This document shows positions 1 through 64,000 of a DNA stretch of 64,000 bases, piece after piece. Origin of the DNA: Gamsiella multidivaricata (lineage: Eukaryota; Mortierellomycota; Mortierellomycetes; Mortierellales; Mortierellaceae); contig NW_026251831.1 in assembly GCF_025024155.1 (NCBI RefSeq), positions 17,376 through 81,375 of the forward strand. Reading direction: 5' to 3'. The notes below the pieces were generated by a model. The model was not told the origin of the DNA and searched no databases. It saw only the letters and a list, made by a program, of their open reading frames with translations. The translations under genes were made by a program, and so were the position numbers. Each line of letters begins with the position of its first letter. The first letter of the stretch is position 1.

Positions 1-3
1 TCC

Positions 4-1592
4 ATGTATGATCTAAGACCGTGGTCCGCCACGCCTCAGTCCCCGGTCTTTGATTACCATTCGGGCTATGACAGCGACGACACCGCCATGTCTCATGGCT
101 GGGATTCTCTCATGGACACACTACATTCTCCAACATCTGTACCCTCTCCTATATCCTCCCCTGGCTTGGACTCTTCGTTCAAGGACGAGACAGACGTGGA
201 GCAGATCGATGCCTCATTAGAGGACCTTGCTCTTAGCCACAGCGACAACAAGAATGGCAATGGCAGATACTTGCTAGGTAAGGGCTAACTACCATAGCTC
301 GTCCTTCTACCTTTCTACCCCCTTCCCTTACCACTTCTTTTCTATATTGTCGATGACCATCGTTCATCCGCCAATTGCCAGCATGTGCGCAGTTGTTCCA
401 ACGCTTTTTTTTAATTTATCTTGCGAAAGTACCCATTCGAGCAATGCCCTCTTTTTTAATTACTATTGCTATTTGACAGTGAGCGTACCCACGCCCCCTC
501 CCTTCCTCCCTTACGAGTAGAAATCCACTTCGTCTGGATGGCGTTTGGTCGCCACTAGTGCGCTCTTTAGATTTGTAGATGGACCTAATATTGGCACGAC
601 GTTCACTACAACATAGCTCTAAATTTCTTTTTGGTTGTCCTCTGTCTTTTTTTACTCCTTGACCATAGTGATGGGTGCCAATGGTCGGACAGGTATCGAG
701 GTCGTGAAGCAAGGCCTAGCGCGGAACTACCGAGTGACAGCCTTTGTCAGGGACGACAAGGCTTTCCTCGAGGATAGCACCCTTCGCAAGAACCACAACC
801 TTCTCATCGTGCGCGGATCGCCAACGTGCCAGGCGGACCTTGACCGATGTGTCGAGGGACAGGACGTGGTCGTCAATGTGATTGGGGTAAGGGCATTTAT
901 TTTCTGTTCTGTAGCCTTTTTTTTTTTTCATTATGTTACAAACGGATGCTGACAAGAACTTCCCCGATTTCTTAGGCGCGACTCATGTCAAACGATACAA
1001 CTATCAGCTCGCATTCACAGGTGGTTCTTAATAATGCGATGAAGAAGCATGGTATGTGTCCTATCTCGATTTTAATACCAGTCAAATACACGCCTTACTG
1101 GATACCTAATTCTCAGCAATTCTCGTTCACTTCATTTTGTGTGTACTACTAGGTGTGCGACGACTGATTGTAGTCACGTCCTATGGTTGCCTAGGTCTTC
1201 GTAACTACCTGATCAGCACTAAGAAGCTGTTCTCCCGCATGTTCATGACTGGGATTCTGAAAGATAAGGTTCTCCAGGAGGACATTATTCAGCGCGATAC
1301 CCCGTTCCTGGACTGGACCATTGTTCGACCCATCACCCTCAAAGATGGCGATTTGTCTGAAAAATATTGGGTCAGTTGCGATGAGTTGCCAAATACCAAC
1401 AAGGTCAAGGTCCTGACGCGGCGGGATCTGGCACATTACCTGCTTGGGATCATCAACGCGCGTGAGGAGCATCATGCGATCCGTAGCATTGCAGGCAAGC
1501 CCAAGCCAAGCAAAGCGAAGACGATGTGCCCGTTTGAACGGAGACGCGAGGCAGCGGAGCAGGCACGACAACTGAAAGAACAGCAGCAGTAG
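4..1592 (+). CDS. NmrA-like / atypical SDR NAD(P)-binding protein
   Basis: Seen: four exons fit in phase (4-277, 669-886, 976-1051, 1153-1592), giving about 335 residues. The first ~91 residues are Ser/Asp-rich without recognisable fold. Exon 2 opens with a Rossmann dinucleotide motif, GANGRTG, followed by a beta-alpha unit ending in VTAFVRDD. Later come a VVVNVIG strand, VVTSYG (position of the usual SDR serine region) and a C-terminal DWTIVRP motif, all typical of NmrA/flavin-reductase-like atypical SDRs. Family knowledge: such proteins bind NAD(P)H and act as reductases or redox sensors. The substrate cannot be read from sequence. The C-terminus ends in a Lys/Arg/Gln-rich tail. The ATG at 4 is the first in frame, but the window begins three bases earlier, so a further upstream start or exon cannot be excluded. 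Confidence 0.8.
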
Positions 1593-2181
1593 GAATTTCT
1601 TACTACTCAATTGCCACCATACCTTTCATACATAGAGCAATGATAAATGAATGTATTCTAATGTACCATGTCATGTCGTGAATCTGCAACTCCACTCGTG
1701 TCCATCTGAGTGCCATGTATGGAGCATATCGTGCTGAATTCTGGCGACATACTGTCACGCTGGTTTATTTGTAACTCTTGCTGACCTAATATGTGGAGAG
1801 AGGAAGTGGCCCTCGGAGGAGCGCAATGGGCACCCAACAAAAAAAATAAAAGAAAAAGAGCCAACGGAAGTCTGAGAAGGATCCATTTGGCATGCAAACA
1901 TGGAGGTAGACTAGACAACAGCCATACAGCCATTGCGATGGCTTTTTTTTTTCCTTTGGACGCACAGTAACGGCGATGACTTGCATTGTCCATCTCCCCC
2001 TGGATTGTGGACTTTTGTAGGCACCTTGTGCTCCTGTGATCCCTGCTGTTGAGCGTGTGAGCCCTCGTCTGAGATCCTGCTGGACACACTCTTCTCCATT
2101 CTTTTCTTTCTTCTCTTTCCATTCATCCTCCTTCCTCCTTCCCCCCTCCAGATTCATCAACCGAGTAATCGAGATCCAGAC
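1593..2181. other. intergenic, 3' and 5' flanks
   Basis: This 589-base gap lies between two plus-strand genes. I see no gene. The last ~100 bases are pyrimidine-rich (runs of CTTTCTTCTC type), as expected for a fungal promoter and leader of the following gene. Confidence 0.5.
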
Positions 2182-3617
2182 ATGTCGTCCTCGCAAGCAA
2201 CCGACACCACCCCGTTGCTCCGCAATGACACTACCTCGACCGACATCAAGAAGAAGCATGGTGTCCGGCAGCATCTCCTGGACATGACCCCACTACAGAG
2301 CTTTCTCTCCCTCCTCGTCTTGGCTGCCACGGTCGCACTGGGCGTTTATATGATGATAAAATACAGTCTTCCCAAGGATCTGACCGAGTAAGACCTGCTT
2401 CTGTGCAGCGTTATGCCCTGAATTGTCGTCCTCTCGTCCAATTGAAACCTGATAATTAACTCCAGTGCACTGACAACTCGCCCGTCTTTTACCTGCTGCT
2501 GACTGCATTCGAAAAACAATAGCGAACAGAGACAATGGCTCAAGTTCCCGAGGAATGCAGAGGATGTGCAGCATTTGAGTATTATTCTCGAGTCTTACGT
2601 ATCCCAGCACTACTATCAGGTTATGGCCTGCTTCATCGTCACCTATGTCTCGTAAGTGTTGCATCCTCACCGTTTAACCCGGAGCAATCGCTTAAGAGAC
2701 CACGTTTCTCATCGCCTACATGTTCTCATTCGCCGTTGCTTGTTCTTTAATTCTTCCAGAATGCAAGCATTTGCAATCCCTGGCTCGGTGATGCTTTCGG
2801 TTCTTGGAGGTGCCCTGTTCAAGTTCTGGATTGGCATTGCTGTTGTTTTGTTCTGCGCAGGTTTCGGTTCGTTGTGCTGCTATTCCATTTCGTACTATCT
2901 CGGTCATCCAATTGTGGAGAAGCATCTCAAGGACAGGATCGCAAAACTTCAGGTCAAAGTGAGTGAGCGAGCTTGAGCAAACAAAAACATTTGTCAGACG
3001 ACTGGGGCAATAATTGGAGATCTAATTTTTTTTTTTCCCTTTTATTGCAATGACTAGATTGACGCCAAGAGGGATCAGCTTTTCTTCTACTTCGCCTTCT
3101 TGCGCGTTACGCCCTTCGTCCCTAGTATGTTGAGACTTGACATCGATGGTCGCTCTGTGGGTTCATTATTCCGTGGAAGTTGTTGATGATGCTGACATAG
3201 CCTCCAACTTTAATAGACTGGTTCATGAATGTCGCTTCGCCCCACTTGGGGATTCCAGTTCTCATCTTCTTCTTTGGAACCCTTGGTAAGGCGATATCTG
3301 CCGCTGTTTGCTGTATCGAGCGTTAAATACCATGCTTGCTCCACAATTGCTGACCCGTGTTCTTCTTTCACTATAAATTGGCACATCATATAGTTGGCGT
3401 TCTGCCCAACACTCTCGTCACCGTACAAGCTGGTGTCACCTTGGCCGCCCTGGCTTCGCCCGATGATTTTACGTTGCTGACGCCCCAGAATATTATCATG
3501 ACGGTTGTCATATGTATCTGCTTACTGATGCCCATTGTGCTTCATCGCAATGCTGAGGATCCTCTGGCCACACCCAAACCCACGGATGAGGAAACTGATC
3601 CCCTCTCTCGCGTTTAA
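2182..3617 (+). CDS. TMEM41-like (SNARE-associated/VTT domain) ER membrane protein
   Basis: Seen: six exons fit in phase (2182-2387, 2523-2651, 2760-2958, 3058-3124, 3217-3285, 3394-3617), giving 297 residues. One membrane segment lies near residue 50. The VTT core follows, with the hallmark QAFAIPGSVMLSVLGGALF, then FCAGFGSLCCYSISYYLG and the FLRVTPFVPNWFMNVASP block, which closely resembles animal TMEM41A/B. A further hydrophobic helix sits near the C-terminus before an acidic tail. Family knowledge: TMEM41B/VMP1 proteins are ER phospholipid scramblases needed for autophagosome formation and lipid distribution. Inference: this is the fungal member of the TMEM41 branch. The similar bacterial DedA and yeast Tvp38 families are alternatives, but the NWF/IN-type block favours TMEM41. 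The start ATG gives the only sensible N-terminus. Confidence 0.88.
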
Positions 3618-4934
3618 AGTAACAAAAGAATACCCTTTGTCTGTAGTATATACCTCCTCTAGGAATAGCACACAATGAATAAAGATGTCATTTGCATTCA
3701 TTGCCAGGCCCTACTGTGAAATGGATTAGTTTATTAACTAAGTGCATAATGAACAATTCATGAGTGTTGATGTGAACATCGGACAAGACTTCCTTCCAAG
3801 TTAATGAAAGGCGAACGGTACACAGCTCAAAGGGCTGGGGATCGACTGCATTTTCTCGTCTCTTGTACGCAAGACGATATCACCGCTACAGTCATAGCTG
3901 CCATAGAAGACGTGCTTATTAACGGAAAGACCCCTTGCACGACCGCACCGCGGAGCAATGCAGGTAAACACAACGGTCAGTATTTTTCTTAGCAGCACGT
4001 CTTGAAGTCCCGGTGATGAGGGCTCTCGATGTCTAGAGAGTTGACGCTTGCACTTGCGAAGCGCCTGGACGTGAGGGAGGAATAAAGAAGCGATGGATAT
4101 CTGAGTGGATGAATTGGCTACGCTAACGTAGCTGTTCTCACGGATACAGACTACGATGGATTGGAGTATGCAAAAGGCACAGGCTAGGTTATCGACTTTC
4201 AATCTCTTGAAGTACAAAACAGAGGCGACAATGCTAAGGGCCATGACGCTGAAAGTCAGACTTGTGGATTTTATGGTAGGTGAAGAGAATGCGTGAAGAG
4301 AGTGTACGCGCCTTTGGTTGAGTAGTGAGAGGAGTGATGCTTCCTAAAGACATATTGATAGAGGTATATGAACAATGTTTTTCGACCAAGGGTAAAGCGC
4401 GTAGGACGACAGCGTTTGAGTTTGTGTCATGTTTCAGAAACTCGTAGTATCAGTTCTAATTGCAGTGGCCAGAAATAGCGAAACGCGCTTCCTTTTTCTG
4501 GTATTTATATCTTTGTATGTGGCATGGTGTGAGGACAAAGAGAGACGATTGTTCCATATATGAACAAAGATGTCAGATTGAACGATGTTCCCACTTGTGC
4601 TGGAATCGTATCATGATGGAAAATTGTCTGAGAATGTGCATGGACCGTTCATCTTTTTTTTTTGGCCTCCTACATTGTACCACGCATTACGCCGATACCG
4701 CAATGCTCGCATCGAGTGCACCATTGGGCCCAACCGTTACAGGGGCAACGTAGGGACACTCGGTTTCCAGATTCGCCCGTGTTATAAGCAACTGTGGTAA
4801 ATGAAAGGGGTAAAGTTCGATATGATCCTTCGGCCAGTCTTTTTTCATGCTCGTCCTCCTTTTGAATGTTACCCCCACCTCTCATTCATCCCAACTTCTT
4901 CACTACCAACACCTTCTCTCGCTCTTTATTCATC
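3618..4934. other. 1.3-kb intergenic region, possible minus-strand ORF
   Basis: No gene can be supported. The only long frame is 147 codons on the minus strand (4244-3801). It begins with a hydrophobic stretch but has no recognised domain and no flanking exons that I could join. The last 100 bases are CT-rich leader for the aminotransferase-like gene at 4935. Confidence 0.4.
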
Positions 4935-7675
4935 ATGGACCCCGAAACAGCACTGGCCCATTGGACACGACTAAGCAAGAAAAGCACCAAAGATTTTATA
5001 AAGACCATCCAGGAGGATATCATCGCATCTGACAACATCCAGGATCCGGTCTTTGGCAAGAAAAAGTCAACCTATGTCGACTGGATTGGGTCGAACAGGG
5101 CGCTCCGAACTTTTGAGAGCATCATCAATGAAACTGTCCTTCCGTATTGCGCCAGCACACATTCGCACACCACCTCAACATCTCGGTCAACAGCTGCTGC
5201 TATACACCACTCACGTGCTGCCGTTGCTAAGAGCCTTAATGCTCAAACTGTGAAAGGACATCAGCACGAAGCTGTTGTCATATTCTGTGGGTAAGAACAA
5301 TATCCCGGGAGAGTGACCGGTCCGCTTGCCATATCATATTTGTCTAACAGAAAACCTCATGATGAACAGCGGTGGTGCTGCGCCAGCAATCCTCAAGCTC
5401 AGGGATACGTTTAGACTTGCAGATGAAGCATTTTGGACTCAAATGTCGGCCGTTGATCAACAGCGCGTAACAGCTAGTCAGGCCACCCCATCAACTACTG
5501 CACCTCTGTTCGTGGAATCGTTTGATCGTTTGCCTTCAGGATCTCGACCGGTCGTGTTTATATCCGCTCAAGAAAACGACTACAACATCGTACCATGGAG
5601 AGACAGCGTCGCGGACGTGGTGGTGATTCCAGATACTGCAGATTGTGTCCCGGACCTGAGACAACTCGAAGAGCAATTGGTTCTACACTGGGAAAGACCT
5701 CTGAAACTAGGATCCTTTTCTGCCGGCAGCGGCTTGACCGGCGTCTTGGTAGGATATTTTGTACCTCCTGGGCTTTCTATTGCTCATGTTGCCATCCGTG
5801 AGCTAAGGTATGCATCTTTTCCGATTTCGTGGTTTCCAGAACAACACTGTAGCGATTGCAGAAATACTGCATAAATACGATGCACTCGCATTCTTTGACT
5901 ACTCAGAAGTAGGCGCCTACACTCCAATCGACATGAACCCTCGCCCGAGCAACAGCTATACCATGATGCGCGACAGCAGGGCCTACAAGGACGGCGTCTT
6001 CATCAACCCGAACACCATGCTCGGAGGCCTTGGTTCATCTGGAATCCTCGCCGCGCGGCTCGAGATTTTTTCTTGGACAGAGCGGCATGGCCCCATGGAG
6101 AGGAGCAAGTATATTCCAGCGAGACCAGGTGTTGGAGCAGTCGACTTTGCCATGCGACGGATACACAAGTACGCCGATAGCGTGGTCGTTCGAGAGGAGG
6201 CAGATACCCCCAACACCCTGGCAAACATTCGAGCAGGTCTCACATTTCGGTTGCAACAGATCATGAACCCGAGACTTATCCTGGCCAAGGAGAACTGGCA
6301 CGCAGCAGAGGTTTTTCAGCGACTCTCCAACCCTGGCAACAACATCGTGATTCTGGGCACACCCAAGATTGAACGCATTGCGTTGTTTTGTGTAACGGTC
6401 TCCGTCCCTCAGCTGTCGACTCCCCTGAAGCAGCTGCAGATCCACTATTCGTTGCTGGGCATGATCATGAACGATTTCTTTGGAGTCGAGATGGGTTGTG
6501 GACGCGTGGCTGCTGGACCCTATGCCATGGAGCTCCTCAAGGTTAACACTATCAAAGAAAAGGCCATGTGGAATCTCTTACTTGGAAATATTGCTGATGA
6601 GAAGGGAAGGTTCGGGGACCGATGGGGCTCCAGGACAAATGTTGGATGGAGCAGCGCAGCGAGAGACGGTGAGCCAGGAAATGATGACATCCATGTGGAC
6701 AAATTGTCCTTGCCATTCATGAAGCCTGGGTTCGTACGGTTTAACTTTCCTCATTTCGCGCGCGAGAAGGATGTTGATTTTGTATTGGAATCACTCGAAT
6801 GGGTTGCGCAGTACGGATTTTTACTGATTCCGCTCTACCGCCTGGACACGATGTCCGGCACCTGGTCGGTGCGTCCAGTCGTCCGCCATGCGATCTGTCG
6901 GTCCTTGAACTCCAAGCGACTCAACAGCGGAAATCGTGCTGACTATATCCGGGTGGCAACTGATTGTATCTACGGCCTTCAGACACTATTCAAGTTACAG
7001 CAAAAGGAGATTTTGGACAACACTTCTTCATCACCCTATGCACCCTCCGAAACTGCCCCTACTGGAGTGTTTCACCCTCTCAACCAAGCAAGAAGATCCC
7101 TCCGCAACCTCTTTTCCGGGAGCAGGACTCACCTGCCGTCTTCAAGTGCTAGCCTTGCGATGTCCACAACGAACGTGCCTCAGACGATACCCTCGCCATA
7201 CCCACACCAAGAAAATTTTTCGTTTATTGGTCTTCACGCGAACAACTCGTCCATGTCTATGACGTACTACCCACCTCTCCCGACCCACGCCCTGATGGAG
7301 GATGCCAGTCCATTAGGACGAGGTGGCGGTCCCTCCAGCGCAGATTTGTCGATCGAGGTGCTATCCGGTACGGATTCCAGTCCCCGATCCTTCGGTAGTT
7401 CGTCTGGCACTACCGCTGTTGCGATATCACCGCCCAAGTGGTATCGGCAGTCCACCTCCGATACGATCACGAAGGACGCTTTAGAGGAGTTATCATGGGC
7501 GAGACTTGAGGCTGAGCTCAGTGCTATTGAGACAAGTGCGCTCGCGAAGCAGCTGCGATGGTTTGTCAGTCCATTGGAGGTAGCAGAGCTCTACGTAAGC
7601 AATTACTCAGCCGGGCCTGGATCGTTACCCTGTTTCCCCCCACGAATCGCCAAGAAGAATGGCTGTAAAGGCTAG
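4935..7675 (+). CDS. class V aminotransferase-fold protein, PLP lysine lost (copy A)
   Basis: Seen: three exons (4935-5290, 5370-5748, 5840-7675) encode about 856 residues. Introns are at the same two positions as in the tandem neighbour at 8089. The fold matches class V PLP enzymes (cysteine desulfurase/SufS-like superfamily): a VLPYCASTHSHT block, FCGGGAAPAILK, FISAQENDYNIVPWRD and FFDYSEVGAYTPIDMN. The Schiff-base region reads INPNTMLGGLGSSG: a Thr (codon 304, ACC at 6014-6016) stands where the neighbour has Lys. The EHH of the neighbour, whose His stacks on the PLP ring in this family, is END here. The ring-nitrogen Asp is kept. A ~250-residue Ser/Pro-rich region and a conserved C-terminal motif (ALEELSWARLEAELS, ending CFPPR) follow. 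Inference: catalytically dead paralogue with an intact reading frame, perhaps a partner or regulator of copy B. Confidence 0.88.
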
Positions 7676-8088
7676 GGCTACAGCTCTATTTTTGTCAATT
7701 GAAGAGGGGATTATTCTACTTGGACAATGTCAATAAAACCGATAGGAGATTAGAGAGAGAAAAAAAACAATTGAAGGTACATCCAGGGTACAGGTACAAA
7801 CCTGCTCACGGATGAATGCTGCTACTTCATAGCCCTAGTGTTGCCCTCTTTTCACTCAAGGGAGGGGGCTGGAAATGCGGCACCCACACCCCCTCCCCTG
7901 CCTTGGTTTGTACCCCCATAATCAAAGATTCATCTGTCCGCGGAGTTCATTTTTCCTTGCACTCTTGTTTATAAGGTGTCCTCAACCTTGTTCATGCCCT
8001 CTCTTAAAAACATAGCACGTCGACCCTCACTAACCCCTACCGACCTAATCCTCCTACTTACACCCCCTTACTACCAACCCCACACATC
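7676..8088. other. spacer between tandem aminotransferase genes
   Basis: This 413-base spacer holds the 3' flank of copy A and the promoter of copy B. It includes a TATAA-like TTTATAAGG near 7969 and a CT-rich leader directly before the ATG at 8089. There is no gene in it. Confidence 0.5.
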
Positions 8089-11008
8089 ATGGATCCAGAC
8101 ACAGTACTCGACCACTGGGCTCGTCTGAGCGAGAAGAACACCAAAGATTTCCTTCGCGCCGTTCAACAAGATGTCATTGCATCTGCCGCTATCCACGATC
8201 CACCCTTTGGCAAGAAGAAATCCACATATGTCGACTGGTTCGCGTCCGGGAAGCCGCTCAAAACATTCGAAACCATCATGCAACAATCCGTCCTGCCATA
8301 CTACGCCAATACACACACATACTCGACCTCAACAGCTCGGTATACCTCCACATCTGTCGCCAATTCAAGGAGGATCGTCAGTCGATGCCTGAATGCTCAA
8401 ACAACAAAGGGGCATCCCCACGAAGCCGTGGTCCTGTTTTGCGGGTAAGGAATAGTAAGACAAGGGAGCCCCATTCCCCACCCCTTTATCTCCCTCAGTC
8501 CTCGATGTCTTTACAGAAAACCCTAATTCGAAAACACTCACACGCAACGTGTTGTGGTTCTCATGTGTAACAACAGTGATGGATCAACAGCAGCTATCGC
8601 CAAGGTACGCAACGTCTTCCGCCTTGGCGACCCTGGATTCTGGTTCCGAAAAGCGCATTCCGAACATGCTGTTTGCTCCGGAGACCTGAGCTCGACTTTC
8701 TCCATCTCTGATACCACATCCCCATCATCAGCACCGGACTCGAGCCTGTGCCAGAGAGTCTATGAGAGGCTTCCGGCACAGTACCGGCCTGTGGTTTTTG
8801 TTTCGATCCAGGAGCATCATTCGAATCTGTTGCCATGGCGCGAGAGCTGTGCAGACGTTGTGGTGATTGGCGAACATAGCCGGCATCGATTGGATCTCGA
8901 TCAACTGGAGATGCAGCTGCAGAAGTACCGTGAACGACCCTTGAAAATTGGGTCTTTTTCGGGGGGTAGTAATTTAACAGGGGTGTTGGTTAGTGAAAGA
9001 GTTTTATTTGTTTGTTTGTTTGTTGTGGAACAGATAGCCCCCTTTCATTCATTCACACATCTCCCTTCTATCCATCTCAATTTTTTTTTCCCACCGCGGA
9101 CGATCGATTTTGCGCATTCTATAGAATGATACTGTCGCGATCGCAGAGCTCCTTCACAAATACGACGCCTTTGCGTTCTTTGACTATGCTGGCGTCGGTG
9201 CCTACACGACCGTTGACATGAACCCTCCCCCTAGCAACAGCTCCTTACCGATGCACGAGAGCAAAGCCTACAAGGACGGCGTCTTCCTCAGTCCACACAA
9301 AATGGTCGGCGGTCCTGGCTCGTCCGGTGTCCTTGTTGCCCGACTAGAGATCTTTTCGTGGGCGGAACAAAATAGTTCGACAAATCGCAACGAGATCTTG
9401 CCGTCGCATCCAGCAGGAGGCACTGTCGACCTGGTGTTCGACAACAAGCACAAGTATGTCAAGGACGTCGTTGCAAGGGAAGAGCCTGGCACACCCAATA
9501 TCCTGGCCACCATCCGCACAGGACTAGTGATGCGTCTGCAGGAGATCATGGGCCCAAAGTTAATTTTGGAAAAGGAATACAGGTTGGCGACGTATATCTA
9601 CCACCGTCTGCTGCAGAACAATAATATCGAGATCTTGGGTACACAGGTGCTGAGCCGCGTGGCAGTGTTTAGTGCTATGATCTCCATCCCGGTCCTCTCG
9701 ACTCCAGAGCGGCCGATGGAGATCCATTACTCGCTCCTCAGCGCAATCATGAACGACTTTTTCGGGATCGAGATGCGCGGTGGGTGCATGTGTGCTGGTC
9801 CGTACGGCGCGAAGCTGCTCAAGCTCACCCCCGAGAAGAAGGCCACACTTTGGGAACTCATGGTGGGGGCCGACAATGGAAACGACGACGACTATCAGAC
9901 GACCTACGACAACTGCGGACGCAGGATCAAAAAGAACCTTCACCAGCAGGACCTGGCCTCATCAGCGTTCAAGCCTGGATTCGTTCGATTCAGCTTTCCA
10001 TATTTTGCGCGGGACAAGGATGTGGAATTTGTGCTACAATCGTTCGAATGGGTCGCCCAGTATGGATTCCTGCTGATTCCGCTTTACAGGCTGGATGGCG
10101 AGTCCGGCATGTGGTCAATTCGGGAAGCGGTTCGTCGAGCTGTTAATTTGGAGATCAGCCCCAGGAGGTTCGCCAGCGGACTTCGAAGCGATTACATACC
10201 CGTTGCAACAGACTGTATCTATGGTCTTCAAAAGCTGTTCTCCCATCAAGCTCGGATTAGTGCTCCAGCTGGGGTCCCGACAAAGGCTTCCGATGCATCT
10301 CGACCATTCACACCTGAGGGGCAAAGCAGCAGTTGGCTGAATTCAAGGATGATCAACACGCCCAACCAAGCTGGGGAATCCTCGTTACGACTATCCAGTA
10401 TGGGAAAATCGGCTGCGCATTTGCGAACAAGCAGCAATACACATGGGCCTACATCTATGGTCGTTCAGGATTCCAGTTGCACAGCCAAGACGCCCACTCA
10501 TCCAATATCCCGCAGTTCCTCCGTCGCAAGCTTGTCTGGTGGCCATGATCCACATCAGCAAGTTTACGAGACTATCCACGGTTATCAGTCCCCATATAAT
10601 ACCTCCCATCATCCTACAGAGGTCGGTTCTCAGGGACATCTCTCTGTCAATGGATTGGTTCAAGAACCCAGTTCGGGTCGGAGTTCGCCCTCGATCTTTT
10701 CATTCAATCGCCCACGTTTGTTCACCCACGGTACGTCGTCGTCTTTTGGATCCGCTGGAAAGATGGGTGCCGTACATCCTACTTCTGATGCGGCGACAGC
10801 AAATCAGATGAAGATTAGTCCCGCGATGAGTGCAGCGCTGAAGGAGCTGTCGATCGAGGCGTTGGAAGAGGAGATGTCCAAAGTCGATTGTAATCCTCTC
10901 GCAGCATCTATACGACAGTTCGCGATCCCGATCGAGATCGCGCAGGTGTATATGGGACAGAATACTGGTGGGTCTGTTCCGACGTGCTTTCCTAAACGAC
11001 GCAGGTAG
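8089..11008 (+). CDS. class V aminotransferase-fold PLP enzyme (copy B)
   Basis: Seen: three exons (8089-8444, 8577-8988, 9125-11008) encode about 883 residues. It is paralogous along its whole length to copy A immediately upstream. All expected PLP-pocket landmarks are present: VLPYYANTHTYST, FCGDGSTAAIAK, SIQEHHSNLLPWRE (His stacking on the cofactor), FFDYAGVGAYTTVDMN (Asp to the pyridine nitrogen) and LSPHKMVGGPGSSG with the Schiff-base Lys at about residue 315. A long Ser/His/Pro-rich linker and a C-terminal block (ALKELSIEALEEEMS, ending CFPKRRR) follow, as in copy A. Family knowledge: class V enzymes include cysteine desulfurases, kynureninase-like and epimerase-like members. The substrate cannot be assigned. 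No mitochondrial targeting sequence is evident (the protein starts MDPDTVLDHW), so a housekeeping Nfs1 role is unlikely. Confidence 0.9.
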
Positions 11009-11400
11009 GAGAAACAAAAGAGAAGATAAAATAAAGTTGGAAACATTTCCGTGCCTGTGGTTTGACATGATCTAACATCAACTGTCGACATGTCACACAA
11101 GACGACTTTAATATGATTAAGATTTCAGGGGTGATCAGGGTCCACAGATGAGATGTTAAATGGTCGAAGTATGCTTGTTTGAGCGCTGCATGCCCAATGT
11201 CGAGGAACCAGAATAGCAATTATGGCTTCCATAGCTATGCACGATCCCGCGATGCTTGCTATTGCCCCTGCTGTCCTGCACTTGTAATGGGACATGCCTT
11301 TCGTTCGACACGTCGGAAGTTATGGTCGGTCTATTGTAGGGTATGAGGTATGGTTGATCCTCTCCAATACTTCCAACCCCGATACAGGTCCTCTTCTAGC
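11009..11400. other. spacer, possible remnant of the minus-strand gene
   Basis: This 392-base stretch follows copy B. On the minus strand a short hydrophobic frame (IASIAGSCIAMEAIIAIL near 11250) could be the decayed or differently spliced C-terminal membrane part of the gene at 11401-11781. I could not join it in phase. Confidence 0.3.
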
Positions 11401-11781
11401 TCATAATTCCAACTCTACAACTCCATTAAAGTTTCGTCCTTGGCAGCTGCGAAGGAGTCCGTGGGATAAGGACAGCGTCGCATAAAACAACGATATTACA
11501 ATCCCCGAGGAAAGAATGTCGTCGTCCCCTGCCAAGATCTCATGAGGCGTGAACTCAAAGTGGACTCGAAAGTTCCTATCCTCGAAATCAACACTGGCCA
11601 CACTCCTGACCACGCGGATATAATCCCTCGGATGGGATCTGCCCTGCGGTCCAACTTCTAATACCGAGCGCGCACTATCTTCTTTGCGATAAATCAAAAA
11701 AATCGAAATGACAATCGCACATAGGACCGCTGTGACAAAGATGCACCAGAGAGTCCGTCGGGCCAATGTTCGTGTTTTCAT
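11401..11781 (-). pseudogene. single-pass membrane protein fragment, possibly DUF4436-like
   Basis: Seen: an ATG at 11781 opens a frame of about 126 residues ending at 11401. It begins with basic residues and a strong signal anchor (CIFVTAVLCAIVISIFLIY), followed by a luminal or extracellular stretch containing VRSVASVDFEDRNFRVHFEF and IVISLFYATLSL. The beta-strand pattern recalls the N-terminal half of fungal DUF4436 proteins, which normally continue with a YPFD-type motif and several C-terminal membrane helices. None of that follows here. Inference: a truncated gene, or one whose remaining exons lie at 11000-11400 and have decayed. It could also be a short unrelated membrane protein. Confidence 0.4.
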
Positions 11782-12401
11782 GGAAGAGAGACATTTGAAA
11801 AAGCAAGCAGGGGGGGCAAGATAATGAGAGATGGGGGACAGAAGGTGAAGGTCCTGAGATGTAGACCGGATGGCTGGAAGAACAATCGCAAAAAAAAAAA
11901 AAGAAAAAAAAAAAAGGTAGCTCGAATACATAAAAAGACACCTACAGGATAACCACGAACGCTCATGACGACTGGTCACGCACTTTTCCACCTCTTCTTG
12001 ATACAAAGGTAGGCAGGACAGGTATCTATGCAGACCATGGCACCTTTCCGTAGGAATGATCATGAGCATGATCCAGGTACTGCGGCATGTCTCAACAAGT
12101 AGTCCGCAACACTCGACCCGTACCTTTCTTCTTCTCTGATCTTAAGCGACGCAACGGCATATAATGCTGTTGGCCATGCGGAAGGGGTGGAGAGAACAAC
12201 CAGATACACAATGAGAACCGATAGCTCCTCTTCTTACGAGCCACTAATGTTGCCGGCATAATTATTTTAGGCCGCTCTTTGGGCAAGGCAGAAGAACCCC
12301 AAATCCCTCATGGGCATCAGTGCGACATCCCCACAGAACCACGAAGGACAAGGAAAACTAACTACTGTTATCGTGCCCTTCATTTTTCTCTATTACTATG
12401 T
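11782..12401. other. intergenic, A-rich
   Basis: No gene is seen in these 620 bases. A poly-A tract interrupted by one G lies at about 11890-11915. The segment sits between the 3' end of the xylulokinase gene and the 5' end of the membrane-protein fragment. Confidence 0.5.
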
Positions 12402-14380
12402 CTAGTCCGCCTTCTGAAGGAGTATCCTTTCCAGACGCACGAACTCCGGTATCATCTCCACGTACTTCCTCGTCTGTTCCAAATCCGGCCATACCGTCGC
12501 ACTCTCCCCAGACTTTCCGCCTGCGCCTTTATCGTCAACGTCCATATTCGAATCCACCTTCTCCTCCTCCTCTTCCTGGTGGTACTGAACACTAGGATCA
12601 CGATCATCATGACGGCCAAACAGGAACGCCTTCCTGGCAGCACCCCACGCCGCAGATCCTGCTCCCTTCTGCTCGTTCTGGGTCTTGCTCACCACGGGCA
12701 CCCCAAAGACGTTCGAGAGCAGCTGAAGAATAGCCCTGTTCGAAGATGCACCTCCAGTCGCCAAAATCCTCGAGACCCCCGGAGGTGAGAGTGATGGATT
12801 TTTCGAGGACGATGCTGATAATGAATCTCCTTGACTTGAGCGAATCCTTATCGCCAGGAATTGTGATTCACAAATTGCAAGCACATTTACCCACTGCTTC
12901 GTATCTCCATCATTCTCGTCCTCGAACTCGTTTACAGCGATTCCGTCCTCAAACCGGTACATGCCCTGGACTGGAGGCCAGATCTCGCGGTCGAAAAAAT
13001 AGAATCCGATCCTAGACTTTGTGCCATGATCCGATGTGGCGGCGTCTTTCAAGTATCGATTGAACTGATCCCAGTCTCCATCCGCATACTGATCCCTGAT
13101 TTTCTCTCGTGCTAGAGATCCGTTCTTGGCGCAGTACATCATCAGATACCCGCTGGGATCAACAGGGTGGCATAGATATCCGATCGAGAGTCGGGCATTG
13201 GACTGGTTGGTTTCGTTCTCCTCTGTAACCTCTGTATTTGATCGGTGCTTGTTGGTGTATAAGAGTAGCGTGTCGCTGGTGCCGAGACTGACGATCGCAT
13301 CACCTTGCTCGGCATGCATCGCCATCACCGTCGCAGGATTGTCTCCAGTAAAAGATACGATGTTTACGTCTAATCGTATGCAAAATATATAAATAAAGAA
13401 CAAAAAAAAAGTAACCAGCAGATGAGTATCGCATATTTCAAGAATATGCTTTAAAAAACCCCAATGGGTCTTGCAGCTGGAGACCAAACGTACCTGAACG
13501 GAATCCATATCTTTGCACGAACCACTTGCTGAGCACGCCTTGCGCCTTCTTGCCCGAGACATCAACGTCCCCAAGTTTGGTCGACAACGTATCCTTGTCT
13601 TCGCTTCCACCATGATCCTGGTGACACACTCCACCTCGGCTAATGAACTCTGTCAGCCGTGAATCCCAGGCCTTGGTGTCGATATCCAACAAATTCATCC
13701 CCGAGCCATCCGCGACATCGATCAGAGCATACTGTGCCATCAGCAACGACGCCAAGAACGAGCTCACGAGCGAAATCCTTTCCGTGGCCCTGTAAACTTC
13801 CGGCTTCGTTTGCACAATCTACAAGGTATTCATTTTCAACAGGATCAGCATTCCTGCATGTTCTTTTTTTTTCGGTCGAAAATCCCGATTGCGAGCATTA
13901 TCTTCATACTCTTGATCCTCAGTCCCCCCCTCCCCTCCCCATACCTTCAGGATCTGGCTGCCGGTGTACCGCTCATAGGCGAGTGACCCCGTTAAATCCG
14001 CCAAGCGTTGCTGTCCACGCAACCTGATCGACGTCCTTTCAGATCCCGATTCAGAGTCAAGGCTCCCCAAGAACTCCTCGATTTCCTGGCACTGCGCCGT
14101 CGTGCTAGTGTCCTGCCAGATGGGCGACTGACCGACCGTGAAAGCGTCCTGAAAGATCTCGACTAAAGATAACGAATGGGTCTCGTTGCTCGTACTTGCG
14201 GAGGATTGCATGATCCGGAAGGCTTCTTGACTTTGATGGGACCAATACACACTGCCGTGTTGCTGTTGGGATCATAGTGCGGAGTAACAAAAAGCTCATG
14301 CGCACCTTAGTATGCGCACATGTAGCGTAGCATCCCCACGAGGAAACTTGGGAGATAGTGTTGAATGAGAAATAAAAATG

Positions 14381-14413
<33 letters not shown>

Positions 14414-14751
14414 TGAGCGGCTCCAGAAATGGCGTGTACGCGCTCGAACGGAAACGCGGCCTGCTTCATCCTATCCAGGACCAATTCCAGAGCCTCGACC
14501 CACATCAGGACAGGCGCTGTTACGACGCCCCTGTCCCTTGTGTCATCCTCTACGGTGACGCCGCCCTGGGTATGGTAGTGCGCCAAGTCGGCGTCGAACT
14601 GTACGGCAAAAGTTGAATGCGTCTCGAGCGTAGTCGAATGTCCATCCTGATTAATTGCGCACTGAAGTGCAATGACTTTGAGCTGCTGTGTCGAGAGATC
14701 AAGTCCCAGAAAAAGCGGGGATGATGTCTTGCTGGCGTCTTGGGTGCTCAT
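12402..14751 (-). CDS. xylulokinase (FGGY carbohydrate kinase)
   Basis: Seen: four exons fit in phase on the minus strand (14751-14413, 14262-13945, 13818-13494, 13369-12402), giving 649 residues. Landmarks are the N-terminal FLGLDLSTQQLKVIAL (ATPase-fold phosphate 1), AISGAAQ joined across intron 1 to QHGSVYW, GSQILK joined to IVQTKPEVYRATERISLVSS, and FVQRYGFRS joined to DVNIVSFTGDNPATVMAM. GDAIVSLGTSDTLLLY is phosphate 2 and RILATGGASSNRAILQLLSNVFG is the adenosine motif. Family knowledge: the enzyme phosphorylates D-xylulose to xylulose 5-phosphate, feeding pentoses into the pentose phosphate pathway in the cytosol. It is somewhat longer than usual because of a Glu/Asp-rich insert near residue 600. 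Intron 1 contains a ~27-base T tract read on the plus strand (14384-14410). Confidence 0.93.
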
Positions 14752-15195
14752 GCTAATGTTCTTGTATTCGTGGGGTCGTGCTAAGTGAAGAAGAGCTTTT
14801 TTTTTTTAGACGATACCTCTGCTGCGCGTTATCTGGACTACTCCATGCAGCAAACTCCCCTATAGCTTCCTCGTGTCTAAAAGAGACTTCTAATAGCTGG
14901 GAAGTGGAGCGGAGAAAAAGGACATGGAAGTCTATTTCATGATCCACATCTCCCTTTACATCTGTCAAATAAAGACGAGGGGAAACCAAGGAAGAGCGGA
15001 ACGCAAAGTACTTTGTTCTGGGAATCATTGGCAGATAAGGAAGCGACATCTATATTTTCCTCATAATAAACGCGACCTGTCGTGCCAAGCACTATTCTGT
15101 TCTGGAGAAAAAAGCATTCATGCACGCGTTCTGTCTACGCGTTCAAGGCACATACACGGTTCTTTTTTTTATTATTATTGTTTCGCGCTACCGCT
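14752..15195. other. intergenic between xylulokinase and KAR9-GAS2 gene
   Basis: This 444-base gap holds the promoter of the xylulokinase gene (minus strand) and the 3' flank of the KAR9-like gene. There are poly-T tracts near 14798 and 15160. No gene is seen. Confidence 0.45.
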
Positions 15196-18100
15196 CTAAT
15201 GGCCGACGCGAAGGGTCGCCGCATCATCCGCAAGCGAGCAATGGTCCAACAAAAAGATATCCAAATCCTGCCATCCACCTCCAACCCGGACCATCACCTT
15301 CCTCTTCTTCCCACTGCCTGCCTTCGCTGCCGGCGCCGAACTCGACGACGACACGGGACTATTGAACGACCTCGCCCGCATTCGTGTTGACCGACTCGCT
15401 GCCGGCTCCGGTCTTCTCAAAGTGTTCATCCCTTGCTGCTGCTGCTGCTGCTGTTTGTACAACGCTTCCTCAACGCCGCTCAGGCTTCGTCCACTCGACG
15501 TTTGCGAATCATCCGCAGCCTGCGACGATGAGCGTCCGTACTCCATCAACCGACACAACACCATCTTCCCGCCTAGCGCCACGATCCTTCCGTGCGCACG
15601 CTCTTCTACCCTGCCTCCGAAATAGTACTTCCCCTCCCCGAGTCGTCGAACCTGCATCTGGATCGGACTCGCGTTCAAGATCCGCGCAAATTCTTCGTCC
15701 AGCTCATCACCACGGACCGATACATAGCTCGCAGAGGGTCTCTCTTGAACCCTCACCTTTTCCAGCAAATCTGGTAGCTCAGACTTGTTTTGCGCCTTTT
15801 TTGACTGTTCCTGCTGCTGCTGCTGATGTTGTTGTTGCTGGTGTTGTTGTTGCTGATGTTGTTGCTGTTGATGTTGATGTTGTTGTTGCTCCTGTAACTG
15901 CTGAAACCGCGACGGTTGCAGTCTGCTAAACGACCCTACGGACGACGACGAAGACGTCGAAGGACTCGCCGGCTCTTCGAATGGCGGTACAGGACACGTC
16001 TCCAGCCCCATACTAGAAGAAGATCCCGTCGTCGACCCAGGCCCTGGTCCATACACCGATCCCACTCTCTCTGCAAAGTATCCCCCCGAAGCCGCCGCCG
16101 TCGTCGTCGTCCTCGATGTCTGTAGTCTCCCATGGTTATCCAACGAAGTCCTCCGATTCCGCTGCAGATTCTGGATTCCATCGCCCACGTTCTGAGCACT
16201 CGACTGTCGCTGCCGAACTGTTGGTGGTGGCGAGAACATCGACTGCCGCTGTCCCGAGGGCGCTTCGCGCCCGTACGGTATCGGACTACTCGATCGCCGC
16301 TGAGACATCGTCGTCGCCAGTGTTGCCGATGTCGGGGTCGGTGCAGAATTCTGTCGGGATCGGGTCAACGAATTCGTGACCACAGGCGGTGGTAATTTGA
16401 GCTGCGATTTTCGTCCGCTGGCTGCGGATCCAGGTGTAGGCGATGTTGACCTTGCAGTCTGAGCTCCCGCAGACAGTTTACTCATGCTTCCGACGGGCGA
16501 GAACACGGGCTTCAGCTGCGACGGTCCGCCATTAAGTGAGGGCGTGCAGGATGTACTCCTGGTCCTGGACATCGAAGATGCTGAGCGAGAGAGAGGTGGA
16601 CGCGAGGGATCAGGATCATACTCCTGTCGACTCGAAGACCGGGAACGTGGGGCATATGTCGCTGCAGCGGATGGTGAATGTGGGATTCCAGGGATAGAAG
16701 GCGATGTTGTTTTTGTGCTACAAGACAAAAAGAAAGAAAGAAAGAAAGCTCCATTAATAACACGACCTTCATCTAGAAATAAAAAGAATGGATATTACAA
16801 AGGAAAGGTCAATGTACCTTGGACACCATGGGCGCGGTTTGTCCGATGTTTGTCTAGAGGGTGATCGTGATGGGCTTCGACTCAACGATCGATAGTTGAC
16901 ATATGTGTTTGGTGACAGCATGGACGGCAGACTAGTGATTGAAGGCACTGGTGACCAAGGACGGTGGCGTTGAGTGTTCATAGGCGACCGATTCCTAGCC
17001 CTCAAAGACTCGTTTGGAGAACCAGCTGGAGACTGAAGCGACGATGTCAATGGCAGAGGTCGCCGTCCACGCTGCTGCACCGGCTGAACCTGCTGAGCCT
17101 GCTGAGGCGGCTGAAATAAGGCAGGTGGTTCAGGAGATCTCCATTCTGACTGAGTTCGGGATCGTCGCATCGCAAACAACGGCCTTTCCGGGAGCTGCGC
17201 TGGAGGTGTAGGGATGTGCGATGGAATGGACGCATCCAAAATGTCCAGCATTTCCTCGATGCTATCCAAGTCCAATTCGACCTGGTCAAGACTGTCTCGA
17301 AGCTGATCCCACTTTGTCTTCATGATGCGATGCTTCTGAAGGATCTCTGTGTTCTTTGTCGTGCGACTGTCGATCCCGTTCTCCAGCATGTTGAGCATCT
17401 TGTTGACAGCAGGTGCATAATATTTGTGCTTGGCCTCAAAGCTCTTGAAGATCGTGTAGAGATGGTCACGGTCGATGGGTGCGGTTGGCACGACCTTTTC
17501 CCTCACCATCGCCTTGATCTGGTCAACCAGCCCCTTGCAGTGCACAATAGCCCTGTCCATCGACTCCATCATCGACTCGACTTGTCCAGCAACCTGCTCA
17601 AATACAGCCAACCAGCGCTCCTCCTTCAATTCGTCTCCTATCTTCTCGCGACGTGCTTTGGCGTCATCCCATAGACCAAGTAGCTCGCGATATTGATCCT
17701 GCAGCTCATCTTGAGTGGGATCTTTGGAGGTCAGTGCATCGAGTTGAGATGTTAACGCCCCTATCCTTGGTGTCAGGGACTCGATTTGACTGTCGATATC
17801 AGCCAAGGCATCCGTGCTGCGCTGTTGCCTTCCCTGTGTCTCCTCTAAGCTAGTGACACCCGTGTCGAGCGGTGATGTCGAAAGCGAATATGGTGGACTG
17901 GAAGGCATCTCTGCTGTCGTGGACGAACCTTGGACATGACGCGACCTCTCGTCCTGGAGTCTGTCCATAGTCAACTCGATATTCTCCACCTCCGCCAGGA
18001 CATTTTCCATTTGCGTTAACAGCTCCCGGCGAGTTTGAGCACTTGCGAAAATGCCCTTGACCTCGTCCAACATCGTCTTGAGTGCACCCCAGCCGTACTG

Positions 18101-18601
18101 GATGGTCTTTGTCGTATGTTGCAGCTCTTGTCCTGTTAATGCTGGTTCTTCTGCTTCGTTTTTGCCTCTGAGTTGCTGCTCCTGTGTTGTATCTGAGGTC
18201 TCTAATCTTGGTCCGACCTTGTCCCTGAGCTCTACCATCATCTCGATATTTGGGTGGAATCGATTCATGATCATGTCGATCTCGCTCACGTCCTGCTTTC
18301 CATTGGCACTTTTTTGCTGCGCCTCTACCTTCAGATCCAGCACGGCCAACTTGGCTGTTTCAAGCCACACTGTGAGATCCGAAGCCGCTTTTCGGAACCT
18401 TGAGCTGAGAATGTCGATAGGGATAGTGTCGTATGATGTGAGAACATGGTAGATATCGCTGTATGGTACCGGCAGTTTTTTCAGATTCTCCAGGTGTGAT
18501 TCGTATGGTGATTCTGTAGTCGATTCCTCTATACTGCTGTCGCTCTTTCTTACAGAGATGGGTAATGACATTGCTAATTCGCTTTCTTGCTGGGAGGACA
18601 T
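15196..18601 (-). CDS. KAR9-GAS2 microtubule/cortical capture protein
   Basis: Seen: two exons (18601-16818, 16717-15196) joined in phase give 1,101 residues. Residues ~40-480 are helical and coiled-coil rich and match the fungal KAR9 family (FRKAASDLTVWLETAK, IMNRFHPNIEMMVELRD, YGWGALKTMLDEVKGIF). A Ser/Arg/Pro-rich region follows. It holds an SxIP motif (SPIP, about residues 739-742) next to two arginines, the usual EB1 docking signal. A Gln/His-rich tract lies near 15800-15900. The C-terminus is a GAS2/GAR microtubule-binding domain: ARILNASPIQMQVRRLGEGKY, then VMVRVGGGWQDLDIFLLDH. The two halves are separated by a ~75-residue low-complexity insert with a run of seven Gln. Inference: links microtubule plus ends to the cortex or to myosin transport for nuclear and spindle positioning. 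Confidence 0.88.
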
Positions 18602-21600
18602 AATAGTAGTTTCTGATCTACGGAGAAAAAAGATGTGTCAATTGGGCGAAATATAATATAACCCATTTACTGCCTAGATAGAAATCAAAAAAATTGCTTA
18701 CGTCGTTATATATTTGTCAGGCGCACAGTGCGGGCGTACTGAAGATTACTTTGAGGAAAACGGCCTGAAGGAGGAGAATGATCAAGAACTGAGTGTTAGC
18801 AGAGGACAAGGAGCAAATAGAAGCCCGAGGTTGAACATGGTTGATAAACGGGTCATCCAGGATTGGTGTGTGTGTGTAGCGGAGAAACAACAAAACAAGT
18901 CGGGGCCAAAAGTACGAACAAGGCTAGCGTTGTGCTACATCCCCATCTGCAACCAAGCCGGCTACCTCCTTTCATTCCCATTTGCACTCCTTGAATCTTC
19001 GACGGAGGGCCGTTATTCTTCACATTCAAAAGCGTAGCAGGTTATCGGGGTGCAAAGGAGAGGGTTTATTGCAGTAGCCGAAATCAGGAGTCGCCCTCGC
19101 GGGGTGAGAGGATGGGGAAGGCGAGATAGAGAGGCAATCAAGCGAGGATGGAACGATGTCGAGCGCCAGAGCTGAACCGTATGGCCACTACTTTTTAGCC
19201 ATGTCGCCACCCTGTTATCAGGGCCCCTGTGCTACGAGTGAGCCTCGGCAACAATGGTTCTCTTTGGACCAAGCCGTAAAACGCTTGTTCCAATGCCTCC
19301 TTGCGCCATTTTGTATGGGATTTTGGTGTGAAAGGGGTCAATTGGCGGCAATTGGTGGCAATTGGTAGTAGTTCATAGCAATTCGTACCAACCGGAAGAC
19401 GCGTTTTAGTTGGATATGGTTGGTCGCGTTTTCGTTACAGGGGTTCCAATGGAAGGAATATGATAAAGAAGGGATGATTTAAAAGAATGGAAGGTGTTTG
19501 ATGGATTCAAAGTGGTATAAGTTCTATTCGTATAAAAAGAGCGGGTTTGATCAGCTGAAGGGTGCTAGTCGAGATTACAGACAGCGCTCATCAGTTGTTG
19601 TGGATGGAATGAGTGAATGAGAACGCTGGAAGAATGAGTGAGTGTGAGTGCGCAGAAGCGAGTGAGTGTGAGTAAGAGAGAGAAGAGAAAGCTGAGCTCG
19701 ACTCAATCCAGCCCAACCCGTGCTCCTTTCGTCTTTTGCTCCTATTGCCAGCATGACTCTGGCATGTCCACACCCTTTTTTTTCATTTTCATTTTTTTTT
19801 TTTGTTGTTGCCTTTATTGTCGAGTGCACTGTTGTATTCATTGTGTGTGGAGCACTTTCACAGCATACAGGACAAACTGGACCAGTCGGCGATCTCTATC
19901 GTAATTGCAATAAAAGCACTAGCTTCATTTCAGAGCAGAAAAAAAATGTCCACCCATGGAAAGAAGAGAGAGCACTCAAAAAAAAAAAAATAGCATTGCC
20001 ATTACTCCGTCAGGAACCTTCGGATGTGCGAAACAAGAACATCAACTGGCGGGGAGGGAACCAAAGATAGTCAGGGAAATATGATATCCATTTCTGTCTA
20101 TTTGACCACAAATAGCTCTGCAACAGATGGTGAATTGGGCGTATACGGATGCTGGCCGTTATGGGGGGTGTAGGCAGCCTTGCCATCCGTTCCATGGCAG
20201 CAGAAGAATAATGAGACAGAGGGCTCGCCTTTGCTTTAATTGGCGATTTGCAGCCCACAGGCTCCACATGCAGCACATTAACCCTATTTCTAGATGACGC
20301 GTCTTGCCTCTGCTGGCTGTCTACCTCCTGCTCCTATGCTCTGCATCGTCCTATTTATACACTAGATACCTCGCGCTGTGCATGTGCATCTTTGGTGTAG
20401 ATGTACTTGTAAGTCTATGTTTATGCATCATCTTTGGACGCACCTTGAACATTCCTCCGCACAGCAGGACAAAGACCAAATAGAACGCTAATTTCAGGCA
20501 CAAGGTATGACCCATTTTCGTGCTATGGCACTTAGCTAACCACAGACCATCATTTGACCCGAACCGTGTCTGGATGGAGAAAATGTACGACAATACATTC
20601 TTGGAACCGATCGCATAGAATTACTCGTAATCGAACTCGATTTTTTTAAGGCACTCGTCATTGTCCACCTTTTAAGGAAGATATATTTGCCTGCACCGCG
20701 TATGAATCCTACAGTCATTGAACGCCCTTCGCCGGTGTACAGATCATTTCTTATCCTTCATGCGCAACATCAAGAACTTTCCCACGCCTACAACATAGTA
20801 TCAGGATTGAACAGAATTAAAAAAAAAAAAAAAAAAGGAAAAAAGGAAAAAAGAAAAAAAAATAACCGCATTGCATCTTCAGCTTTCCAATTTTTGGGGT
20901 CAAACGTTAAGAGATATCGAACTTTGCGCTGCCGAGAGTGTAGGCAAATAGATATTGGTCATCGGACAAAAAAAAAAAAAAAATTGGCTGACTCACTGTG
21001 GCCAGTGAGTAGGATAGAGGACGAATGTTGCTGTGGTGACAGATCACTCCTTCGCCGCAGTTATGTGCTAATGGAGGAAAGGTATGCGGTAGAAGCCGTG
21101 AGAAAAGTGGCTCGGTTGCTTTTACCGTTGCGATCGCAAGTCTAATCTGCGGGCAATTGCTACAGGTGCTGTGAGGGGTCTACACGCTGCTCGGCGCAAA
21201 CAGAAACAACAAAAAAATAAAAAAAAAAAACGGCGATTTGCCACGCGAGTAGAACGTGGCACATGACATTTCCGGAAAATGGTTTGTATGGTGCAGGGGC
21301 TACTTATATCGTGTGGTGGGACGGGTGTCCAGCTGGTGTTGTATCGACTTCTTTACACCAAGGTCTCCGACATCATATGAAAATGATGACTAGACTATGT
21401 GCCGCTTATCGGAAGATAAGCACGTGTACAGCTGCCGCCTGATAGGGGTTTTTCAGGGATGTCTCGTTTTTAGGAGTTTAAGGTTTTGTATGCCCTGACA
21501 CAAATTCAAACATCGATATGGCACCCGATACGACCAAATCTCAAAAAAGAGTTTACAATTACGGACCAAAAGAAAAAAACTCGGCACCGTATACCTAGAC

Positions 21601-23308
21601 TTGGGGCGATATAGTGTAGCTTTAGTGGTGCTGATGAGGAGGAATGATGCGGTCGATGTGCTCATCCCACGAAACCGACAGAAGCAGGAAACTCTAACTT
21701 TGGGAGGAGAACCGCTCCTTCTAGACAGCATGTTCCCGCAGACAACCTGTCCCAAGTATAGGATGTGATGACAACAGATTAGACTAGGTCGCCACAACTT
21801 GGCGCTAAAAGACGTACCCGGACAATGGACCTAAAACACCATACGTACGTTGAAGCAAGATATGATCTGTATTGCTTGTGTTCTCTAGACCAAAGAATCT
21901 ACCCAGATAATGCGCGGTTGACTGATCAAAAGCAGCATCGACACTGCACGAAGAGATCCGTCTATCTCATCAAAAAGAAAGAGGTTAGGTGGAGCACGAA
22001 GATCGATCCTCCGTAGGAGCGTCGTAAACGCGTGTATAGCGCGTCGTAGATCTTTTAGCGCGCGTCGGTCCTGTTGTTCTTCTACTCCGTACACAAATAA
22101 ACTACTGTACATCCAAAATTTATGGATCATCGCCTCTATTTTCGTTCCTCTTGCCTCTCCACCTGCTTCCTTCTTCTCCCATAAATTAGATCCGCGAATT
22201 ACGCTTGAGAAGATACAGGATGCTGTGTGTGTGTGCTGTATTGCTGCAACTGATCCGATCCACGAGCTGGGCGCTGCTGATCCAATTTGCCTTTGTTTTT
22301 TGTTCTTGCTTTTGGTCGCCTCAGGACCATCTTTTCAGTGGAGTAGCTAGACCTAATTGCTTTGATCTCAATATTTCGTTGGAGCCCTTGTTGTGGCGGA
22401 CGGATGGATAAAGAAGGTATCTACTTTACTAGATGACAAAATAATGAATTGCCCTGGTTCATTCTCGGCTCCACCTTCATCTACCGTATTTTCTTTGAAT
22501 GAACAGTTTGAAACAGCGCGCGTTCTTTTATTTTGTACTTTCTTAGAATGGAAACCAACAAAATGCGGGGCAGACGACTAAGCGACGGACAAGGAAAACC
22601 ATGATAAGGGCTCCTTTCCTCTTGTGCCTTGGCTTCAATTGAGAACAAATCAGGGACACGACGTATCATCTACACGGATTTACATCTTTACTAGACAGGA
22701 AGGCAATCAGGAACGCTTTGATTCTTGGGCAAACTGGATACATAGGGTTATGCTCGAGGCTATTATTATTATAATTATTATTAGGATAGTCCACTGTCAA
22801 GGGTAGGGACAAGGATAAGGACGAAGACAAGACAAGAAACAAGGACTTTTCTTGATGTCTTGGAAGCAGCTACAGTCCGTGGCTAAAAAAAAAAAATAAA
22901 AAAAAAAAAAAGACCTCAATTATTTTTTTTCTCTCATCCTACAGATCGATGGGGTTCAGGGTCAGCGGCTGAGGAGAAATGCTAAACGGGAGGGCAGCAT
23001 GGACGCGAAGACAGCTCCTGCAACCAACGAGAAAGGAGCCAATTGCGCTCAAGGACAGAGAGATAGGGGGATTTTACAGGGGTTCGAGTTCAAAGTTGCA
23101 AGCAAGCGACGTCCATGGACAGTGCAGCAGCAGCAGGTTGGCATGCATCGAGAAATAGGGCCGAGCAGTAGTGGATCGTAGGATTCTCCTTGGCCCCTGG
23201 GAAGTGCCATTGCTCGCACAAGCAAAGGCGAAGGGGGAAGGGAAGCTGGGGAAGTACACAGTCTGGCGAGGACTGGACACGCAGAGTGCAGGCTATAGTG
23301 GCAGCAGT

Positions 23309-23310
<2 letters not shown>

Positions 23311-23339
<29 letters not shown>

Positions 23340-23365
23340 ACCAGACCAGACTAGACTAGACTAGA
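23311..23365. repeat. CCAGA pentanucleotide repeat
   Basis: About eight tandem CCAGA units are followed by three CTAGA variants. They lie ~470 bases upstream of the glutamine synthetase start, preceded by a short GCAGCAGTAG run. An ordinary microsatellite is the simplest reading. Confidence 0.85.
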
Positions 23366-23659
23366 GTAGCGAGAGAGAGTGGCCGAGTGCAGTCAAGGAA
23401 AGAATAGCAGCAGTAGTAGTCTAATGGCTGGATTGAATGGGAGATAACAAATCCAGTGGATCGAATCGAATCTAGTCGAGTCAAAGGGAGTGTGTTGTCC
23501 CTGAACGAGGAAAGTGACTGCCCGCGTTCATTTCAATCGAGATTAAAGTACCCGCCGCATTCAATCCGCTCTATTGTCTGTATTGTATGCTCCACCTGCC
23601 TCCTTCCTATCGTCGTCCTGGAGTCCTGGAGTCCCTCTCGCCCCATCTTTGCGAGTGTG

Positions 23660-23836
23660 AGGACGCTTTCATATTTAAACCTCCCCGGAGACGCCCTTCC
23701 TCCCTCTTCTTCTCTCCTCCCATCCAATCCACTCCTTCCTTCTCCCTCTCTTCGTCTTCTGTACATCAACCCCCCTTCTTCCCCCTCCTGTAAATATATA
23801 CCCTATACTCACCTCCTCTCCACCCATTCCTTAACC
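23660..23836 (+). promoter_or_regulatory. probable glutamine synthetase III promoter and leader
   Basis: Two TATA-like elements are visible: ATATTTAAA at ~23671 and AATATATA at ~23793. A long CT-rich tract lies between them (CTTCCTCCCTCTTCTTC type), and the ATG at 23837 sits in an ACC-ATGG context. CT-rich tracts directly upstream are typical of strongly expressed fungal genes. Which TATA is used cannot be decided from sequence. Confidence 0.4.
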
Positions 23837-26514
23837 ATGGCCAACCAGGCTCGCGTCGCTTCCCTCCAGGACAACATCAACCGCCCCACCCGGGTCCTCT
23901 CCTACCCCAAGAAGGCCGATGGCAAGCCTCTCTACACCTCCGAGTTCTTTGGCGAGAACGTCTTCTCGCTTCAGCAGATCGCCAAGGCCCTGCCCAAGCC
24001 CGCCTATGCCTCCTTCCTGAAGCAGATGCGCGGTCGCCAGGCCCTCGACAAGGGCACTGCTGACGCCATCGCCCACGCCGTCCGCATTTGGGCCATGGAC
24101 CGTGGCGCCACCCACTTCACCCACTGGTTCCAGCCCCAGACCGGCTCGACCGCCGAGAAGCACGATGCTTTCCTCACACTAAAGTCCAGCTTCTCCCCCA
24201 ATGGCGAGGAGGTAAGAAAACCCCCCCCCCCCGAACGGATCAGTGGAAATGGACAGCAAGAGGAAACAACTTTCAGGCTTTTTTATTATCAGCATGGACT
24301 GGGATCCCAGAAGAAAAAACAGATCTAGGCAGGGGATGTAGATGGATCATTGGGCTGTCCTAGACACAAAATGGTCGATCTTTTTGGTCTACTGTCAGCG
24401 CATCTTTGGAGCCTATGTCGTGTCCCGTTAGTGCAAAGGACCATTAGGGACTGTGGGATGATAAGGACGGGGCACTGCCGATACGATGCGTCTATTTTCT
24501 ACCGCTACGGGTGGAGGGGAAGAGGGAGGGAGATGATTCACGCCACGGAAATATGATTGCTGGTCAAATAGATCCATATACTAACAGCTAGGTATCTATC
24601 TATTTTAATTAGGTCACTGCCATCGATGCCTTCTCTGGCTCGCAGCTGCTCCAGGCCGAGCCCGATGCGTCATCGTTCCCCTCCGGAGGCATGCGCACCA
24701 CCTTCGAGGCCCGTGGATACACCGTCTGGGACACCACCTCGCCCATGTTCATTCAGGAGGGACCCCACGGCACCTCGGTCCTTTACATCCCCTCGGTCTT
24801 CATCTCCTACAACGGCGATGCTCTCGACGAGAAGACCGTCCTCCTCCGCTCAACCTCCGCCATCGCAAAGTCCGCCAGCGAGCTCCTCAACCTCATTGAC
24901 CCCGTCCCCGTCGGTGCTCAGCCCAAGGTCAGCCATGTCTACACCACCCTCGGAACCGAGCAGGAGTACTTCTTGATCGACCGCTCCCTCTACTCCCTCC
25001 GCCCCGACTTGAAGCACACCGGCCGCACCTTGATCGGAAACTTGCCCCCCAAGCATCAGCAGATGGACGATCACTACTTCGGACGCGTTCCCTCCAAGGT
25101 CATGGCCACCATGTCCGAGGCCGAGCTCGAGCTCTTCCGTCTTGGTGTCCCTGTCAAGACCCGCCATAACGAGGTCGCCCCTCAGCAGTTCGAACTCGCC
25201 CCCATCTTCGAGGAGGCCTCGCTCGCGGTTGATCACAACCTGTTGACCATGGACGTTCTCTCCAAGGTCGCCCACAAGAACAAGCTGAAGGTCCTCTTCC
25301 ACGAGAAGCCCTTCAAGGGTGTCAACGGATCCGGCAAGCACTGCAACTGGTCCATGTCGACTGACCGTGGCGAGAACTTGCTCGACCCCACTGTCAAGCC
25401 CGAGACCAACTACCGCTTCTTGCTTGTCCTCGTCGCTGTCCTCCACGCCGTCCACCAGCACGGAGGCCTCATGCGTACCTCGATCGCCTCTTCCTCCAAC
25501 GAGCACCGTCTCGGTGCTTGCGAGGCTCCCCCAATGATCGTTTCTGTCTTCTTGGGTGAGCACTTGACCGAGGTCCTCAACTCGATCGAGGAGTCCCGCC
25601 CCATCAAGAACTTCTCCGTTCCCGAGATCCAGACCATCAAGTTGGGAGGCACTGCATTGGATGTCAAGGTCGCCTCTTTGCCCAGCATCGCCCGTGACTT
25701 GACCGACCGCAACCGCACCTCGCCCTTCGCCTTCACCGGCAACAAGTTCGAATTCCGTGCTGTCGGCTCCAAGCAGTCGCCTGCCTTCCCCGTCACCATC
25801 CTCAACGCCGCCGTCGCCTCGGCTCTTCAGGATGTCACTGCTGCCCTTCGCGAGCAGATGGGCGACAAGCCCTACCCCTCGGATGCCGACAAGGTCGCTG
25901 TCATCAAGAAGTTCATTGCCTCGACCAAGTCTGTTCGCTTCGAGGGCGATGGTTACTCCGAGGCCTGGATCCACGAGGCCGAGAAGCGTGGTCTGCCCAA
26001 CATCAAGACCAGCCCCGAGGCCTTCGAGCAGCTCTTGAACCCCGTTCACTCGGACATGTTGACCAAGCTCGGTATCTTCACCGCCTCGGAGCTCCAGTCC
26101 CGTCACTTGATTCTCCAGGAGCGCTATGCCAAGGATCTCCTCGTCGAGGCCTCGACCCTCCGCACCTTGCTCGCCTCCCAGATCTTGCCTGCTGCTTTTG
26201 AGTACCGTGCTAGCTTGGCTCAGGCCATCGGCTTGTTGAGAAACATCGACAACGACGATGCTTCGCCCGAGTTGGCTGCCCTCAAGGCCCTGACCCCTGT
26301 TGTCAAGGAGCTCCAGGCTGCGATCGAAAGCTTGGACGGCTCCATCCATGGTATGCATGAGGTCGGCGATGATGCCGTTGCGGAGGCCAAGTTCGCCAAC
26401 GACCATATCGCCCCTGCCCTGAACGTTGCCCGTGCTGCGGCCGACAAGCTCGAGGCCTTGACCGCCGACAAGTACTACCCCATCCCCCACTACAGTGAGC
26501 TCTTGTGGTTCTAA
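23837..26514 (+). CDS. glutamine synthetase type III (GSIII)
   Basis: Seen: exons 23837-24211 and 24613-26514, phase 0, give 758 residues. GSIII hallmarks are present: the N-terminal FGENVFSLQQIAKALPK block, TLGTEQEYFLID (Glu metal ligands), KPFKGVNGSGKHCNWSMST, a SSSNEHRLGACEAPP segment and NRTSPFAFTGNKFEFRAVGS. The length fits type III enzymes (~700-760) and is about twice that of type II fungal GS. Family knowledge: GSIII condenses ammonia and glutamate with ATP and forms double-ring dodecamers. Codons are strongly biased to C-ending forms, implying high expression. Intron 1 is 401 bp, several times longer than most others here. Inference: a cytosolic nitrogen-assimilation enzyme. A conventional GSII elsewhere in the genome cannot be checked. 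Confidence 0.95.
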
Positions 26515-26842
26515 GTCAGCGGCGGATTATTTTTTTCAGGGGAAACCAGCAGTGAATTGTCATGGGGAAAACAGGATTATATTATTTTTTCAGGGATCTG
26601 TATTTTGTAGCATATCAACCAGAAAGGAGTCAAAGCATTGCTCTTTTGTGAACAAGGAACACCATTCAAATAAAACAACCAACTCAAAAAACACATTGTT
26701 CTAAACGAAATATACCATTGAAAGCCGCTTCCGGTGATTTATTTTTATGAATGAGGCAATGCCACGAAGAGGGGAAAAAAAATGTAAGGATAGTAAGGAC
26801 ATGGCCGATTGAAAAACAACAAAATGGAAGTGACTCTCGAGA
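26515..26842. other. convergent 3' flank
   Basis: This 328-base gap lies between the 3' ends of glutamine synthetase (plus) and CDT1 copy A (minus). No gene is seen. The CDT1 repeat unit begins at about 26833, ten bases before the stop codon of copy A. Confidence 0.5.
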
Positions 26843-29640
26843 CTACTTCCTCATGATCCTCGACACAAGCTTCGACCGCAGTGCCTTCTCGTCATGTACT
26901 ACCTTGCCTCCTTTGCCGTCGTCCCTGATGACCTTGAAGTACCGGCTGCCATCGTTCACCGAGAACACCGTGCACCACTCCGGCAGTTCCTTGCTCAACA
27001 TCTCCAGGCTCTCTCCTCCTTCGACCTCAGAAATCGGCATCCGTGAGCTCTTGACCACCTGCTCCGTCAGTGTCTGGAGCAAGCTCACGTCGATGCGCTT
27101 GAACCGGATCAGATCAAACACGGCTGGCAGTCGCGACAAAGTCAGGGCCTGTTGCTTTTCTTCTGCAGTGCCCAGTCCGCGGCTTACTTCTTTCTTCTCC
27201 AGTTGCTTCTGTCGGATCTAGTGTGCGTGGGCCAATAAAACACAAGAAGACTGGTGAGTTGGATATGGATTATGGATCATGGATTGTGAGCAGCGTTAGC
27301 AAACTAGCTGCAAAGGCACACAGGTTCCGATACGTTACTCGTTCTTTGAGTTGCTCCAGTGAAGAAAGCGGCTTGGCCACTGGAGCCTCAGCGACCACCT
27401 TTGCGACCGCTGCTGCACTCCCTGACGCCTTCTCGTCCTTCTCCTCCTTCTCCTCCTTCTCGTCTTTCGCCTTCCTCATGTCCTGCTCGACCTGCTTGTC
27501 CTGTTCGTCCTTGACAGCATATGGACTTGCTGTCGCCCGTCCTTCGTCTGTCCGAGATCGCTGCATCATATCGTTCCTGTTCCCCAGTGCCTTCAGGTCC
27601 AGCTTCCGCACATCGACCACCGCCGGTTTCAGCAGTGGAATCTCTGCCTCCGCCACCATCGGCACACTCTCCACGTCAAAATCTGGATGCCACTGATGTG
27701 GAAAGGTATCTGTCCTCGGTGGAGTCGTCGACCTCAGGAATTTCTAGTCATCCCGCATAGTAAACAACACACCCCTCCCTGTGTTAGTATAGTGCATCCG
27801 CATATCATCCACTCATCGCACAATCCCTCTGCTCCGCTGAGGATGCTCGCCCTACCTGGTGGTACACTTGGATGTGCTCATAGACCCGATCTACAAACAG
27901 CTTGCGCCTCCTTTCCGCCTGCGGAATGAAATTCGCCTCCGTCTCGCTCTTCAGCTCCTGCATCTCAATCAGGATCGACCGCGTCTTGACTCCCTCGAAC
28001 AGGCATGGTGCTGCCGTGTACCGGTAACACTCTGGCAACACTGTCTTGAGTTGCGCAAGATGCCCGAGTTCAAAATTCCTATTCGTCAACGATACATTGC
28101 ACATAGTGCTGTGTCAGTACCTCAGATACATTGCATTCATCCGCTCCATCCATAAAAAAAGAACAGGCGCTGCCTAAGCCCGCTGCGGACCTTGATGACT
28201 GGAGCTCGACATGTTTCTTCATCTTGTGGTAAAAGCACAGCTGGCCCTGTCCTTTCATGAACACCATCACAGTCTCAAGCGCCTTGAAATTGAGATACAG
28301 CGTATTCAAGTGGCTAGGCAGTGGCAGTAGAGCCGCCCCGACTGTCGACTGCTGCACTGCGAATGGCCGTGGAATCCTAGAGGACGATGAGATCGATCTG
28401 CGCACCTCGACTTTGCTGTAGTAGCCGTCGCTGGGCTGCTCCTCAGACACCTTCCGGGGACTGGTCCGTGGAGCCGCCTTGGCAACCGTGCGTGCCAGTG
28501 GATGGATGTTATCGTCGTCATCGTCACCGCTGCTGCTGCGGCTGCTGTGTCTCCGGAAAATGGTGTCCTCTGCCACTGGCTTCAGTGGTATGGTATGTTC
28601 TGTTGGTTGTGACCTGTTCTTTGTTGCTGTACCATCCTCTTCTGCTGTATCCGCTTTTGGTGCCTGCTTATTGTCTTCAGAAGAATGTTGTGCTTGTGCT
28701 TGTGTTTGATCTCTGTCTCTGGACTCCTCTATTGCCTGATCCTTGATTTCAGTGAGCTGTGTCGGCTGTGGTGTTGACGGGGTCTCTGTATCTTTCGCAT
28801 CCCTTGCATCCTCTGCATCCTCTGCATCCTCTGCATCCTCTGCATCCCCTACATTCCCTGCATCCTCTGTAAACGACGAGTCAGCGTTCTCAATGGCAGC
28901 AGTTGGGTCTTCGTCATAATGTGCTGTGCTCGCTATCGACAGCTGCTCGTCCTTGCTGACTGTGTGCCTGAAGTGGATCGACGACTGTGCCTTGGAGATA
29001 GTCGTAGATGTGGATGTAGTCGTGGTCCTAGTCGTGGCCGTTGTTGTGGCCGTGCTGTGTAGTGTCTCCTGTGTAATGTTATCCTTCTTGACTTCTTGAG
29101 ACAATGACCTCGATCGCAATGTCCGCGTCTCCTGGCCTTCTGCTGTCTTCTTGTCCTCCTTTGTCTGCTTGTAAGCAGCCTAGCAGTATTCACAGACATA
29201 GTAAATATCATCGAGCCGACGCATTGAGTATCACCAGTAAAGCGAGTATCACCAGCACAGCAACAGCATGCAACACGAGTTCAGTCCTGCAGCAGCCCAA
29301 TCACCTACCAGTTTCTCCTCCATTGACTGTATGAGTCGGCCGGCCCTGTTCAGCAGCTGGTCGTCTGCTGAAAGACTAGAGTCATCATTGTCCGCTGTCG
29401 CTTGTCCATTGGTATCCGTTGCTGTGCCGTCGCCTGACTCTGCCTTGGCGCGCTTCTACGAGGTTGGATACAATACGGAGTATAAGTTCGCCTTCCCTGC
29501 GCTGAATCACCAGTGCTTGACAATTGAGGATGTTCAGCGAGTCGAGATGCAGGCACACGCACCTGGGCTATTGTCCTGCGCGGGCCAGCTTTCTTTTGCG
29601 CAAACTCCAGCCGTCTTTGGTTTCCAGGAGTCATGCTGAT
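26833..29640. repeat. direct repeat unit A (CDT1 duplication)
   Basis: About 2,808 bp are nearly identical to 32311-35118, in the same orientation with a constant offset of 5,478. I see about eight substitutions and no gaps. All lie in the outer ~470 bases on one side and ~170 on the other. The unit runs from ten bases past the stop codon to six bases upstream of the ATG, introns included. Flanks beyond that are unrelated. Confidence 0.93.
26843..29634 (-). CDS. DNA replication licensing factor CDT1 (copy A)
   Basis: Seen: six exons in phase (29634-29563, 29455-29309, 29179-28191, 28078-27856, 27743-27339, 27217-26843) give 736 residues. A basic N-terminus starting MTPGNQRRLEF is followed by a long acidic/Ser-rich segment with a repeated Asp-Ala-Glu tract. 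The middle winged-helix domain (geminin-binding fold in animals) has LNTLYLNFKALETVMVFMKG and, across an intron, RNFELGHLAQLKTVLPECYR. The C-terminal winged helix, which binds MCM, runs from LPAVFDLIRFKRIDVSLLQ through LSKELPEWCTVFSVNDG. Family knowledge: CDT1 loads the MCM2-7 helicase at origins with ORC and CDC6. The start is fixed by the repeat boundary and by an in-phase first exon of 24 codons. The gene converges on glutamine synthetase and diverges from the coiled-coil gene, 280 bases away. Confidence 0.88.
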
Positions 29641-29914
29641 AGGTGGAAAGGTTACAAAGCAGGTGAAAGGTGTTATCAAGAGAGATATGGGTGGGCTGCA
29701 CAACACGCGCGGGTGGATGAACAAACAGCAGTCCATTTGTTTCCCGCGTAAAAAAAAAATGTGGCCGTCCTATGCATGGCTCAGCTTCATCCCACTCCCG
29801 CCCTCTCCTTCCCTTTTCATTGCACTTCACCCTTTACTCACGCAAGCATATATCCACAGAAGCAAGGACAGACAACTGGAGACATCAAAGCAACAGCAGA
29901 AGAATACATCCGCG

Positions 29915-31838
29915 ATGCAGGACGAGAACGCTATCGAGGCGCAACATAGTCCGCGCGGCATGAAGACTACATCGCACCTGAAAAACAAACCAGAAGTACG
30001 AGCGAGCACCATCGCCTGTGAAAACAGCATTGCATCTTTTCAGCCATGAAGTTCCGAGACTTACTGCATGTATACATTTACTGTTTGCTTCTTGAACCCT
30101 CGTTAGGGTGCTGCCGAAGGCATGCCACCGCAAAAGACACAAAAAACCAGTCATGTGGTAAATAGCATCGCTATTCAGGATGGGACCTCTCTATGACGAC
30201 CCTGTTGAGGTGGATAGCTTTACTGATCGGCCATACCCTCTTGTGTGTCTACTTCAGCCGTCAGCTCAACTTCAAGATATAACTCCATTGAATCCCATCA
30301 CGAACCTTCCCAGAGCACATGTAAGGATCGTTGTGCAAACGCTATTGCCCGTCATCCTCTGAAACGATGCGAACTGGGACTGACAGCGGGCTGCTCTTGT
30401 ATCTCTTGGCATTTTAGAGCAGGACACATCCTCTACCCGGCACAGGAAAAGGGAGACAGGCCCAAGAGGTATACTTTGTCTCGCTCGACTACTTTGCAAT
30501 AAGCGCAATTCTTTCGTTACAACCATACTGATACGGCGCCTTCTGATAATCCCAACTAGAACAACAAGCTCACAAAATCCCAAACATCCGTCGGGACCGA
30601 AAAGTCCAGCCGCCTTGTCCAGACACGTCTCAATGTACCATCCAAGCCGCAACACCAATCTCCCTCATCCGAGAAAGAGGATTCACTACCTGCAGCAACC
30701 GCACATGAATCAGAGACCCTCAGGACGCTGCAGAGTTCAATCGAGACACTCAAGGAATCAATCGCACAGCTTCAACGCCAGTTCAAGCAAGAGAGAGACA
30801 CCTTTAACCATGCGCGCCAGACAATGCAAAAGGAGCAGGATGAGCTTATGGAGCAGATCGGAGATGCGGAGCAGGAAATGGAGGAACTTCAGGGTACCAT
30901 TGCAAATCAAATCTCCGAAATTCAGAAGCATGAGGACAAAGTGTTTGAGTTGCAGAAGCAGATTGATGAGAGAAGCGATGAAATCAAACGACTGCAGAAG
31001 TATGTGGAGGAGTTCGAGGATGAGACTTGCAGGATACTGATGTATAACGAGTTCGAGGAGTTGACGCTCGATATTGAAAGACTGAGGGAGGCGATCGGCG
31101 AGCAGATGGCGATTCTGGGGGGGATGCATAACCAGGTAGAAGCAGTGGAATATGAAACCGATGCCTTGCATAGTAGGGATTTGAAGGGTCTGCTGGAGGA
31201 GAAGGACTATTATATTTTGGAGCTAGAACAGGCATTGGAGCCACAGAGTCTTGATATGGGGATTGTGCTCAATATGTCAATTGAAGAAGAGTTTGAAGCG
31301 CTCAGGCGGCAAGCCCAATTGACTAAGGATCTGGATAAGGAGGTAAGGAGCCATTACGGCCGTATCCCTACTACCTTGAAAGCAACGGCAATGATTTTGA
31401 AAATGAAAGAATGACTAACATCGAGAATCTTTTGGGGAATTCTCTGTGATAGGCGGCCAAGGCTCAGGCCCGACTTAAGATCAGATTCGAGAAGGAATGG
31501 ATGTCCTTGGATCGCCAACATACTGTGAATATGGAGCAATTCACAGTGAAGATCGAGTAAGTGCCATCGCAGCTTGTTTTCAACTACAAGCAGCCGACAT
31601 AAAAACGCTGTTGCTGAACCCTCATGTTGCGCCCCTGTGGCGTCTTCTTTGAAATAGGTCTCACAAGACGCGATTGAACAAGCTGCATAAGAACATTAAA
31701 AGCGCCAAGGAAACGCTTGCTGTTTCGGAGCAGGACTTCAAAGAAGCGGAAGCAGAGCGTTTGCAAGTCCTGACAAGGAGCAAGGCATTAGAACAGGAGA
31801 TCGAAGACGTGCGGCGACAATTGGCCCACTACCTATGA
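29915..31838 (+). CDS. coiled-coil protein of unknown function
   Basis: Seen: seven exons fit in phase (29915-29995, 30107-30157, 30258-30320, 30418-30468, 30560-31342, 31453-31556, 31658-31838), giving ~437 residues. The four small 5' exons are the least certain. The N-terminal ~70 residues are basic and polar. From about residue 110 to the end the protein is almost entirely heptad-patterned (ETLKESIAQLQRQFKQE, QKQIDERSDEIKRLQKY, LRRQAQLTKDLDKE), a long coiled coil with an acidic middle. No enzymatic motif is seen. Its neighbours are the two CDT1 copies, facing away upstream and converging downstream. It could be a cytoskeletal, kinetochore or spindle-pole type scaffold, but the sequence does not say which. 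Confidence 0.7.
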
Positions 31839-32320
31839 ATAAGATCAATATCGAGAGGTCAACGCATCGGCACAATCATCTCCTGGATTCTTCTTTCACG
31901 CTTCTTTGCTTTTCTTTTTGTACATATCATTCGCTGCAGCTTTGCTCCTTCCACCATTACTATATTTACGAGTGGGTGCTATCGTATGCGAAAGGCGGAG
32001 GTCAACAAGACGAAGACACTTTTCTCTTTTACGAATAAACAATGCCGTTCCAATAAAAACAATCTCTAAACACAAGCGTAATCTTCTTTCTTGACGCTTT
32101 ATTCCTTGATTAATACCACACAGCGAAAATATTAGGCGAGGTATGATTAGGTGGTATTTTAAGTCCGCTGAACAAGTCAGCGCAGATCAGCTTCCTTGCA
32201 AGCAAAAGATGTCAAGGTCGTCGAGACTGGCTCTGGTGCGGAGGAAAAGGACTTGAAGGGCCGTAGGAACAAAACACGGCTCTTCGCAAAACAAAATGAT
32301 AACAAAAGCAACTCTCAAGA
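31839..32320. other. convergent 3' flank
   Basis: This 482-base gap lies between the 3' ends of the coiled-coil gene and CDT1 copy B. No gene is seen. The repeat unit resumes at ~32311. Just outside it, this flank and the one of copy A share only a short ACAAAATG word. Confidence 0.5.
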
Positions 32321-35118
32321 CTACTTCCTCATGATCCTCGACACAAGCTTCGACCGCAGTGCCTTCTCGTCATGTACTACCTTGCCTCCTTTGCCGTCGT
32401 CCCTGATGACCTTGAAGTACCGGCTGCCATCGTTCACCGAGAACACCGTGCACCACTCCGGCAGTTCCTTGCTCAACATCTCCAGGCTCTCTCTTCCTTC
32501 GACCTCAGAAATCGGCATCCGTGAGCTCTTGACCACCTGCTCCGTCAGTGTCTGGAGCAAGCTCACGTCGATGCGCTTGAACCGGATCAGATCAAACACG
32601 GCTGGCAGTCGCGACAAAGTCAGGGCCTGTTGCTTTTCTTCTGCAGTGCCCAGTCCGCGGCTCACTTCTTTCTTCTCCAGTTGCTTCTGTCGGATCTAGT
32701 GTGCGTGGGCCAATAAAACACAAGAAGACTGGTGAGTTGGATATGAATTATGGATCATGGATTGTGAGCAACGTTAGCAAACTAGCTGCAAAGGCACACA
32801 GGTTCCGATACGTTACTCGTTCTTTGAGTTGCTCCAGTGAAGAAAGCGGCTTGGCCACTGGAGCCTCAGCGACCACCTTTGCGACCGCTGCTGCACTCCC
32901 TGACGCCTTCTCGTCCTTCTCCTCCTTCTCCTCCTTCTCGTCTTTCGCCTTCCTCATGTCCTGCTCGACCTGCTTGTCCTGTTCGTCCTTGACAGCATAT
33001 GGACTTGCTGTCGCCCGTCCTTCGTCTGTCCGAGATCGCTGCATCATATCGTTCCTGTTCCCCAGTGCCTTCAGGTCCAGCTTCCGCACATCGACCACCG
33101 CCGGTTTCAGCAGTGGAATCTCTGCCTCCGCCACCATCGGCACACTCTCCACGTCAAAATCTGGATGCCACTGATGTGGAAAGGTATCTGTCCTCGGTGG
33201 AGTCGTCGACCTCAGGAATTTCTAGTCATCCCGCATAGTAAACAACACACCCCTCCCTGTGTTAGTATAGTGCATCCGCATATCATCCACTCATCGCACA
33301 ATCCCTCTGCTCCGCTGAGGATGCTCGCCCTACCTGGTGGTACACTTGGATGTGCTCATAGACCCGATCTACAAACAGCTTGCGCCTCCTTTCCGCCTGC
33401 GGAATGAAATTCGCCTCCGTCTCGCTCTTCAGCTCCTGCATCTCAATCAGGATCGACCGCGTCTTGACTCCCTCGAACAGGCATGGTGCTGCCGTGTACC
33501 GGTAACACTCTGGCAACACTGTCTTGAGTTGCGCAAGATGCCCGAGTTCAAAATTCCTATTCGTCAACGATACATTGCACATAGTGCTGTGTCAGTACCT
33601 CAGATACATTGCATTCATCCGCTCCATCCATAAAAAAAGAACAGGCGCTGCCTAAGCCCGCTGCGGACCTTGATGACTGGAGCTCGACATGTTTCTTCAT
33701 CTTGTGGTAAAAGCACAGCTGGCCCTGTCCTTTCATGAACACCATCACAGTCTCAAGCGCCTTGAAATTGAGATACAGCGTATTCAAGTGGCTAGGCAGT
33801 GGCAGTAGAGCCGCCCCGACTGTCGACTGCTGCACTGCGAATGGCCGTGGAATCCTAGAGGACGATGAGATCGATCTGCGCACCTCGACTTTGCTGTAGT
33901 AGCCGTCGCTGGGCTGCTCCTCAGACACCTTCCGGGGACTGGTCCGTGGAGCCGCCTTGGCAACCGTGCGTGCCAGTGGATGGATGTTATCGTCGTCATC
34001 GTCACCGCTGCTGCTGCGGCTGCTGTGTCTCCGGAAAATGGTGTCCTCTGCCACTGGCTTCAGTGGTATGGTATGTTCTGTTGGTTGTGACCTGTTCTTT
34101 GTTGCTGTACCATCCTCTTCTGCTGTATCCGCTTTTGGTGCCTGCTTATTGTCTTCAGAAGAATGTTGTGCTTGTGCTTGTGTTTGATCTCTGTCTCTGG
34201 ACTCCTCTATTGCCTGATCCTTGATTTCAGTGAGCTGTGTCGGCTGTGGTGTTGACGGGGTCTCTGTATCTTTCGCATCCCTTGCATCCTCTGCATCCTC
34301 TGCATCCTCTGCATCCTCTGCATCCCCTACATTCCCTGCATCCTCTGTAAACGACGAGTCAGCGTTCTCAATGGCAGCAGTTGGGTCTTCGTCATAATGT
34401 GCTGTGCTCGCTATCGACAGCTGCTCGTCCTTGCTGACTGTGTGCCTGAAGTGGATCGACGACTGTGCCTTGGAGATAGTCGTAGATGTGGATGTAGTCG
34501 TGGTCCTAGTCGTGGCCGTTGTTGTGGCCGTGCTGTGTAGTGTCTCCTGTGTAATGTTATCCTTCTTGACTTCTTGAGACAATGACCTCGATCGCAATGT
34601 CCGCGTCTCCTGGCCTTCTGCTGTCTTCTTGTCCTCCTTTGTCTGCTTGTAAGCAGCCTAGCAGTATTCACAGACATAGTAAATATCATCGAGCCGACGC
34701 ATTGAGTATCACCAGTAAAGCGAGTATCACCAGCACAGCAACAGCATGCAACACGAGTTCAGTCCTGCAGCAGCCCAATCACCTACCAGTTTCTCCTCCA
34801 TTGACTGTATGAGTCGGCCGGCCCTGTTCAGCAGCTGGTCGTCTGCTGAAAGACTAGAGTCATCATTGTCCGCTGTCGCTTGTCCATTGGTATCCGTTGC
34901 TGTGCCGTCGCCTGACTCTGCCTTGGCGCGCTTCTACGAGGTTGGATACAATACGGAGTATAAGTTCGCCTTCCCTGTGCTGAATCACCAGTGCTTGACA
35001 ATTGAGGATGTTCAGCGAGTCGAGATGCAGGCACACGCACCTGGGCTATTGTCCTGCGCGGGCCAGCTTTCTTTTGCGCAAACCCCAGCCGTCTTTGGTT
35101 TTCAGGAGTCATGCTGAT
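32311..35118. repeat. direct repeat unit B (CDT1 duplication)
   Basis: This is the second copy of the 2.8-kb unit at 26833-29640, direct orientation, offset 5,478. The central ~2.2 kb shows no difference that I can see. Confidence 0.93.
32321..35112 (-). CDS. DNA replication licensing factor CDT1 (copy B)
   Basis: Seen: same six-exon structure as copy A (35112-35041, 34933-34787, 34657-33669, 33556-33334, 33221-32817, 32695-32321), 736 residues. Three residues differ from copy A: Gly to Glu at position 4 and Glu to Gly at position 10 in the N-terminal basic segment, and Gly to Arg in the C-terminal winged helix (VEGRES). Both winged-helix domains are otherwise identical. The gene converges on the coiled-coil gene and diverges from the eS26 gene, so its upstream region is unrelated to that of copy A. 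Both copies look intact. Inference: two functional licensing-factor genes under different promoters, or a recent duplicate kept identical by gene conversion. Confidence 0.88.
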
Positions 35119-35954
35119 TGCTGGCAAATGGGGCCGAGTCCGAGTGGTACATATGCAACTCGCATTGGAACGAGCTGTGCTGCTTACGTATTAAGGGTTT
35201 TATGTGACTCTTTGAAATTTTTATTTATGCGCTGTTCGCAGCAGGCCTCCGAAGCTCCCTCTTTCACTTTCAATATGGTATTGAAATGCAGCGTCAAATC
35301 TGTCTGGGAGTCAAATGCGTTTAGGGAGACACACACATCCACATTTATCCATGGACACATTGAAGGACAGTACATCCAGCCATTCAGCCATCCAACCATC
35401 CATTCCACTTGGCCGACCATTGCGATATTGATCTCCATTTTATCTCGATATCCATCTGCGGAGACAACATCACGGCCATCCCCAAGAAGATTCATCAATG
35501 GGATGGCTATTTTTGCGAAAGGGTCATGGAACGGCATACGAAGGATATTTTAACCAAAGAGGGAATTCAGGCCCTGTTTGAATTTTCAGTCCAAGAGTTG
35601 TGGGATCACTTGAGCAGGACAGGAAGAATGCATCATCGTACGAGCTCATCAAAAAGAAAGAGCAAGGATCTGTCTCATCGTTTCTGGACTCTGGATCGCT
35701 TCTTTGGTCGAAGTGACAAACTTTTCGTGGAAGGCTATTTAAACCTATTCTCGCTGTGTCAGGATGGAGGTTATAGGTGGATCGACAACATAACTGCAGC
35801 GACTGATCTACACAATCGGTCGGCAAGAACAGCAATCCTGGATTCCGCCTGAATTAGGACCTACTTCCCTCAACCCGCAACTTCATACTTCCGACTTTTC
35901 TCAACAAGTAACTCACCACTCGCGTCTGTTTATCCTATGAACTTCCTTTAACAG
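35119..35954 (+). other. promoter and likely first intron of the eS26 gene
   Basis: This 836-base stretch is upstream of the first certain eS26 exon. The only ATG followed directly by GT is at 35275-35277. An ATG-only first exon is common in ribosomal-protein genes and would give a ~677-base first intron. Inside it lies an open frame of 147 codons (35409-35852, plus) with no recognised domain. It could be chance, an old insertion fragment or a small gene. Confidence 0.35.
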
Positions 35955-36757
35955 ACCGTCAAGAGAAGAAACCACGGACGCAACAAGAACGGTCGCGGCC
36001 ACGTTAAGCCCGTCCGCTGCTCCAACTGCTCTCGCTGCGTCCCCAAGGACAAGGCCATCAAGCGTTACACCGTCCGTCCTATGGTCGAGTTGGCCGCCGT
36101 CCGTGATATCACTGAGGCTCTTGTCTACAAGGGTAAGGGATCGCAACCGCAATAGCAGCGCAAGGAACAAAGTGAAATTAGAATTCCTCAGTATATTTGG
36201 TTCGACAACACAACAGCAACATCAGTGGCAATTTTTACGATTTGAGGACGAAGTTCTGGCTGGTATATGGAAACATGGATATCAGGGAACTACATGTTTC
36301 TCGGAAGGAAAGCTTTTTACGACTAGAAACATAATTTGGATTGGCATCAACTCTGGATCAGGGAGAACAAGTATCATGGACTGGAGAACACGACATCTGA
36401 CATTACATGTCTTTTTTATATAATTCTGTTCCTATAGAGTACACCTTGCCCAAGTTCTACATCAAGATTCACTACTGCATCTCCTGCGCCGTTCACGCCC
36501 ACATTGTCCGTGTCCGCTCGCGTGTGGGTCGTCGCAGCCGTGCTCCCCCACCACGCTTCCGTTTCAAGGTAACACTCCTCGATTTGCAGGATGCTGCAGG
36601 ACGTTTAATTGAACTATGGCTTTTAATGCTGGAGACTATCATACTGGAAAGCAAAGGACATATCGATACTTACGTTTTTGCCTTTGTATTATATTGTATC
36701 CCATTCTAATAGGATGGCAAGAAGGTTGCCCCCGCCCAGCCTGCCAAGCCTCTGTAA
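35955..36757 (+). CDS. RPS26: 40S ribosomal protein eS26 (RPS26)
   Basis: Seen: exons 35955-36132, 36438-36568 and 36713-36757 join in phase, and the product matches eS26 throughout. It has [19 protein letters not shown] at the N-terminus, the zinc-binding [37 protein letters not shown] and the PPPRFRF motif. The tail [14 protein letters not shown] is short and Lys/Pro/Ala-rich, as in other fungi. Family knowledge: eS26 sits at the mRNA exit channel of the small subunit and contacts the Kozak region. The initiator Met must be on a separate 5' exon, because the acceptor at 35953-35954 leads directly into Thr-Val-Lys. The best candidate is the ATG at 35275, followed by GT. Introns of 305 and 144 bases separate the later exons. 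Confidence 0.95.
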
Positions 36758-37332
36758 AGCACTTGTTTTTTTTATTCTTTCCGGTTCTCGAATGGTCATT
36801 TCTGAGCGAAGAAAAAGAAACGGCGTACATGGCTTCTTTTTGTCCCATCCTTAATAAACGATTTTCAGAAGAAAGAGTAGTTGAAGGACGCTCTCTTTTG
36901 AATGGTCTTTATTCATTTTGAAAAACAATATGATGCTTGAGCTCTGAAAGTCGCGTGCGACTGAAGGTTGCTGGCTGTGCTGTCACTTCTCCCTTTTTTT
37001 CGCGGAGCCCGCTGTGGCGCGTCTTTAATCAGAAGTGGGAAAAATGCCAAGACCGACAAATAGAAAGGATGTCTGTGTCCCTTGGCCCTGGGATAATGCT
37101 CAATTGAGCAAACGAAGGACACGTTCTCCCACCACTCCCACTTTTTTTCCTCCTTCCTTTTACTCATCTCCATCCTCTCATTCCCACTTCTACTCTCATC
37201 TTTCATTCGAACTGCTTTTGTTTTGTTACGCTTTTTTTTTGACGTATATACCTTCTTTTTTTTTTTATCGGACGCGTGGTTGGTACTCTACCCTGTGCGT
37301 GTTCAGTTGCACGCCTCACATCAGCGGGATAC
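36758..37332. other. intergenic, CT-rich promoter
   Basis: No gene is seen in these 575 bases. From 37130 to 37270 it is pyrimidine-rich with runs of T, the probable promoter and leader of the membrane-protein gene that follows. Confidence 0.5.
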
Positions 37333-39736
37333 ATGCCCTCCTCTGCAGTTGCTGCCGCTTTGCAGGATCTTTCTTGGTTCGCCTCTGGTCTTAAGCAATT
37401 CTACCACTCCCTGCACCACTGCCTCCAAACCTGTTCCAGAACCCGCTCCCGTTCGCTCCTCCTCTCCCTCTCGATTCAATGCCTCGTCTTCCAATCCCTC
37501 CTCAATTTCTTAGCCTCCCGTTTCTCAACTAGCATCTGCGCAAGCTTCAGTCAACTTCTTTATCCCACCCTCCTCCTCTATCGATACCTCACCCCTCAAG
37601 CCTGGGATGACCTCTTTATGGACACCGTTCGTGCCCTTGGGTGCGATGCCCGCCCTGATATCGCAGCCCGTCCCGCGCCTCCTTACTTTGTCCAGCTTCG
37701 GCAATACATCTGCAGAACCGCCAAGGTCTACTTCATCATTGGAGCCATCCATTGGCTCGTCAACCAGCAAGGGTTCCTTCGGTGGCCTTCTCAGATCCTT
37801 GCGCTTCTGGCCGTACAGCATTACCTCCTCTATCGAGGTGTTCATCACACGCTCCTAATACTCCTCGCCGCCACCGCCATAATCGGGCCTGGACAGACCG
37901 TCTGGATCGTCCAGGTCTCGGTTCAGCAACAAGTCTTCCTCTACGAACTTATGCAACCCTATCTCACCCGTGCGCAATTCAAACCCTGGGAGGAACACGC
38001 CTGGTGGAACGAGCATGAGATGGAATTGTGGGGGTTCGCCTTTGGCACCTGGACGATCTGTTCTATCCCTGTGATCGGCGTCGCCGCGGTTCCGGTCATG
38101 ATCCCTGCGGTGGCCTTCTTGTTATCGAGATCTTGCGGACTCATGATGGAGACTTCAGGGCATGAGCTTTCGGGTGATATTCTCGAGAAGCGCACTCCGG
38201 GCGTCAAGGCTGTAGCGGAAGGAAAAAGTAAAGCTGTCGGGGGGGATTGGGGTTCCAGCCGGGTGCAGACCTTTATCAGGAGTATCTTTCCTCAAGGAAA
38301 TGGAAATAGCAATAACGGTGGTGGCGGTAGTAAGATAAGTTGGCAACCGAAACATTCAAAGAGGACGGTGGCTGGCAAGGACGAGGATGAAGAGCAGACG
38401 ATCGCGTTCTGGAAACTGGATCAGGGCGTCGGAAGCGTGGTCAGTGAGGAACAGGTCCGAATGGATAGGGGTCTTATGGAGGCGCAGAAACAGGGTCAGC
38501 ATGCAAGGTTTCGTCAAACGGTTGAGCAACAATACCAGCACCAGCACCAGCACCAGCACCAGCACCAACATCAACACCAACACCAACGTGTCCAGGATGA
38601 CTCATCTTCATCGCCGACTTCTGCGCTCGCGTCGTCTTTAGCGTCACCACCAGCAGTAGTACTAGCAGGGCCGTCGTCAGGAGCAGAGCCTGACAACTCG
38701 TATCGTTCAATGGACCTGCCGCAGTATAACCCCAGCGACAGGAGGACGGTCGAGACAGCACCTTCGGCCCCACCAGCGCCAGCTCTGTCGTTCACGCCAC
38801 CACTGGTCTCGAGTGATATGTCAAGTTATTTAGGACGTCTATCCGTCGATTCTTCCAGTCAGGACGTTCATCGCGTCGAGCCTGAGTCTGAATCTGCGTC
38901 TGTGTCTGAATCGGCATCCTTGAACCTGTCAAGCCAGCAGCAGCAAAATTTGAGAAATAGGGCACAGGCGGAGGAGAACCGAAAGCGAACGGAAGAAAGC
39001 AGGCGTCGCGCAGAGAGGCATCGACGTGGTGCTGAAGAGATCCGTCGCGCTGCGGATGGAAGCAGACGCTTGGCGGAGGATATCAGACAGCTTCCAGGTG
39101 GGCTTAGACGTGCCGCTGCCTCCATGGTCTCAAGCCTGCAGGCACCAGAGGCAGGCAGTCAACGCGGAAGATGATGAGACGGACGATGATGATGGTGACG
39201 ATGATGATGATGGTGACGATGATGATGATGGTGACGATGATGATGATGATGATGACGACGATATCGAGTTCGTTAGCTCATTGAGCAGAGGTCCCCGCGA
39301 TCCTGAGCTGGAAGATCATTATGACCAGGAGTTCGAGGAATACGATCCCCAGGGTGGACCTATCGAACAGATTCCTATGCGATCGAGATCGAGACCTGAC
39401 CAGCAACAGCAGCGACAGCTCAACGGCGGTGTGCCTGAGGAAACAAGCGGCATCCGACAGCGCGGACAACGACAACATCATTCGCGTAAACATTCCGATG
39501 GTAACAGGGACAGAGACAGGGACAGGAGAAGGAGCGACGACATAAGCAACATCGTAGCACCAGGTCCTCGACGACGACAACAAGGACTCTATCGATCAAT
39601 GAGCGATACGACGGCAGAAACTAGCCATAGTGCACTGCCCTATAGCCCAACGACGATGATGCACTTGACCCCGTCTATGCCGATGCGTCGGCTCCCCCCA
39701 CGTGTCCCTTCTGCGGCCTCTACGATAGCGCCGTGA
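37333..39736 (+). CDS. polytopic membrane protein, EI24/Rrt8-like, with acidic C-tail
   Basis: Seen: ATG at 37333 (MPSSAVAAALQDLSW), exon 1 to 39097, a ~61-base intron, exon 2 39159-39736, total about 780 residues. If the intron is retained the frame stops at 39174 instead. The N-terminal half has several hydrophobic segments (VYFIIGAIHWLVNQ, ILALLAVQHYLLY, HTLLILLAATAIIGP, WTICSIPVIGVAAVPVMIPAVAF), followed by the MMETSGHELSGD region. The pattern recalls EI24/CysZ-like and yeast Rrt8/lipid-droplet families. The C-terminal half is soluble and low-complexity: a Gln-His repeat (38525-38590), an Arg/Glu-rich helix and, after the intron, a long Asp run. An ATG at 37276 in the same frame is a possible upstream start. 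Function is not assigned. Confidence 0.7.
39186..39264 (+). repeat. GATGATGGTGAC trinucleotide-type repeat (poly-Asp)
   Basis: Tandem GAT/GAC/GGT triplets encode an Asp-rich run with periodic Gly in the membrane-protein gene. An in-frame coding microsatellite, likely length-variable. Confidence 0.85.
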
Positions 39737-40254
39737 GAGAGCGGAAGGTTTAAGGCAATTATTGCTTAGAATATGCAGAGCCTTGACCAGGCTCTAATCA
39801 AGAGACTGGGGGCACGCAGTAGGAAGAGGTGGGGGCATAGTTCTCATGTCCCATTGCCATCGCCGTCGCTGAGGGAGAGCTTAGTTCTCGAGGTAGAGGA
39901 GGCGGAGAAGGGAGGAAGGAGAACAAAGACAGCGCTAAGTTAGTGCTTGGGTCCTATAGCAAGGACCTCGCATGAGTTACAGGAGTCAGTTTTCGTAATA
40001 AAGCGTCGTACAAGACACATGTACTGTAAAAAGCGTGCGGAACAAACTCTTTACTGCTTGTAATTGTTTTTGTGACATATTCATGGGCAAAGCCAAGGGG
40101 AGGGGAGGTGTTCAATGGATTCTAGTTTTTATTCGTACTTTAAAATACACATGGAGGATAAATGGTTCCTGCATGTCTACGGTAGTTTTTTTTTTTTTTT
40201 TTTTTTTTTTCTCATCAGTCGTGAAATTTGTTTTCAAAATCCTAAGAAACTCAC
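39737..40254. other. convergent 3' flank with poly-T tract
   Basis: No gene is seen in these 518 bases between two convergent genes. A ~24-base T tract lies at 40187-40210. Confidence 0.5.
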
Positions 40255-42743
40255 TTATTTAAAGTCAGCCGCGATCTTGACCCAGACCGTATCCGGGTGC
40301 CTGGCCGAAATGGGATCCTGATCCAAATGAATTTGCGCTGTAAAATACTGTGTATCGTACTCCAACGGCACGGTGCTCTTCTCCGTCGCATAGATCTCTC
40401 CGACAGCCACATTCGCCGTGCCCCTCACCGGCAACTTCTGAGGACCACCCTTGGTCTTATAATTCAGCTGCTTGATATCCGACACCAAACTCTCGTTATC
40501 CATCACGAAGCCACCAGGGAAGGAGAAATACGAAAGCGGGGTCTTGTAGATGCCTCCAACGGCATAGGTCTTGACCTTGTGCTCGATGTTGAAACGGGTC
40601 GCGATCATCGTGCAGGCAGATCCACAGAACCCGTTCGTGACAATGGCCATGTCCGAGGGCTTCCAGGGCAGGGTGTGGTTCTTGGCCAAGGGCAGGAAGG
40701 GCCATGCGTAGTCGAAGTAGTTCTTCTGGGTGTAGGTTTGGGTTGTACCGCCGCGCTTCAGGCTCACAGGCTTCGTGAACATCGAGGCATCCGTGTAGGG
40801 CTTCGAGGTCGCAACGCTATTGTATCCACGGGCATCAAAGACCGAGCGCGCCTGAGCCTGCTTGATCGCAACCTTGGCAGCGCCCTGGACATAATCATTC
40901 GCACGGAGGTCCTCGACGAAATAGGGCTTGGCCTTCGGGAACATCAGCGCGTTAATAAAGTAGGCGAAATCGACCGATCCACCACCGTTGTTGGTCATGT
41001 CCAGGATCAGTTTCTTGCATCCACCGTCGCGGAGGGTCTCGAGCCCCTGGATGAACTGAAGATAATCCGACGCATCGAACTTGAAGTACGCAGCCTCCTC
41101 CGATGCAATAACTGCAACACAGGCATTCGACTTGTTGATCTTGTAGAACGCCGTCGTCGCCGTGATCAGAACCTCGGTTGCCTTCGTGATCGTCTGTGCC
41201 CCACCGTTACGTCCGTTCTTTCCGCCCTTGGGCAATCTGATCGCTCCACGCTCACGGTACAATGTCGTGGCCGGGGCCTCGTTCCACCTGGGCGCGATTC
41301 CATTGTTCGTTCCATTTTTGGAGTTGTTCTTATTGCGGTTGTTATCGTACGGCGAGAGCGGCGCCAAGCACTGGACGTCCCAATAGGTCTTCGTATCCTT
41401 GAACGTGTTGAACTCAAAATCATCCGAGGGCTGAACAATCCAGGGGACCGTCAGTTTCTGGACCGCGCCGGTACCGCACTGGATCGTGTACTCCATCGAG
41501 GACTTCTTGGGAACTTCCCAGCGTTTGGAGAAGCCTCCGGGACTGATGAGCCAATCATTGTACCAGGATGTCGAGGCCAGAGCGTCGTTCAGACGGACAC
41601 CGGGGTCTTTAGAGATCGCCGAGGTCCGGTCCGTAAAGTCCTGAATGGCCTTCAGGGCTGGGACGCCGTCAATCGTCTGAACGGCGCAGTCGACGATGCC
41701 TGTCTTGGGGACGCCCTTCTGGGTGTCGTCCGCATAGAAAACTCGCACGGTCTGGACGCCGTTGACCACGGGTGCGTACAATGAAATCGGCTGTGCGAAT
41801 GAAGCCGTATGATAGCAATCGCCTGGAATGTGTCGAAAGTAGTAATCAAAAGCCAAAATGGGCGAAGCACCAAAGTTAGGTCAATAACTCATTCCCGCTA
41901 GCGAACCCCTCTTCGCCTCCTTCATAGAATTAAAAATCAAAAGAATTGCTTACTTCTGTAGGCGAGATGACCATCATTAGCCGAGAAGGTCAAGTAAGTC
42001 AGCGCCATCTGGAAGTCATAATCGTTCGTCCACTTGGTTGCCCGAATCTTCTTCAACCCGGCCATCAAATCGACCGTTGCGGTCTTGAACGGAGCCTTCG
42101 TGGGCTCCTTGGCCTGGTCCACAAACACGTAAAAGTTACCGATCAAGCTCTCGAGGGACGTCAGAGTCTTCTCTGCGACATCGGCCTTGAAACTCTGGGC
42201 ACGGTAGCAATCCCGCACCGTGTTGAACTTCAACAACGAGTCCGAGTTCTTGCCTTGGGCCGCCAATTCGCTGCAGGGGTCCTTGGGTTTAGGCTGAGGA
42301 GAAGTCGTTGATTTGGCTGCAGTGGTGGTAGTCTTGGTAGTGGTAGCCGTTTTGGTAGTGGTAGCAGCTTTGGTAGTGGTAGCAGCTTTGGTAGTGGTAG
42401 CAGCTTTGGTGGTCGTAACCGCTTTGGTGGTCGTAACAGCTTTGGTGGTCGTAGCCGCTTTGGTGGTCGTAGCCGCTTTGGTGGTCGTAGCCGCTTTGGT
42501 GGTCGTAGCCGCTTTGGTGGTCGTAGCCGCTTTGGTGGTCGTAGCCGCTTTGGTGGTCGTAGCCGCTTTGGTGGTCGTAGCCGCTTTGGTGGTCGTAGCC
42601 GCTTTGGTGGTCGTAGCCGCTTTGGTGGTCGTAGCGGCCTTGGTAGTGGTGGTAGTAGACTTTGGTGCGCTGTCAATTGGAGCGGCATTGACGGAGACGA
42701 CGCCCAAGGCGATCACCAGGGAGAGGATGGAGGTAAACTTCAT
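40255..42743 (-). CDS. secreted S41-family serine peptidase with Thr-rich repeat linker
   Basis: Seen: two exons (42743-41954, 41822-40255) give 785 residues. A clear signal peptide (MKFTSILSLVIALGVVS) precedes a ~110-residue mucin-like linker of about 17 Ala-Ala-Thr-Thr-Thr-Lys units. The rest matches fungal S41 peptidases: an N-terminal domain with YFTFSANDGHLAY-type motif (read as TYLTFSANDGHLAYRS, joined across the intron to DCYHTASFAQP), then KKLILDMTNNGGGSVDFAY and the nucleophile region VTNGFCGSACTMIATRF with the catalytic Ser in GSA. Sites of type NxS/T suggest glycosylation. Family knowledge: these are C-terminal-processing-like peptidases; fungal secreted members are uncharacterised. 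Inference: extracellular or cell-wall exposed enzyme, with the Thr repeats heavily O-mannosylated. The start is fixed by the signal peptide, although the frame is open 93 codons further upstream. Confidence 0.9.
42313..42655 (-). repeat. 18-bp coding minisatellite in the S41 peptidase
   Basis: About 17 tandem 18-bp units, each encoding Ala-Ala-Thr-Thr-Thr-Lys or a one-residue variant (Ala-Val, Thr-Ala). The central units are identical at DNA level while the outer units differ in codons (GGTAGTGG versus GGTGGTCG on the plus strand), which points to recent expansion or homogenisation of the middle. Confidence 0.92.
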
Positions 42744-45082
42744 TATTATGGTTAAAGGAAAGGGCTGACAACTGAGTGAGCAAGAGCGCGCGTAATGTGA
42801 GGTTGAGTCGAGTAAGGAAAAACGATGAGGTGAAGATGAGACTGAGACTGAGACTGAGTCTACAAGGGGATTGGGCGATTGAGATGAAGAGCGTGTAGAG
42901 GTACAAGTGAATAAAAGCGAATAGGAATTGTTCGCTGGCTGAGAAAGAGGAAGCTGGTCCCTGACAAGGGCTGGAAGGGGTCGATAAGGAGGAGAGAGGG
43001 AAGCGAGCGTCCGGGTCGGCAACGACTCGCGTGACAGGAGAGGGTGTGAGGAAAGGGGGGAGGAGGAGGGGAAAGGGAAGTTCAGGGGAACAAGAGGGAA
43101 ACAGGGAAGGATGTCTTCACTTTATATTTATCTCCACCCCCAGCGGATGAAGAGAGGTTATGAGAGCCAGGCAATTAGAATAGACATCCCGGGGATGTTA
43201 TTATTGAAGGTGAATCTTAATCTGCCAGGGACGAACTATAAGGGGCTCTCGAACATTTCTTTGTCGTCTATGGGGTGGATGTTCAGTCTTTCTATTTGCT
43301 TACAATATATTAGTCTCCTAATGAAATATGCCCTACGCAAATGTAGTTTCTTTGTCCGTTACATCAGCAATCGAATGGACGGTACCTGAACAATGCTTCC
43401 TGCAGATACCCTGCCTCTTTTTCATTTCTAGTTACTTAATCCATTGAAGGATGCAATCTGACATTCCCAGGGACCAAATAAACAAACAAACAAACAACAA
43501 CAACAACGAGGACCGTTGGGCCTCTGAGAAAAGAGTAAACACAAAAGGGCGCCGTTGAAGAGAACAAAAAAGATTACCCAGGGTTCTCTGCCTTCTTATT
43601 GTTTCTTTTGCAAAGGAGCATGAAGAGAGCATCCAGAATGATGAGGGTACAACACGCAACACAACATGATAGACAAAGAAGCGAGAGGAAGAGAAAGCGA
43701 GAGCAAATGTACCTGCGTCAATGTATCAAGTCTCTATTTCTTTTTTCCCTGGACCAAGTCTAGTGCCGTAAACACATGCGGTCCCATAACCATCTCCAAC
43801 ACGGCGGCCACTAATCTAGTGGTTAATTATCATGGTACACAAATATGCAAGGGGCGAATTTAAAAAAGACTCTGAGCCGTTCATCATCACTTTCCCATGT
43901 GTACAAAGACTCGTTCCTGAGCGCCCAACAGCCTATCACCATACGCCAAACAGTTATTTGGTTGTCCTCGGATACAGAACCCGCCAATCAAACATACCCA
44001 TTATGACACTAATTTCAATACAGAGTGATGGGAACCTGGCAGTGTTAGGGGTTCTCGGTCCTGATGCAATCCAGGCGCCATGCTTGCAGTGTTCTCGTCA
44101 CTTCTGCTGCTCATATTAAGAGCGCATTCTTTTCCAGATACAACGAGAAGGATGCACTGCATCAGGGTATGTCCAGCGGACCAAATTACTTTAGTACCGG
44201 ATCATTTTACAATCGCGGCTGTAGTATCCCCAAAAGTACATGCAACACGTCCAGAACACAATACATGGGGCCTTGCAGAATAGCAATATACGCGAGCATT
44301 TGTATTCATACCTGTATCCGTATCCATATCCGTATCCATGTCCATATCCACGGTCAACTCAGCTCAAGCGTGACAGAAATGAGTAATGGATTATTTCTTG
44401 TATATACTCTAATGCCGTCGATTCTAATATCCATACGACTTTTGAAAAGCTGGATACTGACATTATCTCCAAACCTGAGCACCACATTCGTACCGCCAAG
44501 AACCTCAAAACCTAATCGTAGCCTGATGCAACCCTTCCTCTAACTATATTTAACGTGGGAGCTCCTCAATTGACCTGTGCATGTATCCCATCCACAAGAA
44601 CAACAGTAAACTCGTGAGCTTAACCATCAAGTCACCCTCATCCATATATGTAGTATGTTCACCAAAGTCCAGTATCCTATCCCTATTGCCACTAGAGTCC
44701 ACAGCTCCTAATACTTTGCTTCTCTCATTCTTTCCACCTCTTCCATTCGCACTAAAGCACACCCAGGCATGACAACTCCTTTAATCCAAAGAAAGCACCC
44801 CATCTGTCCAAGACCAGTAGGCGCGTCAGTCGCTTTGTCCCTACGACAGATACCATCTCCTGCGTTGGAGTCCCCAAGAACTGATTCAAAGAACTCGTCT
44901 TTCCGATTTGGTAGACTATTTATTTTCTTAATCCTGTAAAATTATGTTGCTGCCTATGCTGTGTCCCAGTCTACACAGCGCCGTAGTTCTCGATACGATA
45001 CACGAAAGGGAAAGGATTTGCTTCCATAGTCTCACAGTCTGAAAGCGAACTAGACCCCCGCCCACTTGTCCTCATTATCAGA
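42744..45082. other. 2.3-kb region without a certain gene
   Basis: 42744-43110 is the promoter and leader of the S41 gene, with GA-rich runs. The remainder shows no gene I can support. A possible small spliced minus-strand gene at 44354-44770 is listed separately. On the plus strand a short lectin-like run (SIQSDGNLAVLG, ~44011-44046) is not sustained. Confidence 0.4.
44354..44770 (-). CDS. possible small spliced protein, unknown
   Basis: Seen: on the minus strand a frame with FSANGRGGKNERSKVLGAVD and TTYMDEGDLMVKLT can be joined in phase over a ~60-base GT-AG intron (acceptor near 44519) to RLRLGFEVLGGTNVVLRFGD and DIRIDGIRVYTRNN, ending with TGA at 44354. The composition is beta-rich and protein-like, but no family is recognised and no 5' exon was found. 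This may be the end of a decayed gene. Confidence 0.25.
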
Positions 45083-46449
45083 TTATTGAGGGAGCTCAAA
45101 CTTGGCGCCTTTCAGTACCCTACGAACATTTAATAATTAGAACATACAAAAAATAAAAATAAAAGAGCAGAACAACACGCGTTAGGAGCACTCTTTACCA
45201 ATCATACTCTTCATCTATGCAATTTAGATCCACAGGTACACATTTTTCGAAGACTTACTTTGTGAAGTAGATAAAGAAGAAATCGCAGTAGAGACCCGTC
45301 TGGATCGTTCCTGCAACCCAGACAATCCAGTCCACATAGCCTTCCGTGAAGTAGCGGTAGATCCAGTTGACGAGGTACAGTGCACGGTACGCTCCCAGCG
45401 CAAACAGATAGTGCGTCGTGATCACTTCAGCCTCGCCAGTCTTTGTCAGCATGAATAGCTGTGGCAAGATCGCGACCGCCTCCAAGTAGACGGAGAAAGT
45501 CCACAGAATCTATGCCCAGTTATAAAAAAAACAGCGAGTGTTAGCTTTAAAAAGCCATGTAGTTTTTGGAATGCAGATGAAAGTGTCCAGAAAGAGGGCC
45601 GGCGGATAGTGTCTGTGCGGAGAATGATGCCACCAAATTAATTGAGTAATTAATCGGACTGAATTTGTTGTATAGGTGGTATTGAAGGCCTAGGCGATTT
45701 TATCCGTGATAAAGGAACCCAGACTGGCGGTGATCTCGTTGTTTCATGTATCAATTGTTACGAGTGCTCCTGATGCTGTTGCGCGTCTAAAGCACAGAAA
45801 AATACGGCCAATTCCTGACAAATCAACCTCGCTCCAAAGCAGCCCATGATATTCACTCCATGTCCTTGAAGAAAGCATTGTCCAATTGCAAGCAGCAGTA
45901 AAACTGAAGCAAATGTTGTACTTTACCTCCTGGAAAGTAAAGGTATAGTTAGCGATCAATGACAAGAGGGCGGCCCCTCCGACGATGTACTGGACCTGGA
46001 AAGTATCCAGACGGGGATCGTTCGTCGCCTTGAACTTGAACTTCATCAGATAGACAATGTAAAGCGATGAGGAGATGAAGAAGATCTTCATCGATGTGTT
46101 GTACAGTGACAGGAATTGCGTCACCAGATCCGTATACCGCGTCAAGAACACGGCCGCATACAACGCCTGCGTCTTGAATGAGATGCCTATTTCGTTGTTT
46201 GATATTGCGAGAGTGGGAAGGTTGAGTTGATTAAAGAGGGTGAACGCGCCTTTTCTTTCTTCCTTTGCCTACTTCGGAAGTAGTGCGTCATTGCGGCCTC
46301 CAACGGTTTGATTCACTTTGGATATGTGAGGAACTTGATCGAGCAAGTCGTTATTTACCTGCAACCGAACGCGTCTTCTGCATCTTTAACAGCAGGATAA
46401 AAATGGATGCCAGATGCATCAGATCTGCAACGAGACGGAACAGATTCAT
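45083..46449 (-). CDS. ERD2: ER lumen protein-retaining receptor (KDEL/HDEL receptor)
   Basis: Seen: four exons fit exactly (46449-46359, 46186-45927, 45509-45259, 45119-45083), giving 212 residues, the usual KDEL-receptor length. The last exon is only 37 bases and supplies the C-terminus [11 protein letters not shown]. Landmarks are [41 protein letters not shown], the NDPRLDTFQ loop, [21 protein letters not shown] and the [20 protein letters not shown] helix. Seven membrane helices are expected. Family knowledge: the receptor binds C-terminal HDEL/KDEL of escaped ER proteins in the Golgi at low pH and returns them in COPI vesicles. The cytosolic tail keeps the Lys pair region (LKGAK) used for COPI binding. 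Confidence 0.96.
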
Positions 46450-46887
46450 GGCGACTTCAAGTATTCCCTTGTATCCGTGTAATAAGAATGTTGATTGCCG
46501 TCCCAGTCGAGCTATTCTGGTTCGCTGATAGCTTCTGTCGTTTTTTTTTGGGGGGGGGAGATAGATGATCGGAAATAGGCACTTAATAAAGAGGATGGAT
46601 GAGAGTAGAGTGGAGTGCAGGAATGGAGAGGAATGGCGGATGAGCAATGCCTCATCTCTTTCTTTTCTAGACTGGGTCCACCGTACGTTTGAGCCACTTG
46701 GATCATTGCACGTCCCTGGTGCGCTGGCTAAATTAGACCATTGATTGGCTGAAACCTCACGTACATACGTATATTCTAATCTTGTCATTTTCGGTCCAGA
46801 CGCGTCTGAACAACCTATCGGTCCCTCAATCTCGGACAATATCTAGGTAAGGACAAATACCAATACACAACAAAAGGGCCCAGAAGG

Positions 46888-46939
46888 AGTACGACATTTT
46901 TTTACCACCCCACAAGGTGGGGTTCTAGTAGTACGACAT
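46888..46939. repeat. hairpin flanked by 10-bp direct repeats
   Basis: AGTACGACAT occurs at 46888-46897 and again at 46930-46939. Between them ACCCCAC-AAG-GTGGGGT forms a perfect 7-bp stem with a 3-base loop. This has the look of a very small insertion with a target-site duplication, or of a structured regulatory element. Confidence 0.6.
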
Positions 46940-47793
46940 CAATTCCCTGATAAAAAAAAAAAAAAAAAAAATAGCTGTCAGAAGACTCGTTATGATAATC
47001 CTCCATGGGCGCATGGAGCAGCGCGCTCTCGATCTCTGAGCTACTGAGATCACAAAATTTGTGTGAAACCCACACCGGAAATGCGTGCTCGTTTCTTCTT
47101 CGTTGCTCATCGGCTCCTTAATCCAGGCTTTGACGCCATATTCGATTACAATGCCTGAGGTTTCTTATAGGTAGGTAGGCTGTCAGGTTCTCTCAAGCCT
47201 GAGAATGTTCCTCCTGGCGTACTATATCCTGGCTGTCTTTGCGAAGCCTCGCCATGTTGGCGCAATTTTTATTAAAAGTCATGCTCGAACAGCACAAAGT
47301 GCCAGATATCGAAATACAGGAGACGTTCGGCGACTTCACGGACAAGAATGGGTGCAGACATCCTGTGCGTCGCCCTTTGAACCTGCTCTACCGCTGGTTT
47401 GTAGAGTGCTACATGCATTTGGAGGAGACCAATGCTGTGGTTTCGTACAGATATTGGCCACGGCGTCGTTGCTGTGCTCCTCGTGGTGTTTTTGTGTTAG
47501 TTGTCATGGTTTGGGCGAATGGAGGATAGAGTGAAGATGCTGAGGAGACAGGCGTATGCTGTTCAACGAGGAACCGAGTGAGAAGCGTGTTTATTTTTTA
47601 ACAGGCGCTTCTAAGAACCGTAGCATCACTATATCAGATTGAAGACAGACGAGGTTATGAAATAATCGCGACAATGGCAATACACAGGACATTATCCAGC
47701 ACACATTATTAACACAGAAAGTGAAGAATGATAGGAGGACGGAATGAGGATGGGCCTGTGCGCCGTGCTTCTTGTCAAATTTTACTTGGCCAG

Positions 47794-47934
47794 TTATGTT
47801 TCCTTCTTTTTCGTATTCGACCTAAACTTGTATAACTTCAAGGGCAAGAATGCGCGATAGAGGGCATAAATGAGAGCCACGCCTTGAAGAAGTGCCAGGT
47901 CAACCGGCTTCTGAACGGGAAGACGTATAGCCAT
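47794..47934 (-). CDS. possible 46-residue single-pass membrane protein
   Basis: Seen: ATG at 47934 to TAA at 47794. The product begins MAIRLPVQKPVDLALLQG, continues with a hydrophobic helix (VALIYALYRAFLPL) and ends in a basic tail (KLYKFRSNTKKKET), the layout of small ER or mitochondrial outer-membrane subunits. A branch-point consensus TACTAAC followed by CAAAG lies just before the ATG, so this may be a second exon. The only upstream candidate is the 40-codon basic frame at 48290-48168. No family is recognised. Confidence 0.35.
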   Translation of the reverse strand: MAIRLPVQKPVDLALLQGVALIYALYRAFLPLKLYKFRSNTKKKET

Positions 47935-48427
47935 GACTTTGTCGCGCAAGTTAGTATGCGAGTATGCGCCCGCTCAATTGCCTCGTCGTAATTACAGTCC
48001 CTTATGAATACTAGGAAACGAGTAAACTCAATCTATTCCTGTATCCGGTGCGAAAAGCCCAAAAAGGGCACGGTTCGCGCTCTGAAAGAGAGCGATCGGT
48101 CAAATACGAACCCGTATCCGATGCGGCGACATAAAGACTAGACGAGATCATCAGAAAGTACACCTATTCAATTGACGACCTCCTTTTGAGCTTTAAGGCC
48201 AGGCATGAAGGCTACACCCATCTCTTCTGATATACAAGGAACCCCCACGCGACGACACTTCCGTTTGTGCTTGCGACTACCCTTCTGCATCCTGCATTAT
48301 ACATAAGATAACAAAATGAATTGCATGTGGCACAAAAGAATGAACAAGAAAACAAAAAAAAAAAGGTACAAGAGCACATTGTCTTTTCTCTTTAATGAGT
48401 GGGCGATGCAGCAAATCTCAAAGGCAA

Positions 48428-50074
48428 CTATGCAACATATTTCGCCGGCGTCTCAAACTTGACTGAGGTCTGCGCTCCCAGAGCCAAGAACAACAGTGAG
48501 ATCAGCGGAATTAGCAAGAACCGGATATACCGCGTCGAGCTCTCCACCTGCGCCTGAAGCGAAATCACCGGTGACGCGTCCACAGCTGCTTTTGTCGCAG
48601 ATTTGGCAGCTGTACTGCTGCTGTTGTTGTTGTTGCTGGTATTGATGTTGCTGTTGCGGTGGTTTGCGGTTGAAGATGTCCGAGACAGTGGAGAGGACGA
48701 GCGAGTGATCATCATTGACCTCCTTTTAACACCTCCTGCTCCTGCAGTTGCTGCCGATAAAGGGGGAGAATATAACGGTGCGGATGACGACGAGAGATAC
48801 GAATCCTGTCGACCGAAACCCCCAGACGACGACGAAGTCCGACTGATTCCACTCGCCTGGCTGGTCCTCGATCCCATGGATTCCGTCCGTTTACTCCTGG
48901 CTGCTGCAGACGGTGGTGGCGAAGGAGACGGAGATGAAGACAATGATGATTCTGGAGATGGAGAGGAGATCATCCTTGGGCTGCTGCAGTATGAAAGGAT
49001 CGGGGACGACGCGACTGAGGACTCTGACGAGGAGATATCCTGTAATAAGAGCGCAGAGATCGTGTCGGGAAGAATAGGCGAGCAGTGCGCCATGCTGGTG
49101 CTGTCGCTGCTATTACTGCTTGCTGAAGAGAAGATAGAGTCCGTTGAGGATACGCTGAGCGAGGGGGACGGCAAGGCTGAACAGCAGTCGTGCGATGTGA
49201 TCTGACCAGGATGATGACAGGCAGGATCAAGGGAGCCCAAGCAAGGGGAAGGGGGTGTGTTGAATCGATTGGGACGATTATTGTTACTGCTGTTGATAAT
49301 ATTACATTTGCCAATAGCTCTGCAGATGCAGTCGTTGCAGATGTCGCTTTTAGCCTTGCTTCCGTTATTACTACCACTCCTGCTGCGATTGGTCTGGTGG
49401 TGGTAATGATGGTGTGCAGTATCATAACCATGGTCCTTGCAGTGGATCCTGTAGAGGTTAGAATTAGAATAGTTCATAGGGGTATGGGTTGACTGGGTTG
49501 ATTGGGTTGACTGAGTATGACTGAGGGAATGAGAGTGTTGCTGTCGTTGCAACTGTTGCTGATGCTGGTGATATGAAGCCGCCAGGGCCGAGGAGTATGC
49601 GGTGTAAGATGATGCTGGCGAGGCACTGTATCGATGTGAGACCCGCTTGTGCTCGTAGACTGGCGGTGCTGAGGATACTCTTGGAGTGCTGTTGTTGCTG
49701 CTGTTGCCCATGGCTGCTGCTAGGGCTGATCCTCCAATGACTGGTGCTGCAGGTGCTGTGGTGGCCGTTGTGGAGGTGCGAGCTGAGGACCCTGGTGTTA
49801 CATTATTAGATAGACAGTAACGGTCCAGTAGCCCTGAGGAAGGGAGGGCAGACCGCTCTGGAGAGAAAGGCGAGTCCTGTGAGTGGAGTGATGATGAGAA
49901 GCAGTGGAAGTGATCGGGTGAGGATGATGCTGATGCTGATTTGGAGCGTGTATGGGAGGGCGACTGCAGGACGGAGGATGCTGGTGCAGCAGCAACAGGG
50001 GTTGGGGCCCTGGAGTGTGCAGCAGAGTGTGCAGAGACCTGGGAGGGGCGTCTGTCCTCGTTATGCCTGTGCAT
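48428..50074 (-). CDS. Ser-rich tail-anchored protein, unknown
   Basis: Seen: one uninterrupted frame of 548 codons. The first ~510 residues are low-complexity (Ser, Asn, Pro, His, with SHTQSTQSTQST and PSPSPPPS runs), presumably disordered and phosphorylated. A short Cys/His-containing stretch lies mid-protein (KSDICNDCICRAIGKCNI). The last 35 residues form a membrane anchor, YIRFLLIPLISLLFLALG, followed by a short polar end, typical of C-tail-anchored proteins of ER or mitochondria. No catalytic domain is seen. The ATG at 50074 follows a 5' flank with TAAAAATATAAAG-like sequence. Confidence 0.72.
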   Translation of the reverse strand: MHRHNEDRRPSQVSAHSAAHSRAPTPVAAAPASSVLQSPSHTRSKSASASSSPDHFHCFSSSLHSQDSPFSPERSALPSSGLLDRYCLSNNVTPGSSARTSTTATTAPAAPVIGGSALAAAMGNSSNNSTPRVSSAPPVYEHKRVSHRYSASPASSYTAYSSALAASYHQHQQQLQRQQHSHSLSHTQSTQSTQSTHTPMNYSNSNLYRIHCKDHGYDTAHHHYHHQTNRSRSGSNNGSKAKSDICNDCICRAIGKCNIINSSNNNRPNRFNTPPSPCLGSLDPACHHPGQITSHDCCSALPSPSLSVSSTDSIFSSASSNSSDSTSMAHCSPILPDTISALLLQDISSSESSVASSPILSYCSSPRMISSPSPESSLSSSPSPSPPPSAAARSKRTESMGSRTSQASGISRTSSSSGGFGRQDSYLSSSSAPLYSPPLSAATAGAGGVKRRSMMITRSSSPLSRTSSTANHRNSNINTSNNNNSSSTAAKSATKAAVDASPVISLQAQVESSTRYIRFLLIPLISLLFLALGAQTSVKFETPAKYVA

Positions 50075-53000
50075 ATTATTTTTTTTTTAGAACGGGGCGG
50101 CGAAAATTATTTCAGAAAATGGCACTAAAAAAGAAAAAGCGAGGTGGAGAAGTAAAAATATAAAGATGAGGTTGATGAGGTGGAGCGGGATAGGCTGTGG
50201 AGTTGCGATGTAAGGAAGTGTTGTAAGGGATGAGGATATAAGGATGAATCAAGAGAGAAGTGTAAAGATGAAAAAGAAGGATGATGACAATGGGCCAGAT
50301 GCGAATGCAGACACACAAACAAAAAAGGATGTGAGCTGAAAAGTGGAATCTCCTCTTCAAGGGAAAGGAAAGGAAAAGGATGGACTTTTAAAAAAAACAA
50401 TAAATTGGATATGAAAAACACATGTGCCCCGAATGGACTGAAATGGATCCTATCCAATACAGCCTTTTCTTCAACGGGGAGGAAAGCAGATCCTCTGCTG
50501 TCATCATGAAGGAATAACAGGCCTTTTGCGCTCTACCGTCCGTCGTCTTTGTTTGTCCCACAACCCCCAGCGGGTCCTCATTTTTTTTGTACTCTTTTTC
50601 CTGCATCCACAGCATGCGGTACTGCAGCGGTCGACTCTAGACCTCACCTTCAGCCTCAGCCCCGATGATCGACCCCAATTGCACCTAGAATTCTATGCAG
50701 TCCTTCTTGGGACTCATGTCCACCTTTTGCCCTGTAAATCGATAGTGCCTATAAATCGATACACTGATCCCTCTCATCCTTGGCATTGGCATATCACCAT
50801 GCTCTCTCTCTCCTAACGCATGGGCTGTTAATCTTTAGCTGGGAATAGTACAATAGAGAGATGGAGCCTGCCATTATGAACTATGGGCTGTAGTCCGCTC
50901 GTACAATGTTATTTTTCGACCCAGGTCGCTCCTGGGATCCCAGGTAGGTCGCTGAGTTGGAGCGTGGACCTACCACACATCGTGTGCGAAGGTTGGACCA
51001 AGGCCCCAACCAATGAAAAGGATAAATAAGACCTTAGTCTAATAAAAAGTGAACCTTTCTGGCAGTCGAAATTGCCAGAGGCGTATCAAGTAAATAAACA
51101 CGGATACTATTGATACATCCACCAACATCAAGACGTCAATTGTTTAATTGTGCTATCTCCTCCCCTTTCTGAGCAACTGAGGACCATCATCAAAATGGCT
51201 CCATGCGCAGTTGTCGTGTGTGTCTTTTCTTTTTTTTCTTTCAACCTGAGTAGACAGACACAACGAAAGAGCCTACAGCACCGAAACTTTGTGCAGTCGT
51301 TTTTCTGAACTTGATACACAGACACGTTGTACCTTGTGCTTTTTGGGCTGTTGCCATGCAGCAGCGCGTGTGTTTCTTATTTCATAAACAGGCAAGTGTG
51401 GGGAATCAAGAAAGAATAAGGACAGAGGCATGTTTCCGTTGGAAAATAGGGGGGCCATGCATTTCTTGAGGAATGTTATCTGGCGGAGGCAAAAATAAGA
51501 TCGTACAGGAGAGATAAGTCGACGCTATCGCAAAACGTGTCTCTCCCTCGGACTTCCTTCGTATTCCATTCCCATCTGCTTTGCACCCATTGGCTGAAAG
51601 GAATCAACAAGCAGCGTGTGCCCTTTGTGCCTTTGTTCCTGAATAATCATTTCGTGAGGTTCAGTAGCCGGTAAAACGCGCACCGAGGCTTTCTATAGTT
51701 TCCTATGCCCGCTTGCTCACTTCTCCGCCCCTTCATTGTTCTTGGAATTCCGGCGCGTCAGGACCCAGCAAGATCTTCGCCTCACCTGTGCGGGCCCAAA
51801 GTCGAGGAAAAAATCATAGCAATGGCAGCACAATGACGGCTTGTCCAACCAAATCTCCGTCGATACGAAGTTTCCTCGATAGGGATTCCCATCCTGCCCC
51901 ATATACACAACAAACCGGATTGGCCCTTTTGAATTGTTTTTTTTTGGCACCTCAACTTTGAGCGCATTTTTTTGCGACGGAAAAAAAGAAAACAGATCTT
52001 TAAACCATATACACTAGTTGAAAAAGAGGTGCATCAGGGCTCCAGCGCAGATCCTGACTGAGTGCATGTGTATACTTGTTTAACAACACTCCTTTGAAGA
52101 AAGGAGCACCAACCAAGGCGAATACAACATTAAACCCATTCCTCTCTCGGTCAGCTGGCACTTCCAACAGTAACACCACCAGCACCAGCAGTGCAGTTGC
52201 CAACTGAGCACTTGTCCTAATAACGACACGGCCCGTTTATTAACCGGCTACAAGCGATCATATGCCGTTTAAATCTGCTGGTCGTAGCTACCAAACGGTT
52301 CTCTTTGAAAACGAGGACAAGCCAGCCGTGCTGTTGGATTGGTCTGAAACAAAGAAGGTTGAATGCAACTTTGAGTGGACCAGTTGGATAACAAGAATGG
52401 ACCCGATCGGTCACAGTGTCAGAAGCTGAGGTAAAGAAAATAGTATATACGATATGGAGACATCAATTGCTCGTTGGCCCTCAAAGGAGGCAGCAACGAG
52501 CGTTCAATAGACAAAAGAGGTGTTTGAGACATGCAGTGCATACATCCTTCGTATCATTATTATGGATGCTATTATAATCAAATCACTTGAGCAGCATTGG
52601 AAGAGACGATCGCTCATTGACTGACTGTAAGTACTTTCTCCTTGGTCTTTTTTTTTTTTTTTTTTTGGAAAAAGAGGAATGTATGATTCAAATCAAACAG
52701 CCATGCAAGATCAGATCGAGCAAGCCTGCTGCACCAACATGATCACACTTGATCTTTCGCGGTTAACCAATTTATCCCTCATTGCTCTTTCTCCCGAACA
52801 GGAGAAAGGACTAGAGAAAAAAACTTGTCGCATGCCATGGTTATTTGATCCTCAATGGCAAAACAAACCAATGACAGGCAACAACGCGATTGCAAAGTTG
52901 GAAATCTCATATTTGCGGGTCGCAGGTCTTTTTATACATACAGTGCACGTCACCTAAAGCCAACACAAAAATTTAAAAAATTTTAGTCTTGGGGGAAACA

Positions 53001-53275
53001 CCAAGGATATTTTTTAGGAAGAAAAATTTCGAAAAAGACAACGCAAGTCAATAGATTTTGATTCTCTCGACAGAGCAGCGTTGTCCGCATGTCGAAAAGA
53101 CCAGTGGATCAAAAGTTGTAGGCATTCATCAACAAGGCCCTTTACTATGAGGGACGACAAAAAATTCAGCGTTCTGATTGGTCTGAAGACTGTGACTGCC
53201 GATTGTATGTTTCGATTGGTGGCAAAAACTTACTAGGGATAAACGGCACCGTAAAATGGGCTCCAAATCATGAAT
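50075..53275. other. 3.2-kb region, one doubtful minus-strand gene
   Basis: 50075-50500 is the promoter and leader of the tail-anchored gene. 50500-51500 shows no gene. 51520-52203 may hold a three-exon minus-strand gene (listed separately). 52650-52672 is a T tract. 52930-53275, downstream of the Fanzor reading frame, is AT-rich and is where the left end of the mobile element and any guide RNA would be expected. Confidence 0.4.
51525..52203 (-). CDS. possible three-exon secreted or ER protein, unknown
   Basis: Seen: an ATG at 52203 opens a signal-peptide-like segment (MATALLVLVVLLLEVPAD) and FNVVFALVGAPFFKGVLLNK. It can be joined in phase 0 to a second exon with NSKGPIRFVVYMGQDGNPY and FVSTEIWLDKPSLCCHCYDF, which ends at a GTGAGG donor near 51785. 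A third open stretch (KASVRVLPATEPHEMIIQEQ) then runs to a TAG near 51525. All junctions are by eye and no family is recognised, so this may be spurious or a decayed gene. Confidence 0.28.
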
Positions 53276-56200
53276 TTAAAGCGTCGTTATTGTTGATGTT
53301 GTTGTTTTGTCGACAAGCTTGGCCCTTTCATAGTCAAGAGGAGCGGGCCACTGCCCATTGCGGAGAAACTGCAACACAGCGTTGGACATATTCGTGGCAG
53401 CGTTGTGGTCCCGGTCGCGCTCCCACTTGCACTCGTCGCAGATTACCGACCGGCCCCGGACTCTCATCCGAAAGTGGCACGAACAGCAAAAAATCGACGT
53501 CCGGAACTCTGGGATCTTGACCAACTCGATCACCACTGGTGTCTTCTTGTTCCTTGCCAAGTCCTTAACGAGATCCCGAGTCTAGTAATGCCAGGAGAAG
53601 CCAAAATATTAGAATCATTCAATTGCCACTCGCTTCTCTCAAAAATGTCTTCAATGCTTGCCTGTCGTATTAAGTTCCTGGTAAACTTGCTGCCGCCGTG
53701 GCTCTGACCTTTCCAACCACGAAATCACCATCGCCTAGCCCGATCACGAGAGGCGACTGCAGAAAGGCATTACGCTTGTCGTCCGGCAGAGTATTCAAAT
53801 TCAGAAATCCTCGTTCGAAGAGAGATCTGGCGATCTTCTTCCGACGCCTCGTCAACGACTTGGAATTTAGGAGCGTTTTGCGCTCAATCTCCGGTCGCTT
53901 ATTTACCTCGTCCATGAGTCGCAGATATGGTGCCCAATCGTATTCTTTTACATTCGGCAATCCATCGAAAAATGCCATGGAACCCTTGATATCGTCATCA
54001 AGATGGTGGAGCACATCCGCGAGATCCTTGTCTGATAATTGCCGATCGGGGACATGCTTCCGCATCTGTAGGATCGCGGTTGTAGCCTTATCAAGGTCAT
54101 GCCGCAGGGCCTCTCTATAGTCGTACTTGTCTTGCTTGAACCTAGCGCCGCCATAAAAGGATCGAAGAGTCGACGCCTTTTTTGCTACATTGACAAGATG
54201 GACTTTGACAGCAGACTCGTAGTCCTGCATCGCCTTTTCCACGGCCTTGGTAATCGGCGTTATTGTATCTTGGCTGTTGCTGGTGATCCCTGAATCACCT
54301 TCCATAATAACATCCGAGTCACCAACAACCAACTTGGCTTCGACGGGCTTTTGTTGCACGAGCCTATCTTCGATTTCCGTTATCCCCGCATCGATCTTTA
54401 TACGGCTCTGTTGTTTGCGGTATCTCCGGTCGATATCATCCCGTGGGCCGCGGGGGATGTTCAGGTTGATATTTTCCTTTTCATAGCTAGAGTGAATAAG
54501 GGTAGCAGTGGCGGTACTGGCAATCCCGGGGTCTACACAAAGACTCCGTATTCCAACCTCGTCGTTTGTATTTCGGAGGAGACTGTCGACCTTCTCCTGG
54601 CTGTCAAATTTTTTGGATACATACGACCATCCTTGTATCATTGGCGCGGTTGACCAGGGGAAGACTGTGTTGGATGTTGGTACCGGGGGTGATATTGATG
54701 AAGCTGTTGTGGATTCAACGATTTCAGCGTCCGTCATCGTGGTTGGAGGCTTCGATCGCCTACCCACCGTCAATTTGTATGCCATGACTCGTAGGTCATG
54801 ACCGTTGGTCGAAAGGTTGCCAGTAAGTACATACTTTTGTCGCGGTTGCCCCGGTTCAGATTTGTCGATCTGCTCTTGGTATTTTTCCGGACGTTGAAGA
54901 CTTTGGCGAATAAGATCCTTGAATTCGAGTTTGCTGCTTGCGTACCGGGGATCTTTTGCCTCCATTTTCTCTAGAGCTGTTCTTGCTTCTTTGATTGTGC
55001 TCACGTCGTCGGACTTGAAGACAACCTTGGTCTTGAGGCACTTTTGCTGGAGTGCGGATGGTGGATTGGGAGATGAGGAGGAGGAGGCAGGGCCACAGCT
55101 GCCATTGGCCCACAGCATGTTGGCTCCTCTACGGTAGCTCGTATTCTTGCCATTAAGGAAAAGGAAGAAGGACAATCGACCGACCTCGTCCTGTGTGTTC
55201 TTTTCAGCAGATGTCTTGGATCCAAAGACATCATCAAGTATTTTTGCAAGCGAGCATTGCTTTTCCTGCTCGGCACTACTTAATCGGCGCATTTTTTTGG
55301 CGATTGGTGTGAGCCTGTTGTTCCTTTGGTCCATTCTGAAATCTTTCAAAAGGCAGCGGACAAGCTGACGCTCCGTGAAGGAAAAGAAACCGTCCTCATA
55401 ACCGATTTGTGGTAAGATTTTGATTTGAGCCTTCGCTGGCAAAATCAGATTCAGGATAAGATGAATACTGACACAATCGTGCTCCCGCGACCGCCCTGTC
55501 GTATCGTCGATAGAGTCCAAAATGGCCTTCCCGTTCTCAGAAGAGGCCCAGGAGGGATTGTGCATTAATGCCTATAATGAGTAGTCAGAGTAGTGAGGCC
55601 AGTGTCCGCGTGCATGATTGAAACGAGATGGCTCTTATTAAGATGACTTACCCGCTTCTTAAGTTCCAATGAAAACTTGTAGAGGTGGCCTCCTACCATA
55701 TCGGACAGTGTTCTCGCACACTGGCTCATGAAGGAGCCTTCACAGACGTCTCTATCCTTCAGTCGGAATGGTGGTGCCTGGCGTTGCGAGGTGATCTGTA
55801 AATACTCCTGAAAAATCTTGTCGGACGCCATTAATGCAGGTGAACTAGCCTTCTTGAGATCGGAATTGTCACTGTCCCATCTGATTAACCGATTCAAAAG
55901 CCGCTGAAAAAATGAATCTCGTTTACCCTTCAATAGGATATTGTTGAAGTGTTCCATTCTTTTGTCGCGATGCACTCGTCCTCGATCTCCGTCAATTGCT
56001 GGGAATGTTCCGAACGTTCTTGTTATGTAGAGATTGGTCACCAAAAGGCCCTCGCGTAGCAAATCAGTATGGACTCTTGCCATCGTCTGCATGGTCTCGA
56101 GGAGATGGTCCAATAAGAGGCTACGGTCCTGGTCATTCATGCAAGGGAATGACTCTTTGAGACTGTGAATAAGACACGACTCAATCCGGCCAGGCCTCAT

Positions 56201-58606
56201 TGCGCGCATTGGATGCAAAGATGCAACAGCGTCGACCATCAGGTTTGTTGGGTTGATCTTGCGGGGAACAGCGTTCTCGTTCAGTGGTACATCGGCATCA
56301 CGAGCCTCCCTGGAGCTCTTGGTATATGTAATCTTCTTGAATGCCCTTTTCTTGGGACGTTCTGCATCGATAGGCTGGTCCTCAGCTTGTTGATCCCCCT
56401 CGTAATCGCTTCCGCTACCAGAATTGTCGTCAGAGTTGTCGTCAGAGTTGTTGTCAGAGTTGTCGTCAGAGTTGTTGTCAGAGTTGTCTCAGACTCATTT
56501 CCGTTCATTGTATTCTCTTCAGCAGTTGTCTTCAGACTCATTTCCGTTCATTGTATTCTCTTCAGCTGAGACAGCAAGAGGAGCAAGGAGGTTCACCACT
56601 GCGGCATCATTCGAGATATCTGCATTGTCTGGGAATGTATCATGATCGTCGTCGTCGTCGTCGTGATCTATGAGCACACTAGCCGTGGATCCGGGCCGAC
56701 CGATGGTCCGATCTTTCACGCTTACAGGCTGCGTGTTTTTGTCCTGACTTGTGAAGGCTGACGTGAAAGCCCTCGGACGGTATTTGTGGCCAGTGGTGTA
56801 TCTTTGAAATCTGTTTTCCGCAGACGAAAGAGAGAGAGAGAGAGAGCAGCTAATCAGACATATGCCCTATTTTCAGTACGTACATAGCTTGGTTGCACAC
56901 ATTTTAACTCAAATAAACTTACTCATTGGCATGGTTCCTGACCGCAATGCTATCAACATTTCTTGTCACTGTTCCTGCAGAGAAAGCCATGCGAGCTACC
57001 AGTGGAGGCACATGAGGTGCCGTGGTCGACCCTGATTGTAGCTGTGGGAGCGCAAGCATCTCAACCACATTGTCGTTGCCTTCAGTCTCTGAGAGCTGGA
57101 CAGGAATGGAGTTAATTGGCGTGAGAGTCAAGGGTCTTTGGCTTGGTCGGGACTTCTATGACCAGTGGCTCCTACGGCTGTGTAATGGTACGAATTGGTG
57201 ATCAGCCAGTACCTGAAGCAAGTTGGATCGACATAGATATCTACATTTCATTCTTACCAGAGAGTCAATGCCTCGACTCGATATATGATCCTTCTTATGG
57301 ACTCATCAATCTCGTCATCTCCTTGAGTGTATTGGTCCAGGGGCGTCTCAACCAATTTCACAAAACTGTCCAATGACTTCTTGACGTCGTCGTGATGAAC
57401 ATTTTTCCTTCTGCAGAGTTCTTTGACATATCCGTCTACCGAACGGTCCTTGCTTTTCTTGCGAAACCAGTCTTTTCTGATCGCAGAGATATCTTTGATA
57501 GCCGTGCTGAATGACGTCCGACCCACACTTGGGTCATAGTCATTAAGGCTGACGACAGCGGCAGCGACCCACTCTTCCGGTGTTTTGAGTCCGCAGTGAC
57601 GAATAATATTCTCAATAGGGTAGCAGTAAAAGCGTATCCCTTTCGGATGTAAGCGGATGAGCCGTTCAGCGCCTACGAACATGAGATCACTGTCGGTTGA
57701 AACGACTACGAGACCTGGGTTCTCTCGTGCCTTCCTGCCGACACAGACGTCAAATTAACCAGCACACACATGCGCGTTCCAACCGTGAGACTCTTGTAGT
57801 TCATTGACGATGGCCCTTGTGGCTCGGGGATCCACACCACGGGTTCTAATCCAGCAGGGAAACAGGACTTTGCTGAGAAACGATTTAAATCGAGAGACCT
57901 GGCTGTTGGATAAGTTGGACTTTGCCTCCATTAGCGACAGTCGTGCCTCGGCGATTCCGAGATACTCGGACAACTTGAGGATTTGTTTTTTTGTGGCCCG
58001 CTGCCGTCTCTCATGGGCAAAGGTTTTCTAGGTTGTCGGTGGACCATCATAGTGAATGAAATCTTCTGACTTTTTGTAAAATCTGCCGTAGATCCTGTTC
58101 GGGACGTTGGCTACGAGGGGCCAAACAACATCGCGAGCGGAGTTCAGTTCGTGATATACATCCACCGGAGGATGTGAAGGAGGCGATAGTGCAGCAGAGG
58201 AAAGTGCTGGTGCCGAATAGCGCAGGCCCGATGACGATGATACCTGTTGAATAGTCGTTGAGTTGATCGAAGAAGCATTGCAAGCCAAAGACGAGTTCGG
58301 AGGAGCCGTAGACAGATTCAGTGCAGACAGGTCCGATGCGAGACCCTTGGTCGTTACCGGGGACGGCAAAGACCATGATTCTTGATCCCAGTGGGCAAGA
58401 CGAAGGACAGGACCAGGGATTCCAATGGAGACATCTTCCTTGGCCATATTTTTCAGTTGCTTGAGCAGTAACCGTCCCTCTGTGGTCTTGAATTTCATGT
58501 AAGAAACGGCAGATCCATCAATATCGCATGGACCTTCTTTCTGTGGATCAACAAGCTTGATGGCTTTGCAATCTTTAGCGAGTTCGAAAGCCTGAGTTAC
58601 ACCCAT
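53276..58606 (-). pseudogene. XPG/FEN1-like nuclease fused to Fanzor (TnpB-like) nuclease, broken
   Basis: Seen: five exons in phase (58606-57258, 57141-56923, 56810-55652, 55571-53709, 53581-53276), 1,632 codons. N-terminal part: MGVTQAFELAK, CDIDGSAVSY, HYDGPP and VVVSTDSDLMFVG with SLNDYDPSVG, the XPG-N and XPG-I order of FEN1 nucleases. An acidic linker of Asp-Asn-Ser repeats leads to a Fanzor part: INPT/LHPMRAMRPGR region, RuvC-I VGIRSLCVDPGIAS (Asp near 54531), LVIGLGDGDF, a TS-CC-C zinc ribbon (FRTSIFCCSCH, ICDEC) and RuvC-III DRDHNAATNM. Breaks: TAG at 58030-58028 (after YDGPPTT), TAA at 57757-57755, and a 42/43-bp duplication giving TGA at 56521. The frame holds otherwise. The intron at 53708-53582 has a weak donor and is the least sure junction. 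A separate Fanzor gene would lack a good ATG. Confidence 0.8.
56482..56566 (-). repeat. 42/43-bp tandem duplication interrupting the nuclease frame
   Basis: Copies at 56524-56566 (43 bp) and 56482-56523 (42 bp, one base fewer) are otherwise identical. The net change of 42 restores phase downstream, but the junction creates TGA at 56521-56519. Removing one unit would connect the acidic segment of the XPG side directly to the Asp-Asn-Ser linker of the Fanzor side. Confidence 0.9.
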
Positions 58607-59336
58607 CCTGGAGACAGATAAGTATCGTGATGAGGTAATGAGAACAAGTTTGAGTTAATACTTAGAATGAGGGTAGGAGGGAAACATGTCATTGTTCGCG
58701 GTGATCTAAAACTAAAAAAATTGCAACCTTACGTGCTTCCATTCAAGAACGCAAGTTTAATGAGGGAGATTCATCCACTCAAGGGCCTAGAAAGTAAGGA
58801 CAAGAAAAGGCTAAGAACAACAGTAATTGTGCCCATTGTGCATTGGGATAAAAAGAGCAAAAGGACGTTACAGGTCGGAACAGCGTCCGTGGCTCAAGCC
58901 CGGGGTGTGGCTCTTTCTTGGATTAATCGGATAGAGGATAAGGCCAGAGAGAGAAGAGAGAGAGAAGAGAGAGAGATAGTGTGTGTGTGTGTGTGTGTGT
59001 GTGGAGAAGGAAGAACAAACGTGGAAAGAAGGAAGAACAAACGTGGAAAGAAGGAGTCGAATAACGTTTAAATTTTAACGGCTGGGGGTTGCTCCATGTT
59101 AGGCTTTCCCACCCCTTTAATGTCGTTGACAAAAATTAAAATGATTGTGTATCCAAAGCCCGTCGCATCGAAGACCGCCTGTTGCACTTGGCGATGTTCT
59201 CTCGTGTGCCACTCTATGATCTTAACCAGTGAGGGTAGCCATCGTCCTTGACTCGGTCTATCCTGTTTTGAATCATTCGTGTCAACAAACACCGACACCC
59301 TGTATTTATCTTGACTTCGTTGTTATGTAAATGGGC
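58607..59336. other. spacer between transposase and XPG-Fanzor frame
   Basis: These 730 bases hold a GA/GT microsatellite (about 58945-59003) and a plus-strand frame, 58667-59071, whose first ~95 codons look protein-like (VIVRGDLKLKKLQPYVLPF) before running into the repeat. Without a recognised domain I do not call a gene. Confidence 0.35.
58945..59003. repeat. compound GA/GT microsatellite
   Basis: Interrupted AGAG units (about 58945-58978) are followed by a run of about eleven GT units (58980-59001). It lies inside the mobile element, between its two coding blocks. Confidence 0.85.
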
Positions 59337-61610
59337 TTATGATTCGAACATTTGATTTTCTGATATTCTACGGTGTGATTTGTACTGTTTCACTGCTCGC
59401 TCTGCAGCCTCCATTGGCAGTCCCTTCCTGTAAGTGTCCATATATCTAAATGCCTTCCAAGCATACCTTCGTATGGTTTCAATAGGCACCGAGTCCAGAG
59501 CCTCAGGGATGATTGACTGGAGACCTCGGAAGGAATAGTCGCAGTGCTTCCGGGTATAGCGCTTACTTACTCCCCAGTACATCTCTATGAAGTTGAGCTC
59601 ACAATGAAATTTGGGATAGAAGACAATACGCTGTCCTTCCTCCCTTGCAATCTCCTCCAGTATCGAGCCCTGAGCAACAAAATCGGGCTGCAGTTCTAGA
59701 ATTCGTTCTGCGCAACAGTCCACTCGATCAGGGTGTTTGTCGTCAGCCCTACATCTCGAGCATGTTCTAGGGAGTCCATCAATCCAGAGACCTCGGTCCT
59801 TGAGAACCTCTTTCATTCCCTTGGGGTTTCCTCTTAACGCCTCGTTCGCGTAATTATCTGGAAAGACCATGGTGTAGTGGGTTCCATCTACAATGGTGTC
59901 CCGCATGGCCGCTTGCTTTCCACCAGACGAAAGGTTCATCCTATTCACCACCAGTGCATCTTTGGCAACACAGTTGTGGTTTGATGAATTATCGAACGCC
60001 CAAAGTCCAATCAGATTCGGGTGGTTCCTCTTGTGTATAGTGATCGCTTTCTTGAACTGCCGAGCCATGCCTTCAGCGGTCCAGTAGCCATCGTGAATTT
60101 TCCCTGGGTTGATGATCTCTCGAGTACGTATCACCTCGCCATTGTCATCGATCGTCTTCAAAGGTCCCTCAAGTTCGGAAAGAAACTCACTGACCATGAT
60201 GGACCGACCATGACCTTTCTTGCGCAACGGAAGTTGACCATTTGGATGCCAAAGCATAGAATTTCCTTCGTTCGAGTAGAAGATGCTCTCATCGTGAGTG
60301 TAAAACACTATCGCCTGTTCGCCTGCAGCCTAGAGCAAAGAGAAGTAATTTAGCGGTACGAATTAAATATCCATGAGTTACCTCCTAATCGCAACAAGCA
60401 CTTACCAGAGTGGGCTCGATGATCTTTGTTTGATCGTTGGCGTCTACGGTTATCATCCTCTTCTCGTACTCCTCCATTCGTACAAGAAAAATCTCCCGAT
60501 ACTCTTTCACGTCAGGTCGCTCATGGCCATCGAAATATAGGCCCTTTTTTGCCTCTGAGTATATCCAGCCCAGCGCATGTAGCCACCGACCTGCTGTTGA
60601 CTCGCTGATTGAGAATTCGATGCCATTTGCTGGGAGGAAGACGTTATTGATGTGCCGCCGGAGTATCGATGGCGTGATAGTGTATTTATGGTTCAACAAT
60701 ATCCAGGTTCTCAACTCATTAAAGTTATCGCCTTCGGTTAGTTGGTTCCTGGTTTTGGCATGCTTCCCTCGACGCGACACAGTGATTTCCTCATTGTTCT
60801 CCCACTGAGTAGCCCATATCATGATCCTTCGTGAAAAGTGCACGCCTCTGCCAAAACCATTCGCCGTAACCAGAGCTGCCTTAGTCTTGCTCACTCCTGG
60901 GACCAAGCGGCGTAGGTACTGCTGGAGTGCTTGCAAATTAAAGGCCTCGTCACTGAGGGGCGGATATTTCTTGTACTTGTTACCCAAGTAACCTTGAATT
61001 TCCAATACCATCCCTGCATTGCGGCGCACATCTACATTCCCGAAAGGCGATATTACATATATGTTAGTATTAATATATTAAGAATTCATATTATAGGCAC
61101 ACAGTATCCAGTTATCATACCTGAAGGTTCTACTTCCTGGACAACTCTCTTCCGGCGAGGAGCTGTCAGTGTTGGCACAGTGAACCCAAATGTAGAGAGG
61201 GGAGGGGTGCTTACTGCTGCCCTTTTGAGGACCATCTTTCGGTGGTGCAAATTTTGCCGAGTGGTTCCATCGTAAGGCTTTGTCGTCTTCACTGAAGCAG
61301 CAGCCAATCGCATACTCGTAAGGAGTTCATCCCATTCCTCGTTATTCCTGAGAGTTCTTCTGACTGCCTGCCAATCCTCGTCATCAGTGTCGTCTTCAGC
61401 AGGTCCATCACTATCCGATTCCGCGAGAACAGCATTCCATTCCTCAATATCGCGACTTGACTCCTGTATCTCATAGCCCGCTTTCACAGGCACATAAATG
61501 ACGTTCTCCACCTGCAGTTCTTGGTAGACTGGGTCAAGAATAGGCGGGGGTGGTTTGGGTTTTTGCGCTATTCTTCTTAAATGCTACGTGAGTTTCTTCA
61601 CTCGAGGCAT
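59337..61610 (-). pseudogene. IS630/Tc1/mariner-type DDE transposase, one in-frame stop
   Basis: Seen: three exons in phase (61610-61121, 61031-60406, 60329-59337), 703 codons. The first ATG (MPRVKKLT) is followed by TAG at codon 9 (61586-61584), after which the frame is open to the end. The N-terminal ~150 residues are acidic. The middle carries a helix-turn-helix-like region (ITPSILRRHINNVFLPANG, ISESTAGRWLHALGW). The catalytic core shows the first Asp in YTHDESIFYSNEG, the second in LWAFDNSSNHNC and the Glu in YPKFHCELNFIEMYWG, the spacing and context of DDE/D Tc1-mariner relatives. Family knowledge: such enzymes cut at terminal repeats and insert at TA. Inference: catalytic residues are kept but the N-terminal stop probably disables this copy, unless a downstream start is used. 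Confidence 0.85.
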
Positions 61611-62541
61611 TCTAAACTTAGAGGAAAGGAATGCTGACGACGATGGAGTGATGATGAGAATCACGGAAAGGGTCGGTTGAATGGAAAATACACATGGACG
61701 CTCCAACATTAGGACTAAACGTCAATGGTGACTGCTGCGACCCAATTATTTGACAAAATCCAAAAAGTGTTGTCTTCAGATGAAGTGCACCATAGGGATA
61801 TAGGGTACCCTTAATTTAGCTTGCTTTATTTCAGTTCTGAGTGTGAGAGAATTGGCCCTTCTCTTTCACAGCCTATCAATCAAGCCAACATGGTACATAC
61901 ATCGCCGGGCTTCAATCCATGAGCGCAGCATCATCGCATCCATCGCTATCCATCGATTGATCGATCTCGACAACTGCGACAGTCAGCATATTACCATCCA
62001 GCGTCATGACTTAGTGAAGAAGCGAGGAATTCGGCAAATTCAATAGTCATCATCACTCCTCAACTGCATCCACTCGCTTTGCTTAGCCGATTCACGAGAA
62101 AGACAGCCAAAGCAAAAGACGTGGTGAACCGCCGATCATCCACTCAGCGTCTACGTCTATTTTAACTGAAGCTATATTCGAGTCGCATCAGGACAGTTGA
62201 TGATTCTCTGGACGTCCAACACTTCACAGCACCGTTACACCCTTCGCTTTTGCACGTTTTCAGGATGGTCAAGCTGATTCAGCACTCGCGGTACCAGGAG
62301 TCACTCAACAGGATAGGAGGGCGAATACAATACAGTCTGATGTCCTCTTAATCTGGCGACCGAGAGGATCAGGGTCGGGATTAGAACCGGAGTCGTAGTC
62401 AGGATCAGAATCTAGGACTCAGGAAAAGGACACCCACCATCTTCTTCCTTGTATACTCCAGGAAACGGATGGTTCGGAGGCGGCTAATTGAGTTGCGGTC
62501 TTAATAACTTCGTCTTATTTTGCACTCTCTATATCAATTAG
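61611..62541 (+). other. flank of the mobile element and uL5 promoter
   Basis: No gene is seen in these 931 bases. The right end of the mobile element should lie in the first few hundred, but no inverted repeat was found. A CT-rich tract before ATG-GT at 62265 is a plausible uL5 start exon. A second ATG-GT is at 62471. Confidence 0.4.
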
Positions 62542-63193
62542 TCCGCTGAAGACCAGACTCAGAAGAACGTTATGCGCGAGTTGCGCCTCGAGAAGCTCGT
62601 TCTCAACATTTGCGTCGGCGAGTCCGGAGACAGACTCACCCGTGCCGCCAAGGTTCTGGAGCAGTTGACCGGTCAGACCCCCGTCTACTCCAAGGCCCGT
62701 TACACCGTCCGTACCTTCGGTATCCGTCGTAACGAGAAGATCGCCGTCCACGTCACCGTCCGTGGCCCCAAGGCCGAGGAGATCTTGGAGCGTGGCCTCA
62801 AGGTCAAGGAGTACGAATTGAAGAAGTCGAACTTCTCCGAGACCGGCAACTTCGGTTTCGGTATCCAGGAGCATATCGATTTGGGCATCAAGTACGATCC
62901 CTCGATCGGTATTTACGGTATGGACTTCTTCGTCTGCATGAACCGCCCCGGTAACCGCATCACCAAGCGTCGCCGTGCCGTTGCCAAGGTTGGCCCCAAG
63001 CACCGTGTGCACAAGGAGGAGACCATGAACTGGTTCAAGCAGCGTTACGACGGGTAAGACACACAATTAACCGTCATGGACATGGACGCTGTCTTTTGTG
63101 ATTGCTTTCTGAGATGAAAGTATTGATGTTGACCATGCTTGTTTCTTTTTTTACTTTCTACGTCTCAATAGTATCCTGACCAACCGCAAGTAA
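62542..63193 (+). CDS. RPL11: 60S ribosomal protein uL5 (RPL11)
   Basis: Seen: exons 62542-63053 and 63172-63193 join in phase. The product matches uL5 over its length: [79 protein letters not shown] and the end YDGILTNRK. Codons are strongly biased to C-ending forms as in glutamine synthetase. Family knowledge: uL5 binds 5S rRNA with uL18 in the central protuberance of the large subunit. The acceptor at 62540-62541 leads into Ser-Ala-Glu-Asp, so the initiator Met is on an upstream ATG-only or very short exon. Candidates are ATG-GT at 62265 and at 62471. The last exon codes for only six complete residues. Confidence 0.95.
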
Positions 63194-64000
63194 ACGGTTG
63201 CTACGGGATAGTGGACATTGTATCTTGAATAAATGCTTGAAATCCTCACTGATAAGCGAGCGTACAAATCAAAAACGAGCATTGTCTCAATTCGGATCAA
63301 CTCGATGGATGTTCATGGATATGTGTGTCAATGGTTATGTTGACAAGAAACAGTTTTCAGGACAGGACGCAGACAGAAAAAAAAAAAAAAAAAGAGCGGA
63401 CATTGGTTATGAATGACACACGGGATCTGGCTTATCCACAGTTGAACATAACGGATGACCCATCGCCATTTGACGAGATATCGAGGACTTTTTTTTTTTT
63501 TTTTTTTCGTACGGATCAAGGGCAAGGAAGCAGCAGATAATACCGCAGGAACTGAAGATTATTTTCTAGCCGCTATCGGTTGTAAGAGGAACAGGAATTG
63601 AACGTCTTGCAAAATGAAAAAGGAAGAGAACTTGAAAAGAAAGGCTGCCAAGAAGGAAGGAATCATTGAACAACAAACGAGAGCATCTAATTTCTATCCT
63701 TAAATCCTGGAAATGAATAACCTGGCAACTCGGCTATCTTGGCAAATGGTCATTTTGGGTCGCCTTGCATTTGTATCTTCATTTTTCTCCGCACTTCTGT
63801 ACGCCGAAGGAAGCTTTATTTAGTCAGTAGCTCTGACATCGCCCTCCTTCCTCACGTCAGTCGTAGCATCAGCACCCAGCAGCAGCGTCAGAACCGGCGT
63901 TTCTTACACACTTCTTTTACTTCATAACTCGTGGAATGTAACCGAGACCCTGAACCAGATTGCCCTAGGCTCGAATTTCCTCATCGCAGTCGACGGACAA
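63194..64000. other. 3' flank, no gene seen
   Basis: 807 bases with A and T tracts (near 63379 and 63490) and no frame that looks like a protein. Any gene here would extend beyond the window. Confidence 0.45.

Follow-up and report, generated by a model that had tools for sequence, protein, structure and literature searches.

Origin and question

The window analysed is a stretch of 64,000 nucleotides of contig NW_026251831.1 from the soil fungus Gamsiella multidivaricata, and all coordinates below are positions in it. It holds a gene whose spliced reading frame appears to run from an XPG/FEN1-type nuclease into a Fanzor, the eukaryotic counterpart of TnpB. This raises the question of whether the two halves form one protein, and what such a protein would do for the element that encodes it. 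The reading favoured here, which we hold to be somewhat better than an even bet as a whole, is that of a decayed Tc1/mariner-like copy whose cargo is a single XPG-linker-Fanzor protein with a role in steering DNA repair.

The host element

The gene is cargo inside a larger element, with a putative transposase upstream.

52941..61792 (-): whole transposon, Tc1/mariner-like, 8852 bp, delimited by the ends of copy homology, TA flanks and imperfect 24-bp terminal inverted repeats (TIRs)
61769..61792 (-): left TIR, TA at 61793-61794
52941..52964 (-): right TIR, TA at 52939-52940
60385..61077 (-): N-terminal part of the transposase, helix-turn-helix, sub-threshold match to Pfam HTH_33
59337..60329 (-): C-terminal part of the transposase, DDE_3-like, sub-threshold Pfam match

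The TIRs match at 18 of their 24 positions and a TA stands at both edges of the element, the combination of target duplication and TIRs found in Tc1/mariner transposons. Comparison of copies places the right edge at the same point in the window, C134 and C43. The left edge is common to the window and C170, while C8 and C164 begin 28 and 52 bases further in, respectively. The DDE_3 match scores 18.6 bits for a cut-off of 28.6, and HTH_33 is likewise under its cut-off; the DDE_3-like part is found in five larger copies of the element (C28, C134, C8, C170 and C164). Viral spread of the fusion was considered and dropped, scans of viral contigs having yielded no relative of it.

Gene structure and state of the window copy

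The gene is composed of five exons.

53276..58606 (-): XPG-Fanzor fusion gene, a pseudogene in the window copy
57258..58606 (-): exon 1, encoding the nuclease domain of XPG/FEN1 type, interrupted in frame by stops at 58030-58028 and 57757-57755
57178..57257 (-): intron 1, 80 bp, GT-AG, position fitting relative P0013 and the common end of nine short relatives
56923..57177 (-): exon 2, end of the XPG part plus linker, interrupted in frame by a stop at 57158-57156
56811..56922 (-): intron 2, 112 bp, GT-AG
55652..56810 (-): exon 3, N-terminal part of the Fanzor, preceded by a conserved linker block and the acidic Asp-Asn-Ser linker
56482..56566 (-): frameshifting 43/42-bp tandem duplication, window copy only, halves 56566-56524 and 56523-56482
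55572..55651 (-): intron 3, 80 bp, GT-AG, inside the Fanzor half
53662..55571 (-): exon 4, central part of the Fanzor with the RuvC-I motif, frameshift near 53722
53582..53661 (-): intron 4, 80 bp, GC-AG, inside the Fanzor half, the same in the 4 copies covering it
53276..53581 (-): exon 5, TNB zinc ribbon and RuvC-III part, stop codon 53276-53278

A preliminary description of this DNA had placed the two halves in one spliced frame opening at the ATG at 58606, and both points hold: the start coincides with that of P0002, a stop-free relative of 1705 amino acids, and phase is maintained across the two introns between the halves. It is also maintained across the two introns within the Fanzor half (55651-55572 and 53661-53582), the latter agreeing with the protein sequences of P0001 and P0002. 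Earlier intron models for the XPG/linker junction gave way to the single 80-bp intron after comparison with P0013. The duplication had been described as secondary, and C134, C170 and C8, which alone among the other copies cover that stretch, indeed lack it. It had also been taken for the only offset, which is incorrect, since there is a one-base frameshift near 53722 relative to C134, C8 and C126, the three other copies covering that site. The window frame is not open, and its three in-frame stops together with this frameshift make the copy a pseudogene. All six copies of the window family that were compared are broken or truncated.

The XPG-type half

A profile of the XPG half matches the open frame of C170 with an E value of 9e-232. 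In the window pieces Pfam detects no XPG domain at a significant level, and XPG_I is matched in only 5 of 15 relatives, with a best E of 0.021 that does not reach the cut-off; relatives from this genome that are more distant do pass it. Compared with solved structures by sequence, the half showed no significant similarity. The predicted fold of the homologue P0004 is complete and matches EXO1 and FEN1 over the whole domain in a fold search, at 13-19% identity to nucleases of the FEN1/EXO1 type, which places it in the FEN1/EXO1/XPG superfamily.

All 15 rows of the subfamily alignment conserve the acidic residues of TDSD and ND without exception, and each of the 13 rows that extend over the ID and YD/FD motifs has their Asp; we take these to be metal-binding residues of XPG nucleases. 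One further position, presumably a member of the same acidic set, is Gln in all 15 rows, and the full set of the XPG/FEN1 family is therefore incomplete in the window subfamily. XPG catalysis there is uncertain because this Gln aligns with the Glu of a distant member, L051. In family 2, Gln is likewise found in L047, L050, L052 and L054 among the copies listed. Four more distant loci have Glu (L046, L048, read by eye, L049 and L051), and L051 has weak matches to XRN_N and XPG_I, both under cut-off.

The Fanzor-type half

The TNB domain (PF07282) is recognized in the window copy with an E value of 2.7e-10 and 40.7 bits (cut-off 26.3), and in the relatives P0001 and P0002 with 30.1 and 28.1 bits, respectively. 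Presumed catalytic codons and the expected place of the guide RNA are as follows.

54531..54533 (-): presumed RuvC-I Asp (VDPG), which we take to have this role as in the TnpB and Fanzor families
53507..53509 (-): presumed RuvC-II Glu (PEFRTS)
53408..53410 (-): presumed RuvC-III Asp (RDRDHN)
52941..53275 (-): 3' region, expected place of a guide-RNA scaffold, no structural signal above shuffles

The order D ... [TS][TS]xx-C4 zinc finger ... RD is present, and PMC3627910 defines the Fanzor motif as D ... [TS][TS]xx-zinc finger ... RD. The spacings differ from those given there: 327 (P0001) and 338 (P0002) residues separate D from [TS] for a published D-X(125,275)-[TS], so that the stretch between RuvC motifs is longer than the published range, and the gap from the last Cys to RD is 3 for a published 5-50. 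PpFz1 is reported in PMC11423790 to have an insertion in its RuvC. By sequence, the Fanzor half matches neither the solved Fanzors nor any other solved structure. Its domain and motifs indicate that it is probably a Fanzor-type cutter, predicted to be RNA-guided. The 337-nt 3' region folds no better than its shuffles (z -1.35, 12 of 100 shuffles as good) and has no Rfam match at gathering scores.

Linker, relatives and genome-wide linkage

It had been stated that no well-placed ATG lies between the halves. In-frame Met codons do exist, and a column of the acidic-linker alignment is Met in 5 of 7 rows, so that the statement goes too far. A conserved block with KNT and TIGR motifs lies upstream of this Met in 6 of 7 rows, however, and a Fanzor starting separately at the linker Met would therefore not account for the data. 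The frame is kept over the XPG/Fanzor junction in C134, C170, P0001, P0002 and P0014. All nine short predictions (P0003-P0011) stop at one alignment column, which is the window's splice donor. P0012 and P0015 are short gene models, and P0013 is out of the common frame over part of its linker. In two other families frame-keeping introns could join the halves, with 6 and 12 candidates; the preferred ones, both of 120 bp, were picked by eye.

The preliminary description proposed a proteome search for intact single-chain homologues and named as its refutation relatives that always encode two genes. The search, which scored about 8000 candidates in each run, found P0001 and P0002, predicted gene models without stops from one species. 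Both parts lie in one chain in at least these two stop-free models and in at least two partial ones (P0013 and P0014), and relatives are thus not always two genes. Models spanning both halves include EMPS_10318 and EMPS_09437 of the soil fungus Entomortierella parvispora. The window product is 47% identical to P0001 over 59% of the query; together with the profile match on C170 and the TNB score, this speaks against a chance resemblance.

In this genome XPG is followed by Fanzor at 63 of 102 XPG-like loci, found with three query proteins; the control places loci uniformly and ignores clustering of repeats. The remaining 39 XPG loci have no TNB match downstream, and four of them adjoin a Fanzor-half match (C1:1021816, C113, C46 and C39). 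Conversely, no upstream XPG was detected for 58 of the 120 TNB loci, TNB places having been taken at E up to 0.01, with 17 of 121 under the curated cut-off by hand count. When the Fanzor halves of families 1 and 2 were compared as profiles, the E value was 0.11 and only the RuvC-I region aligned. Two Fanzor-half pieces of family 2 have no Pfam match, so that this family is assigned to Fanzor from its motif and a TNB match just past L056. The existence of intact relatives, and of similar gene pairs by the dozen, suggests that the design is real and widespread in fungi. Since the pair is also met in families in which the window-type transposase was not found, the nuclease domain is more likely to serve the Fanzor than the transposase.

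Function and alternative explanations

Frame, splice phase on paper, homologues, the predicted N-terminal fold and genome-wide linkage make it highly probable that a 5' nuclease of the FEN1/EXO1/XPG type at the N-terminus is connected by a flexible linker to a Fanzor with RuvC and TNB at the C-terminus. That guided breaks combined with flap or end processing would aid homing or repair is plausible in view of the XPG fold and of man-made exonuclease-Cas9 fusions (PMC9450370, PMC11107001), but the Gln of the window subfamily weighs against it. A transposon-derived RNA would guide the Fanzor to cut an allele or the donor site left empty, the 5' nuclease tethered to it would resect 5' ends or remove flaps at the break, and repair would be biased to recombination with the element-bearing copy, so that the element is kept or copied. 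We give this mechanism, a guided break followed by 5' processing that favours recombination, a little less than an even chance.

The architecture could be questioned on two grounds. A chance alignment or over-reading, with no real XPG domain, would fit the weak Pfam scores and the lack of a sequence match to solved structures, but the fold search with P0004 contradicts it to the point that we consider it ruled out for practical purposes. Two separate adjacent genes, XPG-like then Fanzor, joined only by paper splicing and gene predictors, would account for the linker Met, the short models P0012 and P0015, the partly shifted frame of P0013 and the TNB loci without detected XPG. Such an arrangement is very improbable against the frame kept over the junction in five sequences, the block common to 6 of 7 rows upstream of the Met, the shared end of the nine short predictions at the splice donor and, in two other families, introns through which the halves can be joined.

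The role of the domain leaves more room. Nucleases with a fold of the FEN1 family have 5' ends and branched nucleic acids as their substrates. The XPG domain might accordingly trim the 5' end of the guide transcript, a maturation of the guide RNA with no action on the DNA break; the sub-cut-off matches of L051 to XPG_I and to XRN_N, a 5'-3' RNA exonuclease domain, and the company that the module keeps with Fanzor across element types speak for it. It is nevertheless unlikely, as no guide RNA was located by folding or Rfam and the whole-domain matches are the DNA nucleases EXO1 and FEN1, a fold that does not itself decide the substrate. Rather unlikely, too, is a domain that has lost catalysis in the window subfamily and serves the Fanzor as a DNA-structure binding or tethering module: the Gln opposite the Glu of L051, found also in family 2, is what it would predict, but the other acidic residues are retained, the predicted fold is complete and four more distant loci have the Glu.

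If repair steering is correct, nature would have found a way of directing the repair of guided breaks, by linking the guided nuclease covalently to one that processes ends. This would bear directly on the open question of how Fanzors benefit eukaryotic transposons: should the XPG part matter for retention, Fanzor would act via the choice of DNA repair. More tentatively, and on odds that we place at about one in three, the Mortierellaceae may harbour a large and old lineage of natural "exonuclease editors", in which one protein breaks DNA under RNA guidance and commits the break to recombination, with the transposon kept or copied as a result; on this view evolution has produced, at dozens of diverged loci in one genome, counterparts of engineered EXO1-Cas9. 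The recurring families in this genome offer natural variants of the linker and of the XPG active site (E or Q), and the stop-free database models are available as starting material.

Comparison with known systems

The preliminary description knew of no XPG-Fanzor fusion, in agreement with our literature search, which found none described among the open-licence PMC papers searched. The N-terminal half differs from the FEN1/EXO1/XPG/Rad2 5' nucleases in its 13-19% identity, in the Gln that replaces one usual Glu and in being part of a transposon protein. Engineered Cas9-exonuclease fusions (PMC9450370, PMC11107001), one with human EXO1, share with the XPG-Fanzor protein the covalent tie between a guided nuclease and a DNA end-processing nuclease; those are man-made, use Cas9 instead of Fanzor and have a measured effect on DNA repair, while the present case is read from sequence.

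In its setting the gene resembles Fanzor1 in Tc1/mariner elements as described by Bao and Jurka 2013 (PMC3627910), with TA flanks, TIRs, a transposase, putative in the present element, and a RuvC/TNB protein that has the conserved D, [TS][TS]xx-zinc-finger and RD motifs in this order. The protein described here differs from it in the fused N-terminal XPG nuclease, in the D to TS stretch (327-338 residues versus 125-275) and in size, about 1500-1700 amino acids versus the 600-700 that PMC11423790 gives for most Fz1. The mariner element PGv-1 encodes, according to PMC3627910, a GIY-YIG endonuclease separate from its Fanzor1. There too a mariner-type element carries another nuclease besides Fanzor, as a separate protein of the GIY-YIG type, whereas here the two are in one chain and the partner has an XPG-type fold.

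Structure and decay of the XPG-Fanzor gene

The genome searched is a 37.5-Mb assembly of 180 contigs in which the window forms the end of contig C28. Aligning the pieces of one gene gave the following features.

58606-53276, minus strand: fusion gene, ATG at 58606 to stop at 53276
58606-57258, minus strand: exon 1, codes the FEN1/XPG-like domain
57177-56923, minus strand: exon 2
56810-55652, minus strand: exon 3, part of the Fanzor-like protein
55571-53662, minus strand: exon 4, part of the Fanzor-like protein
53581-53276, minus strand: exon 5, part of the Fanzor-like protein

The four introns are short and the fourth is of the GC-AG type. The Fanzor-like product of exons 3 to 5 features RuvC-I, TNB zinc ribbon (PF07282) and RuvC-III motifs.

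Several lesions break the window copy. Stops interrupt the frame at 58030-58028, 57757-57755 and 57158-57156, positions 56566-56482 hold a tandem duplication of 43/42 bp, and the frame shifts by one base near 53722. The duplication noticed in the preliminary description is real, but it is neither the only offset nor the only lesion. None of the six copies compared, full or partial (window, C134, C170, C8, C126 and C164), is intact, and their lesions differ. C134 carries the same three exon 1/exon 2 stops as the window, yet its linker frame is uninterrupted. Exons 1 and 2 of C170 are free of stops, and its whole retained stretch, which ends near 55410, has a single one. Because of these differences and open stretches, the joined frame most likely predates decay of the copies. 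In C8 the XPG half is missing: a deletion (window 56846-58954) has brought two TC-repeat tracts together.

Single-chain relatives and the junction

The nearest protein relatives of the window product (P0001-P0015), all predicted gene models rather than transcripts, come from fungi of the Mortierellaceae, the family to which the host, too, probably belongs. With the whole product as query the sole match among ~8000 candidates scored was P0001 (1506 aa, Entomortierella parvispora); P0001 as query, again with ~8000 candidates scored, added P0002 (1705 aa, same species), whose UniRef name refers to its XPG-I domain. Alignments of both cover both halves; the start of P0002 resembles that of the window gene and P0001 lacks the first XPG segment. 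The XPG core as query retrieved 13 proteins. P0013 (Linnemannia zychae) has XPG, linker and Fanzor part in this order but leaves the common frame over part of the linker. In P0014 (E. lignicola) the three are continuous and the first XPG segment is absent. P0015 (Lunasporangiospora selenospora) extends as far as the linker, P0012 (Gryganskiella cystojenkinii) terminates within XPG, and P0003-P0011 (9/9) end at a single alignment column, the window's splice donor. Single-chain homologues with both parts, as the reading of one frame had implied, do therefore exist among gene models: P0001 and P0002 are stop-free, and the partial models P0013 and P0014 also span both.

The linker was aligned in seven rows (C170, C134, P0001, P0002, P0013, P0014 and P0015). 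The claim that no well-placed ATG lies between the halves stands in that no Met column is common to all seven, and needs qualifying because five have Met at one acidic-linker column. This Met could start a Fanzor encoded by a gene separate from that of XPG, but a block of KNT and TIGR motifs precedes it in 6/7 rows (exception P0013). Two separate genes are very improbable; the block indicates that the coding frame runs on across the junction.

Pairing of XPG and Fanzor in the genome

Three XPG queries yielded 102 XPG-like loci after merging, and PF07282 at E up to 0.01 yielded 120 merged TNB places. At 63 of the 102 XPG loci the same strand carries a TNB match no more than 6 kb downstream (median gap 2863 bp); such a match lies upstream at three loci and on the opposite strand at six. 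Uniform random placement (200 trials) paired 1.07 loci on average and four at most, versus the 63 observed. Conversely, 62 of the 120 TNB loci have an XPG match upstream and 58 do not. The Pfam XPG_I cut-off is passed at nine places. Behind each of the five weaker ones comes a TNB match over its cut-off; the four strong, host-like ones have no such match after them.

Frame-keeping introns can also join the XPG frame to the next frame in two other families, the second (L047 with L056) and the third (L057). These joins are only supportive of fusion since several candidate introns work in each family. The XPG halves of family 2 have dN/dS of 0.26 to 0.53 (ten non-independent pairs of five copies). 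XPG identity among families is as low as 25-30%, and no match to the transposase of the window turned up next to the other XPG-Fanzor families; the XPG part thus seems tied to Fanzor, not to one transposon type.

Before merging, PF07282 places number 121, giving this genome more than 100 Fanzor-type zinc-finger matches; the table of a 2013 survey, in the portion available, gives each species between 1 and 13 Fanzor families, a count of families and not of copies (PMC3627910). TNB matches on C105, C33, C62, C88, C93, C121, C131, C140 and C12 share a score of 47.2 bits, and each has a single TAG within the frame of the match. They may be a family that was amplified recently and carries an intron or a fixed stop. 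The distant XPG members L051:1120-2079 and L049:1450-2337 have Glu where the window family has Gln, and are candidates for a catalytically complete form.

The transposon

Agreement between copies sets the element edges at 61792 (left; window and C170) and 52941 (right; window, C134 and C43). Both flanks are TA, which suits a Tc1/mariner-like element, and the 24-bp terminal repeats match at 18/24 positions. A putative transposase with DDE_3 and helix-turn-helix matches, both sub-threshold, precedes the fusion gene in the same orientation. It is present in the five larger copies of the element (C28, C134, C8, C170 and C164); elsewhere there are two weak matches only.

The left flank (window 61793-64000) is ~99% common to the C134 copy from the element edge to the contig end, and the right flank of C134 is unrelated to the window's. 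This pattern might reflect a segmental duplication, a nested insertion or a join made during assembly. C8 and C170 have ~530-540 additional bases at window 59123-59128, in the interval that separates the transposase from the fusion gene; the alignments overlap there by 6 bp, as a nested insertion would leave them.

Possible function and known systems

Bacterial TnpB helps retention of its element at the donor site via recombination. Published accounts describe Fanzor as a programmable RNA-guided endonuclease (PMC10432273) and report that man-made exonuclease-Cas9 fusions, human EXO1 included, raise homology-directed repair (PMC11107001, PMC9450370). On these grounds a guided Fanzor cutter would make a break, the tethered EXO1/FEN1-like domain would resect that same break, and resection would favour repair from an element-carrying copy; guided cut and tethered resection could in this way bias repair towards the element. 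Trimming of guide RNA by the XPG domain and a purely structural role of its Q-type form are both live alternatives.

No description of an XPG-Fanzor fusion was found in open-licence PMC literature, a coverage without the Jiang et al. 2023 survey. The nearest case found is a mariner-type element with a GIY-YIG endonuclease beside Fanzor1 (PMC3627910). There the endonuclease is separate from Fanzor1, whereas here the XPG-type half lies in the Fanzor frame.
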